This document shows positions 1 to 51,518 of a stretch of DNA of 51,518 bases, in pieces. The translations under genes and the position numbers were made by a program. A model generated the notes under the pieces. The model had not been told where the DNA came from. It searched no databases and was given only the letters and a program-made list of their open reading frames with translations. The DNA lies in IMG/VR virus record IMGVR_UViG_3300017960_000020, positions 1 to 51,518 of that record; one strand, 5' to 3'. The DNA comes from a virus. How positions within the stretch are numbered: position 1 is the first letter of the stretch; the number at the start of each line of letters is the position of its first letter.

Positions 1-113
1 CGCGTTGGCATTCCGAGGGCTCGCGCGGCGACTCGCGCCGCGCGTCATTCCAGATATGGGAGGCCACGATGCTTTCTGAGCTCGACCGACTGGACTGCGG
101 GGTGCCGGTATGA
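1..113 (+). CDS. 3' end of an unidentified gene, cut by the window edge
   Basis: The frame beginning at base 3 is open from the left edge to a TGA at 111-113. It encodes the last 36 residues of a protein, including the segment FQIWEATMLSELDRLD. The stop overlaps the ATG of the methyltransferase (ATGA), the same coupling used across this genome, which supports it being a real gene end. I do not recognise the family from this fragment. Confidence 0.6.
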   Translation, partial: RWHSEGSRGDSRRASFQIWEATMLSELDRLDCGVPV

Positions 114-145
114 CCCTCCCCCGCCGTCGCCCCCTGGCCCGCGGC
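110..145 (+). repeat. 36-bp direct repeat, copy 1 (5' end of methyltransferase gene)
   Basis: These 36 nt match 1714-1749 at 34 of 36 positions, and both copies begin at the ATG of their gene. They encode MTLPRRRPLARG here and MALPRSRPLARG in the HNH gene. Sequence upstream of the two copies is unrelated. Confidence 0.85.
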
Positions 146-1591
146 TCCTTCGCCGTCCATGTCGGCCGCGTCGAAGACGTCGCCCGGACTCTCAAGGGCC
201 CGTTAGACGCGGTTCTGTGCGATCCCCCCTATGGCCTGAGCTTCATGGGCAAGGCGTGGGATCGCGGCGTACCGGGCGAAGCGATCTGGCGGGACGTTTC
301 GGCCCTGCTGCGCCCCGGCGCTTTCGTCGCGGCGTTTGGGGGCACGCGGACTTTCCACCGGCTCGCGTGCGCGATCGAGGACGCGGGCTTCGAGATCCGC
401 GACTGCCTAAGTTGGCTCTACGGCTCGGGGTTCCCGAAGTCGCTCAACGTGGCCCTCGCGGTCGATCGACTTGCCGAGCCCAGCCCGGAGCCGACCAACC
501 TCGAGCGCCGCTTCTGCCGCTGGGTCGTCGAGGAGTCGGGGCTCACGCCGGGCGACTTCGGCACCGACCGATTCCACGAGTGCCGCGTCGAGGTGGTGAA
601 CACGGCCACGGCCGACGCGCCGCGGTGGGGCCGCCGGTCGCTGGTGCCTACGCACGGCGCCTGGCTCAAGGTGCGCGAGCGCGTCCAGGGCCCTGTGCCC
701 GCGTGGGTCGAGGAGTGCGTGAAGCCCGAGCCGCGACAGGAGCTCGAGGGCCCGTTGCAGTTCAGGCGCTCGGCCGACATCCGAGTACTCGACCCCGGCC
801 CCTGGTCGGGCTACGGCACGGGGCTCAAGCCGGCCTGGGAGCCGTGCGTGCTGGCGATGAAGCCGCTGGACGGGACGTTCGCGGCGAACGCCGTCGAGCA
901 TGGCGTCGCGGGGCTGAACGTGGACGGGGGGCGCCTCGACACTGGATCGACCGTCACCCGGCATACGCGCTGCGAAGGCGCCGGCGGCACCTGGGAGGGC
1001 AACCGGAGCACGGGCGAACAATCGGTCAACGCCGGCCGCTGGCCCGCGAACGTCGCGCTGGACGAGGACGCGGCGGCGATGCTGGACGAGCAGAGCGGGG
1101 TAACGAAAAGCCCAGCGGGCGAAATCACCCAAGGCGGCGACCACTTCTCGATTCAAAGCTCGGAACGCTCCAGGGGCACGAAGTTTCAGGGGCACGGCGA
1201 CTCCGGCGGCGCCTCGCGCTTTTTCTACGTCGCCAAGGTCGCCACCGCCGAGCGGAACGCAGGGATGGCGCCGGGGGACCCGTGCCGCCACCCGACGCTC
1301 AAGCCCGTGAAGCTGGCCGAGTGGATCGCGAAGCTGCTCCTGCCCCCGCCGCGGGAGGACGGCGCGCCCCGCCGCCTGCTCGTCCCCTTCTCGGGGGCGG
1401 GCTCCGAGGTCGCCGGCGCCCTGCGCGCGGGCTGGGACGAGGTCGTGGGGATCGAGCAAAGCGCCGAGTACGCAGCCTGGGCCGAGCGGCGCGTGCCGGC
1501 GCTGGTGTCGATGGACTTCGACGCACCGCGGCCGAGCGCGCAAGCCGACCAGCCCGGCCAGGCTGGTCTATTCGATGACGTTGAGCGATGA
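110..1591 (+). CDS. DNA methyltransferase (N4-cytosine/N6-adenine type)
   Basis: This 493-residue protein is an amino-methylating DNA methyltransferase, which transfers a methyl group from S-adenosylmethionine to adenine or cytosine. Catalytic motif IV is DPPYG at residues 38-42. Near the C-terminus come HPTLKP (394-399) and the AdoMet-binding FSGAG (from 427). Placing the catalytic motif before the AdoMet motif is the order of the beta-type subgroup. Residues about 120-265 look like an insertion or target-recognition region. No cognate restriction enzyme is adjacent, so it probably acts as an orphan phage methylase protecting phage DNA; that role is inferred. The first 36 nt nearly match the start of the HNH gene at 1714. 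Confidence 0.9.
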   Translation: MTLPRRRPLARGSFAVHVGRVEDVARTLKGPLDAVLCDPPYGLSFMGKAWDRGVPGEAIWRDVSALLRPGAFVAAFGGTRTFHRLACAIEDAGFEIRDCLSWLYGSGFPKSLNVALAVDRLAEPSPEPTNLERRFCRWVVEESGLTPGDFGTDRFHECRVEVVNTATADAPRWGRRSLVPTHGAWLKVRERVQGPVPAWVEECVKPEPRQELEGPLQFRRSADIRVLDPGPWSGYGTGLKPAWEPCVLAMKPLDGTFAANAVEHGVAGLNVDGGRLDTGSTVTRHTRCEGAGGTWEGNRSTGEQSVNAGRWPANVALDEDAAAMLDEQSGVTKSPAGEITQGGDHFSIQSSERSRGTKFQGHGDSGGASRFFYVAKVATAERNAGMAPGDPCRHPTLKPVKLAEWIAKLLLPPPREDGAPRRLLVPFSGAGSEVAGALRAGWDEVVGIEQSAEYAAWAERRVPALVSMDFDAPRPSAQADQPGQAGLFDDVER

Positions 1592-1713
1592 GCCCTATTC
1601 GAGCCGAGGAGCGCGACCGCTACCCCATGAATTGGCCCGCGATCAGTGTGCCAGCAGTGCCACCTCGCGTACGACCGCGAGCATCACAAGGCCACGCGAG
1701 CCCGGAGGAAGGC
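1588..1713 (+). pseudogene. Deletion remnant of an HNH endonuclease gene
   Basis: An ATG at 1588, overlapping the methyltransferase stop (ATGA), starts MSPIRAEERDRYPMNWPAIS, the characteristic N-terminus of a common phage HNH endonuclease family. From 1649, in the next reading frame, the sequence reads CQQCHLAYDREHH and then an Arg/Lys-rich stretch, which is that family's C-terminus. The roughly 70 residues normally between them, including the core HNH histidines, are missing and the two ends are out of frame. The junction lies near 1645-1650. The family match is from memory, so exact boundaries are approximate. The original frame stays open and could extend the next gene N-terminally. Confidence 0.7.
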
Positions 1714-1749
1714 ATGGCCCTCCCCCGCAGTCGCCCCCTGGCCCGCGGC
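1714..1749 (+). repeat. 36-bp direct repeat, copy 2 (5' end of HNH gene)
   Basis: Second copy of the 36-nt repeat found at 110-145, with two mismatches. It lies immediately downstream of the HNH remnant. Confidence 0.85.
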
Positions 1750-2067
1750 AAGGGGCTGGAGAGGACGGGGAAGCTCAAGCGGCGGCGCAGGCTGGCTCGG
1801 ATCGGTCGGCGTCGACGCTCGGACTTCTCTGAGATCCAAGCCTTCCGCATGGGCGTCCTCGACCGCGCCAACGGCCGCTGCGAGCGCTGTGGTCAGCCGT
1901 GCGCTCCGAGGGATCTGGAAGCGCACCACCTGCTCCCCCGGGCCCGTGGCGGATCCCACGATCCGCAGACCAACGGCGCGGCGCTCTGCCGGCCGTGTCA
2001 CCGATCCGTCCATGACCATTCCGCTCCGGACTGGAGCCGGTGGCTGAGGAGCCGAAAAGCAGCATGA
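1714..2067 (+). CDS. HNH endonuclease
   Basis: A 117-residue HNH nuclease, a metal-dependent DNA-cutting fold common in phages. The N-terminus is strongly basic (GKLKRRRRLARIGRRRR). It is followed by a zinc knuckle CERCGQPC, the catalytic LEAHHLLPRARGG and the closing CRPCHRSVH. I chose the ATG at 1714 because GGAGGAA sits just upstream; the frame is also open back to an ATG at 1588, but that stretch belongs to the HNH remnant. The stop overlaps the next ATG (ATGA). HNH proteins beside terminases can assist packaging, but this one sits in a DNA-processing operon, so its role is unknown. Confidence 0.8.
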   Translation: MALPRSRPLARGKGLERTGKLKRRRRLARIGRRRRSDFSEIQAFRMGVLDRANGRCERCGQPCAPRDLEAHHLLPRARGGSHDPQTNGAALCRPCHRSVHDHSAPDWSRWLRSRKAA

Positions 2068-2591
2068 CCCAACGAGTCCTCATCGTAGGCATCGACCCCG
2101 GCCGCAAGGGTGGCGTGGTCGCCATCAACGAGCGGTCCGAGCTGGTGTTCGCCGAGCGGATGCCCTGGCTCAACTCCAGACCCCCCAAGCTGGACCTCGA
2201 GGAGTTAGACTCCTGGATCGTCCTCCGCGCCGAAGGTCGCCACATCCACCTGGCGCTTGAGCGGACTGCCCCGGTCTCCAAGGGCGCGAACGCGACCCGA
2301 TCCCTGGCGGAACAGCGGGGCGCTCTGCTGGCCTGGGCGGAGCGCGAACGCTACGCGGTCGAGCTGATCGGACCCCAGGCCTGGTCCAAGGAGATGCTCG
2401 AAGGGCTCGGCTACAAGGGCCACGAGCAGAAGAAGCGCGCGGCGATCGGGAGGGTCCGGGAGCTGTGGCCGGATCTGCGGATGCCGACCAAGGCGGACCA
2501 GGAGGCGTTCTCGGACGCCGCGCTCATCGCGGAGTACGGGCGGCGCCGATGGATGGGTCGGACGCTGGTGGCTCGGGAGGGCGCGGCGTGA
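2064..2591 (+). CDS. RuvC-like Holliday junction resolvase
   Basis: A 175-residue protein of the RuvC/RNase H nuclease superfamily. It opens with VGIDPGRKGG, where the aspartate is the first catalytic acid. ALERT near residue 68 supplies a glutamate, and DAALIAEYG near the C-terminus supplies the last acidic residue. It would cut branched DNA before packaging or during recombination, alongside the exonuclease and annealing protein downstream. The ATG at 2064 overlaps the HNH stop; an in-frame GTG at 2040 would add eight residues but lacks the coupling. The next gene begins at the overlapping GTGA. Confidence 0.8.
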   Translation: MTQRVLIVGIDPGRKGGVVAINERSELVFAERMPWLNSRPPKLDLEELDSWIVLRAEGRHIHLALERTAPVSKGANATRSLAEQRGALLAWAERERYAVELIGPQAWSKEMLEGLGYKGHEQKKRAAIGRVRELWPDLRMPTKADQEAFSDAALIAEYGRRRWMGRTLVAREGAA

Positions 2592-2920
2592 AGCGCCTGG
2601 AGCCGTCCCCTGCGCGTCGCCGGCAGCTCTGGCGAGACGCGCTCGAGGAGCTGCGAACCGAGTGGCCAGCCCCCTACCCGGTCCGGGTCCAGCGTCGGCA
2701 GCTCAGGGACTCCTGGGGGACCTGTCAGCTGCTGGAGAAGCCCAAGCGCTTCGTCATCACCATCGACCCGCGCGCGCAGTTCAGCTTCCAGCTGATGATC
2801 CTGGCCCACGAGTGGGCGCACGCGCTGGACTGGGAGAGCACCCAGGAGCACGGGACGGACCACGGGGACACCTGGGGGCTGTGGCAGGCGCGGGCGTACA
2901 GGGCGATCTCGAGCGACTGA
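2588..2920 (+). CDS. SprT-like zinc metallopeptidase
   Basis: A 110-residue protein with the zinc-protease motif HEWAH (H74, E75, H78) and a downstream HGDTWG histidine that could be the third ligand. This arrangement matches SprT/WSS1-like minigluzincins, which degrade DNA-bound proteins in cellular members. The GTG start at 2588 overlaps the resolvase stop. Its place at the end of a DNA-processing operon suggests work on protein-DNA complexes, which is inference. It is shorter than cellular SprT and has no C-terminal zinc ribbon. Confidence 0.65.
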   Translation: MKRLEPSPARRRQLWRDALEELRTEWPAPYPVRVQRRQLRDSWGTCQLLEKPKRFVITIDPRAQFSFQLMILAHEWAHALDWESTQEHGTDHGDTWGLWQARAYRAISSD

Positions 2921-2923
2921 GGC

Positions 2924-3289
2924 CTACTCCATCGGCCTTGAGGTCCCCTCCTCCACCCCCGCCAGAACCTCCCAGCACGCCCGCTGGAAGGCTTCGACGT
3001 TCTCCAGTCCCACGGAGCCCGCCAGATCGTCGAGCGCCCTGGAGGCCTGCCGCATCGCGCGCACGCGCCGCATGGCGTCGATGGCCCCGAACAAAGCCTC
3101 CAGCAGCACGTTCGCGTCCGCCTGGCTGACCGCGTGCCCCTTGCCCATCAGGTGGCTGACCATGGCGGCCTTGCCGCGGCCGGCGCCGATGGTGTCGCCG
3201 CAGATCGGGCACCGGATCGTGGCCTGGCGGTGGATCAGGCGGCCGAGGGTGTCTTTCGCGTCGGATCGGGGAGCGTCGGAAGGTGCCAT
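2924..3289 (-). CDS. Small zinc-finger protein on the minus strand
   Basis: A 121-residue protein and one of very few minus-strand genes here. It has one zinc-finger-like motif, CPICGDTIGAGRGKAAMVSH followed by LMGKGH (residues about 30-55), and then a helical Ala/Arg-rich C-terminus. It is convergent with the metallopeptidase gene (3 bp between stops) and divergent from the gene at 3441. The ATG at 3289 has no clear Shine-Dalgarno; the frame is open further upstream, but that part looks like the shadow of the opposing gene. A DNA-binding regulator of the divergent region is possible but unproven. Confidence 0.6.
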   Translation of the reverse strand: MAPSDAPRSDAKDTLGRLIHRQATIRCPICGDTIGAGRGKAAMVSHLMGKGHAVSQADANVLLEALFGAIDAMRRVRAMRQASRALDDLAGSVGLENVEAFQRACWEVLAGVEEGTSRPME

Positions 3290-3368
3290 GGGGGGCGAAG
3301 TTACGGCCGACAGTCCGCCGAGGGCCCCAGCCTCCCCAGGTTTCTCGGAGTTTGGCTGCACATTCCGG

Positions 3369-3415
3369 CGGAGTATCTCCGTAAAGTCCGATACGGAAGT
3401 GGGGCAGAAAGCCCC
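3369..3415 (+). promoter_or_regulatory. Divergent intergenic region with operator-like dyads
   Basis: Between the minus gene ending its start at 3289 and the plus gene at 3441 lie a perfect dyad CGGAG-TAT-CTCCG (3369-3381), a GTATC...GATAC pair (3373-3377 and 3390-3394), and a hairpin GGGGC-AGAAA-GCCCC (3401-3415). Divergent starts imply two promoters here, but I could not pick convincing -35/-10 pairs. Confidence 0.45.
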
Positions 3416-3440
3416 GCTAGGCCCCTTCCAGGACCAAGCC

Positions 3441-4112
3441 ATGCAAACCACCGAACGGACTGTCACCCACTCGGGCGGGCTCGCGAGCCTCGCCGACCGG
3501 CTCTCCAAGCCGGGATCCCTGCTGACCCCTGTGCGGGTCCAGCGCTTCACCCCGGGCGTCCCGCGCTCCGGGATGTCGGCCGCAGCCCCGGTCGATCTGC
3601 CGATCGGGACGACCCGCGAGGAGGCCGAGGAGCTCGGCGTCCCGATGGAGCGGCCCTCGGACGACCTGCACCCGGGCAACTGGGTCTGGGACGCCTGGGG
3701 GCGCGCGGCGGAGGCGTTCGAGGACTCGGAGTTCATGCGCCCGCTGGTCGTGGCGCACCTGCGGGCCGCGGCTGAGTTCGGTCCCGCCGACGCCCGCCTG
3801 GTCCAGCTCTACTGGATGAGCAGCCGGTGGGCGGACCTGTGTGAGGCGACCGACTGCGAGAGCCTCGTGGCGCTGGCGCGCGAGGCGATGGGGTTCTGGT
3901 CGGACGACGACCTGGCTTACGCGGTGGACCAGCAGTTCCAGGCCCACCGCCTCCGCACCCCGGGCCGCCCGCTCGAAGCTGTGCGCGCCGCTGACGTGTT
4001 TCCGGCGGACGAGATCATGCGCGCCGCGGCGATCCCGGCTGCCGGCGCTGCCGCTCTGGACTCCGCGCGGGTGTTCCTGCAGGGGCGGAACCGGATGGGG
4101 GTGGTCGCTTGA
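3441..4112 (+). CDS. Hypothetical protein, first gene of the early recombination operon
   Basis: A 223-residue soluble protein that I do not recognise. The first 75 residues are Pro/Gly-rich and probably disordered. Residues about 78-160 are acidic and rich in Trp and Ala (for example NWVWDAWGRAAEAFEDSEFM) and look helical. The ATG at 3441 is the first start after the divergent region, so this gene probably leads the operon that includes the exonuclease and annealing protein. Its stop overlaps a TTG start for the next small gene. Confidence 0.7.
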   Translation: MQTTERTVTHSGGLASLADRLSKPGSLLTPVRVQRFTPGVPRSGMSAAAPVDLPIGTTREEAEELGVPMERPSDDLHPGNWVWDAWGRAAEAFEDSEFMRPLVVAHLRAAAEFGPADARLVQLYWMSSRWADLCEATDCESLVALAREAMGFWSDDDLAYAVDQQFQAHRLRTPGRPLEAVRAADVFPADEIMRAAAIPAAGAAALDSARVFLQGRNRMGVVA

Positions 4113-4234
4113 AGATCCGATGCAAGCAATGCGGCTGGATCGGCTCGATCGGCCACACCGCCGAGTGCCAGGGGTGCGGCAGCCGCTACATCACGCCGCT
4201 GTTCCGTCGACTGCTGCGGAGGGTGATCCGATGA
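4109..4234 (+). CDS. 41-residue zinc-ribbon protein
   Basis: This short gene begins at a TTG overlapping the upstream stop (TTGA) and ends at a TGA overlapping the next ATG, so it fills the gap exactly. It starts KIRCKQCGWIG, continues with CQGCGSRY (two CxxC pairs, a zinc ribbon), and ends in a basic tail FRRLLRRVIR. Such mini-ribbons may bind nucleic acid or assist replication proteins; the function is unknown. Both boundary overlaps support it being real despite its size. Confidence 0.65.
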   Translation: MKIRCKQCGWIGSIGHTAECQGCGSRYITPLFRRLLRRVIR

Positions 4235-4497
4235 GCGCCCTCGGTTCGATCATCGCCACGCGCGGGACCGTCCGCCTGTGGTGCTCCTCCCCCACCTGCC
4301 GCCACGAGTGGGAGGCTGAGACCGTCTCCCAGTACGGTGAGAGCTTCTTGGCTGACGCTGGCGGCGAGTGCACGCGATGCGGCTCGATTGGTACGGCTGA
4401 GGAGCCGGACTTCTACTGCAAGGAGTGCGATCGGGACACGGCGAAGTGCGAGCACGTTCACGGCTCCTGCTGGGTCTGTGGGGAGGCCATCCAATGA
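4231..4497 (+). CDS. Cys-rich zinc-binding protein
   Basis: An 88-residue protein with five cysteine pairs or part-pairs: WCSSPTCRHEW, CTRCG, YCKECD, a lone CEH, and CWVCGEAIQ at the C-terminus. It probably binds two zinc ions. It is the second zinc-ribbon gene in a row and overlaps both neighbours by 4 bp. No family is recognised; nucleic-acid binding is a guess from the fold type and operon. Confidence 0.7.
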   Translation: MSALGSIIATRGTVRLWCSSPTCRHEWEAETVSQYGESFLADAGGECTRCGSIGTAEEPDFYCKECDRDTAKCEHVHGSCWVCGEAIQ

Positions 4498-5411
4498 CCC
4501 GCCCCACCCCCCACGTCTGCACCACCGAAGCGGAGTGGCACGCCGCCCGCTGGGAAGGGATCGGAGCCTCCGAGGCCGCCGACCTGATCGAGAAGCCCTA
4601 CAGCCTGTGGGCCGAGAAGGTCGGTCTGGTCGAGCGCAAGCAGCCTAACAACGTCGACCGGCTCGAGGAGGGCCACCTGGCGGAGCCCATGATCGCCGAG
4701 CTGGTCAAGCGCCGGTGCGGCGTGAAGCGGATCCGCCGGTCCTGGGAAGTTCTGGGCCTCGACTCCGAGCCGCATGACGTCGTGTTCTCGGACGCCGAGC
4801 ACGACTGGCTGCGCGCCACGCCGGACTACTTCATTCAGGCCGAAGATGGCTCTAGCGCCGTCTGCGAGATGAAGTTCTGGGATGCCTTCTCCCGCGAGCT
4901 CTGGGTCAACGGCCCCCCGCTCGGGGTGTTCCTCCAGGTGCAGCAGCAGATGGAAGTGCTCCAGGTGCCGCGCGCGCTGATCGCCCCCTACTTCGGCGTC
5001 GGACGGTTCGAGCCGATCTGGGTGGACCGTGAACCGAAGTGGACAGCGCTCCTGCGCCAGCGAGGCTCGGACCTGTGGGCCCGCGTGGCCGCCGGCCGCC
5101 GTGCGCTCGAGGCTGGCGAGGACCCCCATCAGTTCGCACCCGAGGCGGTCTCCAGGCTCGACCTGGACGCTCTCAAGCGCTTCAAGCCGCGCGAAGACAC
5201 GGAGGTCGAGATCCCCCAGGAGCTTGCCGAGCGCTTCGCTGCCGCGCACCGAGCAAGGAAGGAGGCGGACGACGCCTACAGCGACGTTCAGGCCGAGCTT
5301 CGCAAGCGGATGGTCGAGGCCAGCGCAACAGTCGCCACGCACTCGGACGAGAAGCTGGCGACGCTCAAAACGAACGCTCGCGGGACGGTCACGTTCCGGC
5401 CCGCGATCTAA
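4494..5411 (+). CDS. YqaJ-type viral recombinase/exonuclease
   Basis: A 305-residue lambda-exonuclease-like protein. It would digest one strand from DNA ends to give single-stranded tails for the annealing protein encoded next. Near the N-terminus comes GIGASEAADLIEKPYSLW, typical of YqaJ. The PD-(D/E)xK active site is visible as D111 in ATPDY and E125-M-K127 in CEMKF. Residues about 240-290 look like a coiled coil. The start overlaps the upstream stop, and the partner gene follows after 11 nt. Exonuclease plus RecT-like pairing is the usual phage two-component recombination system. Confidence 0.85.
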   Translation: MTRPTPHVCTTEAEWHAARWEGIGASEAADLIEKPYSLWAEKVGLVERKQPNNVDRLEEGHLAEPMIAELVKRRCGVKRIRRSWEVLGLDSEPHDVVFSDAEHDWLRATPDYFIQAEDGSSAVCEMKFWDAFSRELWVNGPPLGVFLQVQQQMEVLQVPRALIAPYFGVGRFEPIWVDREPKWTALLRQRGSDLWARVAAGRRALEAGEDPHQFAPEAVSRLDLDALKRFKPREDTEVEIPQELAERFAAAHRARKEADDAYSDVQAELRKRMVEASATVATHSDEKLATLKTNARGTVTFRPAI

Positions 5412-5422
5412 CTCCAGGACTC

Positions 5423-6169
5423 ATGCAAACCGAAACCATGCAGACCCAAGAAGCCCCGCCCAACGGGGATCCCACCCAGGCGTTGATCGCCAAGTTCGGC
5501 TACTTGATCGGGCTCGACCCAAGCCGCGCCCAAGCCGTGCTGATGTCGACCATCATGCCGAGCGGGACGAGCAAGGCCGATGTGGCCGCGTTCCTCGCGG
5601 TGGTGACCCAGTACAAGCTGAACCCGCTGCGGAAGGAGATCTACGCCTTCCCCTCCAAGGGGGGCGGCGTCCAGCCGATCGTCGGCATCGACGGGTGGCT
5701 GAAGATGGCGAACGACCACCAAGCCTTCGACGGTATGGAGGAGGCCTACGAGCACGACGCCGAGGGCAACGTCCTGGCGATCACGGTCAAGGTTTACCGC
5801 AAGGACCGCAGCCGGCCGATCACCGCTACGGAATGGATGTCCGAGTGCAAGCGGAACACCGACCCTTGGCGCACTTGGCCGAACCGGATGCTCCTGCACA
5901 AGGCGACCATCCAGGCCCTGCGCCGCGCCTTCAACTTCTCGGGGATCATGGACCCCGACGAGGCCGAACGCTTGGAGGAGACCCAAGCGCGGACCGTGGA
6001 CGCGAAGGCCACGGCGAAGGCCCCCGCGGAGCACGCGGCCGAGCAGCTCGGGTTGGGCGACGGAGGCGACGACGGCGAGCCGGTCTTCGACGTTGACGGC
6101 GACCGAAGCGCGGCGGACTGGTTCGGGGACGACCCGTTCCAGGGTGGAGACCCGGAGGCGGCGCAATGA
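5423..6169 (+). CDS. RecT/Bet-family single-strand annealing protein
   Basis: A 248-residue annealing protein that pairs complementary single strands made by the YqaJ-type exonuclease. The family block QYKLNPLRKEIYAFPSKGG followed by VQPIVGIDGWLKMA (residues about 65-95) is clear, as is the later WRTWPNRMLLHKATIQALRR. The C-terminal 45 residues are very acidic, like the tails that bind partners in other annealing proteins. I chose the ATG at 5423, shortly after the exonuclease stop. An in-frame ATG four codons later is possible. The stop overlaps the ATPase start (ATGA). Confidence 0.88.
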   Translation: MQTETMQTQEAPPNGDPTQALIAKFGYLIGLDPSRAQAVLMSTIMPSGTSKADVAAFLAVVTQYKLNPLRKEIYAFPSKGGGVQPIVGIDGWLKMANDHQAFDGMEEAYEHDAEGNVLAITVKVYRKDRSRPITATEWMSECKRNTDPWRTWPNRMLLHKATIQALRRAFNFSGIMDPDEAERLEETQARTVDAKATAKAPAEHAAEQLGLGDGGDDGEPVFDVDGDRSAADWFGDDPFQGGDPEAAQ

Positions 6170-7482
6170 GTGGCACGATCGAACTGGAGGGCATCGGCGC
6201 CGTGGACCACCTGGCTATTCCGATTCCCGAGCGGGGCGGCGTCGTCGTTCTCAAGGGCGGCAACGGCTCGGGTAAGTCCACCGCGCTGCGCGCGACCGAA
6301 CGGATGCTGACCGGCAAGGGGGGACTCGAACCGGCGGACGGCCGGAAGAAGGGCACCGCGACAGGCTTGGGCGTCCAGCTCACGGTCGGGCGCTCGGTCC
6401 GCTCTAAGGGCGAGCTGACAGTACTCGGCGTCTCGGGCACCGACCCGGCGGCGTTCGTGGACCCGGGGATCAAGAGCTCCGAGGCGGCCAACGCGGCGCG
6501 ACTCAAGGCGCTCTGCCGATTGGCTCGCGTGGAAGTCACTCCCGAGACCTTCGGTGCCGCGGCCGAGGCTGCCGGCATCGACCTGGGACGCGAGCTGGAC
6601 GGGGCGGACTTGTCGGACCCTGCGGCCGTCGCCGGACGGCTCCAGCGCGCCGCGTTCGCTCGCGCCCGAGACCTCGAGGGTCGGGCGGCGTCCGAGCACG
6701 CGGAGGCTCAGGGCGCGCTCCAGGCGCTTGAGGGCGCGTCCGTCGCCGAAGATGGTCAGACCGTCGCGGACCTGGCATCGAGCCGGGAGGAGCGAGCGCA
6801 GCGCGTGCAGGAGCTGAAGGCGCAGCGACAAGCCTCGGCTGAGCGCGCCAAGCTCGTGGCCGAGCGCCGGCAGCAGATCGAGCAGCTCGAAGCCCGCCTG
6901 GAAAGGATGAAGGTGTGGCTTCAGAGCGACGAAGCCCAGCCGCTGGAGGCTCCGACCGAGGAACAGATCGAGACCGCGATCGGCGAGGTCGCCAAGGCTG
7001 ACGACGCCCTGGCTCAGGCGGAGCAAGCGATCGCCAACCGGGAGCGCCGAGCGTCTGCGCTCGAGCGGCTGGACAAGGCCAAGGCTATGCAGGCGGAGGC
7101 CGAGCGGCGACGTGAGGCCGCGGGCACGTTCGACGCGGCGCTTATGGACGCCCTCGGGGCGGCCTTGCCGCCGGCGCTGCGGATCGCCGACGGCCAACTC
7201 CAGGCCATCACCGACCGCGGACCGATCGACTTCGAGCAGTTGTCTCAGGGCGAGCGCTGGAGTCTGGCGCTGGGCATCGCCATCGCGGCATCCGGCGGAG
7301 CGACCTTGATGGCGGTTCCGCAGGAAGCCTGGGAAGGGCTCGACCCGGACAACCGGGCGGCGCTGACCAAGGCCGCGCAGGCCAAGGGGGTCGTGATCTT
7401 GACGGCCGAGGCGGACAGCGGGCCGTTGCGGTCTGAGGTCTTTGGGGCATCCGGCTCGTCAGCCACCCAACGGGAGGACTAG
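6166..7482 (+). CDS. SMC/RecN-like AAA ATPase of the recombination operon
   Basis: A 438-residue ABC-type ATPase. The Walker A motif GGNGSGKST is at residues 31-39. A coiled-coil centre follows at about 150-340, then the signature LSQGERW near 358. The expected Walker B (hydrophobic residues then DE) reads LMAVPQEAWEGLD, so the usual aspartate is missing and hydrolysis may be weak or use another residue. Short SMC-like ATPases beside RecT are common in phages and are thought to tether or process DNA ends. It is the last gene before a gene-free tract. Confidence 0.8.
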   Translation: MSGTIELEGIGAVDHLAIPIPERGGVVVLKGGNGSGKSTALRATERMLTGKGGLEPADGRKKGTATGLGVQLTVGRSVRSKGELTVLGVSGTDPAAFVDPGIKSSEAANAARLKALCRLARVEVTPETFGAAAEAAGIDLGRELDGADLSDPAAVAGRLQRAAFARARDLEGRAASEHAEAQGALQALEGASVAEDGQTVADLASSREERAQRVQELKAQRQASAERAKLVAERRQQIEQLEARLERMKVWLQSDEAQPLEAPTEEQIETAIGEVAKADDALAQAEQAIANRERRASALERLDKAKAMQAEAERRREAAGTFDAALMDALGAALPPALRIADGQLQAITDRGPIDFEQLSQGERWSLALGIAIAASGGATLMAVPQEAWEGLDPDNRAALTKAAQAKGVVILTAEADSGPLRSEVFGASGSSATQRED

Positions 7483-7581
7483 ACTCCGTGCGTCTTGCTT
7501 CGGTTTGCAGCCGCCTAGCCGGTCCGAATCAGGTCCTGGAACGGGCGTCGTCGCTAGGGGCGGCGTCCACTCATCGAGCAG

Positions 7582-7610
7582 GGACCGACGGAAGGATCCG
7601 TTGTCGGTCC
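7582..7610 (+). ncRNA. Strong hairpin in gene-free tract
   Basis: GGACCGAC (7582-7589) pairs perfectly with GTCGGTCC (7603-7610). An inner GGA...TCC extends the stem across a GTT bulge. It could be the 5' domain of a structured RNA, or a terminator for the upstream operon although no T-run follows. Confidence 0.45.
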
Positions 7611-7713
7611 GGGGGAAGGACCGCGCCGAGTGGGAGACGCGCGCGGTCGCAAGTTCGCGGCGCGCTGCCCCGTCGTATCGGGTCCGAGGGCAGCACTTCA
7701 AACAGTCAGGGAG

Positions 7714-7948
7714 CCGAGCGTTTGCCGTCGTGCGTGCTCCCCGGCCCCACGTTTCGAGTGCTTGCGTGGGAGTTCTGCTACGCCATCCGCCGGCATGGTG
7801 AATCGACGGCAGCCGGCACATTCGACCGAGGGGGCGAGCGTGAGCTGTCGTGCGCGCCCTTCGGCTTCCCGCGGGTCGGTTCCTCGTGGGACGTTCCTGA
7901 CGCCGTCCGCCGGCGCGGCGCAACGACAGCAGCCGGCACATCCAACCC
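7714..7948 (+). repeat. Imperfect 120-bp tandem repeat (two units)
   Basis: Unit 1 is about 7714-7833 and unit 2 about 7834-7948. The best-conserved boxes recur exactly 120 bp apart: TCCGCCGGC (GCCGGC at 7789 and 7909) and CAGCCGGCACAT (GCCGGC at 7812 and 7932). A GCGAGCG-like box with GTCGTGCG opens each unit. A degenerate third copy may precede unit 1 (GGCAGCACTTC near 7689). The two GCCGGC boxes in a unit are self-complementary and could pair as a stem. Confidence 0.75.
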
Positions 7949-8707
7949 TTGACGACGCGACCTGCAACGATCCAGCGGGCTCTCTGCACCGTCGAGGGCT
8001 GCGACCGCTACCGCCACGCGCGGAAGCTCTGCCAGATGCACTACATGCGCTGGCGGCGCGGAGGCGGGCGCCCAGAGCGTGTTGGAGGTCCGGCGATCCG
8101 CACCAAGGCCGTCAGCCTCAGCGCGGAGCACCAGACCCCAGAGCGGATCCGCCAGCTCTCCCGCTGGGTCTGCCACCTGGGCGAGCGCTTCTTCGCCAAG
8201 TCGAGCACCCGCGGTCGCGTGCTGCTGGTCAGCCGCTACGGGCTCCTGGAGATCGGACGCCCGACCCTCCAATCCATGCGCCAGCGCGGCTTCGTCGAGG
8301 TCACCAAGACCGACGTGCGCCCCGGCGTCAACCAGATCGAACTCACCCCAGCCGGGCGTAACGCCCTACCGAACTTCGCCCCCACCCCCGTCGACCCCAT
8401 GGACACCAAGTTCCACTGCCTGTCGGACGTGCTCTGCGCCGGCGCCCCGCCCGACCCGAAGAAGGTCGACCGCTACTTCGCCAACGGCTACGTGAAGCCC
8501 CGGGGCGCGTCACGGGACCCGATCTCGGACGGCTTCCTGGGGACGCTGTTCCTGCGCGTCGGCGACGAGTGGCGCGAGGTCGCTGCGCTCCAGGAGGTCG
8601 GAGACGAGATGCTCTGGCACATCGACGGCGCGGACGGCGAGCCGGAGGCGATGCACGCGGATCAGGTGGTCGAGCGGTATTTGGGGATGAAGGAGCTGGC
8701 CGAGTGA
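7949..8707 (+). CDS. Zinc-finger and winged-helix-like protein
   Basis: A 252-residue protein read from a TTG at 7949, the first start in the frame; no ATG lies before the finger. The N-terminal C13-x4-C18-x9-C28-x2-H31 motif is a small finger common in phage proteins. Residues about 65-130, including LLEIGRPTLQSMRQRGFVEV and then VNQIELTPAGRNAL, look like a MarR-type winged helix, suggesting DNA binding. The C-terminal part is unrecognised. It starts directly after the repeat tract and could act on it, which is speculative. The stop overlaps the next GTG. Confidence 0.7.
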   Translation: MTTRPATIQRALCTVEGCDRYRHARKLCQMHYMRWRRGGGRPERVGGPAIRTKAVSLSAEHQTPERIRQLSRWVCHLGERFFAKSSTRGRVLLVSRYGLLEIGRPTLQSMRQRGFVEVTKTDVRPGVNQIELTPAGRNALPNFAPTPVDPMDTKFHCLSDVLCAGAPPDPKKVDRYFANGYVKPRGASRDPISDGFLGTLFLRVGDEWREVAALQEVGDEMLWHIDGADGEPEAMHADQVVERYLGMKELAE

Positions 8708-9102
8708 GTTCCGGCCCCGCCCAGGCGCACCTGTCCAAGGCGCTGGCCCACGTCCTGACGCACGAGACGGCCGAGGCGATCCACGCCACCAGCGCCGCCC
8801 TCGACGCGCTGTACGACGAGCTGGGCGCCCCGCTCGAGTTCGACTTCCAAGCCCCCTACCAGGGCGAGGTCCCCAGGGAGCACCTGCTGCTCCGACTTCC
8901 TCCGACGAGCCAAGACGTGCCCGAGCTCGGCGAGCGCCTGTCGGTCCCCGTGATCGACGGAGGCGAGTTGCAGCGCCTGACCGCCGTGGTGGCGGCCATG
9001 CAGGAGCGCGAGGTCAGCGGCGTGAAGGTGCTGCTCGTCGCGCTGGAGCCTGATCGAGAAAGCGAACCCGAACCCCAGAGCGGCGTGGCCGCCGTGAACT
9101 GA
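8704..9102 (+). CDS. Hypothetical protein
   Basis: A 132-residue acidic protein starting at a GTG that overlaps the upstream stop. The N-terminal 40 residues look helical (HLSKALAHVLTHETAEAIHA). The rest alternates short hydrophobic strands and acidic loops and ends in a disordered Glu/Pro tail. No family recognised. It sits 2 bp before the large 762-residue gene. Confidence 0.65.
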   Translation: MSSGPAQAHLSKALAHVLTHETAEAIHATSAALDALYDELGAPLEFDFQAPYQGEVPREHLLLRLPPTSQDVPELGERLSVPVIDGGELQRLTAVVAAMQEREVSGVKVLLVALEPDRESEPEPQSGVAAVN

Positions 9103-9104
9103 CC

Positions 9105-11393
9105 ATGGACGCCTTGACCTTGCCTGAACCCCTCCAGACCACCATCGAGCCCCAAGACGGCCCGATGTTGCTGCGAACCGTCGTCCCTGTCCCGAAGGGC
9201 GCCCCGCCCAACTTGGCGTTTGAGCGTGGCGGCAAGGTCGTCACGACTTCGGCGGTGCCTTGCCGGTTCGACGGTGAGGGGAACCCACTGGCGTACAAGC
9301 TGACCGCGGCGAGCCCGGCGGGGTCGATCGAGGATGAAGTCCGGGTGGTGGCGGCTGGGCACCTGCCGCCGGCGAACGTGAAGGTCCACCCGCAGACCTG
9401 GGATCTGGTGAAGGGGGGCGGGATCGAGTTGACCTACGACGTGCAGGACGCCGGCGCATCTGTGGAGCACACCCACAACCTGCTGGCCCCGACCGAAGAG
9501 TTCGCCGAGGTCGCGCACCAGGTGTCCACCGACTACACCTGGGGCCGCATCGGCCGCGAGGTCAGCCGAGAGATGGTCCGGGGCCTCGGCTGCCGCGCTT
9601 GGCTGGCGGCCTACACGGACCTCCCGATCGTCGAGCTGTCGCTGGTGATCTCCAACGGGGCACCGGGGGCGGTGACGGAGGACTTCGGCGATCTGGCGCT
9701 CAAGCTGCCCGAAGGCTGGACCGCCGCCCTTGCGCTGAACACGCCGCAGATCAGCGTGGTCGGGAACGTGATCGACCTGGTCTCCGACACGAGCCTGCCG
9801 GAGTCGACCACCCTCCCCCAGCTCCACGAGATCCACCTCCGCGCCATCATCTGCCCGATCGACTGGCTGGAGGCCGCCCAGGCCATCGCTCGAGGCGTCG
9901 GCTGGGGCGTGGCGCACGGACCCTGGAGCTACTTCTCGGAGCAGACGCCCTGGTACACGGCGCATGGGATGCGGTTGCCGAGCGCGGATGAGCTGCCGAC
10001 GAGCCTCGACCCGGCCTTCATCGTCCAGACTCGCTGGGCCGATCGGGCTGCGGCGCTCGCTGGGGGCATCAAGGCGGACGAGACCAGCCCCGGCCCCCTC
10101 GGCTTCGGCGCCCCGCTTGGCGGACCTGACGGCGGCTTCGGCGGCGGCGAAGGGCTCCACGTCATCCCGTACCCCGAGTGCGCGATCGCCGGAACGCGCA
10201 AGGGCCTCCAGTACCTCCGCGCCGAGCTCTACGGCCAGCTCTCCCGCGGCACCGGGCACCTCTACGACGTGGGCGGTCTGCCGATGGACCTGGACGCCTA
10301 CGCGGACGAGCACGACGGGCACCTATTCAACTACCACCTGCCCCGCCGTGGACCGTTGGGCCACGAGTGCTTCCCCCCCGGCTACGACAAGAAGAACGAC
10401 CCGCTGGGCTTCAAGGCCTCGGAACCGGACCCCCCGGACTCCAAGCTCCACGGCTACGGCTGCGTAGACGAGCAGCACGGGACGCGCTTGGTCTCGTCGG
10501 CGGTCGCCCTGGCGGCGCTGGACGCGGATCCGATCGCGATGCACACGCTGCAAGCGAGGGCTGTGGCGGTCCGGGCGAGTCAGTGGGATGGCAAGGGGGG
10601 GCAGTACGCGGCGGAGTTGACGTACCTGACGAACCTGGCGATCGAAAACCACGGCGAGGGCGGGCCGGTCAACCGCCGGGAGGCCTGGAACCTATGGACT
10701 CTTGCTGAGGCCCAGGCGCGCGGCCTTGGGGACTTCGATCAGTGGTGTGGAAAGCTCGGGACCGTGTTGAGCCTCCTGATGACTTCGGACGGCCAGTTCG
10801 GGCGAAAGCACACCGGCAGCCCCGCCAAGGAAGTCTCGCCTGAGGGAGCATCGAAGCTGCGAGGCATCAACAGCCCGTGGGGTGACGCTCTGATTGGGTG
10901 CGCGCTCCGTGCGAGCGAGGCTTCCCGCTATGACGTGCCGGCCGAGGCGACCGATCGGCTTGAGTACTCCCTCCGAGCCCAACTCTGGGCCTGGCCCGTC
11001 GGCTACAACGCCCCGCTCTACCGCCTCGCCATCGCCGACGAGAACCAGCAGCTCTACGACTCCCTGGGCGACGTCCCCGAAGACGGGATCGTCCGAAAGA
11101 AGAACGGCGACCTCCGCACAGACGACTTCTACCTGCCGGCGCTCCTCGCCATGGCAGTCCAGACCGGCATCGAGACATCGGACTTCGAGACCCTCCAGCT
11201 CGCCGCCCGCATCGCCCTGAAGCTCACCGGAGACGGGGACCTCATGCGCTACATCGAGCAGCGCGGGGTGGATCACCTTCGGATGACGGCCTACTTGGTG
11301 CCGTTGGCGAAGATCGCGCCCCCCGGGCTAATTCAGCAGTTGGGGAAGGAGGGGAAGGTTGCGGAGCCTGTGAAGGTGGGAGGGGAGGTTTGA
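9105..11393 (+). CDS. Large PcRGLX/YetA-like protein (possible polysaccharide-acting)
   Basis: A 762-residue protein. The N-terminal region (LLRTVVPVPKGAPPNLAFER, then a strand-rich stretch) resembles the RIFT-barrel domain of PcRGLX/YetA-like exo-rhamnogalacturonan lyases. The middle (AWLAAYTDLPIVELSLVISN) resembles the beta-sandwich of that family, and the long helical C-terminal half would correspond to its alpha/alpha toroid. The match is by pattern only, and I cannot identify catalytic residues. No signal peptide is seen. It lies among early genes rather than in the tail module, which is odd for a virion depolymerase. A structural protein of unknown type is the alternative. Confidence 0.5.
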   Translation: MDALTLPEPLQTTIEPQDGPMLLRTVVPVPKGAPPNLAFERGGKVVTTSAVPCRFDGEGNPLAYKLTAASPAGSIEDEVRVVAAGHLPPANVKVHPQTWDLVKGGGIELTYDVQDAGASVEHTHNLLAPTEEFAEVAHQVSTDYTWGRIGREVSREMVRGLGCRAWLAAYTDLPIVELSLVISNGAPGAVTEDFGDLALKLPEGWTAALALNTPQISVVGNVIDLVSDTSLPESTTLPQLHEIHLRAIICPIDWLEAAQAIARGVGWGVAHGPWSYFSEQTPWYTAHGMRLPSADELPTSLDPAFIVQTRWADRAAALAGGIKADETSPGPLGFGAPLGGPDGGFGGGEGLHVIPYPECAIAGTRKGLQYLRAELYGQLSRGTGHLYDVGGLPMDLDAYADEHDGHLFNYHLPRRGPLGHECFPPGYDKKNDPLGFKASEPDPPDSKLHGYGCVDEQHGTRLVSSAVALAALDADPIAMHTLQARAVAVRASQWDGKGGQYAAELTYLTNLAIENHGEGGPVNRREAWNLWTLAEAQARGLGDFDQWCGKLGTVLSLLMTSDGQFGRKHTGSPAKEVSPEGASKLRGINSPWGDALIGCALRASEASRYDVPAEATDRLEYSLRAQLWAWPVGYNAPLYRLAIADENQQLYDSLGDVPEDGIVRKKNGDLRTDDFYLPALLAMAVQTGIETSDFETLQLAARIALKLTGDGDLMRYIEQRGVDHLRMTAYLVPLAKIAPPGLIQQLGKEGKVAEPVKVGGEV

Positions 11394-11461
11394 AGCCCCG
11401 CCCCTCCACCCTCCTCGTCTACACCCTCGCCCTAGCTCTGCTGGTCTGGGGGTGGGCGTGA
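11390..11461 (+). CDS. Possible 23-residue membrane peptide
   Basis: A TTG at 11390 overlaps the upstream stop (TTGA), and the TGA at 11459-11461 overlaps the GTG of the next gene. The peptide is a short basic start (KPRPST) followed by one hydrophobic segment LLVYTLALALLVWGWA. The double overlap fits the local coupling pattern, but at this length chance is possible. Confidence 0.4.
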   Translation: MKPRPSTLLVYTLALALLVWGWA

Positions 11462-11634
11462 ACCCGGTCATAGTCCTGGCCACGGCCTGCCTTAGCGGCC
11501 TCGTCGGGTTCGCTCTCGGGGTGACCGCTTCGCGTGGCGCCCAGCGCGAGCGCGAGCGCATCAGGCCCGAGCGGTCTGGCGATCCTCTGATCGACTGGCA
11601 CCCCCTCGGAGAGGAGGAGGCGTCGGATGGGTGA
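11458..11634 (+). CDS. Small single-span membrane protein
   Basis: A 58-residue protein with one N-terminal transmembrane segment (PVIVLATACLSGLVGFALGV) and a charged tail (RERERIRPER...). The topology suggests N-out or signal-anchor with a cytoplasmic tail. An in-frame GTG at 11452 would add two residues; I chose 11458 because it overlaps the preceding stop. A holin or superinfection-exclusion role is conceivable but nothing in the sequence shows it. Confidence 0.55.
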   Translation: MNPVIVLATACLSGLVGFALGVTASRGAQRERERIRPERSGDPLIDWHPLGEEEASDG

Positions 11635-12265
11635 TTTTGGAAAGCTGACCTGGGGCGCGGGGCCCGTCGACCTCAACGACACCATCCGTCCGGTCCCGAT
11701 CGAGCCCGACTACCTGCTCACCAGCGAGCGCAGTCACCGCCGCCTCACCCGCGACGAAGCCCGCGGCTACTGCGCCCCCTGGCCGCCGTGGAGGCCCCCC
11801 AAACGTCTCCGATCCGCAAAGGGTCTCATGCGTGCCGGCATGGCCGCGCGGATGGCACGCGAGATCGAGGCGCACCTGCGGCAGCCTGGCGCCGTCCGTC
11901 GGCGCGAGCTGGTGGTCTTCGGCTACGACGCATACTGCCAGCGCTCCGCCTCCATCCACGGCCCAGACCCTTCGACCGCCATCGACCCCGAGGGCACGTA
12001 TCTCGTGGCGGCCCATGCCCGAGCCCGTCGAGGAGGTGAGGTCCAAGAGGCCCGCTCGAGCTTGCGTCCACTCCAGGTCGAGCCCGGCACCCGCCCCACC
12101 GAGGAGCAGATCGGGGAGCGCATCCCATTGGTCGCGTTGGACCTTGCCCAGGTCTTCGCCGGCAGCGCGATCCGCCCTGGTGGCTGGGAGTTCTTTCCGA
12201 CCGAGCCTGAAAGGTCGTTCCAGATCGAGGCTCCAGGCTGGAGGCAGACCGTATGGCGCAGCTGA
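11627..12265 (+). CDS. Hypothetical protein
   Basis: A 212-residue protein starting at an ATG preceded by a strong GAGGAGGAGG purine run, and overlapping the upstream gene by 8 bp. The middle is basic and helical (RAGMAARMAREIEAHLRQ); the rest is mixed. No family recognised. It overlaps the next start by 13 bp. Confidence 0.65.
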   Translation: MGDFGKLTWGAGPVDLNDTIRPVPIEPDYLLTSERSHRRLTRDEARGYCAPWPPWRPPKRLRSAKGLMRAGMAARMAREIEAHLRQPGAVRRRELVVFGYDAYCQRSASIHGPDPSTAIDPEGTYLVAAHARARRGGEVQEARSSLRPLQVEPGTRPTEEQIGERIPLVALDLAQVFAGSAIRPGGWEFFPTEPERSFQIEAPGWRQTVWRS

Positions 12266-12486
12266 CGGACCTCCCCACTGGCATCCAACTCGGCCTCATC
12301 GCCGCCCCCCTCCTCGCGTTCGGCGCCGGCTGGGTCTGGGGGGAACTCTGCGGTTGGCGCGCGTCCTACCGCGCGATCGGCCCCCGCCCGCTGTTCTGGG
12401 CCTGCCCGCACTGCGGACACGCCAGACCGCTCTTCAGATGCGACCCCAAGCCTTCGGAGGCTTCCGCCAATGGCGACGCTACGTGA
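12253..12486 (+). CDS. Membrane-anchored zinc-ribbon protein
   Basis: A 77-residue protein with a hydrophobic segment at about residues 10-30 (IQLGLIAAPLLAFGAGWVWG) followed by a partial zinc ribbon, ACPHCGHARPLFRC. It begins inside the previous gene and ends inside the next. No function recognised; a host-membrane effector is possible. Confidence 0.55.
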   Translation: MAQLTDLPTGIQLGLIAAPLLAFGAGWVWGELCGWRASYRAIGPRPLFWACPHCGHARPLFRCDPKPSEASANGDAT

Positions 12487-12805
12487 GTTCCTGACCGAAT
12501 CTGGATTTGACTTCGCGGGTGGTCGCTTGATCGTCAGGCGAGACCGGGCCACCGGCCGGTACATCGAGGGCGATTACCACACACAAGCCGAGGACGGAGT
12601 CGAAGTCTCGATGGACGACCCGATTTTGGATGCTGAGTTCGATTCGGGATTTGGGGATGCGGAATGCCCGGCCTACGTCGCCGAGGACTCGAAGGCGCTT
12701 CACTTCCCCTACACATACGACGGCGCAACGGGCCCCACGAAGGTTCTGAAGGACCTGTCGCTGTATTTGCTACCCGAGAACAAGACCCCCTATCCCGGAG
12801 GCTGA
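12470..12805 (+). CDS. Hypothetical acidic protein
   Basis: A 111-residue protein, acidic in the middle (VEVSMDDPILDAEFDSGFGD), with no membrane segment or recognised motif. It overlaps the upstream gene by 17 bp. GC content is slightly lower than its neighbours. Confidence 0.6.
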   Translation: MATLREFLTESGFDFAGGRLIVRRDRATGRYIEGDYHTQAEDGVEVSMDDPILDAEFDSGFGDAECPAYVAEDSKALHFPYTYDGATGPTKVLKDLSLYLLPENKTPYPGG

Positions 12806-12808
12806 CCA

Positions 12809-13093
12809 GTGAACCGACGCCAACTCCTAACTCGCGCTTTAGGCGCCGTGGACTCGCTCTCGCTGTACGGGCCGGCGGCGGTTGCGCTCAAGCCTCGGCG
12901 ATCCGCTCCGTTCGCCGGGCGCCGCAGTGACATTGTCCTGATCGACGAGGCCGATCCATGCGCCAGCGCCTCGCTGGAGAGACTGCTTGGCCTGCTGGAG
13001 GAATACTCGTCGCAAGACTGGCTGGAGGCTGAGTTCAGGCTCTTTCAGTCCTACCACCAGTGGGCCGCCGGGCAGCCGGAGAGCCAGCTGTGA
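12809..13093 (+). CDS. Hypothetical protein
   Basis: A 94-residue protein from a GTG at 12809. The N-terminus NRRQLLTRALGAVD superficially resembles a twin-arginine leader, but no clear hydrophobic core follows. DIVLIDEADP resembles a Walker B strand, but there is no Walker A, so no ATPase is claimed. The C-terminus looks helical. The stop overlaps the next GTG. Confidence 0.55.
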   Translation: MNRRQLLTRALGAVDSLSLYGPAAVALKPRRSAPFAGRRSDIVLIDEADPCASASLERLLGLLEEYSSQDWLEAEFRLFQSYHQWAAGQPESQL

Positions 13094-13290
13094 CCGACCC
13101 CCAGCCCAGCACCCAGCCGACGCGCCTCCCCGGCGTCCCAGCACCCAAGCAGCTCCTGCGAGGGCGACTGGTCAAGGAGCGGCCGGTGCCTGACTACCGC
13201 GCCCTGGCGGCCTTCATGGGCTGGTTCATCAGCCGCGACAGCACCTTCGCCGCCGCGCTCGCTCAGATCAGCCAGGAGCGCAGGCCGTGA
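13090..13290 (+). CDS. Hypothetical small protein
   Basis: A 66-residue protein starting at a GTG that overlaps the preceding stop. The N-terminal half is Pro/Gln/Thr-rich and probably disordered; the C-terminal half is a short helical region (LAAFMGWFISRDSTFAAAL). No family recognised. Its stop overlaps the next GTG. Confidence 0.5.
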   Translation: MTDPQPSTQPTRLPGVPAPKQLLRGRLVKERPVPDYRALAAFMGWFISRDSTFAAALAQISQERRP

Positions 13291-13571
13291 CCCCCTCCCC
13301 TGCCCGCACCTGGATCCCCATCCACCCCCACACCGGGGGAGCGTCGAACCGCGCCCGCAGGCTGGCCGCCCAGCTCGAGGCCCGCGGCGGAGCGCTCTAC
13401 CGCAAGAACACCTCCACCCCTGGCGCCGCGTGGGCGATCCGCGCGCCTGGGATGATCGACACCGTCGCCCAGACCTTGCGGGAGGTTGAGGGGCTCCTGT
13501 TGACCACCAAAAAACCATGCCCGTCGCACACAAGCCCGACGACGAGACCAAGGACGTGGTCCGCGGCCTAG
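13287..13571 (+). CDS. Hypothetical protein overlapping the terminase small subunit
   Basis: A 94-residue protein from a GTG coupled to the previous stop. The first about 75 residues look ordinary (for example RLAAQLEARGGALY), but the last 18 lie inside the terminase small-subunit gene in another frame and are low complexity. The 55-bp overlap is the longest between adjacent genes here. Confidence 0.5.
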   Translation: MTPSPARTWIPIHPHTGGASNRARRLAAQLEARGGALYRKNTSTPGAAWAIRAPGMIDTVAQTLREVEGLLLTTKKPCPSHTSPTTRPRTWSAA

Positions 13572-13942
13572 CGCGCTCCGGCGTCCCCCACGTCGAGATC
13601 GCCAAGGCCCTGGAGATCACCAAGCCGACGCTCTACAAGCACTACTCCCAGATCCTGAAGCTGGGCGCGAAGTGGGCGGACGCCAAGGTCGTGAACGGCC
13701 TGTTTCACAACGCCACGGTCGAGGGCAACGTCACCGCCCAGATATTCTGGCTGAAGGCCCGCTGCGGCTGGCGCGACCGCGACCCGGTCCAGACCCACAT
13801 CCACGCCGGCGCCGAGTCAGCCGAGGGTAAGACGCTCATGTCCGCGCTCAAGGCCGCCAAGGAGTACAAGCCGGACGAGCAGGACGAGGAGTTCTTGCGG
13901 GCCCTGGAGAAGCGCGGCTCGGGAGATCCGGCCCGGAACTGA
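13517..13942 (+). CDS. Terminase small subunit-like DNA-binding protein
   Basis: A 141-residue protein immediately upstream of the large terminase. The N-terminal helix-turn-helix VEIAKALEITKPTLYKHY and the block TAQIFWLKARCGWRDRD are typical of small terminase-like phage proteins. It should bind the packaging site and regulate the large subunit. The C-terminus is acidic and helical, suited to oligomerisation or to contact with the large subunit. Position and motifs agree; the pac/cos site itself was not located. Confidence 0.75.
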   Translation: MPVAHKPDDETKDVVRGLARSGVPHVEIAKALEITKPTLYKHYSQILKLGAKWADAKVVNGLFHNATVEGNVTAQIFWLKARCGWRDRDPVQTHIHAGAESAEGKTLMSALKAAKEYKPDEQDEEFLRALEKRGSGDPARN

Positions 13943-13945
13943 CCC

Positions 13946-15472
13946 GTGGCGGCGAGAGCCAAGAGGGCCAAGCGGCCCAAGAAGGCCCTGCCCGCGATCG
14001 ACCTCGAGCGGCTTGCGGAGGACATCCACAAGCCCGGAGAGGCCGGTGCGCGCGCGGCGTGGCGCCTTCAGAAGCTGATCCAACACGACCCGATCTGGGC
14101 CGCCAGGCGCCTGTACGGGATCAACCTCTGGGAGAAGCAGCGCGAGGGCCTGCGGATGATCTGGGACCACCCGCGGGTCGGGTGCCAGGCCGGCAACAAC
14201 GTCGGCAAGTCCTACTTCGCCGCCACCGCGGTCCACATCTGGATGTCCGCGTGGCCGGACGCCAAGGTCGTGACCACGGCGAACACCTGGGCGCAGGTGG
14301 AGTCCGTCCTGTGGTCTGAGATCGCGACGCAGCACGCCAACGCGCCCATCCCGATCGGCGGACGGATGCTGAAGACGGAGTTCCAGCCGAACTCCAACAT
14401 GCCCGGCTGGGTGGCCCTGGGGTTGTCCACGAACCGCTCAGACTCGTTCGTCGGCCGCCACGCGGAGCACCTGCTGGTAATCTTTGACGAGGCTCAGGGT
14501 ATCGAGGCGTCGTTCTGGGAGGCGGCGGAGACGCTGGCGAGCTCGGCCGGTTGCCGGATCTTGGCGATCGGGAACCCGGTGCGGCGTTCGGGGCAGTTCT
14601 ACGACGTCTGCCGCGGCAAGGTCCCGGGCTGGAAGTCGCTGCGGATCTCCTGCCTGGACCATCCGAACATCGTGCACGGCCGCGACCCGAAGACCGGGCA
14701 ACTGCCGATCCCGGCCGCGGTCTCCCCCGAGTACGTCGAGGGAAAGCGTCTGGAGTGGGGCGAGGACTCCCCCACCTGGATCGCCCGCATCGAGGGGCGC
14801 TTCCCGCCCGCCTCCGAGCGCGCGCTGGTGCCCGAGGATCTGCTGGATCGCCAGGCCCACGCCATCGTCGAGGGCCTCCCCGGCCGCCGCATGGGCGTCG
14901 ACGTGGCTCGCCACGGCTCGGACTCGAATGTCGCCGTGCTCCTCATCTACGGCCGCGTGGCCGCCGTGCACCGCTGGCGGGAGCGAGACCTGATGAAGAC
15001 CGCCGGCTTGGTCGTGCGCCTCATGCAGCGCTGGGAGGTCGCGCCCCGCCTGACCGGGATCGACGTGGGGATGGGGGCCGGCGTGATCGACCGTCTCCGC
15101 GAGTTGGGGCACCCCGTCTGCGAGATCGACTTCGGCGGCAAGGGCGGCCTGGGAGCCGAGGGGATGCACGCCCAGCTGGTCGGGGAGGACCGCCGCTTTC
15201 TCAATGCCCGGTCCCGGTACTTCTGGACGATCCGGGCGATGCTCGAGGCCAACATGCTCTCGATCCCGCGGCGCTGGGAGAAGCTGTGGCAAGATCTGGG
15301 AGCGCTGGAGTACGACTACAACGAAGCAGACGCGCTTTTCGTAACGTCCAAGAAGCAACTCCGCGAGATGCTTGGGCGATCCATTGACGACGCGGACGCT
15401 TTGGTGTGCGCTATAGCGGCTGGGCAAGAGGAGCGCGAGCGGGGGCCGCGCTTCGCCTTCCCGGCAGCGTGA
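13946..15472 (+). CDS. Terminase large subunit
   Basis: A 508-residue packaging motor. Walker A is AGNNVGKS (G83 to S89) and Walker B is LLVIFDEA (D181, E182). The RNase H-like nuclease follows, with acidic residues in GVDVARHGSD, GIDVGMGAG and DDADALVCAI. The protein pumps DNA into the procapsid and cuts concatemers. It starts at a GTG three bases after the small subunit. The full length and intact motifs indicate a functional gene. Confidence 0.95.
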   Translation: MAARAKRAKRPKKALPAIDLERLAEDIHKPGEAGARAAWRLQKLIQHDPIWAARRLYGINLWEKQREGLRMIWDHPRVGCQAGNNVGKSYFAATAVHIWMSAWPDAKVVTTANTWAQVESVLWSEIATQHANAPIPIGGRMLKTEFQPNSNMPGWVALGLSTNRSDSFVGRHAEHLLVIFDEAQGIEASFWEAAETLASSAGCRILAIGNPVRRSGQFYDVCRGKVPGWKSLRISCLDHPNIVHGRDPKTGQLPIPAAVSPEYVEGKRLEWGEDSPTWIARIEGRFPPASERALVPEDLLDRQAHAIVEGLPGRRMGVDVARHGSDSNVAVLLIYGRVAAVHRWRERDLMKTAGLVVRLMQRWEVAPRLTGIDVGMGAGVIDRLRELGHPVCEIDFGGKGGLGAEGMHAQLVGEDRRFLNARSRYFWTIRAMLEANMLSIPRRWEKLWQDLGALEYDYNEADALFVTSKKQLREMLGRSIDDADALVCAIAAGQEERERGPRFAFPAA

Positions 15473-15485
15473 GAATCCCCACGCC

Positions 15486-15749
15486 ATGTCTGAGAATCCC
15501 CGTCCCTCGCACCAAGGCTTCGCGCTCGTCCCCAAGTGGCGCACGACCATGGTGTACTCGACGGAGGTTCCCGGAGGGGAGGCAAGGGTGATCTTCGCGG
15601 AGTGCGACAAGACCGGGTCCTCCCTGGAGGGCTATCTGGAGCGCATCGGCGACGGCAAGTGGGATGGACAGCAGACGTTCATCGCCCCCGATGGTGCCAG
15701 GTTCAGCCACGAAGCTGACCTGATCGAGCACCTGCGTCGCCAACGATGA
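15486..15749 (+). CDS. Hypothetical small protein between terminase and portal
   Basis: An 87-residue protein with alternating strands (TTMVYSTEVPGGEARVIFAE) and a helical end (HEADLIEHLRRQR). The ATG lies 13 bp after the terminase stop, and the stop overlaps the portal ATG. The position is typical of small head accessory genes; no family recognised. Confidence 0.6.
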   Translation: MSENPRPSHQGFALVPKWRTTMVYSTEVPGGEARVIFAECDKTGSSLEGYLERIGDGKWDGQQTFIAPDGARFSHEADLIEHLRRQR

Positions 15750-18535
15750 CCAGAGCCCTCAGCCGAACCAGCCAAGCGCGCACCCCGCGCCTCGCGGTCC
15801 CCACCCAGCGGGCCACCGCCCACGAGATCAAGAGCCTGCAGCAGTGGGCCAAGAGCAAGCCGTCGAAGCGGTACGCGATGGGCGCTGAGGGGGCGCTGGT
15901 CTCCCCCCTGCGGCAGATCCCGTGGATCTACGCGGCGATCCGCAAGCTGTGGAGTGCAGTGGGTGTGGCCCCGCTGAAGTTCCGGGTCGATCAGGACCCC
16001 GAGAGCAACGATCTAGCGCCGACGGATCCGCTGGTGCGCCTGTTCGAGCGGCCGTCGCCGACGATGAGCCGCAAGGAGTACCTGACCCAGGTGGTCCAGT
16101 TCACCCAGACCACGGGCGAGGCGTTCCACGTCTTCCACGACGCGGAGGGTAGGGTGATTCGGCCGCTGGACGACGGCCTGGACGCCCCGATCCCGATGCC
16201 GGCGCAGATCACGGTCCGCCAGGGCGGCGGGCGCCTGGGGCTGCAGTACGAGCGCGGGCTGCCGAAGTCCTGGCGCTTCTCGGACGAGGAGGGCTCCCAC
16301 GAGATCCCCTTCGCCGCGGGCCTGAACGTCCGAATGCCGTCCGAGGAGGACAGGTACCGGGGCCTGGCGCCGCTGGCGCCCGTGCTGGGCATCGGGGAGG
16401 CGATGTTCCTGGCCGAGCTGATGAACCGGAAGCAGGCGAGTCGGGGCGGGCTGTCGGGTCTGGCGATGGTGAACAAGACGCGGACCCGGGACGACGTCTA
16501 CGAGACCATGCAGGAGATGGCCGACCGGGTGCAGGACTCGCTCGCGGACGGCCGGATCCCGTACATCGAGGGCGAGATCGACTTCAAGAAGCTCGTCGAC
16601 TCGCACCGGGAGATGGCGTATTCGCGGCTGTCCGAGCTCGGGCGCAAGGATATCTCGGCCGTGTTCGGGGTGCCGGACGCCGTGCTGGGCATGGGGTCGA
16701 GCAACTACGCGACCTTCGCCGGCGAGATGCGGGGCATGTGGGAGACCACGGTCCGTGATCTGCAGTGCATGATCGAGGACGCGATCAACTGGCACTTGAT
16801 CCCGCGGCTGCGAGTCGGGAGCCGAGAGGTGCAGGCCTGGGCGTACTTCGACAACTCGAAGGTGGCGTGGCTCCAGCCGGACTACGAGGAGCTCGGGCGG
16901 CAGGCCCGGGGTTTGATGGCGGTCGGCGTCCCGCGGCGCGCGGCGCTCGATCGGGTGGGCCTAGTCGAGGTCGAGGACACGGAGTTCGACGAGATCCCGA
17001 TGTTGGAGGGAGGCCTGGAGTCCTTCGCCGAGGCGGTCCGCGGCTCTGGCGACGAGTCGGCGCCAGGGCTCTCGCCTGAGCAAGCCGCAGAGTTGCGCGC
17101 GATCCTGCTGGACGTGGGCAAGGGCGCGCTGTCGCCCGAGGCTGCCGTGCTGTTGATCGCGTCCGCGCTGCCGATCGAGGAGGCGGACGCCCGCAAGATG
17201 GTCGAGGCCATCGAGATCAAGGAGCCCCAGCCGGTGCCGGCGGCGCTACAGAACCAGCCGCCGCCCGTGTCGCCTGGCCCGCCCGAGGAGCCCGACCAGG
17301 AGCGCGCCGCGCGCCCGTTCGAGATCCGCCTGTCCCCCCGGCTAGAGACCCGGACCCGCATGGTCTCCCAGACCCCCCAAGCCGAGCGGGACGCGATCTA
17401 CGAGGAGTTGGAGGCTCGACGCGAGGAGGGCGACTCCAAGATCAGCCGCGCGGTCCGCCAAGTCTGGCGCGAGGCCAAAGAACGCCAGCTCGAGCACCTG
17501 CGCGCCTTCGCTGCCGGTGGTGGGTCGCGCCTCCCCCGCCGATCGCTCTACGGCGAGGACCGCGGGATCCGCCTGCTGGGGTCCGAGTTGCGCGACCTCG
17601 CCAAGGCGATCCGCGCCGACCGGGAGCAGGGCGAGCAGCTCGTGCCCATCCTCGACTGCTGCGGCCAGGAGATCGCCGCCTGGTGGGCGCCGGTCGAGGA
17701 ACGGCAGCGCAACTGGTTCGCCGACCACGGCAACCTGGCCAGCCTGCCCGGTGGCCTGCGCCGCTTGGCGGACGTGGCCGTGTTGCGCGAGGCGGACCCG
17801 AACCTGTCTGAAGCCGAGATCGAGGCCCTGTTGGTCCTGGGGAGCCCGGAGTGGGCCAAGGAGATCGCGGAGGCCTTGGAGCCGGTGTTCCTCGACGTGC
17901 TGGGCGACGCGGTCCGCCGGGCGAACTCGGACCTCTCGATCCCGTACTTGGCCGAGCCGGACGCCGTCTTGCTGCGTCTGGCGCGGGAGAACCGGATCAA
18001 GCTGGCCCGCGACATCCAGGGCACCCTGGCGACTCGCGTGCGCTCGGCGATGGTTCGGACCCTGAGTGAGGGGCCGGCGACCGTGACGGGGATCCGGGAG
18101 CGCGTGCGCGAGACGCTCGCCGAGCTCGAGGAGACCGTCGAGGACCAGTTCGGCAAGGCCAACGACCGGGCGCTGACCATCGCGCGGACCGAGACGGCCT
18201 ACCTGGACAACGCCGCAGAGTTCCGCACCAGCGAGCTAGGCCGCGACGCCGGCGAGTTCCTGACGCACGAGTGGCTCGCAGCCTCCCGCAACTCGCCTCC
18301 CACCGGCCGCACCCGCCCGACCCACGTTGAGGTGGATCGGACAGTCCAGTTCATCGGCCAGGCGTTCCGCGTCGGCAAACACCTCCTGCTCCACCCGGGC
18401 GACAAGCAGGTCGACGCCCCCGAGGAGACCATCAACTGCCGCTGTGCGCTGCGCCGCCGCCGGCTCCAGACCGACCTCGACGAGGGTCTGATCGACCAAG
18501 CCACCTTCGACCGCCTCCAGAACGGGGCCGCCTGA
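15746..18535 (+). CDS. Portal protein fused to a MuF-like head morphogenesis domain
   Basis: A 929-residue fusion. Residues about 30-430 form an HK97/SPP1-type portal, with IPWIYAAIRKLWSAVG near the start and DISAVFGVPDAVLG near 310. After a variable linker, the C-terminal about 170 residues are a MuF/SPP1 gp7-type domain, with TIARTETAYLDNAAEF, then HEWLAASRNSPPTGRTRPTH, and a closing ETINCRCALR. The portal forms the DNA channel at one capsid vertex; MuF proteins enter the head in low copy. Fusions of these two genes are known in other phages. Four-bp overlap with the upstream gene. Confidence 0.88.
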   Translation: MTRALSRTSQARTPRLAVPTQRATAHEIKSLQQWAKSKPSKRYAMGAEGALVSPLRQIPWIYAAIRKLWSAVGVAPLKFRVDQDPESNDLAPTDPLVRLFERPSPTMSRKEYLTQVVQFTQTTGEAFHVFHDAEGRVIRPLDDGLDAPIPMPAQITVRQGGGRLGLQYERGLPKSWRFSDEEGSHEIPFAAGLNVRMPSEEDRYRGLAPLAPVLGIGEAMFLAELMNRKQASRGGLSGLAMVNKTRTRDDVYETMQEMADRVQDSLADGRIPYIEGEIDFKKLVDSHREMAYSRLSELGRKDISAVFGVPDAVLGMGSSNYATFAGEMRGMWETTVRDLQCMIEDAINWHLIPRLRVGSREVQAWAYFDNSKVAWLQPDYEELGRQARGLMAVGVPRRAALDRVGLVEVEDTEFDEIPMLEGGLESFAEAVRGSGDESAPGLSPEQAAELRAILLDVGKGALSPEAAVLLIASALPIEEADARKMVEAIEIKEPQPVPAALQNQPPPVSPGPPEEPDQERAARPFEIRLSPRLETRTRMVSQTPQAERDAIYEELEARREEGDSKISRAVRQVWREAKERQLEHLRAFAAGGGSRLPRRSLYGEDRGIRLLGSELRDLAKAIRADREQGEQLVPILDCCGQEIAAWWAPVEERQRNWFADHGNLASLPGGLRRLADVAVLREADPNLSEAEIEALLVLGSPEWAKEIAEALEPVFLDVLGDAVRRANSDLSIPYLAEPDAVLLRLARENRIKLARDIQGTLATRVRSAMVRTLSEGPATVTGIRERVRETLAELEETVEDQFGKANDRALTIARTETAYLDNAAEFRTSELGRDAGEFLTHEWLAASRNSPPTGRTRPTHVEVDRTVQFIGQAFRVGKHLLLHPGDKQVDAPEETINCRCALRRRRLQTDLDEGLIDQATFDRLQNGAA

Positions 18536-18539
18536 TCCC

Positions 18540-19907
18540 ATGACTGACCTCGACCTCAACCTCCTCGACGCTGTCCGCCTGGGCGTGGCCAGCCCTCACG
18601 AGATGCGCCAGGCCGCGGACGTTGTCCGCACCTTCAAGTCCCAGGGCAACATGCTCCTGCGGGGCTCGGCAAGCCCGAAGCCGGTCATCGAGCGCGCCGC
18701 GATCAACCGCGAGGCCCGCTCGATCACCTACGCCGGGTCCGTCGAGATCGTCGACCGGATGGGCGACCTGATCCTCCAGCGCGGCTGGGAGACCGACAAC
18801 TGGAGCGAGCACGGCGGAGTCTTCCTGTGGATCCACGACCACGGCGACATCATTGGCCAGGGCATCCAGACCGGCCTGGGTCAGGCGACCTACCGCGGCG
18901 CCCAGTACCCCGCGCAGCTCTTCGAGATCGGCTACCTGTCCGAGGACCTGAACCCCGCCTCCGAGGTCGTCTGGCGCCTCGCGTCGGGCCAGGGCACCCC
19001 CACCGGCCGCCCGCTACTCAAGGGCGTCTCCGTGGGCTTCCGCGGGCTGGACATGCGGGCCTTCGACTCCGACGAGCGCGAGAAGTACGGTCTGCCGGAC
19101 GACCACTGGGGGCTCGTGTTCGAGCGCCAGGACCTGCTCGAGCTGTCCCAGGCGCCGGTCCCGGCGAACCAGGGCGCGTTCACCCTCAGCGACACAAAGG
19201 CGGACCGCAAGTTCGCCGCGCAGGTGGACGAGGCGTTGGGGCACATGGTCAGCGAAGGCCAGATCAGCGCGAGCCTCGAGCGCCTCTTCCGCGAGCGCTA
19301 CCAGGTGAGCCCCGGCGAGGCCGCGAAGAAGGCCGCCGAGCGCGCCAAGTCGTTCACCGATCTAGGGTCGTGGGAGTGGCCGAAGGCTGCGGCGCAAGCC
19401 GTTACCGAGGAGCGCGGGGCTCAGATTCCCGAAAAGGCTACCGACGACACGGAAAAGTTCGGCGAAGCGGACGACGTTACGCCCGCAACAGAGAGGGCGG
19501 AGAGTGTTGGGCAGCGCGGGAAAGGTGGTGAGATCGAAACGCTTGACGGGCTCTTGGACGTGGTCCGCGAGTTGACGCCCGATGGGGTCTCTTCGCTTCG
19601 CCGTCTTAGCGTAACGCTCGAACGCGCGCGGATGATGGTGGATCGCGCGCTGGATGACTTCGAGGCCGCGCAACGCGCTTGCAGCGGTGGATCGAATAGC
19701 GACAGCATGGTTGGCGAACGTGCTACCAACACGGACGTGGCCGAGCTGTTGCAACGAGTCGAGCGACTCGAGCAGCGAGGTCAAACCGAACTGGAAGCCA
19801 CGCCTGCAGTCGAGAGAGGGGCGGAGCAGGCGATCGACTTCACCGATCTACTCGACCGCTACCGACCCAATGCCGCCGGAAACCAACACGCCGGAGCAGC
19901 ACGATGA
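18540..19907 (+). CDS. HK97-type prohead maturation protease (S78)
   Basis: A 455-residue protein with an N-terminal S78 serine protease domain. Likely catalytic residues are H99 in WIHDHGD and S164 in KGVSVGFRG. It would cleave capsid delta domains during maturation. The C-terminal half (about 230-455) is charged and partly coiled coil, and may act as a scaffold, since no separate scaffold gene is seen. From about 19400 codon use shifts toward A/T-ending codons, unlike the flanking genes. The end overlaps the capsid gene by 38 bp. Confidence 0.85.
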   Translation: MTDLDLNLLDAVRLGVASPHEMRQAADVVRTFKSQGNMLLRGSASPKPVIERAAINREARSITYAGSVEIVDRMGDLILQRGWETDNWSEHGGVFLWIHDHGDIIGQGIQTGLGQATYRGAQYPAQLFEIGYLSEDLNPASEVVWRLASGQGTPTGRPLLKGVSVGFRGLDMRAFDSDEREKYGLPDDHWGLVFERQDLLELSQAPVPANQGAFTLSDTKADRKFAAQVDEALGHMVSEGQISASLERLFRERYQVSPGEAAKKAAERAKSFTDLGSWEWPKAAAQAVTEERGAQIPEKATDDTEKFGEADDVTPATERAESVGQRGKGGEIETLDGLLDVVRELTPDGVSSLRRLSVTLERARMMVDRALDDFEAAQRACSGGSNSDSMVGERATNTDVAELLQRVERLEQRGQTELEATPAVERGAEQAIDFTDLLDRYRPNAAGNQHAGAAR

Positions 19908-21234
19908 GCTGCTGAAGGGCATCGACGGGCTGCTCTCCAAGCGAGACGCAACCCTCGTGTCCGATCTCGACACCAAGCTGGCCCAGGCCAAGACGGACGC
20001 TCGCCAAGAGGTCGCGCGCCTGGCCGAAGAGCACAAGGCGAGCCTGACCGACCTGGAGAAGATGCTCCAGGCGTCCTCGCTGGACCTGACCGACGAGCAG
20101 GCCGCCAAGGTCAAGGAGATCGTCGCGGAGCGCATCCAGGCGATCCGCACCCAGGCCAAGGAGTCCTCGGGCTCCGACAAGGAGGAGACCGCCGACAAGG
20201 CGCTCGACTTCAACTTCGCCCGAGCCGCTGAAGGCTCGATGGTCGACTGGAAGGGCACCGCCAAGCAACTGCCCGAGTACAAGGCGACCATGGAGGCCAC
20301 CGAGAAGGCCGTCCAAGCTGATGTCGACGTGCAGGGCGGCTTCGCGGTCCCGGCGGCCTACATGGCCAACCGCCTGATCCCGGCCCTGGAGGCGCGCACC
20401 GTTTCGCTTCAGCTGGGCGCCACGGTGATCGACTCCCTGGACGGCGCTCCGGGCGAGATCCCGCGCATCACCAACGTCCCCGACGCGGAGTGGGTCGGCG
20501 AGGTCCAGGAGTCCAGCGACACGGACGTCAAGTTCGGGATGCTGCGCCTGAACCCGCACGGCCTGGTGAGCTACATCCCGGTCTCGCGGCGCTTTCTGCG
20601 TATGTCGGCCCTGTCCAGCGGCCAGAGCCTGATCGAGCAGCACATGGCGCGCGCGCTGTCGCGCAAGGCCGACCTGGCCGCCCTGAAGGGTGACGGCGCC
20701 AGCGGTCAGCCCCGCGGCATGTACAACACCACCGGCATCGGCGAGGTGGACTGGAACTCGGCGGACTTCGCCGGCGCCGACCAGAACGTCAGCGACCTGG
20801 CTGACCAGATGATCGGCAAGCTCGAGGACAACGACGCCTACGGCGGCCGCCTGGGCTGGGCCATGTCTCCGGCGGTGCGTCGCAAGCTGCGAACCACCAA
20901 GGACGCTGACGGCCGTCCGCTGTTCTTCTCCACGATGGGGATGCGCGACGCCGCGGGCGGCAACCGCACCGTCGGCGCCATCGCCGGGGAGTTCTACGAC
21001 TTCCCCTACGCCACCACCACGCAGCTGGCTGGCGGCGACCCGGGCGACCTGATCCTCGCCGACTGGGAGACCCTGATCTTCGGCTACTTCGAGCAGCTCG
21101 TCTTCGACGTCTCGGAACACGTCCTCTTCAAGAAGCGCCAGCTCGCCCTGCGCGCCTACATGGAGGTGGACATGGGTGTCCAGCACCCCGAGGCCATCGC
21201 CATCGCCAACAACCTCGACGCCACGGGGGTCTGA
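19870..21234 (+). CDS. Major capsid protein (HK97 fold)
   Basis: A 454-residue capsid protein. Residues about 1-115 are a charged coiled-coil delta domain (scaffolding). The mature part then begins around VQADVDVQGGFAVP and continues through PVSRRFLRMSA, KGDGASGQPRGMYN and a C-terminal ALRAYMEVDMGVQHPEA, all typical of the HK97 family. I chose the ATG at 19870, inside the protease gene end, because the longer frame upstream mirrors the protease. The cleavage site cannot be placed exactly. Confidence 0.93.
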   Translation: MPPETNTPEQHDELLKGIDGLLSKRDATLVSDLDTKLAQAKTDARQEVARLAEEHKASLTDLEKMLQASSLDLTDEQAAKVKEIVAERIQAIRTQAKESSGSDKEETADKALDFNFARAAEGSMVDWKGTAKQLPEYKATMEATEKAVQADVDVQGGFAVPAAYMANRLIPALEARTVSLQLGATVIDSLDGAPGEIPRITNVPDAEWVGEVQESSDTDVKFGMLRLNPHGLVSYIPVSRRFLRMSALSSGQSLIEQHMARALSRKADLAALKGDGASGQPRGMYNTTGIGEVDWNSADFAGADQNVSDLADQMIGKLEDNDAYGGRLGWAMSPAVRRKLRTTKDADGRPLFFSTMGMRDAAGGNRTVGAIAGEFYDFPYATTTQLAGGDPGDLILADWETLIFGYFEQLVFDVSEHVLFKKRQLALRAYMEVDMGVQHPEAIAIANNLDATGV

Positions 21235-21238
21235 TCTC

Positions 21239-21682
21239 ATGCGACTGAACTTCGAGCAACTCGGCCAGGTCGTTGGCCACATCGACGCGGGAACCATGTC
21301 GGACACGGACACGCTCCTGTCCGCCGGGGTCGACCGCAACGACTACACGCAGATCGTCCTAGTGCTGGATCTCGGCGCCATGGGCGGCGCGCTGAACTGC
21401 CAGCTGTTGACCAGCGCCACGAACAGCGGCTACGCGGCGGCTTCGCCGAGCACAGAGATCGTGATCCCCGACACCGGGGACAACTCGACCTACGTCGTGC
21501 GCTGGGACCTGAAAAACGCCACCCAGCTCAACAAGTTCGTGCAGGTCGAGATCGAGGCCGACGGCGGCTCGGTCGTGGTCGCGGGAGCGATGGTGTTCCT
21601 GTTCGGTCCGGGCGACACCAACGACATCCCGGCCGCGAACGCGACCTACGTCTACAACGGCAACGAGGCCGCGGCCTCCTGA
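21239..21682 (+). CDS. Probable capsid accessory/decoration protein
   Basis: A 147-residue protein starting 4 bp after the capsid stop. It is strand-rich, with hydrophobic strands such as QIVLVLDLG and SVVVAGAMVFLFG and many Asp/Gly/Thr loops, which suits a virion surface protein. It resembles the next gene in size and style but not obviously in sequence. A terminator-like hairpin follows. The function is inferred from position only. Confidence 0.6.
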   Translation: MRLNFEQLGQVVGHIDAGTMSDTDTLLSAGVDRNDYTQIVLVLDLGAMGGALNCQLLTSATNSGYAAASPSTEIVIPDTGDNSTYVVRWDLKNATQLNKFVQVEIEADGGSVVVAGAMVFLFGPGDTNDIPAANATYVYNGNEAAAS

Positions 21683-21708
21683 ACTGAGGGTCCCCTCCCC
21701 CTCACCCC

Positions 21709-21743
21709 GGGGGGGCTGTCTAACGCGAGTGGGCAGTCCCCCC
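21709..21743 (+). terminator. GC-rich hairpin after the capsid genes
   Basis: GGGGGGGCTG (21709-21718) pairs with CAGTCCCCCC (21734-21743), 10 bp with one G-U pair and a 15-nt loop. There is no T-run, so it may be a partial terminator or an RNA stabiliser that tunes capsid-gene levels. Confidence 0.5.
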
Positions 21744-21767
21744 ACCCTTCACGCCGCCTAGCGCTCC

Positions 21768-22172
21768 ATGCACCGTTCGATCGAGACCGTCTGCCAGCTG
21801 GCCGAGATCCTGCCTTCCGCCGTGGCCGACTCGGGCCAGTCCGCCGGCATCGACCTGCGGGGCTACGAGGGCTGCATCATCGGCATCTCGATCCTTGGCG
21901 GAGGCGGCGGCACGGTCCGACTGCAGACCGCCGCCCCGAACGGGAGCCAGGTTCCGAGCGGCGGCGACTACGCCAACGAGGGCGCGACGCTCGTCGTGCC
22001 CGCGGGGAACGGCAGCTACCGGATTAAGGTGACCACGGCGAACCTATCCAAGCCGTTCCTGCGGTTCATCTGGAACGTCTCCAGCAGTCCTGGCGTGACC
22101 TCCTGGGCGGTCCGCGCTTTGGCCTCGGGGCCTGCTGGCAACCTGAACGAGGCCTTCGACCTGGAACTCTAA
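21768..22172 (+). CDS. Hypothetical virion protein
   Basis: A 134-residue strand-rich protein. Residues 40-110 alternate hydrophobic strands with Gly/Ser/Asn loops (GCIIGISILGGGGGTVRLQT, RFIWNVSSSPGVTSWAVRAL), like a jelly-roll or Ig-like structural protein. The position between capsid and connectors suggests a head decoration or head fibre. No family recognised. Confidence 0.6.
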   Translation: MHRSIETVCQLAEILPSAVADSGQSAGIDLRGYEGCIIGISILGGGGGTVRLQTAAPNGSQVPSGGDYANEGATLVVPAGNGSYRIKVTTANLSKPFLRFIWNVSSSPGVTSWAVRALASGPAGNLNEAFDLEL

Positions 22173-22185
22173 GGGGAGGACCCAC

Positions 22186-22647
22186 ATGCCGGCGAAGACT
22201 GGCACCACCCGATCCCGCACCTCGAAGGCCCGGAGCAAGAAAGCTCCCGCGGCTGAGGTGCTCGAAGTGCGCCCCACGCGCGCGATCTCCTGGCCCGACG
22301 AGACCTTCCGGGGTCGAGGCGCGCGGCGCGAGATCACCGGCTACGACAAGGCCGGGAAGGCGATCTACGGCATGTCGGAGCCCTACCGGGTGCTTTCGAC
22401 GGACCCGTTCATCGACGGCCAGCGGCACAACCTGCAGCCAGCCCCCGAGGGGTCGGAAGCGGTTCCTACGACCGAGTGGCCGCGCAAGTGGGCCAAGCGC
22501 GCGACCGAGCTCGGTGGCGCGATCATGGACAAGCGCTCCCGTCGCGAGATCGGCACGGACGCGCTCGTGCAAGACGTCGACGACAGCCAGATCCCCGAGC
22601 CCGACCTGGGCGACGATCTGGACGCGGACCTCGAGGCCCTCGGCTGA
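22186..22647 (+). CDS. Hypothetical protein of the head region
   Basis: A 153-residue protein with a GGGGAGG-type ribosome site upstream. The first 25 residues are basic (TRSRTSKARSKKAP), the centre is mixed, and the end is acidic (PEPDLGDDLDADLEALG). Basic and acidic termini flanking a short core suggest an assembly factor or a DNA-proximal head protein, but no family is recognised. Confidence 0.6.
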   Translation: MPAKTGTTRSRTSKARSKKAPAAEVLEVRPTRAISWPDETFRGRGARREITGYDKAGKAIYGMSEPYRVLSTDPFIDGQRHNLQPAPEGSEAVPTTEWPRKWAKRATELGGAIMDKRSRREIGTDALVQDVDDSQIPEPDLGDDLDADLEALG

Positions 22648-22658
22648 GGGCCTGACCC

Positions 22659-23270
22659 GTGGCGTCTCTGATCACCTGGGACTTCTACCGGACGTGGGTC
22701 GGCACTGCCGATCTGCCGTCCGGTGCGTCCGACGTGCAGGAGACGTTCGACCTCCTGAACCCCCAGGTGGGCTCGATGATCGAGAACTACCTGGGCCGCC
22801 GGGTGATCCAGGGCACCGTCACCGAGCAGAAGCGGACCCAGCCGGACCGCGAGATCTACCACCTCCGCAACTTCCCGGTGCAGTCGGTCACGTCCGTCGA
22901 GTACGACCCCGAGGCGCGCTTCGAGTCGGGCTCCGATTACACCGTGGCGACCGACGCCTACGCGGTGGATCTGACCACCGGGCGGCTCTGGCTGGACATC
23001 ATGGTCGACCGGACGCCGTTCGGCCTGCGGGTGGTCTACGAGGGCGGGATGGTCGCGGACGTGGCGACCCTCGAGACCCCGTCTAACGAGTACCACCCGA
23101 TCGCGGTGGCCGCGGCCCAGCAGATCAACCACCTGTACGACCGCCGGGACTACCAGGGCGCGGAGAGCGTCAGCATGGGCCGAGCGAACGCCAGCTACGG
23201 CGGGGAGGCTCAGCTGCTCGAGGTGGTCCAGCAGACCCTGGCGCCCTTCAGGGCAGCGAGGGCGGGGTGA
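22659..23270 (+). CDS. Head-tail connector protein (gp6-like)
   Basis: A 203-residue protein read from a GTG. It has the usual adaptor pattern: an N-terminal helix pair (SMIENYLGRRV), a central beta region with RNFPVQSVTSVEYD, and a C-terminal helix starting HPIAVAAAQQINHLYDRR. Such proteins form a ring under the portal and seal the DNA channel. Position directly before the gp10-like gene agrees. The stop overlaps the next GTG. Confidence 0.75.
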   Translation: MASLITWDFYRTWVGTADLPSGASDVQETFDLLNPQVGSMIENYLGRRVIQGTVTEQKRTQPDREIYHLRNFPVQSVTSVEYDPEARFESGSDYTVATDAYAVDLTTGRLWLDIMVDRTPFGLRVVYEGGMVADVATLETPSNEYHPIAVAAAQQINHLYDRRDYQGAESVSMGRANASYGGEAQLLEVVQQTLAPFRAARAG

Positions 23271-23929
23271 CGCAGCGGTTCGAGTTCGTCGTCCGGGATG
23301 GTCCGCGGACCGCGCAGGAGATCTTTGCGCGGGGCCGGGCGCTGCGCGGCAGTGTGGAGCGTGCGTTCCGGGCGATCGGCGCCGAGTTCGTGGGACGTGC
23401 ACAGGGCCGCATCGACGGCGAGTGGAATCCGGCTCTCAACAAGCGCCGGACGACCCTGGTCAACCGGTCGGGAGCCCTGCGCCGGCGAGGACTTCGGGTG
23501 CAGACCGTCGGAGGCCAGCGCCTGCGGGACGTGGCGCTCCGCGTCTACATCACGCTCCCCTACGGCGTCACCCAGGAGTTCGGCGGCACCATCCGGCCGA
23601 AGCGGGCCAAGTACCTGACGATCCCGACGCCGGCCGCGCTGGACCCCTCCGGCATCCTCAAGAAGACCGCGCGCGAGTACCGCGCTGAAGGCGGGACATT
23701 CGTGTTTAACACGCCCAAGCGCCGCGAGAAGGGGCTGGGAGGGCTGATCGCGCGTCGGGTCGGCAAGAAGGGTAAGTTGGAGGTGCTGTTCGTCCTGGCG
23801 AAGCAGGTCAACGTCCCGGCCCGCTGGGGTCTGCGGAAAGATTGGCGCTCGTCGGACATGCTTAAGGTCCGCGGCCAGGAGATGACCTCGGCCATCCGAC
23901 GCGTGCTCAACGCCCAGGGGGCCGCCTGA
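23267..23929 (+). CDS. HK97 gp10-like neck/tail completion protein
   Basis: A 220-residue basic protein. The block YGVTQEFGGTIRPKRAKYLT (about residues 98-117) is typical of the HK97 gp10 and phage virion morphogenesis families, which act at the head-tail joint. The C-terminus ends in a helix (EMTSAIRRVLNAQ). It begins at a GTG overlapping the connector stop, and its own stop shares one base with the next ATG. Confidence 0.7.
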   Translation: MTQRFEFVVRDGPRTAQEIFARGRALRGSVERAFRAIGAEFVGRAQGRIDGEWNPALNKRRTTLVNRSGALRRRGLRVQTVGGQRLRDVALRVYITLPYGVTQEFGGTIRPKRAKYLTIPTPAALDPSGILKKTAREYRAEGGTFVFNTPKRREKGLGGLIARRVGKKGKLEVLFVLAKQVNVPARWGLRKDWRSSDMLKVRGQEMTSAIRRVLNAQGAA

Positions 23930-24282
23930 TGGTCGCCTGGATCGAGACTGCCGGCACCCTGCGAGTCGGCTCCATGGGCTACCCCGTTCGCCGCGTGCGG
24001 ACGCTGGACGGCATCTCCGAGCCCGCCACCTCGGGGCTCGCGGTCGGCAAAACCACCGAGCAGATCCCGCGCGAGTCCTGGGAGGTCGAGTTGGAGCTTC
24101 GCTCCGGCGCTGAACTGTCCGTGCTCCGCGGTGACGTACAGACCGCCCGAGGCGGCGCGCTCCCCCTGTTCTGGACGGACGACGAGGGCCAGATCCGCGA
24201 GGTCTACCTGACCGCGCCGGTGGAGTCTCTGATCCGCCGAGGGCGCATCGTGTCGCGCCTGGCGCTTGAGGAGGTCGTCTAG
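23929..24282 (+). CDS. Hypothetical neck/tail protein
   Basis: A 117-residue beta-rich protein with repeated short strands (WEVELELRSGAELSVLRG, REVYLTAPVESLIRRG). It lies between the gp10-like protein and the hydrolase/tail-terminator fusion, so a neck or tail-completion role is likely. I do not recognise the family. Confidence 0.55.
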   Translation: MVAWIETAGTLRVGSMGYPVRRVRTLDGISEPATSGLAVGKTTEQIPRESWEVELELRSGAELSVLRGDVQTARGGALPLFWTDDEGQIREVYLTAPVESLIRRGRIVSRLALEEVV

Positions 24283-24284
24283 CC

Positions 24285-25772
24285 ATGGTCCTCATCTCCC
24301 CGACCCGCCAGGGTTTCTATGACCCCGGAGGCGACACCAGCGAGCGGTCGGCCTACTACGCCTTCTATCGGACCGACATCACCTTCGACGCCCCCGGGCG
24401 CCCGTGGGTGCTGAACCTGGAGGGTGGTGCCTGGGCGCCGGACTCCGGGCTGCCGTTCGACACCTTCGACACGGACGGCCGGCCGATCCTGGCGAAGCTC
24501 TACTACCGGGGCTTCGGGATCCTCTCGATCGGGCGCACGGTGACGGACGTGGCCTTGGACGGCAACGGGGCCTTCGATCCGACAACTTGGACGACGCCCC
24601 CCACTGGAGGCGTGCGGCTGGACTCGACGCCGGCGAACCTGGGCAAGCGGAGCTCGGAGAAGGACGTGGTGAACTTCATCCAGTTCCTGCGCTTCAACGG
24701 CATCGGCGACCTGGACCGCAGCGACGCGGCCAACGGGATCTGGGGCCGCTCGATGGGCTCCCAGGACGGCAGCTTCGTGGGGATCGGACCGGACCGCCGG
24801 ACGGGCTCGGGGTCGGACCGCTTCAACACGAACACCCGCCTGGGCTGGATGATCAACCAGTCCACGATCGCCACCTGGAAGGGCTACGTCGACGCCCAGA
24901 ACACCGGCGGCCACCTGACCGACGGCGCGGGAGGGAATGCCAACACCGTCGGCGAAGCCAAGGCCGCCCCCGGTGGCGCCGAGACGATCCGGCAGGCCAG
25001 CTCGCTGTGGTACGCCTTCGCCAACGAGGGCACCCGGCTACGGAACGCCACGATGCCGGTCTGGATCCAGTCCGGCGCGGAGGCGCTCCAGTACGCGGGC
25101 CCCTACGACTTCGACAGCTACGACGGAGTCGTCTCCAACACGCACCCCCCCGAGAACGTCGAGGCGCTGCGAGAGGCGTTCCTGGCGCTGGACACGGAGT
25201 TCGGCTCGACCTTCCAGGCTGAGAACTCCCGCTTCGTCCGCGACTACAAGGGCACCGACGAGGCCCTCGGCGAGGAGCAGTACCAGTGGGTCTTGCAGGT
25301 CTCCGGGGTCGGCGAGCTTCCGACGCGCGAGGAGGCGACCATCCAGGCTCTGGTCTCGCAGCTCGAGGGGATCACGACCGACGGCGGCTTCCGCACCGAG
25401 GTCGCTGAGGTCCGGCGGGTCTCCGAGCTCGCGACCGAGATCCGCACGCCTGGCATCGCCGTCATCGAGGTCGGCTCGAGCTACCAGGACGGCGCCGAGA
25501 ACAACGCCAACCGGATCACCATGCAGGTGGTTCTGGAGCTAACTGTCGGCAAGTACGCCGACCTGGAGAAGTCCGTCTCCAACTTCGTGGGTGACGTGCG
25601 GAAGGCGATCTACGCCGACCGGACGCTGGGAGGGAAGGCCCTGGACGTGAGGTTCGGCAGCTCTGATCGCTGGCTGAACTCTGAGCGCGGCCCGAGGGGC
25701 GGCGCGAATCTGACCCTGTCCATCGAGATCTTCGATTCGGCGGACGACCCCTACCTCGAGCCCTACTGCTGA
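24285..25772 (+). CDS. Alpha/beta-hydrolase-like domain fused to a tail terminator protein
   Basis: A 495-residue fusion. Residues about 1-315 look like an esterase: a strand and oxyanion-type LEGGAW (45-50), GFGILSIGRTV, and a nucleophile elbow G-R-S-M-G with S156. Later come MPVWIQSGAEAL and candidate Asp/His residues (for example in the stretch around 285). From about 335 to the end it resembles tail terminator proteins: TIQALVSQLEGITTDGGFRT, then GKYADLEKSVSNFVGDVRKA and LTLSIEIFDSADDP. The terminator ring caps the tail tube at the head joint. No in-frame ATG or GTG separates the parts. The esterase call rests on motif pattern and could be tested by structure prediction. Confidence 0.65.
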   Translation: MVLISPTRQGFYDPGGDTSERSAYYAFYRTDITFDAPGRPWVLNLEGGAWAPDSGLPFDTFDTDGRPILAKLYYRGFGILSIGRTVTDVALDGNGAFDPTTWTTPPTGGVRLDSTPANLGKRSSEKDVVNFIQFLRFNGIGDLDRSDAANGIWGRSMGSQDGSFVGIGPDRRTGSGSDRFNTNTRLGWMINQSTIATWKGYVDAQNTGGHLTDGAGGNANTVGEAKAAPGGAETIRQASSLWYAFANEGTRLRNATMPVWIQSGAEALQYAGPYDFDSYDGVVSNTHPPENVEALREAFLALDTEFGSTFQAENSRFVRDYKGTDEALGEEQYQWVLQVSGVGELPTREEATIQALVSQLEGITTDGGFRTEVAEVRRVSELATEIRTPGIAVIEVGSSYQDGAENNANRITMQVVLELTVGKYADLEKSVSNFVGDVRKAIYADRTLGGKALDVRFGSSDRWLNSERGPRGGANLTLSIEIFDSADDPYLEPYC

Positions 25773-25776
25773 ACCC

Positions 25777-27213
25777 ATGGCACTGCTCTCCAGAAACCGA
25801 CAACTACTGTTCGCGCCGGAGCCGGTCTTCGGCACGGCGGCCTCGCTGATCTCGGGGAGCTCCCTGGCGGCTGGGGCGAAAGCGCTTCGCATCCTCAACC
25901 CCGAGGTCCAGTTCGACTTCGAGAAGATCGAGGACGAGGCGGCCTCCCCCAGCGCGGGTCGCCTGCCGTACCGAGCCGGCGTCCGCCAGGGCACCGTCAC
26001 CTTCGGGATCGAGCTGTCGGGGCCCAAGTCCGGCACGCTGACCGAGGCACCCGCCTGGGCCGAGCTACTCGAGGCCTGCGGGATGCGCGCGGTGGCCGCC
26101 AAGAAGGTGACCATCGACGCCTTCGACACGGGCACCGTGTTCAAGCAGGGGCGGACCTTCGCGGCTGACGGCTCCAACGGAGTCGGTCGGGTCTTGAAGA
26201 CGCTCTACAGCGCCCAGGGAGACGACACGCTGATCTACGAGGATCTGGGCACCGACGTCGACTCCGGCGACACCACGCTCACTTTGAGCGATCCGGGGGG
26301 CGAGTTCGACGGCAACATTGTCGACATCACGAGTCAGACCCCGGCGAACGCGGGGTTCGCGTTCGTGCCCACCACTCTGCCGGGCTACACGCTGACCCTC
26401 AGCGTCGGCGTCTCCCAGGACTTCAACGAGGGTGACATCGTCACCGGCGGCACGTCGGGGGCTGTGGGCCGTGTGGCCCAGACCAGCCTGTCGGGCGCGA
26501 CCAAGCTGGTGGTGACCTTCCTGGGCGCCGTCCAGGCCTTCTCCGCGGGCGAGACGATCACTCGCGTCGGCGGAGGCACCGCCACGATGGGCACGCAGAC
26601 GGCGACCTACGGCCAGTCGCTGACGATCGGCCTGGTCGAGAGCGAGCGCTTCAAGGTGCTCCGGGGCTGCCGCGGGACGTGCCAGTTCGATCTGACCAAC
26701 GCCCGTGCGCCGCGAATCAACTTCACCTTCCGCGGGGTCTACGACTCGGTCACCGACCAAGGCTCGCTCGCGGTCAGCCCCGACGGCGGCGCAACCCCGC
26801 CGCGCTTCGTGGGCGCCACGATCTGGGCGGGAACCGACGGCGCGTTCTGCCCGCAATTCCAGCAGCTCACCGTCGACCTCAACGCCAACCCCGCGATGAT
26901 CGCGGATCCGAAGTCGAGCGAGGGCATCCTCGGCGCCTACGCGGCCCGACGCGACATCAGCGGCCAGATCAACCCGCTCGCGCGCCTGGAGCAGAGCTTC
27001 GCGACCTACGCCAAGGCCGCGGCCGCGACCGACTTCCCGCTGCAAGTCGCCTGGGGCACCGAGGGCTCGGGCAACGCCTTCGCCTTCCAAGCGGACCGGA
27101 CGACCTTCCGCAGCGCTAACGCAGGCGACCGAGACGGCCTGATGACCGACGAGTTGCCGCTCGACTTCTTCGAGTACGCAGGAAACGACGAGTTCGTATT
27201 CCTGACCCTGTGA
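25777..27213 (+). CDS. Major tail (tube) protein
   Basis: A 478-residue protein, larger than usual tube proteins. The start (LLFAPEPVFGTAASLISGSS) and end (DFFEYAGNDEFVFLTL) fit the tail tube family, with NFTFRGVYDSVTDQG near 310. Residues about 145-270 carry an inserted Gly/Thr-rich module of the type seen in phage surface proteins (EGDIVTGGTSGAVGRV, AGETITRVGGGTATM). It lies right after the terminator and before the chaperone genes, as expected. A hairpin follows. Confidence 0.8.
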   Translation: MALLSRNRQLLFAPEPVFGTAASLISGSSLAAGAKALRILNPEVQFDFEKIEDEAASPSAGRLPYRAGVRQGTVTFGIELSGPKSGTLTEAPAWAELLEACGMRAVAAKKVTIDAFDTGTVFKQGRTFAADGSNGVGRVLKTLYSAQGDDTLIYEDLGTDVDSGDTTLTLSDPGGEFDGNIVDITSQTPANAGFAFVPTTLPGYTLTLSVGVSQDFNEGDIVTGGTSGAVGRVAQTSLSGATKLVVTFLGAVQAFSAGETITRVGGGTATMGTQTATYGQSLTIGLVESERFKVLRGCRGTCQFDLTNARAPRINFTFRGVYDSVTDQGSLAVSPDGGATPPRFVGATIWAGTDGAFCPQFQQLTVDLNANPAMIADPKSSEGILGAYAARRDISGQINPLARLEQSFATYAKAAAATDFPLQVAWGTEGSGNAFAFQADRTTFRSANAGDRDGLMTDELPLDFFEYAGNDEFVFLTL

Positions 27214-27219
27214 CGCCAC

Positions 27220-27250
27220 TGGGGGAGGTGTCTGGCCGGCGCCTCCCCCA
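27220..27250 (+). terminator. Hairpin between tail tube gene and chaperone genes
   Basis: TGGGGGAGG (27220-27228) pairs perfectly with CCTCCCCCA (27242-27250) across a 13-nt loop. There is no T-run. It lies where phages commonly reduce transcription after the abundant tube protein. Confidence 0.55.
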
Positions 27251-27277
27251 TCCACTCCCCGCTCCACCCATCCCGCC

Positions 27278-27688
27278 ATGCGAGCCATCCAGCGAAGCGA
27301 GCGCGTCCTAATCCACCCGGACGACGCCGACCTCCCCGCCGACCAGCAGACCCGGTTCTACCTCGCTCCTCCGACGCCTAAGCTCCAGGCCCTGGTGGCC
27401 GACGCCGCGAAGATCGAGCGCACCTCCGAGGGCGTGGTCATCCACCATCGCTCAGCTCAGGCGGGCCTCGAGTACCTCCTAGGCTGCCTGGTCAAGGTGG
27501 AGAACCTGCTCGACATGGCCGGCCAGCCAATCGAGGTGCCGCGCGCTCAGCACCCCCTCCTTGCCGAGGGCTGCCTGCGGGTCACCGAGGCGGGCCTGGC
27601 GTCGGTTCCCGAGAACGTCGTCGGCTGGCTGATCCAGAAGGTCCGCGAGGAAACCGAAGTCAAGGAGGCCGAGCGGGGGGAGTCCTAG
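27278..27688 (+). CDS. Tail assembly chaperone (gpG-like)
   Basis: A 136-residue acidic protein in the gpG position, between the tail tube and tape measure. It has a helical C-terminus (VVGWLIQKVREETEVKEAE). Its last codons cross a run of six G, and the -1 frame is open from well upstream through the following zinc-finger ORF. A -1 frameshift would give a longer G-GT-like product, as in lambda. Chaperones of this kind bind the tape measure during tail assembly and are absent from the finished virion. Confidence 0.7.
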   Translation: MRAIQRSERVLIHPDDADLPADQQTRFYLAPPTPKLQALVADAAKIERTSEGVVIHHRSAQAGLEYLLGCLVKVENLLDMAGQPIEVPRAQHPLLAEGCLRVTEAGLASVPENVVGWLIQKVREETEVKEAERGES

Positions 27689-28134
27689 TCGCAGCCCACA
27701 TCCACGGGAACCCGGAGTTGGAGCCCGACTGCTTGGTCTGCACGGACCCGGCAGCTGCGGATCAGCGAAGGGCCTGGGGTTGCGACAGCGATGCTCCCTG
27801 CGAGGTCTTCGTCACCACCTGTCCACGATGCGACGGCCGACGCTATTTGACCCCCGAGCAGCCCTGCGAGCTGTGCACGCCCGAGGAGGGCGGCGAGCCT
27901 ACGGGGGAGGTCCCGTCGTACAGGTGCCCCACCGCGAGGCTCTCCCCGCTCGGAGCCTGCTTGGCGCGCGAGTTCTCGGAGGCGTACGACAGCGGCCGGC
28001 TTCCGAACGGCGGCGGCTTCATGGATCAGCCGCTGCGCTGGGACCTGCTGTTCCGCATCTACAGCGGGGAGCGGGGGCGGTTGCAACGCGCTCTGATGGA
28101 GAGGGCCAAGGAGAAGCGCGGTGGTAGTCGCTGA
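27604..28134 (+). CDS. -1 frame extension of the tail chaperone (gpT-like), zinc-finger rich
   Basis: This frame has only a TTG at 27718 as a weak start but is open without stops across the end of the chaperone gene (checked from 27601). This is why I treat it as a frameshift extension. It encodes cysteine pairs CLVC, CPRCDGRRY and CELC, then a C-terminal region FMDQPLRWDLLFRIYSGERG. The likely slip is at the G-run near 27675-27680. The T-part normally contacts the tube protein. Independent translation from 27718 remains possible. The start coordinate given is nominal. Confidence 0.55.
   Translation, partial: GSRERRRLADPEGPRGNRSQGGRAGGVLVAAHIHGNPELEPDCLVCTDPAAADQRRAWGCDSDAPCEVFVTTCPRCDGRRYLTPEQPCELCTPEEGGEPTGEVPSYRCPTARLSPLGACLAREFSEAYDSGRLPNGGGFMDQPLRWDLLFRIYSGERGRLQRALMERAKEKRGGSR
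27674..27681 (+). promoter_or_regulatory. Candidate -1 frameshift site (G6 run)
   Basis: The 0 frame reads GAG CGG GGG GAG TCC TAG, so a glycine tRNA on GGG can re-pair with GGG one base back. It is less ideal than lambda GGGAAAG because the A-site codon does not re-pair fully. The 0-frame stop follows two codons later. Confidence 0.4.
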
Positions 28135-30574
28135 CGAACGCTTTCTGATCGAGCTGAAAGCCACCGGCAACGCCGAGGAGGCCTTCGAGAACCTGGGCAA
28201 GGAGGTTCGGGACACGGCTCGCCGGATCGACACCGAGAGCCGCAAGGCTGGCCGGGACTACGACCGCTTCACCGACAAGGCGGTCCGGGACTCGAATCGG
28301 CTCGAGCGATCCGTCAAGGGCGTGGGGTTCGCCCTGACCGGCCTGGGGGTTGCTGCCGCCGGGCTTGGCGCGGCCTACGCAGTCGTCAGCCAAGCGATCG
28401 ACCTCTCCGCCCTGGCCTCCGAGGCCGAGGAGACCCAGAGCAAGTTCGACACCCTGTTCGACGGGCTCGAGGAGCGCGCCAACGGCCTGGCTCTGGGCCT
28501 CGCCGAGAGCCTGGGCCGCGCGCCGACCGACATCCAAGACGCCATCGCGGGCTTCCAGGCGCTACTGACGCCGATGGGGCTGGTGAACGAGGAGGGGTTG
28601 GAGATCTCGTCCACGCTGACCCGCCTGGGCCTGGACCTCAGCTCGTTCTTCAACACGGCCGAGGACGATGCGTTCTTGGCCCTGCGGTCCGCGTTGATCG
28701 GTGAGACTGAGCCACTGCGCCGGTACGGCGTGAACCTGCTGGACGTGCGGGTCCGCCAGGAGGCGGTGCGCTTGGGGTTGGCTGAGACCAGCGCCGCGGC
28801 CGACGACCAAGCGCGCGTGCTGGCCCGCCTGTCGCTGATCCTGGGGGACACGGACAAAGCCCAGGGCGACCTAATCCGAACCCAGGACAGCTTCGCGAAC
28901 AGCTTGCGGGGGCTGCGGAGCCAGCTGCGGGGGGCGCAGATCGAGGCGGGTCAGCGGATCAACGAGGCGGTGCTGCAGGGCATCGAGGACGCGGGCGGCG
29001 TGGAGCGCATCACCCAGTTGTTCGAGGTGGGATTCGAGACCATCGCTGATCTGACGAGGGTCGGAATCTCTGGGCTGGTCGAGTTTGCGTCGACTGGCCT
29101 TGAGGTTGTGGACCGGCTTGGTGGACCAGAAGGGGTCGCCCGGGTCGTGGCAGGGACCGCAGACCTTGCTATCGCCCAGATCCGGTTCTTTGGAGCTGAA
29201 GCTCGCGAGCAGATCGAGCCACTTGTTCAGTTCCTAGATGACGCGGGGGTGCTTGCGGAGACAGCCTTCGGGCGTAGCCCAGGCGAGTTGATCAAGGATC
29301 AATTCAGTCTCGAAGGCCCGTCTCTTCAGGAGCAAGTCGAGCAAGCAAGGGAGCTTCAGGAGCGAATCGCTGCCCAAGAAGACGTCCTTCGTGGCCTGGC
29401 TGTCCGGCAAGCCAACCTTTTCCGAGAGAACGGTGGCCAGGTCAGCCAGGCTGCCACGGCGCTTCAGCTGGACTACCGCCAGGCATTTCAAGGCCTCGAG
29501 AACGCTCAACGGCTGTTCGATGGACTGCCCGATGTCGTTCTAGATCTAGTTGCCGCTCAAGATGGCCTAGCGCAGTCCCTCGCGCCGCTTGGAGAGCAAG
29601 CAGCAGAGGGGATCGTGGAAGGCGCGGAGAACGCTCTTGCCGCCACAGACTTCTCGCGCATCGCCGAGGGTCTAGGCTCAGGCCTGTTCGGCCGACAGTC
29701 GGAAGTGATCGCGGGGCAGGGCGGTGAACGCGCGGGCCAGGCCTACGCCGAAGGCATCGCCCGGTACCTCAACGCGATCGGGCCCGAGGTGTTCGCGGCG
29801 GGGCAGAACGCCAACTTCCTGGAGGAGCAGCTGGCGCTGCAACTCGAGATCGCCGAGCTGACCAACGACCAGCAGTTCATCTTGGACGCTGAGATCCAAG
29901 GGCGCCTGGATCGGGTCGACGCGATGCTGCACGAGAACGCGATCCTTGACGATCAGGCCGAGAAGCTCCGTGAGTTGATCCAGCAGTACGGATCGCTTCG
30001 TAACGCGCAGGAGGGAGTCGGCGGAGAGTTGACGCAGTTCGGCGACAGCTTGGACCGAATCTCCACCAACGCCCTTGCCGGCTTCATCCAAGGCGGCGAG
30101 CAGGCGACTCGGGCTGCCGAGCAGTTCCAGCGGGCCTTACAGAACCTCCTCGCCGAGCGAGCGGCTGAGTTCATCTTCGACCTGATCCTCCCAGGCGGGT
30201 TCGGAAGCATCTTTGGCTTCGCAGGCGGCGGCGTCGTCCAAGGCCCCTCGACCGCACTCGGTGCCCTCCCCCTGAACTTCTACGCCGGCGGCGGCATCGT
30301 GGACTCCCCCCAGCTATTCGTGGCTGGCGAGGGGCAGTCCGCGGAGGCCATCGTGCCCATGCCGAACGGTGCGGTCCCGGTGCAGTTCACCAACGGCGGC
30401 GGGGGCGGCGGAGGCAACACGGTCGTCGTGAACCTCAACGTCTCGGCGCTCGACGGTCAGGACGCCGCGCGGGTGCTCCAGGGCCAACTCGGCACCATCC
30501 AGGCGGCCGTCATCGAGGGCCTGCAAGGCGGCAACCGCGGCCTCATCGAGTCCGTCCGGGGGGTCAACGCATGA
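28121..30574 (+). CDS. Tape measure protein
   Basis: An 817-residue tail length protein from a GTG at 28121. It has an N-terminal coiled coil, a hydrophobic Gly/Ala segment at about 65-85 (GVGFALTGLGVAAAGLGAAY) and long helical regions. A C-terminal block GGGIVDSPQLFVAGEGQSAE is typical of tape measures. At about 0.15 nm per residue it predicts a tail near 120 nm, which is family knowledge rather than measurement. From about 29040 to 29720 codon use is visibly less GC-rich than on either side. No peptidase domain is evident. Confidence 0.88.
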   Translation: MVVADERFLIELKATGNAEEAFENLGKEVRDTARRIDTESRKAGRDYDRFTDKAVRDSNRLERSVKGVGFALTGLGVAAAGLGAAYAVVSQAIDLSALASEAEETQSKFDTLFDGLEERANGLALGLAESLGRAPTDIQDAIAGFQALLTPMGLVNEEGLEISSTLTRLGLDLSSFFNTAEDDAFLALRSALIGETEPLRRYGVNLLDVRVRQEAVRLGLAETSAAADDQARVLARLSLILGDTDKAQGDLIRTQDSFANSLRGLRSQLRGAQIEAGQRINEAVLQGIEDAGGVERITQLFEVGFETIADLTRVGISGLVEFASTGLEVVDRLGGPEGVARVVAGTADLAIAQIRFFGAEAREQIEPLVQFLDDAGVLAETAFGRSPGELIKDQFSLEGPSLQEQVEQARELQERIAAQEDVLRGLAVRQANLFRENGGQVSQAATALQLDYRQAFQGLENAQRLFDGLPDVVLDLVAAQDGLAQSLAPLGEQAAEGIVEGAENALAATDFSRIAEGLGSGLFGRQSEVIAGQGGERAGQAYAEGIARYLNAIGPEVFAAGQNANFLEEQLALQLEIAELTNDQQFILDAEIQGRLDRVDAMLHENAILDDQAEKLRELIQQYGSLRNAQEGVGGELTQFGDSLDRISTNALAGFIQGGEQATRAAEQFQRALQNLLAERAAEFIFDLILPGGFGSIFGFAGGGVVQGPSTALGALPLNFYAGGGIVDSPQLFVAGEGQSAEAIVPMPNGAVPVQFTNGGGGGGGNTVVVNLNVSALDGQDAARVLQGQLGTIQAAVIEGLQGGNRGLIESVRGVNA

Positions 30575-33500
30575 GCCTCCCCCAGGACCGCACCTTCGAC
30601 GACCCGACCAACGCGGCCGTCTGGGGCCCCTACCAGCAGCTCTACCCCGGCGCCCGTTTCGGCACCGGTGCGGACGACGCGCGCCTCCCCCGAGAGGGTC
30701 GGATCTGCAAGCTGCCCGACGGGATCGGCGGCAAGGGCGTGGTCTTCGACAGCCGGGACAGCTCGGCGACCGTGGCGGCCTGCTTCCCCCGTCTGGATGC
30801 TTCCCTGTCGGACGCCCAGGTCTCCGCGTGGATGCGGTTCCAGCGGATCCAGGGCGAGGCGAGCTCCAAGCAGTTCAACCGTTGCGGCGTGTTCGCGCGC
30901 GGGGATGCGGCGGGGATCGTGGGCGCGGAGTCGCCGGACCCCTACGTGGCGCTCACCAACGTCGACGCCTACGCCTTCGCTCTGGAGCCCCAGAGCCAGC
31001 CGGGGACGTTCAAGTGGAAGCTGGAGCGGTGGGACGCCGCCGGCAGCGTGGTCGACCTGGCCGAGACCGCGGTGATGCGGCAGTACCAGCAGACGCTCCA
31101 CAAGCCGATGGGGATGCGCCTGCAATTCTCGAACGACACCGGCAGCGCGGTCACGATCAAGGCCCAGGTGAAGGACACGGCGTACCTGGAGCCCGTCGAG
31201 GCCCAGGACGGCGGAGGTCCTGGCAACCCCGGCAACAGCCCGCTCGGGGTCAACAGCGCGTTCCTCAAGGACTACTCGACGCTGGCGGCCCTGTACCGGG
31301 CCAACCTGATGCACGGGGCGCGCGAGTGGGTCACACAGGACATTGGCGTCAACGACCTGGTCGAGAAGGGGCACCCCAAGGACCTGAAGGCCAACGGGCT
31401 GCCGAACTCGATCCCGACGGTGGCGACCACGCTAGGGACGGTGCTGTTCCGGGACGTGCTGACCGCCGGGGTGGACTCGACCCCGCTCCCGACCTACCGG
31501 GCCGGCCGCTACGTGGTCGAGTGGAAGGGCGGCCTGGTCGAACTGGACACTTCTGGCACGTACGACGTGAGCCAGACGTTCGGGGTTTCGACGCTGCCCG
31601 ACGGCGGGCGACGACTCGAATTCGACGTGCCGACGCCGTCGAGTGCCGGCATCTACCTGCGGATCACGACCGTCGACGCGGGGGGCATGGACTACCTACG
31701 TGTCTTCTACAAGGACGACGAGCCGACCCTGGCGACGGAGCCCTGGGACACGGACGCGCTCAAGGACTTCACCGAGTACTTCAGCTGCTTCCGGTTCATG
31801 GACTTCCTGGAGGCCAACCGGAACGAGCAGGAGACTGAGGCGGATCTGCTGCCGGACGACTACCTGTTCTGGTCGGGCGACAACGGAATGCCCTTCTTCT
31901 GGCAGATCGAGTTGGCCAACAAGATGCAGGTCAACCCGTGGTTCAACCTGCCGGTGAAGCTCAACTCGGCGGGGCGCCAAGCGGTGCTCACCCAGATCCG
32001 TGACGGGGTGGACCCGGGGCTCGAGATCTACCTGGAGCGCGGCAACGAGCAGTGGCTGGGCCAGCACTTCGCGGTCCCAGTCTCGGGCCAGCCGGACGCC
32101 TACTTCCCCGGCACCAGCCTGGTCCCCGGGCCTTTCTCGTTCGAGTTCGCCAACGACGTCAGCCCGCACCCCACCGAGGCGGGCGCGGTGCAGCTGGGCC
32201 CCGGCGCGCTGGATCCGAACCCCTACACGGCGGCCTACATCGGCATGGGCATCCTGGCCCAGCAGATGTTCGACGACGTCAACGTGGTCTTCCAGGGGCA
32301 GCTGGACCGCGTGGTCCGGGTCGCCGGCTCGCAGTTCGCCAACGCCTTCGTCTCGGAGAAGGTGCTGGAGAACGCGCCGGACGCCGACGCCCTGGCGGTG
32401 GCTTTCTACGTCCCCGGGACCCCCGGGAGCACGAACTACGCGCCGTCGATCGCGGACATCTTCACCACGCTGCGGTCGGAGTTCCCCACCGTCCGCTCGC
32501 GGATTCAGGCCCAGAAGGCGGAGGCGGACTCCAAGGGGGTGCGCCTGGTCGCCTACGAGTGGGGCCAGCAGCTGATCTGCTCGCCGGCCGACCTCGTCAA
32601 GATGATGCAGGTCCAGGCTGACCCGCTGATGGAGGGCTTCATCGAGGACCTCTACCAGATTTGGCTGGAGGAGAACGGGACCGAGCTCGCGGTCTTCTTC
32701 CACAGCCACCAGAAGGGCACGACCGACGGCCAGTACGGCTTTCGCCGCTACCCCGGGCAGCCGCAGTCCGAGTGCCCCAAGGCGCGCGCGCTGGCGAGTA
32801 TCGCCGAGGACCAGTCCAACGTGGGCTCCTCCGAGGCGGTGGCTCTGGCGGTCGACGCCGAGGCCTCGATCTCCAAGGACGTGGGCTTCAAGGGTCAGAA
32901 GCTCGTCACCCCCAAGGTCTGGAAGACCGTCATGGAGATCACGGTCTCCGGCGCGGACTACGTCGCCGGCGGGGACGCCTTCGGGATCTTCGGCGACGTG
33001 GCGCAGACCCAGGCGATCACTGGCGGGCTGGACAAGATCTGGGCCGCGGCGTGCTCGCGGCTGTTGGTCGAGCGCAACAACGATCCGTCCACCATCTACT
33101 TCGACGACCGCTTCGGGGGCCGCGTGGACTCCCTGTGCGGCCGGCGGACGCTGGACGGCCTGGGGAGCTGCTTCGACTACGGGAGCGAGTTCTCCGGCGA
33201 CCTGGCGGGCTACGGGCTGGCCCTCGCGTCGAACCCTTACCAGCTGGGCTACTCGAGCCTCGAGGGCGGCTACGTCACGGCGAGCTCGAACGCTCGAGGC
33301 TGGGAGATCTACCAGCGCTTGGCGGACAGCCCGAAGTCTCAGCACCGGCTGGCCTCGGTCAAGATCACCGGGGGCTCGAGCGGCGCGGCCGTGGGGCTCG
33401 TGCAGCGCGTATCCGTGGATACCGCGGCGGCCGGCGCCGAAGTCCCGATCAGCGGCTACCAGTTCCTGGTGGTCTACAACGGCACCACGGCGGAGGCCCA

Positions 33501-34293
33501 GCTGCGGCGGGTCAACGCCAACGGGGACGAGTTCACCCTGGCCACGGCGACGGGTCTGGGGCTCTCGATCGGGACCGCGTTCACGATGGAGCTCGACGTA
33601 TTCGACGCCTTCTCCACCGGCGAGGACGGCCCCGTGGCCCTGATAGCCAAGATCGACGGGTCCGAGCCCACCTGGGTCATCGAGGCCGCCGTGGCCAACC
33701 AAGTGCAGGCCTACACCGACGGCAACGGAGACGACGGGATCCTGGACTTCGGCAGCTTCCGCCTGACCTCCGGGCCTCGAGAGGGGCTGTTCGCGCGCCC
33801 GGTGCCCGGCTCCCCCAGCACGGTGGCGCTGCTGTCCTACACCCAGGGCGTGCTCCAGACCGGCGGAGGCCCGCCCCCGTCCGAGTCCGTGCCCTCGATC
33901 GCCTGGGAGGACGCCACCGCGGGCGCATCGGGGACGCTGACCGTCCCGGTTTCCTTCGAGGTCAAGTACAGCGACGGCCTGCCGCTGCTCCAGGCCCGGA
34001 TGACCAGCGGGCGCCGGAGGGCCAGCGCCATCCAGCCCGTGGCGCCCCAGCGCTTCGCGTTCGCCGGCGTCGCCAGCCAGTCCGAGAAGGATGCGCTGGA
34101 GACCTTCTTCGACGAGCACGGTACGCAGGTCCCGTTCTCCTGGGATCCGACGGAGATCGCCGAGGGCTTTGAGACCGGCACCTACCGGCTCGTCCGGGGC
34201 TCCTGGCGGTTCGAGCGGCTCCGCAGCCGCGGCGCTGAGGCCTTCTACCGTGTGGAGTTCTCGCTGATGGAGGCGCTGACCGATGGCGCTTGA
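30571..34293 (+). CDS. Distal tail protein with a GH-A-like glycosidase domain
   Basis: A 1240-residue protein. The first about 215 residues are beta-rich. Residues about 220-720 resemble GH39-like clan GH-A proteins of Planctomycetes/Verrucomicrobia: strand WFNLPVKLNS, then LEIYLERGNEQW with E493 as candidate acid/base, and LVAYEWGQQL with E663 as candidate nucleophile, about 170 residues apart as usual for this fold. The C-terminal about 120 residues (for example FSWDPTEIAEGFETGTYRLV) match distal tail proteins of lambda M/GTA gp12 type. It would degrade or bind host surface glycan. Starts with a 4-bp overlap with the tape measure. Confidence 0.7.
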   Translation: MSLPQDRTFDDPTNAAVWGPYQQLYPGARFGTGADDARLPREGRICKLPDGIGGKGVVFDSRDSSATVAACFPRLDASLSDAQVSAWMRFQRIQGEASSKQFNRCGVFARGDAAGIVGAESPDPYVALTNVDAYAFALEPQSQPGTFKWKLERWDAAGSVVDLAETAVMRQYQQTLHKPMGMRLQFSNDTGSAVTIKAQVKDTAYLEPVEAQDGGGPGNPGNSPLGVNSAFLKDYSTLAALYRANLMHGAREWVTQDIGVNDLVEKGHPKDLKANGLPNSIPTVATTLGTVLFRDVLTAGVDSTPLPTYRAGRYVVEWKGGLVELDTSGTYDVSQTFGVSTLPDGGRRLEFDVPTPSSAGIYLRITTVDAGGMDYLRVFYKDDEPTLATEPWDTDALKDFTEYFSCFRFMDFLEANRNEQETEADLLPDDYLFWSGDNGMPFFWQIELANKMQVNPWFNLPVKLNSAGRQAVLTQIRDGVDPGLEIYLERGNEQWLGQHFAVPVSGQPDAYFPGTSLVPGPFSFEFANDVSPHPTEAGAVQLGPGALDPNPYTAAYIGMGILAQQMFDDVNVVFQGQLDRVVRVAGSQFANAFVSEKVLENAPDADALAVAFYVPGTPGSTNYAPSIADIFTTLRSEFPTVRSRIQAQKAEADSKGVRLVAYEWGQQLICSPADLVKMMQVQADPLMEGFIEDLYQIWLEENGTELAVFFHSHQKGTTDGQYGFRRYPGQPQSECPKARALASIAEDQSNVGSSEAVALAVDAEASISKDVGFKGQKLVTPKVWKTVMEITVSGADYVAGGDAFGIFGDVAQTQAITGGLDKIWAAACSRLLVERNNDPSTIYFDDRFGGRVDSLCGRRTLDGLGSCFDYGSEFSGDLAGYGLALASNPYQLGYSSLEGGYVTASSNARGWEIYQRLADSPKSQHRLASVKITGGSSGAAVGLVQRVSVDTAAAGAEVPISGYQFLVVYNGTTAEAQLRRVNANGDEFTLATATGLGLSIGTAFTMELDVFDAFSTGEDGPVALIAKIDGSEPTWVIEAAVANQVQAYTDGNGDDGILDFGSFRLTSGPREGLFARPVPGSPSTVALLSYTQGVLQTGGGPPPSESVPSIAWEDATAGASGTLTVPVSFEVKYSDGLPLLQARMTSGRRRASAIQPVAPQRFAFAGVASQSEKDALETFFDEHGTQVPFSWDPTEIAEGFETGTYRLVRGSWRFERLRSRGAEAFYRVEFSLMEALTDGA

Positions 34294-34969
34294 TCTCGGC
34301 ACGGCCGTCGAGCAGGCCAACCGGCTGGCCCAGGGCGACCCCTGGGGCTGGCTGATCTACCTGGAGTCCACCAACCCGGACAGCGGCGCCAAGGAGGCGC
34401 TCCGGCTCACCACGTTCAACCAGGCGGTGACCTTCGGGTCCGATGAGGTCTTGGGCGCGCTCACCTGGAGCCCGGCTCCGATCACCGTGGGGACCGTCCG
34501 GGACCAGTCCGACGGGTCGCTACCCAAGGTCCAGATCACCGTGGCCAACGTCCGGTCCGAGCTGATGGGCCTGCTGTTCGACCGCGAGTGGCTCGAGGGC
34601 GAGCGCGCCGAGCTAATCCTGGTCAACCTGGCGACCATCGACGACCCCGAAGCCGCCCTGCGGCTGCCCACCGAGATCGACGAGGTCGCCGCCGACGAGC
34701 GCGTGGTCTCGGTCACCCTCTCCTCGGACCAACTCTACGAGGTCACCGCCCCCCTGGTGGACGTGACCGAGGACGGCTGCCGCCACGCCTACGGCGGCGA
34801 GGTCTGCCAGTTCCCGATCGACGAGCTCGACCCGGGCCAGGCCATCCTGGGACCTTGCCTCAAGCGGGTCGTGGACTGCCGCGCGCGGCGGGATCTGGCG
34901 GTCGCCGAGGGCTACACACCCATCCTCTGGCCGCGTCGGTTCGGCGCCTACCCGGGGGCCTCGGCATGA
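34283..34969 (+). CDS. Minor tail protein, lambda L-like with four cysteines
   Basis: A 228-residue tail tip protein. The C-terminal part has four cysteines spaced C-x8-C-x16-C-x6-C (DGCRHAYGGEVC...GPCLKRVVDC), matching the iron-sulfur cluster site of lambda gpL-like and BR0599-family proteins. It follows the distal tail protein (11-bp overlap) and precedes an NlpC/P60 protein and a J-like protein, the order seen in lambda and in gene transfer agents. It forms part of the hub below the tube. Confidence 0.8.
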   Translation: MALDLGTAVEQANRLAQGDPWGWLIYLESTNPDSGAKEALRLTTFNQAVTFGSDEVLGALTWSPAPITVGTVRDQSDGSLPKVQITVANVRSELMGLLFDREWLEGERAELILVNLATIDDPEAALRLPTEIDEVAADERVVSVTLSSDQLYEVTAPLVDVTEDGCRHAYGGEVCQFPIDELDPGQAILGPCLKRVVDCRARRDLAVAEGYTPILWPRRFGAYPGASA

Positions 34970-35379
34970 ACCACGCGGACCTGATCGGCGTGAAGTACAC
35001 CGCCGGCGGCATGAGCCCCGAGGAGGGCTTCGACTGCCGCACCCTGGTCGCCTGGTGGCTGCGGGAGCGCCTCGGAGTGGACCTCCCACCGCATCCGTTC
35101 TGGGACCAGCTGGACCTGGAGACGGCCGACGGCTCGTTCGACGGGTTCACCGACCTGCGCGAGGTGCTCGAGGAAGTCCCCTGCGGCGACCTGGAGCGGC
35201 CGCAGCTGGGGTGGATCCTGGAGCTGCCCCGGATCGGCCGCGGGAAGCTGCGCCACCTGGCCGTGGCTGTCGAGGAGCGCCCGGGGCGCTACCTGTCCAC
35301 GCGCCTGGGGTCCGGGGTCTTTGTGGCCGCGGCCCACAAGTTCGTCGCCCCGCTGCGGGTCTGGAGGGTTAAGCCGTGA
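34966..35379 (+). CDS. NlpC/P60-type tail peptidase (lambda K-like)
   Basis: A 137-residue cysteine peptidase-like protein. The catalytic cysteine is C24 in EEGFDCRTLVAWW and the likely histidine is H97 in LRHLAVAV. Such tail tip proteins cut peptidoglycan cross-links during DNA entry. The start overlaps the L-like gene (ATGA), and the stop overlaps the J-like GTG. Full length for the stand-alone domain, with no Mov34/JAB part as found in lambda gpK. Confidence 0.75.
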   Translation: MNHADLIGVKYTAGGMSPEEGFDCRTLVAWWLRERLGVDLPPHPFWDQLDLETADGSFDGFTDLREVLEEVPCGDLERPQLGWILELPRIGRGKLRHLAVAVEERPGRYLSTRLGSGVFVAAAHKFVAPLRVWRVKP

Positions 35380-38300
35380 CCGAGCTGTGCCAGATCCACG
35401 TCCACCGGCTGACGGACTGGACCGATCCCGTGGGCTCGCGCGAGAGCCAGGACGTCGAGTTCTATGAGCGGTGCACGGCGCGCGGGGTCCTGGAAGACCT
35501 CGAGGTCGATCCCGAGGCCGCGACGGTCTGGGTGAACTCGGCCCTGTTGCCGGCCGGCGAGGACCGGAGGTTGGCGCCTGGGGATCACCTGACGTTCGCG
35601 GAACTGCCGGCCGAACCGTTTAGTGGCACACTTGTAGCGCAGGCCCTTACCGTCTCGAACGTCGCGGGCGCCATCTTCGCAGGCGCCGCGATCTTCGGCG
35701 TGAGCCGTGTGATCTCTGGCATCTACGGCGCCACGGAAGATCCGGTCGCCCAAGAGGACTTCTCCAGCCAGACCTACAGCTGGGGCGGCATCCGCACGGC
35801 GTACCAAGCCGCGGGCCTCAAACTCCCCCTGTGCATCGGAGACGTGCGCACCGGCGGCGTGGTGATCCAGCGGTCCGTCGAGGTCATCGAGACCGAGGGG
35901 AAGCCCAAGTCGATCCTATACCTCCTGATCGCGCTCTCCGGCGGCCCGGTCCGTTCGGTGGCGGGCTTCACCGAGGACCGAGACGACCTCCAAGCCGAAG
36001 ACCTCACCGGGGTCTACATCAACGGCAACCCCGCATCCAACTACGAGGGGGTCACGGGGTTCGTGCGCCTCGGCACGATCGAGCAAGAGCCGGTCCCCGG
36101 GTTCGACCGGATCGAGGTGCTCGAGCAGGTGGATCTGCCCATCACGAACGAGGACCCCGCGGTCACGGACTGGAGCGAGGCCGCCACGTACGACCTCCTC
36201 TCGGAGGCCCAAGCCGCGCGCCTGACGCTGGAGTTCACCCAGGGGCTGTTCGAGGTGTCCCAAAGCACTGGCATCCAGAAGTCGAACAGCGTGCTCTTCG
36301 ACATCCGGTACCGGACCCTGGACGCGCTGGGCAACACCACCTCGGACTGGCTGGAGGACCCGCGCAACCCGCTGATCGTCACCGCGGCCACCCAGCAGGC
36401 GTTCCAGCACCAGATCCCGGTCACCTTCGCCACGCCCGGCGTCTACACGCCTCCGACCACGGGGCAGTCGGTCGTCCTGGGCGGCACGGACACCCACCTG
36501 CGAGTCGCAACGCAGTCCATCAGCCTGACCGCGCCGTTCCAGCAGTGGGGCCCCAACACGGCGCCCGAGCAACTGACCTGCGCGGGGTGGCTGTTCATCC
36601 AGTCCGATCAAACCACCGCCGGCAACCTCTTCGTCGGCTGGAGCCTGGGCGACCCGGACAACACGCTGGCCTCTCTGGCGGGCTTCCATGTCCGCTCGGT
36701 CGAGTCCGGCGCCGATGCGCGGATCCTCGCCGAGTTCGGCAACACGGGCTCCCGGCAGATCTTGGGGGGTAACCTCCAAGAAGCCGGCATCGTTCCGAGC
36801 TCCAAGTGGGCGCACTTCGCGTTCACCTACCAGCGCGACGCCCAAGCCGGCGGTATCAACCGAGCCCGGCTGTACGTCAACGGCGCCCTCGTCGATGAGT
36901 TGCTCACGGTCACCGAGGTTCAGTTCCCCTCGGGCCTCACGCCGCGATTCCGGGTCGGCACGGTGGATGGCAAGCTCACCGAGGCCAACGAGCAGAGCCG
37001 GTGGGACGACCTGGCGCTCTGGGAGCGGGAGTTGACTCCTGCTGAGATCTCCCAGTTGTGGAGCGGCGGGCTCGCTCAGGCGGTGTCCAGTGGTTCGCCC
37101 GGGCTCGCCGCGCTCTGGCGCTTCAACGGCGACCTCACGGACGAGACTGGCAACGGGAATACGCTCGAGAACGCGGGCCCCGGAGCCGCGCCCAGCTACT
37201 CGTCGGGCGTCACGGCGCTCGGGCAGGACCCGACGCCCCAAGACGCCTCCCGCTACCGCATCGAGATCCAGCGCCGCTCGACCCCATCGGATGACCCGCT
37301 GATCCGCGACGAGGTCCGCTGGGAGAACGTCGTGGGCATCACCTACGACGAGTTGGCCTACCCCGAAACCGCGCTGCTGGGCCTGCACATCGACGCCAGC
37401 GAGCAGCTCTCCGGGGGTCAGCCCACGGTCCTGACGGACGTCGAGGGCCGCCCTGGGCTGCGCTACGACACGGGCTCTGGCAGCTGGATCGAGGACTTCT
37501 CCGCCCGCCGAAACCCCGCCTGGGCGCTCGCGCGCTACCTGACGGATCGGCGCTTCGCCCTGGGCCGCTTCTTCGACTCGTCCGACCTCAACGGCCCCTC
37601 TTTCGCCGAGTGGGCGGACTACTGCGACGAGCTTCTCCGAGACCAGCGGGGGCGCGCGGACGTGGCCAGCGTGGCGGCGATCACGTACGAGTCCGCCGAG
37701 ACCTTGGAGATCCGGTTCAACGCCCAACCGCCAAGCCACTGGGTCACGGGGACCCGGCTTCGGATCGTTGAGTTGTCCGGCGTCACCGGCGCGACGGTCT
37801 CCCAGGTTGTGCTGCTCTCGAACCTGACCTCCAACCTCGCCGCGGCCGCGCTGATCATCCCGGTCTACCAGGACAGTTCGACCGCCGAGTGGGTGGCGCT
37901 GTTCTCCTGGACGGACACCCTGGGCGCCAACTGGTCCGCGGTGAACTCCGACGGCCCCTACGACGCCGAGGCGGACGGGGCCACCGTGAAGCTCGAGGGC
38001 GTCGAGGAGCGGCACCAGATCGACATGGTCCTGGACGGCCGCGGCGTGAAAGGCTGGGACGGCGCACTCCAGATCGGAAAGGTCGGGCGCGGGACGCCGG
38101 TTCGGATCGGCTCTAAGGTCCGCGCCAAGGTCTCCCGGCCCCGGAGCCCGAGCCAGCTGTTCAACGCGGACTCGATCGTCCAGGGCTCGTTCAAGCTGCG
38201 CCGGGTCCCCACGGCCCAGACCTTCAACCGGGCGGTCGGCGAGATCCTCGACCGGACCAAGAACTGGGAGCGCAACCCGATCCCGGTCGACCATCCCGAG

Positions 38301-40166
38301 CTGGACAACGACCCCACCGGGGACGTGCGGGTCCGGGCCACCACGATCGAGCTGCGGGGGGTCACCCGGCCCTCGGCGGCCCGTCGGGAGCTGACGTTCC
38401 TGCTCAACGCCTGGAAGCTCCTGCGGCTGTTCTGCGAGTTCGAGGCCTTCCACGACGCGGTCACCGTCGAGTCCGGCGACGTGGTCCTGGTCGAGCACCC
38501 GATGCCGCAGTTCGGCTTCGGCGGCATCGTCCAGGCGGACGCGAGCGGCACCGGCGGGACCACCATCGACAAGCCGATCACGCTGGCCTCGGGCGAGACC
38601 TACGAGATCGTCGTCAAGGACCAGCAGAGCAACCAGCTGGCCTTCGCCGCGGTCACGGCGCCGGCCGGGGACTACACCGCCGGCACCGCGATCGGGCACG
38701 GGGCTCTGACGGTCCAGGGCTCCACGGACACCTACCAGCCGCGCGCGGGCGACCTGTGGGCCATTGGGCGCCTGGAGAAGGCGGTCCGCCAGTTCGAGGT
38801 GCTGGAGATCAGCGTGGACCCCCAGACCTTCAACCGTCGGATCCAGTGCTTGGAGTACGACGCGGGGGTCTACGCCGAGGGCACGTTCCCGGACGCGCCC
38901 GAGGACCCGGGCACCGAGCTGTCCGCGCCCCCGCTCGACGGCGCCCAGGCCCCGGAGATCCAGGCTCTGACGGTCACGGACTCGACCTCGGTCGGCCCCG
39001 GCGGCACGGTCGTCCCCAGCGTGTCGGTCTCCTGGAAGTACCCAAGCGGGTCGATCCTGGACTCCGGCCGGGTCGAGATCTGGGCGCGGGGAATCGAAGA
39101 CCGGCAGAACGCGACTCCCGTGCTGCTCCAGGTGGCCCCCACCGAGGCCAGCTCGACCATCGTCGCGAGCCCGTACCTGGAGCCCGGGGAGGCCTACGAG
39201 TTCATCGTGCGCCCGGTCAGTTCCACCGGCGAGCGCTCTCCCCTGCGCCTGGCGCGGCGCGCGCGGATCACCTTCGGCGGACAGGTCCCCTCCCCTCCGG
39301 CCCCCGGCTCCCTGGCGGTCCGCCCCCAGGCGGACGAGGTGGTCTACGCGGTCGGCGGGGACCGCTCGAGCTCGAACGTCGAGATCCGGCGCGGCCGCGG
39401 GTGGTTGATGGCGGACATCGTCGCGGTGGTCTCGGGCGGAACCGAGGAGAGCCAGCCCACCCGGAACTTCGTCCTGGCCCCCACGTCGGCGGGTGGCAAG
39501 GCCGAGCCCACGCTGCGCGCGCGCTACCTATACGGCCGCGGCGCGGTCTCCCAGGAGGTCTCGGTCGCCCCGGCGGTCGGCGCTGACCTGGGCTTCGACA
39601 CGGCCCTGGTGTCCGTCAGCGTCGAGGACCAGGGCTCCGACTTCCTCACCGGCGCCGCCGCGGTCTCCGGCCTCGAGGTCGGCTCCGACGACGGGGAGCC
39701 CATCCTGCGCTTCCCTGACGCCACCAGCGGGGCCGCGACCGGCACCTACACCTCCCAGGTGTTCGACGCCGGTGAAGTCCGCACGATGCACGTCTCGGCC
39801 TCCCTGGACGCCCTTCAGCTTCACCCGCTGGCCTTTGGGCGCTGGCCGGTGCTGCTGGGCTCGCGGCGCGGAGCGAACTGGGACGCCTATGAGGGCCCCT
39901 TGGACCCGGCGGACCCCTACTACGGCGTCATCACCCGGCAGACCGAGATCCGGTTCTCGGATACCGCCGACCCGACGGGGGCCACCTGGCGGCCTTACCG
40001 GCCGGGCCAGTACCGCCTGCGGAGCTTCCAGCTGCGATACACCTTCACCCGCCCCGCGGGCTTCAACGGTCTGGACTTCAACTTCAAGGCCGACCGCCTG
40101 GCGGTCCAGGCCAACCCGGTCACCCCGGGGGAGCTGCCTGACGTGATCGACGGGGGCACCTTCTGA
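35376..40166 (+). CDS. Tail tip/host specificity protein, J-like, with inserted LamG domain
   Basis: A 1596-residue protein and the largest here. The first about 350 residues contain the J-family start, with a hydrophobic segment (SNVAGAIFAGAAIFGVSRVI). Residues about 385-610 are an inserted LamG/concanavalin-like lectin module (KWAHFAFTYQRD, RLYVNGALVDEL, RWDDLALWERELTPAEISQL). The J core then resumes (NPAWALARYLTDRRFALGRF). A fibronectin type III-like region lies near 1190-1310. It is the central fibre that contacts the host receptor; the LamG insertion suggests glycan binding. Confidence 0.8.
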   Translation: MTELCQIHVHRLTDWTDPVGSRESQDVEFYERCTARGVLEDLEVDPEAATVWVNSALLPAGEDRRLAPGDHLTFAELPAEPFSGTLVAQALTVSNVAGAIFAGAAIFGVSRVISGIYGATEDPVAQEDFSSQTYSWGGIRTAYQAAGLKLPLCIGDVRTGGVVIQRSVEVIETEGKPKSILYLLIALSGGPVRSVAGFTEDRDDLQAEDLTGVYINGNPASNYEGVTGFVRLGTIEQEPVPGFDRIEVLEQVDLPITNEDPAVTDWSEAATYDLLSEAQAARLTLEFTQGLFEVSQSTGIQKSNSVLFDIRYRTLDALGNTTSDWLEDPRNPLIVTAATQQAFQHQIPVTFATPGVYTPPTTGQSVVLGGTDTHLRVATQSISLTAPFQQWGPNTAPEQLTCAGWLFIQSDQTTAGNLFVGWSLGDPDNTLASLAGFHVRSVESGADARILAEFGNTGSRQILGGNLQEAGIVPSSKWAHFAFTYQRDAQAGGINRARLYVNGALVDELLTVTEVQFPSGLTPRFRVGTVDGKLTEANEQSRWDDLALWERELTPAEISQLWSGGLAQAVSSGSPGLAALWRFNGDLTDETGNGNTLENAGPGAAPSYSSGVTALGQDPTPQDASRYRIEIQRRSTPSDDPLIRDEVRWENVVGITYDELAYPETALLGLHIDASEQLSGGQPTVLTDVEGRPGLRYDTGSGSWIEDFSARRNPAWALARYLTDRRFALGRFFDSSDLNGPSFAEWADYCDELLRDQRGRADVASVAAITYESAETLEIRFNAQPPSHWVTGTRLRIVELSGVTGATVSQVVLLSNLTSNLAAAALIIPVYQDSSTAEWVALFSWTDTLGANWSAVNSDGPYDAEADGATVKLEGVEERHQIDMVLDGRGVKGWDGALQIGKVGRGTPVRIGSKVRAKVSRPRSPSQLFNADSIVQGSFKLRRVPTAQTFNRAVGEILDRTKNWERNPIPVDHPELDNDPTGDVRVRATTIELRGVTRPSAARRELTFLLNAWKLLRLFCEFEAFHDAVTVESGDVVLVEHPMPQFGFGGIVQADASGTGGTTIDKPITLASGETYEIVVKDQQSNQLAFAAVTAPAGDYTAGTAIGHGALTVQGSTDTYQPRAGDLWAIGRLEKAVRQFEVLEISVDPQTFNRRIQCLEYDAGVYAEGTFPDAPEDPGTELSAPPLDGAQAPEIQALTVTDSTSVGPGGTVVPSVSVSWKYPSGSILDSGRVEIWARGIEDRQNATPVLLQVAPTEASSTIVASPYLEPGEAYEFIVRPVSSTGERSPLRLARRARITFGGQVPSPPAPGSLAVRPQADEVVYAVGGDRSSSNVEIRRGRGWLMADIVAVVSGGTEESQPTRNFVLAPTSAGGKAEPTLRARYLYGRGAVSQEVSVAPAVGADLGFDTALVSVSVEDQGSDFLTGAAAVSGLEVGSDDGEPILRFPDATSGAATGTYTSQVFDAGEVRTMHVSASLDALQLHPLAFGRWPVLLGSRRGANWDAYEGPLDPADPYYGVITRQTEIRFSDTADPTGATWRPYRPGQYRLRSFQLRYTFTRPAGFNGLDFNFKADRLAVQANPVTPGELPDVIDGGTF

Positions 40167-40849
40167 TGGGCGTCGAACGCATCGTCATCCGCCGCGGCGT
40201 CGAAGCGGACCGCGGGAGCTTCACCCCCGAAGAGGGGGAGCTGCTCGTCACCACGGACCGCAGCGAGTTGTTCGTGGGCGACGGCTCGACGGCCGGCGGC
40301 GTCAAGCTGGGGCCGATCCCGTCGGCGCCGGCCCCGCGCGCGCCCTGGTACTACTACGCCAGCTGCCAGTCCACGGTGGCGACCACCGCGGCGGTCAGCC
40401 CGAACGCGGCGATCTACCAGCCCTGGTACGTCTCCAGCAAGATCAGCCTGGACCGCATCGGGGTCTACTGCACCAGCGCCGGCACGGCCTCCCACAAGGT
40501 GCGCGTCGGACTCTACGACACGGCGCCGGACGGCCAGGTTCCCCAAGACCTGATCGTCAACTCCGGCGAGTTGATCTGCAACACGACCGGCCGCATCCAA
40601 GCGACCATCGCGGTCACACTGGAGCCGGGGCTGTACTGGACCTGCATCCTGGGCAACAACGCCACGCCGGCGTTCTCGGCCCAGAACTTCCTGGGCACGA
40701 TCCCTCAGCTCGGCAACGCGGCGGGGACCGTCACGTTCCCCAACACCTACTTCCAGGTTGCGCTCTACGCATCCGGCCTCCCCTCACGCGCGGCCGTCCT
40801 GAGCAGTCTGGCGGCCAACGCACCCCTGGTGGAGATGAGGGCGGCATGA
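40166..40849 (+). CDS. Tail fibre-like protein with Mtd/hyaluronidase-type N-terminus
   Basis: A 227-residue protein. Residues 1-48 (IVIRRGVEADRGSFTPEEGE followed by LFVGDGSTAGGV) match a short trimerising motif found at the start of many phage fibres, including Mtd-type tropism proteins. The rest is strand-rich. No reverse transcriptase or template repeat is present, so there is no sign of a diversity-generating system. One-base overlap with the J-like gene. Confidence 0.65.
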   Translation: MGVERIVIRRGVEADRGSFTPEEGELLVTTDRSELFVGDGSTAGGVKLGPIPSAPAPRAPWYYYASCQSTVATTAAVSPNAAIYQPWYVSSKISLDRIGVYCTSAGTASHKVRVGLYDTAPDGQVPQDLIVNSGELICNTTGRIQATIAVTLEPGLYWTCILGNNATPAFSAQNFLGTIPQLGNAAGTVTFPNTYFQVALYASGLPSRAAVLSSLAANAPLVEMRAA

Positions 40850-41286
40850 GCAGTCCCCGCAACGTCACCCAGCAGGTCCAGCTGCCCGGCGGAGGAACCG
40901 CGGCGCTGACGGTCCAGATCGGGGTCCCGAACAACCCGCCCGCCGAGGGGGAGTTCGCCGACGAGTCGATCACGCTCGAGCAAGCCAAGGCGGTCCTGGT
41001 CGGGCGGATCCGTCTGCGCGCGAAGGAGCTGCTCGAGCCCACCGACTGGATGGCGTCGAGGTTCGCGGACACGCTCGCCAAGCCGGTCCCGACCAACCTC
41101 CAGGCGGCCCGCGGCAACGTGCGCGCGGTGTCGAACCAACTGGAGGCCCAGATCGCCGCGGCGACGACCAAGGCCGAGGTGGCCGCCATCCAGTGGCACG
41201 CCGCCCTCAACGGCGCGGAGACCATCCTCGCCGAGCAGTCCGGTCAGCCGATCACCGGCGAGACCCAGATCCCCGAAGACGCATGA
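40846..41286 (+). CDS. Hypothetical protein, possible fibre assembly factor
   Basis: A 146-residue protein, mostly helical after residue 40 (EQAKAVLVGRIRLRAKELLE, SNQLEAQIAAATTKAEVAAI). It overlaps both neighbours by 4 bp and sits between two fibre-like genes, a position typical of fibre assembly chaperones. No family recognised. Confidence 0.55.
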   Translation: MSSPRNVTQQVQLPGGGTAALTVQIGVPNNPPAEGEFADESITLEQAKAVLVGRIRLRAKELLEPTDWMASRFADTLAKPVPTNLQAARGNVRAVSNQLEAQIAAATTKAEVAAIQWHAALNGAETILAEQSGQPITGETQIPEDA

Positions 41287-41471
41287 CCGAACGCGACCGA
41301 ACCATGCGGACCACCCCGGGCAAGTCCCCCTGGTGGCGCCGCGGCAAGCGCAAGAATCGCGGCCAGCAGCCCGAGGACGAAGAGCGTCAGGGCTACTCGA
41401 ACCGTTCCATGAAAACCCCCAACTCCAAGACCCGACATGGCACAAGACAACGGCGACCCGGTAATCGCTGA
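41283..41471 (+). CDS. Small basic hypothetical protein
   Basis: A 62-residue, very basic protein (SPWWRRGKRKNRGQQ, TRHGTRQRRPGNR) starting at an ATG overlapping the previous stop. Its last 11 codons overlap the next gene. It could be a small nucleic-acid binding protein, or a chance frame; the coupled start is the main support. Confidence 0.4.
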   Translation: MTERDRTMRTTPGKSPWWRRGKRKNRGQQPEDEERQGYSNRSMKTPNSKTRHGTRQRRPGNR

Positions 41472-42294
41472 AGGCAGCACCGGACATCAAGCTTTGGCGT
41501 CCGTCAACGCCAGCATGGCCGCAGCGCGCGCGAACCACTCCGGCAGCACGGAGCCCCTGAACCCTGTGGCTTACCAGTGGTGGCTGGACACCGACGCCGA
41601 CGGGCTGAAGGTGCTGAAGCAGCGCGACGCTGCCAACACCGACTGGAACTGGATCTATCCGGTCGAGTCCGGCGCGGGCGCCCCTCTGAACATCGGATAC
41701 CAGCTTTCCGGTGACAGCGACTACAACATGCCGACGCTGGTGGCTGGTGGAAGCGAGAAGGCCCAGCAAGTGCAGGTCTTCGAGATGACGGCCCAGACGG
41801 CTGACCGCACGATCACGCTGCGCGTGTCGGAAGATTCGCTCTACGGCCGCATCCTGATCTTCCGGCCCCACTGGGATGAAGCCGACTACGACGTGATCGT
41901 GACCGGGGGAGCTTCGGACAGCATCGCTGGCCAGCCCACTGGCGGATTCCGTCTGGCGCCTGGCGACGTGATCGAGCTGTATGCGTTCGGCGAGAGCCCG
42001 ACGTGGAACGTGGTGCGCCTGCTGTCGAGCGGCGTCTACACCGTGACCGGCGCTGTCACGTTGAACCGCCACCAGCGCCGCGTCTTCGCCGACGCGACCG
42101 GCGGCGCGTTCTCGGTCACGCTGCCCGACCCCGCGACCGTGAAGGGCGTGGAGTTCGTGGTTAAGAAGACCGATGCCGGCGGCAACGCCGTGACGCTGGC
42201 CTCCTACAACATCGACGGGGCCTCGCGCTCCCTGGCCAGCCAGTACGACTCCGAGCGCTTCATGTCCGACGGAACCGCCTACTTCCGCGTCTGA
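41437..42294 (+). CDS. Probable tail fibre/receptor-binding protein
   Basis: A 285-residue protein. The N-terminus is Ser/Asn-rich, followed by PVAYQWWLDTDADGLKVLKQ, a pattern common in phage fibre attachment regions. The rest is beta-rich, ending in a domain with VTLASYNIDGASRSLASQYD, similar in style to phage fibre tip domains. It is the last gene of the tail module and is followed by a terminator-like hairpin. Confidence 0.6.
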   Translation: MAQDNGDPVIAEGSTGHQALASVNASMAAARANHSGSTEPLNPVAYQWWLDTDADGLKVLKQRDAANTDWNWIYPVESGAGAPLNIGYQLSGDSDYNMPTLVAGGSEKAQQVQVFEMTAQTADRTITLRVSEDSLYGRILIFRPHWDEADYDVIVTGGASDSIAGQPTGGFRLAPGDVIELYAFGESPTWNVVRLLSSGVYTVTGAVTLNRHQRRVFADATGGAFSVTLPDPATVKGVEFVVKKTDAGGNAVTLASYNIDGASRSLASQYDSERFMSDGTAYFRV

Positions 42295-42397
42295 TCCGCC
42301 ATTCGCGAACAGCGAACGAGCTGCCCCGCCGTGGACTCTGCGGCGCGTGGAAGGCTGCGGGGCCAGGAGTGGCGCCGCACCGCGGGGAGCAGCTCTA

Positions 42398-42428
42398 GGG
42401 GTCCGCATCTGCCGAGCGTGCGGACCCC
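42398..42428 (+). terminator. Terminator-like hairpin after the tail module
   Basis: GGGGTCCGCA (42398-42407) pairs perfectly with TGCGGACCCC (42419-42428) across an 11-nt loop. There is no T-run. It sits in the 213-bp gap between the last fibre gene and the lipoprotein gene. Confidence 0.6.
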
Positions 42429-42507
42429 GCCTACACCGACGAGCCCTGGAGGGGTGGCGCGTCGGCTTCGACACCACCACCACCCCGGTCCCCTGACCAC
42501 CCCTCCG

Positions 42508-43083
42508 ATGCGAAACGCCATCCTCGCAAGCGTCGCGGCCTTGAGCCTTCTGGCCGGCTGCGAATCTACGCCCGCCCCGCCGGATCCCGAGCTGCAGACC
42601 CTGCAGGAGCAGTTCGACGAGCTGTTTGCCCAGGTTGACACGCTGGAAGAGATCAAGGTTCTCAGCCCAGCAGAGGCAGAATCCTACGCCAAGCTGCTGG
42701 CGGAGCTTCAGGCCCAGATCGCTGCGCGTGAAGCCGAACTCGCCCCCGATCCCGGCGTGACCCCTGAGCAGGAGGTCGCAGCTGGGGCCCTCGGAACGCT
42801 GGCCGGCGGCCCGGTCGGCGGGGCCATCGCGGTCGCCGGCGCCCAACTGCTCGGCCTGCTGTCCACCCGGCGAGGGCGAGCGCACCTCGCCAGGTCCGCG
42901 CAGAACGCCGCCAAACTCAAAGCCCTGGAGGCCCTGCGAGACTTCCTGAAGGCCGCAGGCTTCCACCACTCGACCGCCACCACCGAGAAGGTCTACGAGG
43001 CTGAAGCGACCGGCGAAGATCCGGTGATCGCGGTCAAGCAGGCCAAGGCCCCCAGCGACGCGCCCGCGGCGTCGAAGGCTTGA
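42508..43083 (+). CDS. Predicted lipoprotein
   Basis: A 191-residue protein with a clear lipoprotein signal, ILASVAALSLLAGC, lipobox LAGC at residues 15-18. A coiled coil follows (about 28-80), then a Gly/Ala-rich hydrophobic stretch (GTLAGGPVGGAIAVAGAQLL) and a charged helix. It would sit lipid-anchored in the cell envelope. Position after the tail module would suit an outer-membrane spanin or an exclusion lipoprotein; no partner inner-membrane spanin is seen. The signal implies a bacterial host using the lipoprotein pathway. Confidence 0.65.
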   Translation: MRNAILASVAALSLLAGCESTPAPPDPELQTLQEQFDELFAQVDTLEEIKVLSPAEAESYAKLLAELQAQIAAREAELAPDPGVTPEQEVAAGALGTLAGGPVGGAIAVAGAQLLGLLSTRRGRAHLARSAQNAAKLKALEALRDFLKAAGFHHSTATTEKVYEAEATGEDPVIAVKQAKAPSDAPAASKA

Positions 43084-43092
43084 GCGTGCACC

Positions 43093-43416
43093 ATGCCCCG
43101 CTCCACTAAGGGCCGAGTCAAAAAGGGAAAGGCCGCATCAAGTAAGCGCCCGAACCGCCAGCCTGCTTCTCTCTCGAAGTACCTGGCGCAGACCAGCAAG
43201 CGCAAAGGCAAGTCCAACGCGCTCGAACGCGCGGAGGTCAACGACGACATCAGGGCCTTCCTCGAGGCCAAACTGGCCGGCGAGACCGACATCTCGCTGG
43301 CGCAGTACTGGGAGGAGCACCTCAAGCCGCACTACGACCTTCCCCAGAGGAACGTCACCAGCCTTCAAAACCACGTCCGAACGAACTTCGGAGAGTTGTG
43401 GAGGAAGTGCAAGTGA
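43093..43416 (+). CDS. Basic hypothetical protein
   Basis: A 107-residue protein with a strongly basic N-terminus (STKGRVKKGKAASSKRPNRQ) and a helical second half (NDDIRAFLEAKLAGETDISL). DNA binding is plausible. Its stop overlaps the GTG of the phosphoesterase gene, so the two are probably made together. No family recognised. Confidence 0.6.
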   Translation: MPRSTKGRVKKGKAASSKRPNRQPASLSKYLAQTSKRKGKSNALERAEVNDDIRAFLEAKLAGETDISLAQYWEEHLKPHYDLPQRNVTSLQNHVRTNFGELWRKCK

Positions 43417-44543
43417 GCCGCCGCAGATCGAAGAAGGGGACCAAGAAGGCCTCCAAGAAGCAGGGAGCCTCCGCGTTCAAGGAGTTTTCCGAGCGCAAGG
43501 AGGGCGAGGCTCAGGAGGAGATGGCCGCCGAGCTCGACTTTCTGCGCCGGCGAAACAAGGCCCTCGAGCGGAAGGTCTCCAGCCAGGAGGCCGCGGTCCG
43601 CCTGATCATCCAGGAGGTCCGCGAGTCGCTCGAGGACCAGGCCGCGCCCCGCGTCCCGACCCCTCCGAAGCGCGCGGCCAAGGACCGCCGCGAGGTCGCG
43701 GTGCTGCTGTACTCGGACCTGCAAGCCGGCGCCCTGGGCACCGGACCGCGGGAGACTGATCGGTTCAGCGTCGCTCGCCTGCGCGAGATGGTCCTAGGGC
43801 CCCTCCTGGAAAAGACCCTGGCCACGGTGGACAACCGGCGCAAGGACGCCGAGGTAGAGACGCTTCAGCTCTGGTCCCTCGGCGACCTGGTCGACGGCTC
43901 GGGGATGCGCTCGAACCACGCCTGGGAGGTCGAAGAGGACGTACTCGCCCAGTCCATGCACACCGTGCCGGACCTCTCCAGGGACTTCACCCTTGGGTTG
44001 CTTCGCGGCTTCCAGCGGATCGAGGTCACGGCCGTCTCCGGCAACCACGGCCGCAGCGGGCCCAAGAAGGCGGACCCGAATCCCGCCCGGGTCAACTGGG
44101 ACACCGTCGCCGCCCTCACCTGGCAGGAGAAGATGCGCGGGCTCGCCGACGACCGGGTCACTTTCAACGTCGAGCAAGACGAGCGGGTCGTGATTGTCGA
44201 GCTTGGCCAGCGCAAGGCCCTCCTCTGCCACGGAGACAACCTCGCCGCCGGCGGTGGCGGGCTCATGGGGATTCCGATGTACGGGATCACGCGCGGGCTC
44301 TACAAGCTGTTCGGATCCAACATCTACGGGCCGGTCGACTACGTCGCGTTCGGCCACTTCCACCAGACCATGCAGGGCGCGCTCGGCGACGTGATCTGGT
44401 GGAGCAACGGCAGCCCGCAGCGCGGCAACCGCTTCGCTCGCGAGATCGTCAAGTCCGACTGCCGCCCGAGCCAACGGCTCTTGTTCTTTGACGCGGAGAC
44501 GGGGGACCTCCGATCTGACCACATCCTGTTTCTCGACGACTGA
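43413..44543 (+). CDS. Calcineurin-like metallophosphoesterase
   Basis: A 376-residue protein. After a basic N-terminus and coiled coil come the metallophosphoesterase motifs in order: YSDLQAG (motif I, with Gln where His is usual), WSLGDLVDG (GDxxD type), VSGNHGRSG (GNH), LLCHGDN and FGHFHQT (GHxH). Such enzymes cleave phosphoesters in nucleic acids, nucleotides or proteins with two metal ions. The Gln in motif I is an oddity but is tolerated in some families. The GTG start at 43413 overlaps the preceding stop. Confidence 0.75.
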   Translation: MSRRRSKKGTKKASKKQGASAFKEFSERKEGEAQEEMAAELDFLRRRNKALERKVSSQEAAVRLIIQEVRESLEDQAAPRVPTPPKRAAKDRREVAVLLYSDLQAGALGTGPRETDRFSVARLREMVLGPLLEKTLATVDNRRKDAEVETLQLWSLGDLVDGSGMRSNHAWEVEEDVLAQSMHTVPDLSRDFTLGLLRGFQRIEVTAVSGNHGRSGPKKADPNPARVNWDTVAALTWQEKMRGLADDRVTFNVEQDERVVIVELGQRKALLCHGDNLAAGGGGLMGIPMYGITRGLYKLFGSNIYGPVDYVAFGHFHQTMQGALGDVIWWSNGSPQRGNRFAREIVKSDCRPSQRLLFFDAETGDLRSDHILFLDD

Positions 44544-44551
44544 GGCGCCAC

Positions 44552-45202
44552 TTGATCGCGAATCTCCAACCGCTCACCAAGGACACCTGGTGGGTCTACC
44601 TGCTTGGCCTGCTGATCTCCACCGGCGGCGGCAAGCTGATCTGGGCCGGCGTCAAGAGCCTCAAGGCCAAGCTCCGCGTGCGCCGCTTCCATGCGGGCAT
44701 CGAGGCCACGGCGAAGGTCTACCACGCGCTCAACGACCTGGTCGCGCGCACCGGCGCCTCGCGCGCGATCATCCTGCGCGCGGAGAACGGCGGAGGCATC
44801 CCCACCCCAGGGCGCAGCCTCTACACCACGATCATCCAGGAGGCCTACTCGAGCCGGTCGAGCTCGATCCGGGACAGTTGGTATCGGCGACGTGCGGACG
44901 GCCCCTACGTCGACCTCCTGCGGCAGATCATCGAACGCGGTGAGGTTGCCTTGCGGCTTGATGCGATGGACGTGGGCGAGCTGCGGGACCTCTACGAGGC
45001 CAACGACGTGAAGCGGTCCCAGGTCCACATGCTGGGCTCCAACGGACACTTCATGGCCTACCTGTCAGTCAACTTCAAAGAGGACGCGGAGCTGACCGCC
45101 AAGCAGCGGGTGGCTATCGCGGAGGCCGCCTCCTACCTGCGCGCGGTCCTGGCGAAGCATGAGGAGGTCTTTCAAGTGCGGGGGGATCTGGAGGTGGATT
45201 AG
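44552..45202 (+). CDS. Membrane-anchored GAF-like protein
   Basis: A 216-residue protein from a TTG at 44552, with no ATG nearby upstream. One hydrophobic segment near residues 10-30 (WWVYLLGLLISTGGGKLIWA) is followed by a domain resembling small GAF-like sensors (RAIILRAENGGG, HFMAYLSVNFKED, then a C-terminal helix). It may sense or bind a small ligand at the membrane. The role in the phage is unknown. Its stop overlaps the stop of a small minus-strand ORF. Confidence 0.55.
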   Translation: MIANLQPLTKDTWWVYLLGLLISTGGGKLIWAGVKSLKAKLRVRRFHAGIEATAKVYHALNDLVARTGASRAIILRAENGGGIPTPGRSLYTTIIQEAYSSRSSSIRDSWYRRRADGPYVDLLRQIIERGEVALRLDAMDVGELRDLYEANDVKRSQVHMLGSNGHFMAYLSVNFKEDAELTAKQRVAIAEAASYLRAVLAKHEEVFQVRGDLEVD

Positions 45203-45312
45203 AGCCCCTCGATCTCACGCTGGAAGCACTCCAGCACGCCGAACTGCCGCGCCATGCGGCGGACGTGGGATCGCTCGATCGAAGGGTCGCGGCGCTTGCC
45301 GTGTCCGCCCAA
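45199..45312 (-). CDS. Possible 37-residue minus-strand gene
   Basis: A TTG at 45312 opens a 37-codon frame ending with TAA at 45199-45201, tail to tail with the GAF-like gene. It includes RDPSIERSHVRRMARQFGVL. By hand count its third codon positions are about 90% GC with much lower GC at second positions, as in real genes here. There is no ribosome site or ATG except 18 codons before the end. It may be a remnant of a longer gene. Confidence 0.3.
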   Translation of the reverse strand: MGGHGKRRDPSIERSHVRRMARQFGVLECFQREIEGL

Positions 45313-45431
45313 CGGAAGCCTGCGAAAGGCTGGTTTCTTGCCTGGCGGATAAATCCGGGAGTGTGTAGTTGTTGAAACCCGGGGGTGAGTGGGGCGGGCC
45401 TAACCGACCAGAGACCTATCCTGTTCGCCAA

Positions 45432-45460
45432 TTGTTAGGGGGCTTCGGGCGGGCTATGCT
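45432..45460 (+). promoter_or_regulatory. Sigma-70-like promoter for the Panacea gene
   Basis: TTGTTA (45432-45437), a 17-bp spacer, then TATGCT (45455-45460) gives good spacing and four of six consensus bases in each box. The ATG at 45492 lies about 25 nt after the expected start, with no Shine-Dalgarno. Confidence 0.6.
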
Positions 45461-45491
45461 GTTTGCGCGATCCAGATGCACCCCTCCCGCG

Positions 45492-46004
45492 ATGCGCCTA
45501 CCCCATGCACGCGAGGTCGCTGACTATCTCTTGCAGCTCGCAGCTCAGGAGGAAGGCACGACCCCTCGCACGAACCTAGAGCTTCAAAAGCACCTGTACT
45601 ACGTGCAGGGCTGGGCCATCGCACGCCTAGGCCGACCGATGTTCCATGAGGACATAGAGGCATGGCACTACGGCCCGGTAGTGCCAAAGGTCTATCGGGC
45701 GGTGTGCGAGTATGAGGCGCACCCGATACCAACCCCAGCCGAAGACCCGTACTTGGTCGCCGAGGACCGGTGCTTCATCGCAAGCGTCTGGGAGGACTAC
45801 AAGGGGTTCACTGCTTCTGAGCTGGCACGCCTAACGCATGAGGAAGAGCCCTGGGCCAACGCCTGGGAAGGCCAACCTCACGGGGCGACCTCGAAGATCA
45901 AGATCCGCAAGCATGAGCTTGCGAGCTTCTTTGAGTCGCAGATGCCGAGTTCTCAGGATAGGGGCGATCTCCTGGGCGCTACCGACAAAGAGGCTTCTGA
46001 GTGA
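45492..46004 (+). CDS. Panacea-domain protein (SocA/GepA-like antitoxin-type)
   Basis: A 170-residue protein of the Panacea (DUF4065) family. The start AREVADYLLQLA, the block TNLELQKHLYYVQGWAIARL and EAWHYGPVVPKVYRAV are characteristic. Panacea proteins act as antitoxins for varied toxins and are common in prophages as GepA-type genes. No convincing toxin lies beside it, so it may work alone or neutralise a host toxin; this is inference. It has its own promoter and a hairpin downstream, and is less GC-rich than neighbours, so it looks like a recently acquired moron. Confidence 0.8.
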   Translation: MRLPHAREVADYLLQLAAQEEGTTPRTNLELQKHLYYVQGWAIARLGRPMFHEDIEAWHYGPVVPKVYRAVCEYEAHPIPTPAEDPYLVAEDRCFIASVWEDYKGFTASELARLTHEEEPWANAWEGQPHGATSKIKIRKHELASFFESQMPSSQDRGDLLGATDKEASE

Positions 46005-46106
46005 ATACTGGCCTACCCCTCGGCGCGGCTACTGGACCCTATCCGACTCCTGAACGCCCAGTTACACACTATGAAGTCACCTAGATAAGCCAGCCGGATG
46101 GCCGTA

Positions 46107-46148
46107 AGTGGGGGTGGCTTAGAGGTTTAGCGGCCCGCCACCCCCACT
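46107..46148 (+). terminator. Long perfect hairpin downstream of the Panacea gene
   Basis: AGTGGGGGTGGC (46107-46118) pairs perfectly with GCCACCCCCACT (46137-46148) across an 18-nt loop. It probably ends the Panacea transcript or separates it from the tRNA-like gene. Confidence 0.6.
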
Positions 46149-46158
46149 CCGGCACCTT

Positions 46159-46236
46159 GCCCCCGTGGTGGAACTGGTAGACACACCTCCTTTGCAAGGA
46201 GGCGCCTTGTCCGGGCATGCGAGTTCGCCGGGGGCA
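46159..46236 (+). tRNA. Class II tRNA-like gene, anticodon UGC, truncated T-arm
   Basis: The acceptor stem GCCCCCG/CGGGGGC is perfect and the discriminator base is A. The D-arm GTGGAACTGGTAGACAC is the bacterial tRNA-Leu form. The anticodon arm CCTCC-TTTGCAA-GGAGG is perfect and gives anticodon TGC (46193-46195), which reads alanine codons. A long variable arm follows. The T-arm starts GCGAGTTCG but then joins the acceptor directly, as if about 7 nt between two TCG triplets were lost. It may be a pseudo-tRNA or a functional tRNA with a minimal arm. CCA is not encoded. Confidence 0.65.
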
Positions 46237-46301
46237 CTTTCCACCTAGCAAGACCCGAGGGCCTACCAGGTCCCGAGGGCGCATTTAAGATATCGGATGA
46301 T

Positions 46302-46335
46302 CCTGGCCTGTCCAGGCCTCCATTCCACAATGGAG
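46302..46335 (+). promoter_or_regulatory. Dyads upstream of the gene at 46341
   Basis: CCTGG (46302-46306) and CCAGG (46312-46316) form one dyad. CTCCATT-CCAC-AATGGAG (46318-46335) is a perfect 7-bp stem just before the ATG. The latter covers the expected ribosome site and could control translation or bind a regulator. Confidence 0.4.
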
Positions 46336-46340
46336 TGACA

Positions 46341-46529
46341 ATGGGAGACTCGGAGAGCAAGCGGGGGCCCAAGGGCCGCAAGACCGGCCCCGAGCTGGAA
46401 CGCCTCAAGATCGAGGAGGAGAACGCAGCCGCGGCCCTGGACCGCCTGCTGGGGCTAGAGGAGCAGCCCGAGGGAGAGGGCGACGAGGACGAGGAGAGCG
46501 AGCCCCAGGACCGGGAGCGGCGGGGCTAG
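46341..46529 (+). CDS. Small charged hypothetical protein
   Basis: A 62-residue protein with a basic start (SKRGPKGRKTG), a helix, and a very acidic end (EGEGDEDEESEPQDRE). A GTG at 46335 would add two residues. Its TAG overlaps the stop of the convergent minus-strand ORF in the tetramer CTAG (46526-46529). No family recognised. Confidence 0.55.
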   Translation: MGDSESKRGPKGRKTGPELERLKIEEENAAAALDRLLGLEEQPEGEGDEDEESEPQDRERRG

Positions 46530-46822
46530 GACTCCCCTTTCTCGCTGCCCGGGGGCGGCGTCCCTCGAACCTTGAGCTTGTGGGACCAGTCGTAGGTGTC
46601 GTTCCAGGTCCGAACAACATGGCCGCAGACTTCGCACTTGAACTGGCCCCGCTCCGCAACTTTCCGACGTGAAGCCCATTGCGGCCTATGAGCCCCGACC
46701 GCCGCGCTCGTAGGCGCTGACGGCAGCCTTGCCCCTTCCAATAGCCGCCCCGAGTTCCGCCTGACTCTTCCGCGCAAGCCTCCGAGCAAATCGGAGGCGT
46801 TCCCCCTGCGCGCGCTGGGCAT
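46526..46822 (-). CDS. Zinc-finger ORF downstream of and overlapping the XRE repressor
   Basis: The C-terminal part (GQFKCEVCGHVVRTWNDTYD then WSHKLKVRG) looks like a genuine zinc-binding domain. The frame opens at an ATG at 46822 inside the XRE gene, without a ribosome site, and the overlapping part looks like a shadow. It lies in the +1 frame relative to the XRE gene, so translation by frameshift or reinitiation after the XRE stop (46686) is possible. The start given is nominal. Confidence 0.4.
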   Translation of the reverse strand: MPSARRGNASDLLGGLRGRVRRNSGRLLEGARLPSAPTSAAVGAHRPQWASRRKVAERGQFKCEVCGHVVRTWNDTYDWSHKLKVRGTPPPGSEKGES

Positions 46823-46859
46823 CCTTCAGCGACGGCGCGCTTTCGGCGTCGGAGGGCAT
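46686..46859 (-). CDS. XRE-family HTH repressor-like protein
   Basis: A 57-residue protein consisting of one Cro/C1-type helix-turn-helix: RLRFARRLARKSQAELGAAI then GRGKAAVSAYERGGRG. It stops right after the conserved YERG, so it lacks the usual last helix or an oligomerisation domain. The ATG at 46859 is preceded by GGAGG at short spacing; an ATG at 46889 would add ten residues. It is divergent from the excisionase-like gene across a perfect dyad, the layout of a phage control switch. Confidence 0.65.
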   Translation of the reverse strand: MPSDAESAPSLKDAQRAQGERLRFARRLARKSQAELGAAIGRGKAAVSAYERGGRGS

Positions 46860-46921
46860 AGCCTCCAGTGTGGGGATGGCGGGAAGCATGGGGCTAGTGG
46901 GAACGCTGAATAGTAGGGGCC

Positions 46922-46938
46922 CCGCAGTCCCACTGCGG
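46922..46938 (+). promoter_or_regulatory. Perfect 17-bp operator-like dyad
   Basis: CCGCAGT-CCC-ACTGCGG is a perfect 7-bp inverted repeat with a 3-bp centre. It lies between the divergent XRE and excisionase-like genes. A TACTAT box on the minus strand (about 46907-46912) lies nearby and could be the repressor gene's -10 element. Confidence 0.6.
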
Positions 46939-47021
46939 CGACCGTTTGGCTTTTTTGACTTTCCGCGCACCCCAGGAGACTCCAGCCGCCTTAGGTTGGC
47001 GCCCGAAGGAGGCACCAGCCC

Positions 47022-47276
47022 ATGACCACCCAAGCTCAAGGCCGCGTCACGCGGCTCCCCAAGCGCAAACCGCGCGCATGGATCACCCCGGCGGACGCCG
47101 CGGACTACCTAAACCGAGGTCGCAGCACCATTTATCGGTACTGCGAGGAGGGCCACCTGGCCCACTGGCGCGAGCCGGGATCCCGCCAGCTGAAGATCTG
47201 CGCCAAGTCTGTGGAGGACTACGGCCGCAAGATCGACGGGCACGAGCTGCCCTCGAACGAAGGCGAGGCAGCCTGA
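47022..47276 (+). CDS. Excisionase/MerR-type helix-turn-helix protein
   Basis: An 84-residue protein with the HTH_17/excisionase domain: WITPADAADYLNRGRSTIYR then YCEEGHLAHW. Such proteins act as excisionases or early regulators. No integrase is seen in the window, so a transcriptional role for the early operon is more likely. It is the first gene to the right of the control dyad, and its stop shares a base with the next ATG. Confidence 0.75.
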   Translation: MTTQAQGRVTRLPKRKPRAWITPADAADYLNRGRSTIYRYCEEGHLAHWREPGSRQLKICAKSVEDYGRKIDGHELPSNEGEAA

Positions 47277-47626
47277 TGGCGGGTCGGAGGGGCCTGTCGG
47301 ACAGCGGCCTGCGCCGCCTGGTGAGGGTCATGGCCGAGGAGGTCGGCCAGGCCCAGGACTACCCGCTGCGGCGGCTGATGGAGGAGTACCTGGAGGCGCA
47401 GTCCGTCGAGGTCGCGCCCGAGCACTCCAAGCAGACCCGCAACCGGCTCGACACGCTGATCACCTGGGTCGAGGACCGCTGCAGCGCGGAGGGCCTGGTA
47501 CCTGGCACGCGCGTTGTTCTGAGGAGCCGCGCGGACCTGGTCTACCTGCGCGCGGTGCTCGACTCCGCCGAGGAGATCTTGGACGGCGGGCCGCTTGAGA
47601 TCGAAGGGGGTGGCGACGGTGAGTAA
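47276..47626 (+). CDS. Hypothetical protein
   Basis: A 116-residue mainly helical protein (LRRLVRVMAEEVGQAQDYPL, YLEAQSVEVAPEHSKQTRNR). No motif recognised. It starts at an ATG overlapping the excisionase-like stop and overlaps the next gene by 8 bp, so it is part of the early operon. Confidence 0.6.
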   Translation: MAGRRGLSDSGLRRLVRVMAEEVGQAQDYPLRRLMEEYLEAQSVEVAPEHSKQTRNRLDTLITWVEDRCSAEGLVPGTRVVLRSRADLVYLRAVLDSAEEILDGGPLEIEGGGDGE

Positions 47627-47953
47627 CCCCAAACCCCATCGCTGCTGGTCGTGCCGAGACGAGTTCTCGCCGAACCTGCTGGACACCTACGTCGGGCTGG
47701 CGCACCTGGCCGAACGTCCGGTGAAGCTCTGCGCGCCCTGCGCGTTCGAGCACCTGCGAAGCGAGCGTCTGCCCGAAGAGTACGCCGGGCCGAAGGCTGC
47801 CGTGCAGCTCGTCGAGTCCGCGTTCGCCAACGCCCAGTCCGGCAAGGACGCTGAGGCGGCTGCCTGGGCGCGTCGACGGATGCAGAACCCGCGGCTTCGC
47901 AAGGTCACGCTGGACGTTCTGCGGAACGCCCGTTGGGAGCGAGGGGGTGCGGC

Positions 47954-47957
<4 letters not shown>
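47619..47957 (+). CDS. Zinc-finger protein of the early operon
   Basis: A 112-residue protein from a GTG at 47619. It has one CxxC...CxxC zinc ribbon (HRCWSC near the start and LCAPCAFEHL about 35 residues later) and a basic helical C-terminus. Two in-frame starts lie just upstream, but the GTG overlaps the end of the preceding gene in the usual way. Role unknown. Confidence 0.6.
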
Positions 47958-48375
<418 letters not shown>

Positions 48376-48379
<4 letters not shown>

Positions 48380-48687
48380 ACTTCCCGTCCCCCACCGCCT
48401 CCTGCTTCGGCTGCGAACGCCTCGTCAGCGCCGGGCTCCTCGAGCCTGTTCGCGCTGGCGAGGCGGGCCCGGAGTGGCGCATGTGCCTGGCGTGCCTGGT
48501 CACGCTCCAGCGGCGCAGCTCCGTGCCGTCCGCGTACTCGCTGCCGATTCAGCGCCTGGCATCCCGCACGCTCTCTGAGCCCTGCCAGACCTCCCAAGAC
48601 GCTCAGTGTCGCACGTTGGGGCGCTTGGTCGTCCGGGAGGCGGCGAAGGCCATGGGGGCGATCTCAGGCGGCGAGGTGGCGCGGTGA
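48376..48687 (+). CDS. Small zinc-finger protein upstream of the initiator
   Basis: A 103-residue protein from a GTG. It has a CFGC...CLAC zinc ribbon in the first 40 residues and a helical C-terminus (GRLVVREAAKAMGAISG). Both ends overlap neighbours by 4 bp (GTGA), linking it to the replication initiator gene. Function unknown. Confidence 0.6.
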
Positions 48688-49976
48688 GGGCTCGGACGAC
48701 CCACAGCAGCGGAGCGTGGCAGGCGATCGTGCGCCGCGCGTGCATGGCCGCCGGCGTCAAGCGCGAGGCTGCTCGCGTGGTCGCCCAGGTCGAGCTGATC
48801 TACCGCGGGAGCCTCGAGGTCAACGCCGGGGCCGGTCGGCTCGCGGACTACGTGGGCGTCTCTGAGCGCACCGTTCGGCGCGCCGCCGAGGTCGCTTGCG
48901 AGGTGGGCTTCTGGACGCCTCTGCACTCCAAGGGGCAGCGCCTCCACCTGCGCTTCGCTGCCACCGAAGCCCTGCTCGAAGGGCAACCCGGAGCCATCTG
49001 GGCCGAGGGCTTGAGCGAGTACCCGGAGCAGACCCCGGACATGGTGACCGGGGTGGACCCCGGACACGGTGACCGGGGTGCGGGGGTACGTCGGTCAGGG
49101 TGTCCTACCCACCCCGGACACGGTGACCGGAGTACCCCGGACACGGTGACCTACCCCACCCCGGACACGGTGACCTACCCCCCTCCTGACCCCGGACACG
49201 GTGACCGGGGGGGGTCGGACACGGTGACCGGGGGGTCCGGACACGGTGACCGGACAGCAGAAGCAAGCAGTATCAGAAAGCAGCAGCAACAACAGCATCC
49301 CCAGCCCGCTGCAAGCTCCTCGGTGCCTGGCTCGGCCCGAGGTCCCGGTGCTGCTGCTGCTGCTGCCGGGGCTCCGCCGGAGGAGCTTGGCCGAGACCCG
49401 ATCGGCGAGCTGACGCGATCCGCGCTGGCCGCGGTTGGCGTCGAGCCCGACTCGGCGTTCGGCGGCGAGCTGCTCGATGCGCTGGTCGGCTTGGAGCCGT
49501 CCGGCATCCAGCGGGTCCTCGAGCGGGCCCGCAGCCAGGCGAACCCGGGTGGCGCGCTGCGGTCCGCGTTGGCCGGCGGGTACCTGGCCGACTGGGCAGC
49601 CGAGCCCACAGCGAGCGACGGCCGACCGGACCTGCACGCCGAACCCGCGCAGCCCCGGACCGGAGCCTGGGACTTCGAGCTCGAGGACCTGGCTCTGTGG
49701 TTTGCCCGACCGTCCGGCGACCCGCGGTTCGAGAGCGCACGCCGAACCGCCGAGTCCCGAGCCCGTTTGAGCGCTTGGGGCTCCGTCGAGGGCGTGCTTG
49801 AAGCCCAGGCCGCCCAGATCGCCGCGCTGCCCCCGCACGTCGCCCCGAAGGTCCGAGCGGCCTGGGGCCTTGACGGATGGCGCGAGTGGGCGCGAGAGCG
49901 CACCGGTGAGCCCGAACAGACCACGGAGCCCGAGCCCGCCTACATGCAGGTGCTGCGCACGGGCCTCGCTTCCTGA
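48684..49976 (+). CDS. Replication initiator (lambda O-like) containing the origin iterons
   Basis: A 430-residue protein. The N-terminal about 110 residues carry a winged-helix/HTH region (LADYVGVSERTVRRAAEVAC) likely to bind the iterons. Residues about 117-190 are encoded by the iteron array and read as alternating PDTVT and GHGDR motifs. A poly-Gln and poly-Ala linker follows. The helical C-terminal region would recruit the helicase loader encoded next. This is the design of lambda O, where the origin lies inside the initiator gene. Family assignment is by architecture and position, not by close sequence match. Confidence 0.75.
   Translation: MRARTTHSSGAWQAIVRRACMAAGVKREAARVVAQVELIYRGSLEVNAGAGRLADYVGVSERTVRRAAEVACEVGFWTPLHSKGQRLHLRFAATEALLEGQPGAIWAEGLSEYPEQTPDMVTGVDPGHGDRGAGVRRSGCPTHPGHGDRSTPDTVTYPTPDTVTYPPPDPGHGDRGGSDTVTGGSGHGDRTAEASSIRKQQQQQHPQPAASSSVPGSARGPGAAAAAAGAPPEELGRDPIGELTRSALAAVGVEPDSAFGGELLDALVGLEPSGIQRVLERARSQANPGGALRSALAGGYLADWAAEPTASDGRPDLHAEPAQPRTGAWDFELEDLALWFARPSGDPRFESARRTAESRARLSAWGSVEGVLEAQAAQIAALPPHVAPKVRAAWGLDGWREWARERTGEPEQTTEPEPAYMQVLRTGLAS
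49033..49251 (+). repeat. Origin iterons: eight direct repeats of GGACACGGTGACC
   Basis: Core copies start at 49037 (one mismatch), 49062, 49116, 49139, 49163, 49194, 49217 and 49239. The first six have a CCCC prefix. Spacing is mostly 22-25 bp, about two helical turns. The one large gap (49062 to 49116) holds a degenerate inverted copy GGTCAGGGTGTCC at 49093-49105. The array is followed by less GC-rich sequence (about 49251-49305), the likely unwinding region. Periods are not multiples of three, so selection acts on the DNA. Confidence 0.9.
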
Positions 49977-49999
49977 CCCCGACTCCAAACCCCCGCACC

Positions 50000-50566
50000 A
50001 TGCAACCCGTTTCGATGAACCACCGCGGCTATCCGTCGCGACACGCCAAGACCGTCTCGTTGCCGCGCAAGTGGCACTCCGAACGGCACCGACGATGCTT
50101 CGAGTCTGCTTGGCAGGCCCTCAACGAGAAACCGGGGGCGATCGTCGCCCTACTGGGTCCGCGAGGCCATGGGAAGACGGTCCTTGCCGGCATTCTCGCC
50201 GATCGCTGGAGCCGCCAGAACGGTAGCGCGCTCTGGCAGTACTCGGTGCTCGGGCTTCTGCTCGACGAGGAGAAGCACCGCATCCGGCACAAGCTGCCGG
50301 ATCGTCCGATCGACGACGCGAGATCCCAACCGCTGCTCATCCTGGACGAGATCCAAGGCCGGATGCACTCCGACTGGGAAGATCAAACCTACGGCGCATT
50401 GGTCGCCGGGCGCTCGGACGAGCTTCGACCGACAATCGTTGTTGGCTGCATCGACAGCCAGCAAATCATTGACTACTCGCACGCCGTAGCCTCGCGGATG
50501 CAAGACGTGGGCTTGATCGTCGAGTGCAACTGGGGCGACCTTCGAGCCCTTGGGGGTCTGGCATGA
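50000..50566 (+). CDS. DnaC-like helicase loader ATPase
   Basis: A 188-residue AAA+ ATPase. Walker A is GPRGHGKT (53-60) and Walker B is LLILDEI (D116, E117). VVGCIDSQQIIDYSHAVASR includes a likely sensor and arginine-finger region. It is close to the DnaC/IstB type that loads the replicative helicase. It directly follows the initiator gene, like the lambda O/P pairing. No phage helicase or polymerase was found, so it probably recruits host DnaB. It overlaps the next start by 4 bp. Confidence 0.8.
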   Translation: MQPVSMNHRGYPSRHAKTVSLPRKWHSERHRRCFESAWQALNEKPGAIVALLGPRGHGKTVLAGILADRWSRQNGSALWQYSVLGLLLDEEKHRIRHKLPDRPIDDARSQPLLILDEIQGRMHSDWEDQTYGALVAGRSDELRPTIVVGCIDSQQIIDYSHAVASRMQDVGLIVECNWGDLRALGGLA

Positions 50567-50766
50567 CCCCCGACCAAGCAAGCTGGCTCGTGGCGATCGG
50601 CGGCGGTGGATCCGCGGCGTTCGCGTTCGTCGTCTGGGTCGAGGCTGTGGAGGCGCTGCTGCTCAAGGAGCGCAGCCGCTTCAAGCTCTCGCGCTCGGAC
50701 TTCTTCCTGCTGTGGGGTCTGCTCGGCGCTCTGTTCGCTGGGCTCTGCTTTGGGGGTGCCGCTTGA
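50563..50766 (+). CDS. Small membrane protein with two spans
   Basis: A 67-residue protein with two hydrophobic segments (WLVAIGGGGSAAFAFVVWVE and FFLLWGLLGALFAGLCFGGA) joined by a basic loop. The size and topology fit class II/III holins or exclusion proteins, but its place in the replication operon does not particularly suggest lysis. Function unknown. Confidence 0.6.
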   Translation: MTPDQASWLVAIGGGGSAAFAFVVWVEAVEALLLKERSRFKLSRSDFFLLWGLLGALFAGLCFGGAA

Positions 50767-51149
50767 CCGCCCACCCGCCCGCCCCCCAGGGGGCGCCCGA
50801 CCGCGGCAAGCTCAAGCGGTATGACCTCGAAGCCTGGTACGACTGGGAAACGAGCGCGTGCGGCATCGACGAAACAGAGCACCCTGAAGGCGACTGGGTC
50901 CGCTATGCCGAACTGTGCGCCGAGCGCGAGGCCGAGCAGTCCGAGCTGGAGCGGTTGCGCGAAGCCCTGCTGCCCTTTGTTCTTTACTTCGAGCACGCAT
51001 TCGACCAAGCGCGCAGGCAGCATTTCAACTTCCCCGATCCTGTGGGTGACGGCCTTGTGGTGACGCAGGCGGAAGTTTCGCGGGCAAGGGATCTGCTGTC
51101 GAAGCCCCAATCCCAGGACGCCCCCACGGGCGAGGAGCCCAGCCAATGA
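50763..51149 (+). CDS. Hypothetical protein
   Basis: A 128-residue protein from a TTG overlapping the previous stop (TTGA). The middle is acidic and helical (LCAEREAEQSELERLREALL) and likely a short coiled coil. No family recognised. The stop overlaps the next ATG. Confidence 0.55.
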   Translation: MTAHPPAPQGAPDRGKLKRYDLEAWYDWETSACGIDETEHPEGDWVRYAELCAEREAEQSELERLREALLPFVLYFEHAFDQARRQHFNFPDPVGDGLVVTQAEVSRARDLLSKPQSQDAPTGEEPSQ

Positions 51150-51370
51150 ACACCTGGCCCGGAGGACAGCGCCGTGCGCTGACTCAAGACGAGCACGCTT
51201 CTTGGAACGCAGGCCGCTATCCCGGCACGCGCCAACTGTGCGCCGAGTGCGGCGAGCCCACGGGGCGCTGCGAGGAAGACGCCCTGTACCTCGGGGCTTG
51301 CGACGAGATCGGCCCGCTGTGCGAGCCGTGCTGGGAGGCCAGCGAAGGCCAGGAGGGCGACCGTGGCTGA
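51146..51370 (+). CDS. Small cysteine-rich protein
   Basis: A 74-residue protein with CAECGEPTGRC, a lone cysteine in LGACDEIG, and CEPC, suggesting zinc binding. It starts at an ATG overlapping the preceding stop and is overlapped by the next GTG. It belongs to the set of small zinc proteins spread over this genome. Confidence 0.6.
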   Translation: MNTWPGGQRRALTQDEHASWNAGRYPGTRQLCAECGEPTGRCEEDALYLGACDEIGPLCEPCWEASEGQEGDRG

Positions 51371-51518
51371 CCAACTGACCGACGCCGAGTTGATCGAAGA
51401 TGGGAAAGCGCCGGAGCACGCCCCTTGCGACTGCATCGAATGGAACGGCCAGAACTCTTATGTCGCTCGCTGCCGCGAAGGCTGCACGGAAGCCCGTTAC
51501 TCCGCAGCCTCGGATTAC
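51363..51518 (+). CDS. 5' end of a cysteine-containing protein, cut by the window edge
   Basis: A GTG at 51363 opens a frame of 52 codons running to the window end. It overlaps the preceding gene by 8 bp. Visible cysteines are CDC and CREGC, so it is probably another small zinc protein. Joining the window ends end-to-end does not give a sensible continuation into the left partial gene. Confidence 0.5.
   Translation, partial: MADQLTDAELIEDGKAPEHAPCDCIEWNGQNSYVARCREGCTEARYSAASDY

Follow-up and report, generated by a model that had tools for sequence, protein, structure and literature searches.

An alpha/beta-hydrolase-like domain fused to a predicted tail terminator in an uncultured bacterial virus

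The locus and its genes

The stretch of DNA analysed here (the window) comprises the 51,518 nucleotides of IMG/VR record IMGVR_UViG_3300017960_000020. It codes for a 495-residue protein in which an alpha/beta-hydrolase-like domain precedes a tail terminator. The features discussed below, all on the + strand, are the following.

23267..23929 (+), Neck1 / tail completion protein, upstream neighbour (phrog_26, 5e-4; 32% identical to the homologue in L016)
23929..24282 (+), 117-aa neck gene between neck1 and the fused gene, with a positional counterpart in L026-L029
24285..25772 (+), fused gene, 495 aa, one continuous ORF: alpha/beta-hydrolase-like domain and tail terminator
24393..25202 (+), hydrolase-like domain, residues 37-306, BD-FAE-type alpha/beta hydrolase by hhalign
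24423..24434 (+), GGAW (residues 47-50), equivalent of the oxyanion-hole motif, HGGGW in homologues; here E46 replaces H
24744..24758 (+), GRSMG (residues 154-158), nucleophile elbow with S156, aligned to the GQSAG/GRSAG serine of BD-FAE-type esterases
25137..25151 (+), NTHPP (residues 285-289) with H287, equivalent of the subfamily HHP motif in profile alignments
25203..25322 (+), linker region, residues about 307-346, of which 320-341 have low confidence in the model
25293..25295 (+), TTG codon in frame at residue 337, shortly ahead of the terminator and a weak candidate for an internal start, with an SD-like AGGAG
25323..25748 (+), tail terminator domain, residues about 347-488 (PHROG and PDB profile matches, model and Foldseek)
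25777..27213 (+), major tail protein, downstream neighbour (25% identity, E 4e-21, to a gene of L029)

A preliminary description of this DNA had reported that one uninterrupted frame joins the two parts, and this is indeed the case: the ORF is free of internal stops over its 495 codons and overlaps neither neighbour. It starts with ATG, downstream of a strong Shine-Dalgarno sequence (AGGAGGT, -11.7 kcal/mol). Between residues 257 and 413 the frame contains neither ATG nor GTG, again as first described, the one weak candidate being the TTG at residue 337, where AGGAG (-6.1 kcal/mol) lies at a poor spacing of about 15 nt. GGAW and GRSMG, with S156, are found exactly where they had been placed. 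Across the junction, third-position GC remains between 0.92 and 0.98 (windows starting at residues 46-361), a steadiness which argues that there is no frame break. Two more IMG/VR contigs, from other metagenomes and 99.5-99.97% identical to the window, code for the same 495 residues at 100%; since three contigs agree across metagenomes, the gene is not an assembly error. It is a real and unusual domain fusion in an uncultured bacterial virus.

The order of genes (head-tail adaptor, neck1, a gene of 112-117 aa, terminator, major tail protein) is that of L028/L029, so that the fused gene occupies the place of a terminator between the neck proteins and the major tail protein. In L029, the counterpart of the latter directly follows the stand-alone terminator. 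The 117-aa gene has no family match and possibly codes for the stopper; a gene of 112-118 aa ending in LEE separates neck1 from the terminator in the window as well as in L026-L029, and is absent from L016. A relationship of the 117-aa gene with the gene at the same position in Cy-LDV1 was considered and rejected, similarity being undetectable.

Other structural genes of the window also display uncommon arrangements of domains. The portal gene (15746-18535, 929 aa) carries a fused MuF-type head morphogenesis domain, with matches to phrog_2662 over residues 20-903 and to phrog_2468 over 698-902. Two overlapping frames (18540-19907 and 19654-21234) match opposite parts of the phrog_617 major head protein family (15-237 and 204-623, respectively); to judge from these matches, a protease/capsid unit, a single chain in that family, is split between two frames here. 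The tail tip protein (35376-40166, 1596 aa) has a Laminin_G_3 lectin-like domain (4e-10) together with fibronectin type III.

The terminator domain

Tail terminators usually, although this does not define them, stand alone and have about 130-200 residues, a range well exceeded by the present chain of 495. Scanned on their own, residues 343 onward match phrog_5185 (5.6e-5) and phrog_4204 (tail terminator, 1.6e-3), the latter being matched by four of nine aligned terminator members, at best with 3e-9. This part shares 31% identity with the terminator of the tail tube in cyanophage Cy-LDV1, the start of which, MNLPMSERALRAI, aligns with GELPTREEATIQAL of the fused protein, and a profile that includes eight stand-alone relatives retrieves the T5 terminator p142 from the PDB (E 2-4e-4). 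An AF2 model computed from nine sequences (pLDDT 79, core above 90, pTM 0.74) has the terminator fold (a beta sheet with two flanking helices). In a Foldseek comparison, as had been proposed for this part, the model retrieved T5 p142 (E 7e-9) and also the terminators of P74-26, lambda (gpU), R4C and Chi. The early assignment of the C-terminal part is thus borne out by PHROG matches, PDB profile and gene position, and sequence and model together support residues about 347-488 as a tail terminator. Because residues 320-341 were modelled at low confidence (they are predicted to be disordered), a linker was placed ahead of this domain.

The hydrolase-like domain

The N-terminal part has no threshold match in Pfam, PHROGs, NCBIfam, PDB sequences, phages or plasmids; direct search of genome contigs and viral contigs returned near-identical copies only, and the Pfam gathering score of PF20434 was reached neither by hmmscan nor by direct search of the genome. 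AF2 applied to the whole protein as a single sequence gave this part a pLDDT of 34 and no usable model. Shuffling the domain produces GxSxG in 31% of cases, and GGxW with GxSxG 80-130 residues further on in 0.4%; motifs by themselves being weak support, the assignment to hydrolases has to be founded on profiles.

A search of 681 genomes of Planctomycetota and Verrucomicrobiota produced seven weak matches, one of which (L145) is a PF20434 (BD-FAE) esterase. It aligns at 35% over 78 residues, with IWGRSMGS of the window protein over LWGQSAGS and the nucleophile serine in register. When a profile of 30 BD-FAE-type esterases of Planctomycetota was compared with the single window sequence by hhalign, the score was 50.8 (probability 90.8, 211 columns); none of 60 shuffles exceeded 22.9, the best of 45 other proteins of the window reached 21.8, and the reversed sequence scored 16.1. 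A second profile was tested because the first contained the homologue that had led to the family; made of 18 other members, it scored 37.4, where 100 shuffles reached at most 26.2 and the best other window protein 28.1. Both alignments are collinear over 211-223 columns with all motifs in register, and the Myxococcota homologues have WGRSxGSQ, PD and TRL in common with the window protein. A profile of the HSL/Aes esterase family gave no match to the N-terminal part. Since the scores far exceed those of the controls, homology with hydrolases is well supported, even though it lies outside the Pfam threshold. Residues 37 to 306 or so therefore very probably adopt a highly divergent alpha/beta hydrolase fold, with S156 as the equivalent of the nucleophile, as had been suspected from the motifs.

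Two other approaches were abandoned. An esterase motif (HDDLA.P...DP), used as a DNA pattern, returned 89 stretches in genome contigs, and none of the 80 that were read was a relevant hydrolase. A three-sequence profile, run broadly against Myxococcota, mostly returned general BD-FAE esterases, and no donor could be named.

Catalytic residues

BD-FAE, as characterised, is both an acetyl xylan esterase and a feruloyl esterase and acts on xylan (PMC8165983), with a triad made of Ser128, Asp237 and His269 (PMC8165983). The window protein retains the serine, as S156, and does not have the canonical Ser-Asp-His triad. H210 and H287 are the only histidines of its N-terminal domain; neither the canonical position behind strand 8 nor any other position after residue 287 is a histidine. 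In EGGAW, the glycines and the tryptophan of HGG(G/A)W are kept while the histidine is replaced by E46. The nearest group of esterases, from Planctomycetota and Myxococcota, is marked by two motifs, STR behind the nucleophile helix and a conserved HHP. H287 lines up with one histidine of HHP, the first or the second according to the alignment. In this STR...HHP subfamily (several of L151-L191) no residue is conserved at the usual positions of the catalytic Asp and His. The absence of these residues does not in itself imply inactivity, because the whole subfamily is without them: the group may have dispensed with the canonical histidine and rely on HHP in its stead, or else the lack of it may reflect inactivity. 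On sequence grounds, we see the chances that the N-terminal domain is enzymatically active as evenly balanced. Nothing in the sequence points to a particular ester substrate.

Relatives and origin of the fusion

Among phages that reach this region, the nearest by terminase (L016, 41%) has a terminator which starts directly after neck1. Stand-alone terminators are found in L023, L024, L025, L026/L027, L028, L029 and L030 (143-165 aa) and in cyanophages Cy-LDV1 and Cr-LKS3 (165-169 aa), and those of five further genomic matches (L196-L200) look stand-alone as well. Among viral proteins, the 50 best structural matches have lengths of 135-240 aa. None of them all bears the hydrolase; the relatives with a stand-alone terminator number about fifteen and include the nearest phages. 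Longer frames around the L197/L198 terminators were considered as fusions and rejected, as they look like read-through of a non-coding frame. It had been suggested that related phages be inspected for the same fusion or for two separate genes: the two-gene arrangement is not seen, the hydrolase being wholly missing from the relatives rather than present as a separate neighbour. Because relatives have a stand-alone terminator without hydrolase, the fusion is derived, with the hydrolase part gained, and because no hydrolase gene precedes their terminators, loss of a stop codon was not its cause. Among the relatives compared, the fusion is so far unique to the virus of the window.

In Cy-LDV1 (L019:2587-4998) and Cr-LKS3 (L020:2872-6004), tail-fibre-like genes, possibly coding for neck fibres, lie directly upstream of the stand-alone terminator, in the slot that the hydrolase domain occupies in the window. 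The fibre-like protein of Cy-LDV1 was examined as a relative of the hydrolase and rejected as unrelated.

A ring of hydrolase-like domains at the neck?

Terminators form a hexameric ring between the stopper and the tail tube (PMC10721106, PMC11784142). We propose that a siphovirus tail terminator gained a divergent BD-FAE-type alpha/beta hydrolase by N-terminal gene fusion. If the fused protein behaves as other terminators do, its terminator part would form the usual hexameric ring atop the tail tube, so that about six hydrolase domains per virion would surround the neck, each attached by a flexible linker of roughly 20-40 residues. They would project outwards because the interior of the ring is the DNA channel. 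Their targets there would be ester groups, acetyl or the like, on the polysaccharide or capsule of the host surface, which they would bind and probably also cleave, and this contact would help the particle to cross the polysaccharide layer or to remain in it. The T5 terminator with an N-terminal His tag was monomeric on overexpression (PMC11784142), and as that tag disturbed assembly, tolerance of a large addition at the N-terminus is not to be taken for granted. In our estimate the proposal as a whole, a terminator ring displaying six esterase-like domains that bind or act on ester-decorated host glycans, has an even chance of being right. Its strongest version, with six active BD-FAE-type esterases, a catalytic histidine in the HHP loop and the first enzyme on a siphovirus terminator, is more doubtful, a tentative possibility.

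The main rival of the proposal, held to be less likely than it, is a pseudo-enzyme, in which the hydrolase fold would have been kept and activity lost, leaving a glycan-binding or structural decoration of the neck comparable to the lactococcal modules discussed below. The missing canonical histidine, the replacement of the HGG histidine by Glu and the retention of only one of the two HHP histidines are what one would expect of it, and carbohydrate-binding modules at the neck are already known (PMC6669499). However, the nucleophile serine, the glycines of the oxyanion motif and one histidine of the subfamily have been retained, and the STR...HHP subfamily as a whole lacks conserved canonical Asp and His.

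It might also be that the two parts do not stay together, the terminator being freed by a start at TTG 337 or by proteolysis of the linker, with the hydrolase acting elsewhere or being lost. The position of this codon just before the terminator, the AGGAG upstream of it and the predicted disorder of the linker are compatible with such a separation. We nevertheless hold it to be unlikely, as AGGAG lies well beyond the usual spacing, ATG and GTG are absent and a separate gene would be an easier route to a separate start; hydrolase and terminator probably remain fused in the virion. Even less likely is that residues 1-330 are no hydrolase at all, and that chance motifs have been read into an unrelated neck or fibre-like domain. 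The lack of threshold matches in the databases and among phages and plasmids, and of a match to the Aes-family profile, would agree with this, but not the alignments of 211-223 columns, motifs in register, which stand far above shuffled, reversed and unrelated controls. As for an assembly chimera, or a local one-off mutation joining two genes, the fusion is indeed displayed by a single viral lineage, yet an ORF that is 100% identical in three contigs from different metagenomes makes this explanation negligible.

Comparison with known systems

Enzymes that assist phage adsorption are usually looked for in fibres or at the tip of the tail. If the terminator ring does include an esterase, the head-tail joint would bear a collar, enzymatic or glycan-binding, of fixed copy number, and a ring critical for assembly would have to tolerate a 35-kDa N-terminal partner. 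The finding also draws attention to a poorly characterised esterase subfamily, STR...HHP, devoid of the usual conserved Asp and His.

Residues 347-488 resemble T5 p142 and lambda gpU in fold, in profile match and in position before the major tail protein; p142, however, is a stand-alone protein of 161 aa, whereas the window protein has a 340-residue N-terminal part ahead of this domain. With BD-FAE (PF20434) and the STR...HHP subfamily, the window domain shares the order and spacing of oxyanion motif, nucleophile serine, TR(L) and HP. It differs from BD-FAE in falling below the Pfam cut-off, in having Glu for the His of HGG and in being without the canonical Asp and His. Moreover, BD-FAE is a free-standing enzyme, while the domain described here is part of a virion gene.

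Terminators of myophages and of PVC16 can bear additional domains (PMC11784142); those described touch the sheath or are second copies of the terminator fold, and not one is presented as an enzyme (PMC11784142); in the literature searched, of limited coverage, no description of an enzyme domain on a terminator was found. Activities directed at glycans are, by contrast, already documented at the neck. The neck appendages of phi29, made of gp12, degrade teichoic acid (PMC9863714). By this description gp12, an enzyme acting on a wall glycan at the neck, can be likened to the window domain, but phi29 is a podovirus and gp12 a separate trimeric spike bound to the collar, with no fusion to a terminator. 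In lactococcal phages, the neck passage structure (NPS) carries carbohydrate-binding modules (PMC6669499, PMC10747895), which places glycan-related domains at the neck of a siphovirus, as proposed for the virus of the window. Yet the NPS is a fibre protein in its own right, which has an N-terminal collar domain as well as binding modules, whereas the window domain sits on the terminator chain, and the fused protein has no Pfam or PHROG match to an NPS-type fibre protein. The preliminary description had spoken of a new position for a glycan-modifying activity. With phi29 gp12 and the lactococcal NPS already known at the neck, a wholly new position is too strong a claim; what appears to be new is the use of the terminator as the scaffold of a neck enzyme or binder of glycans.
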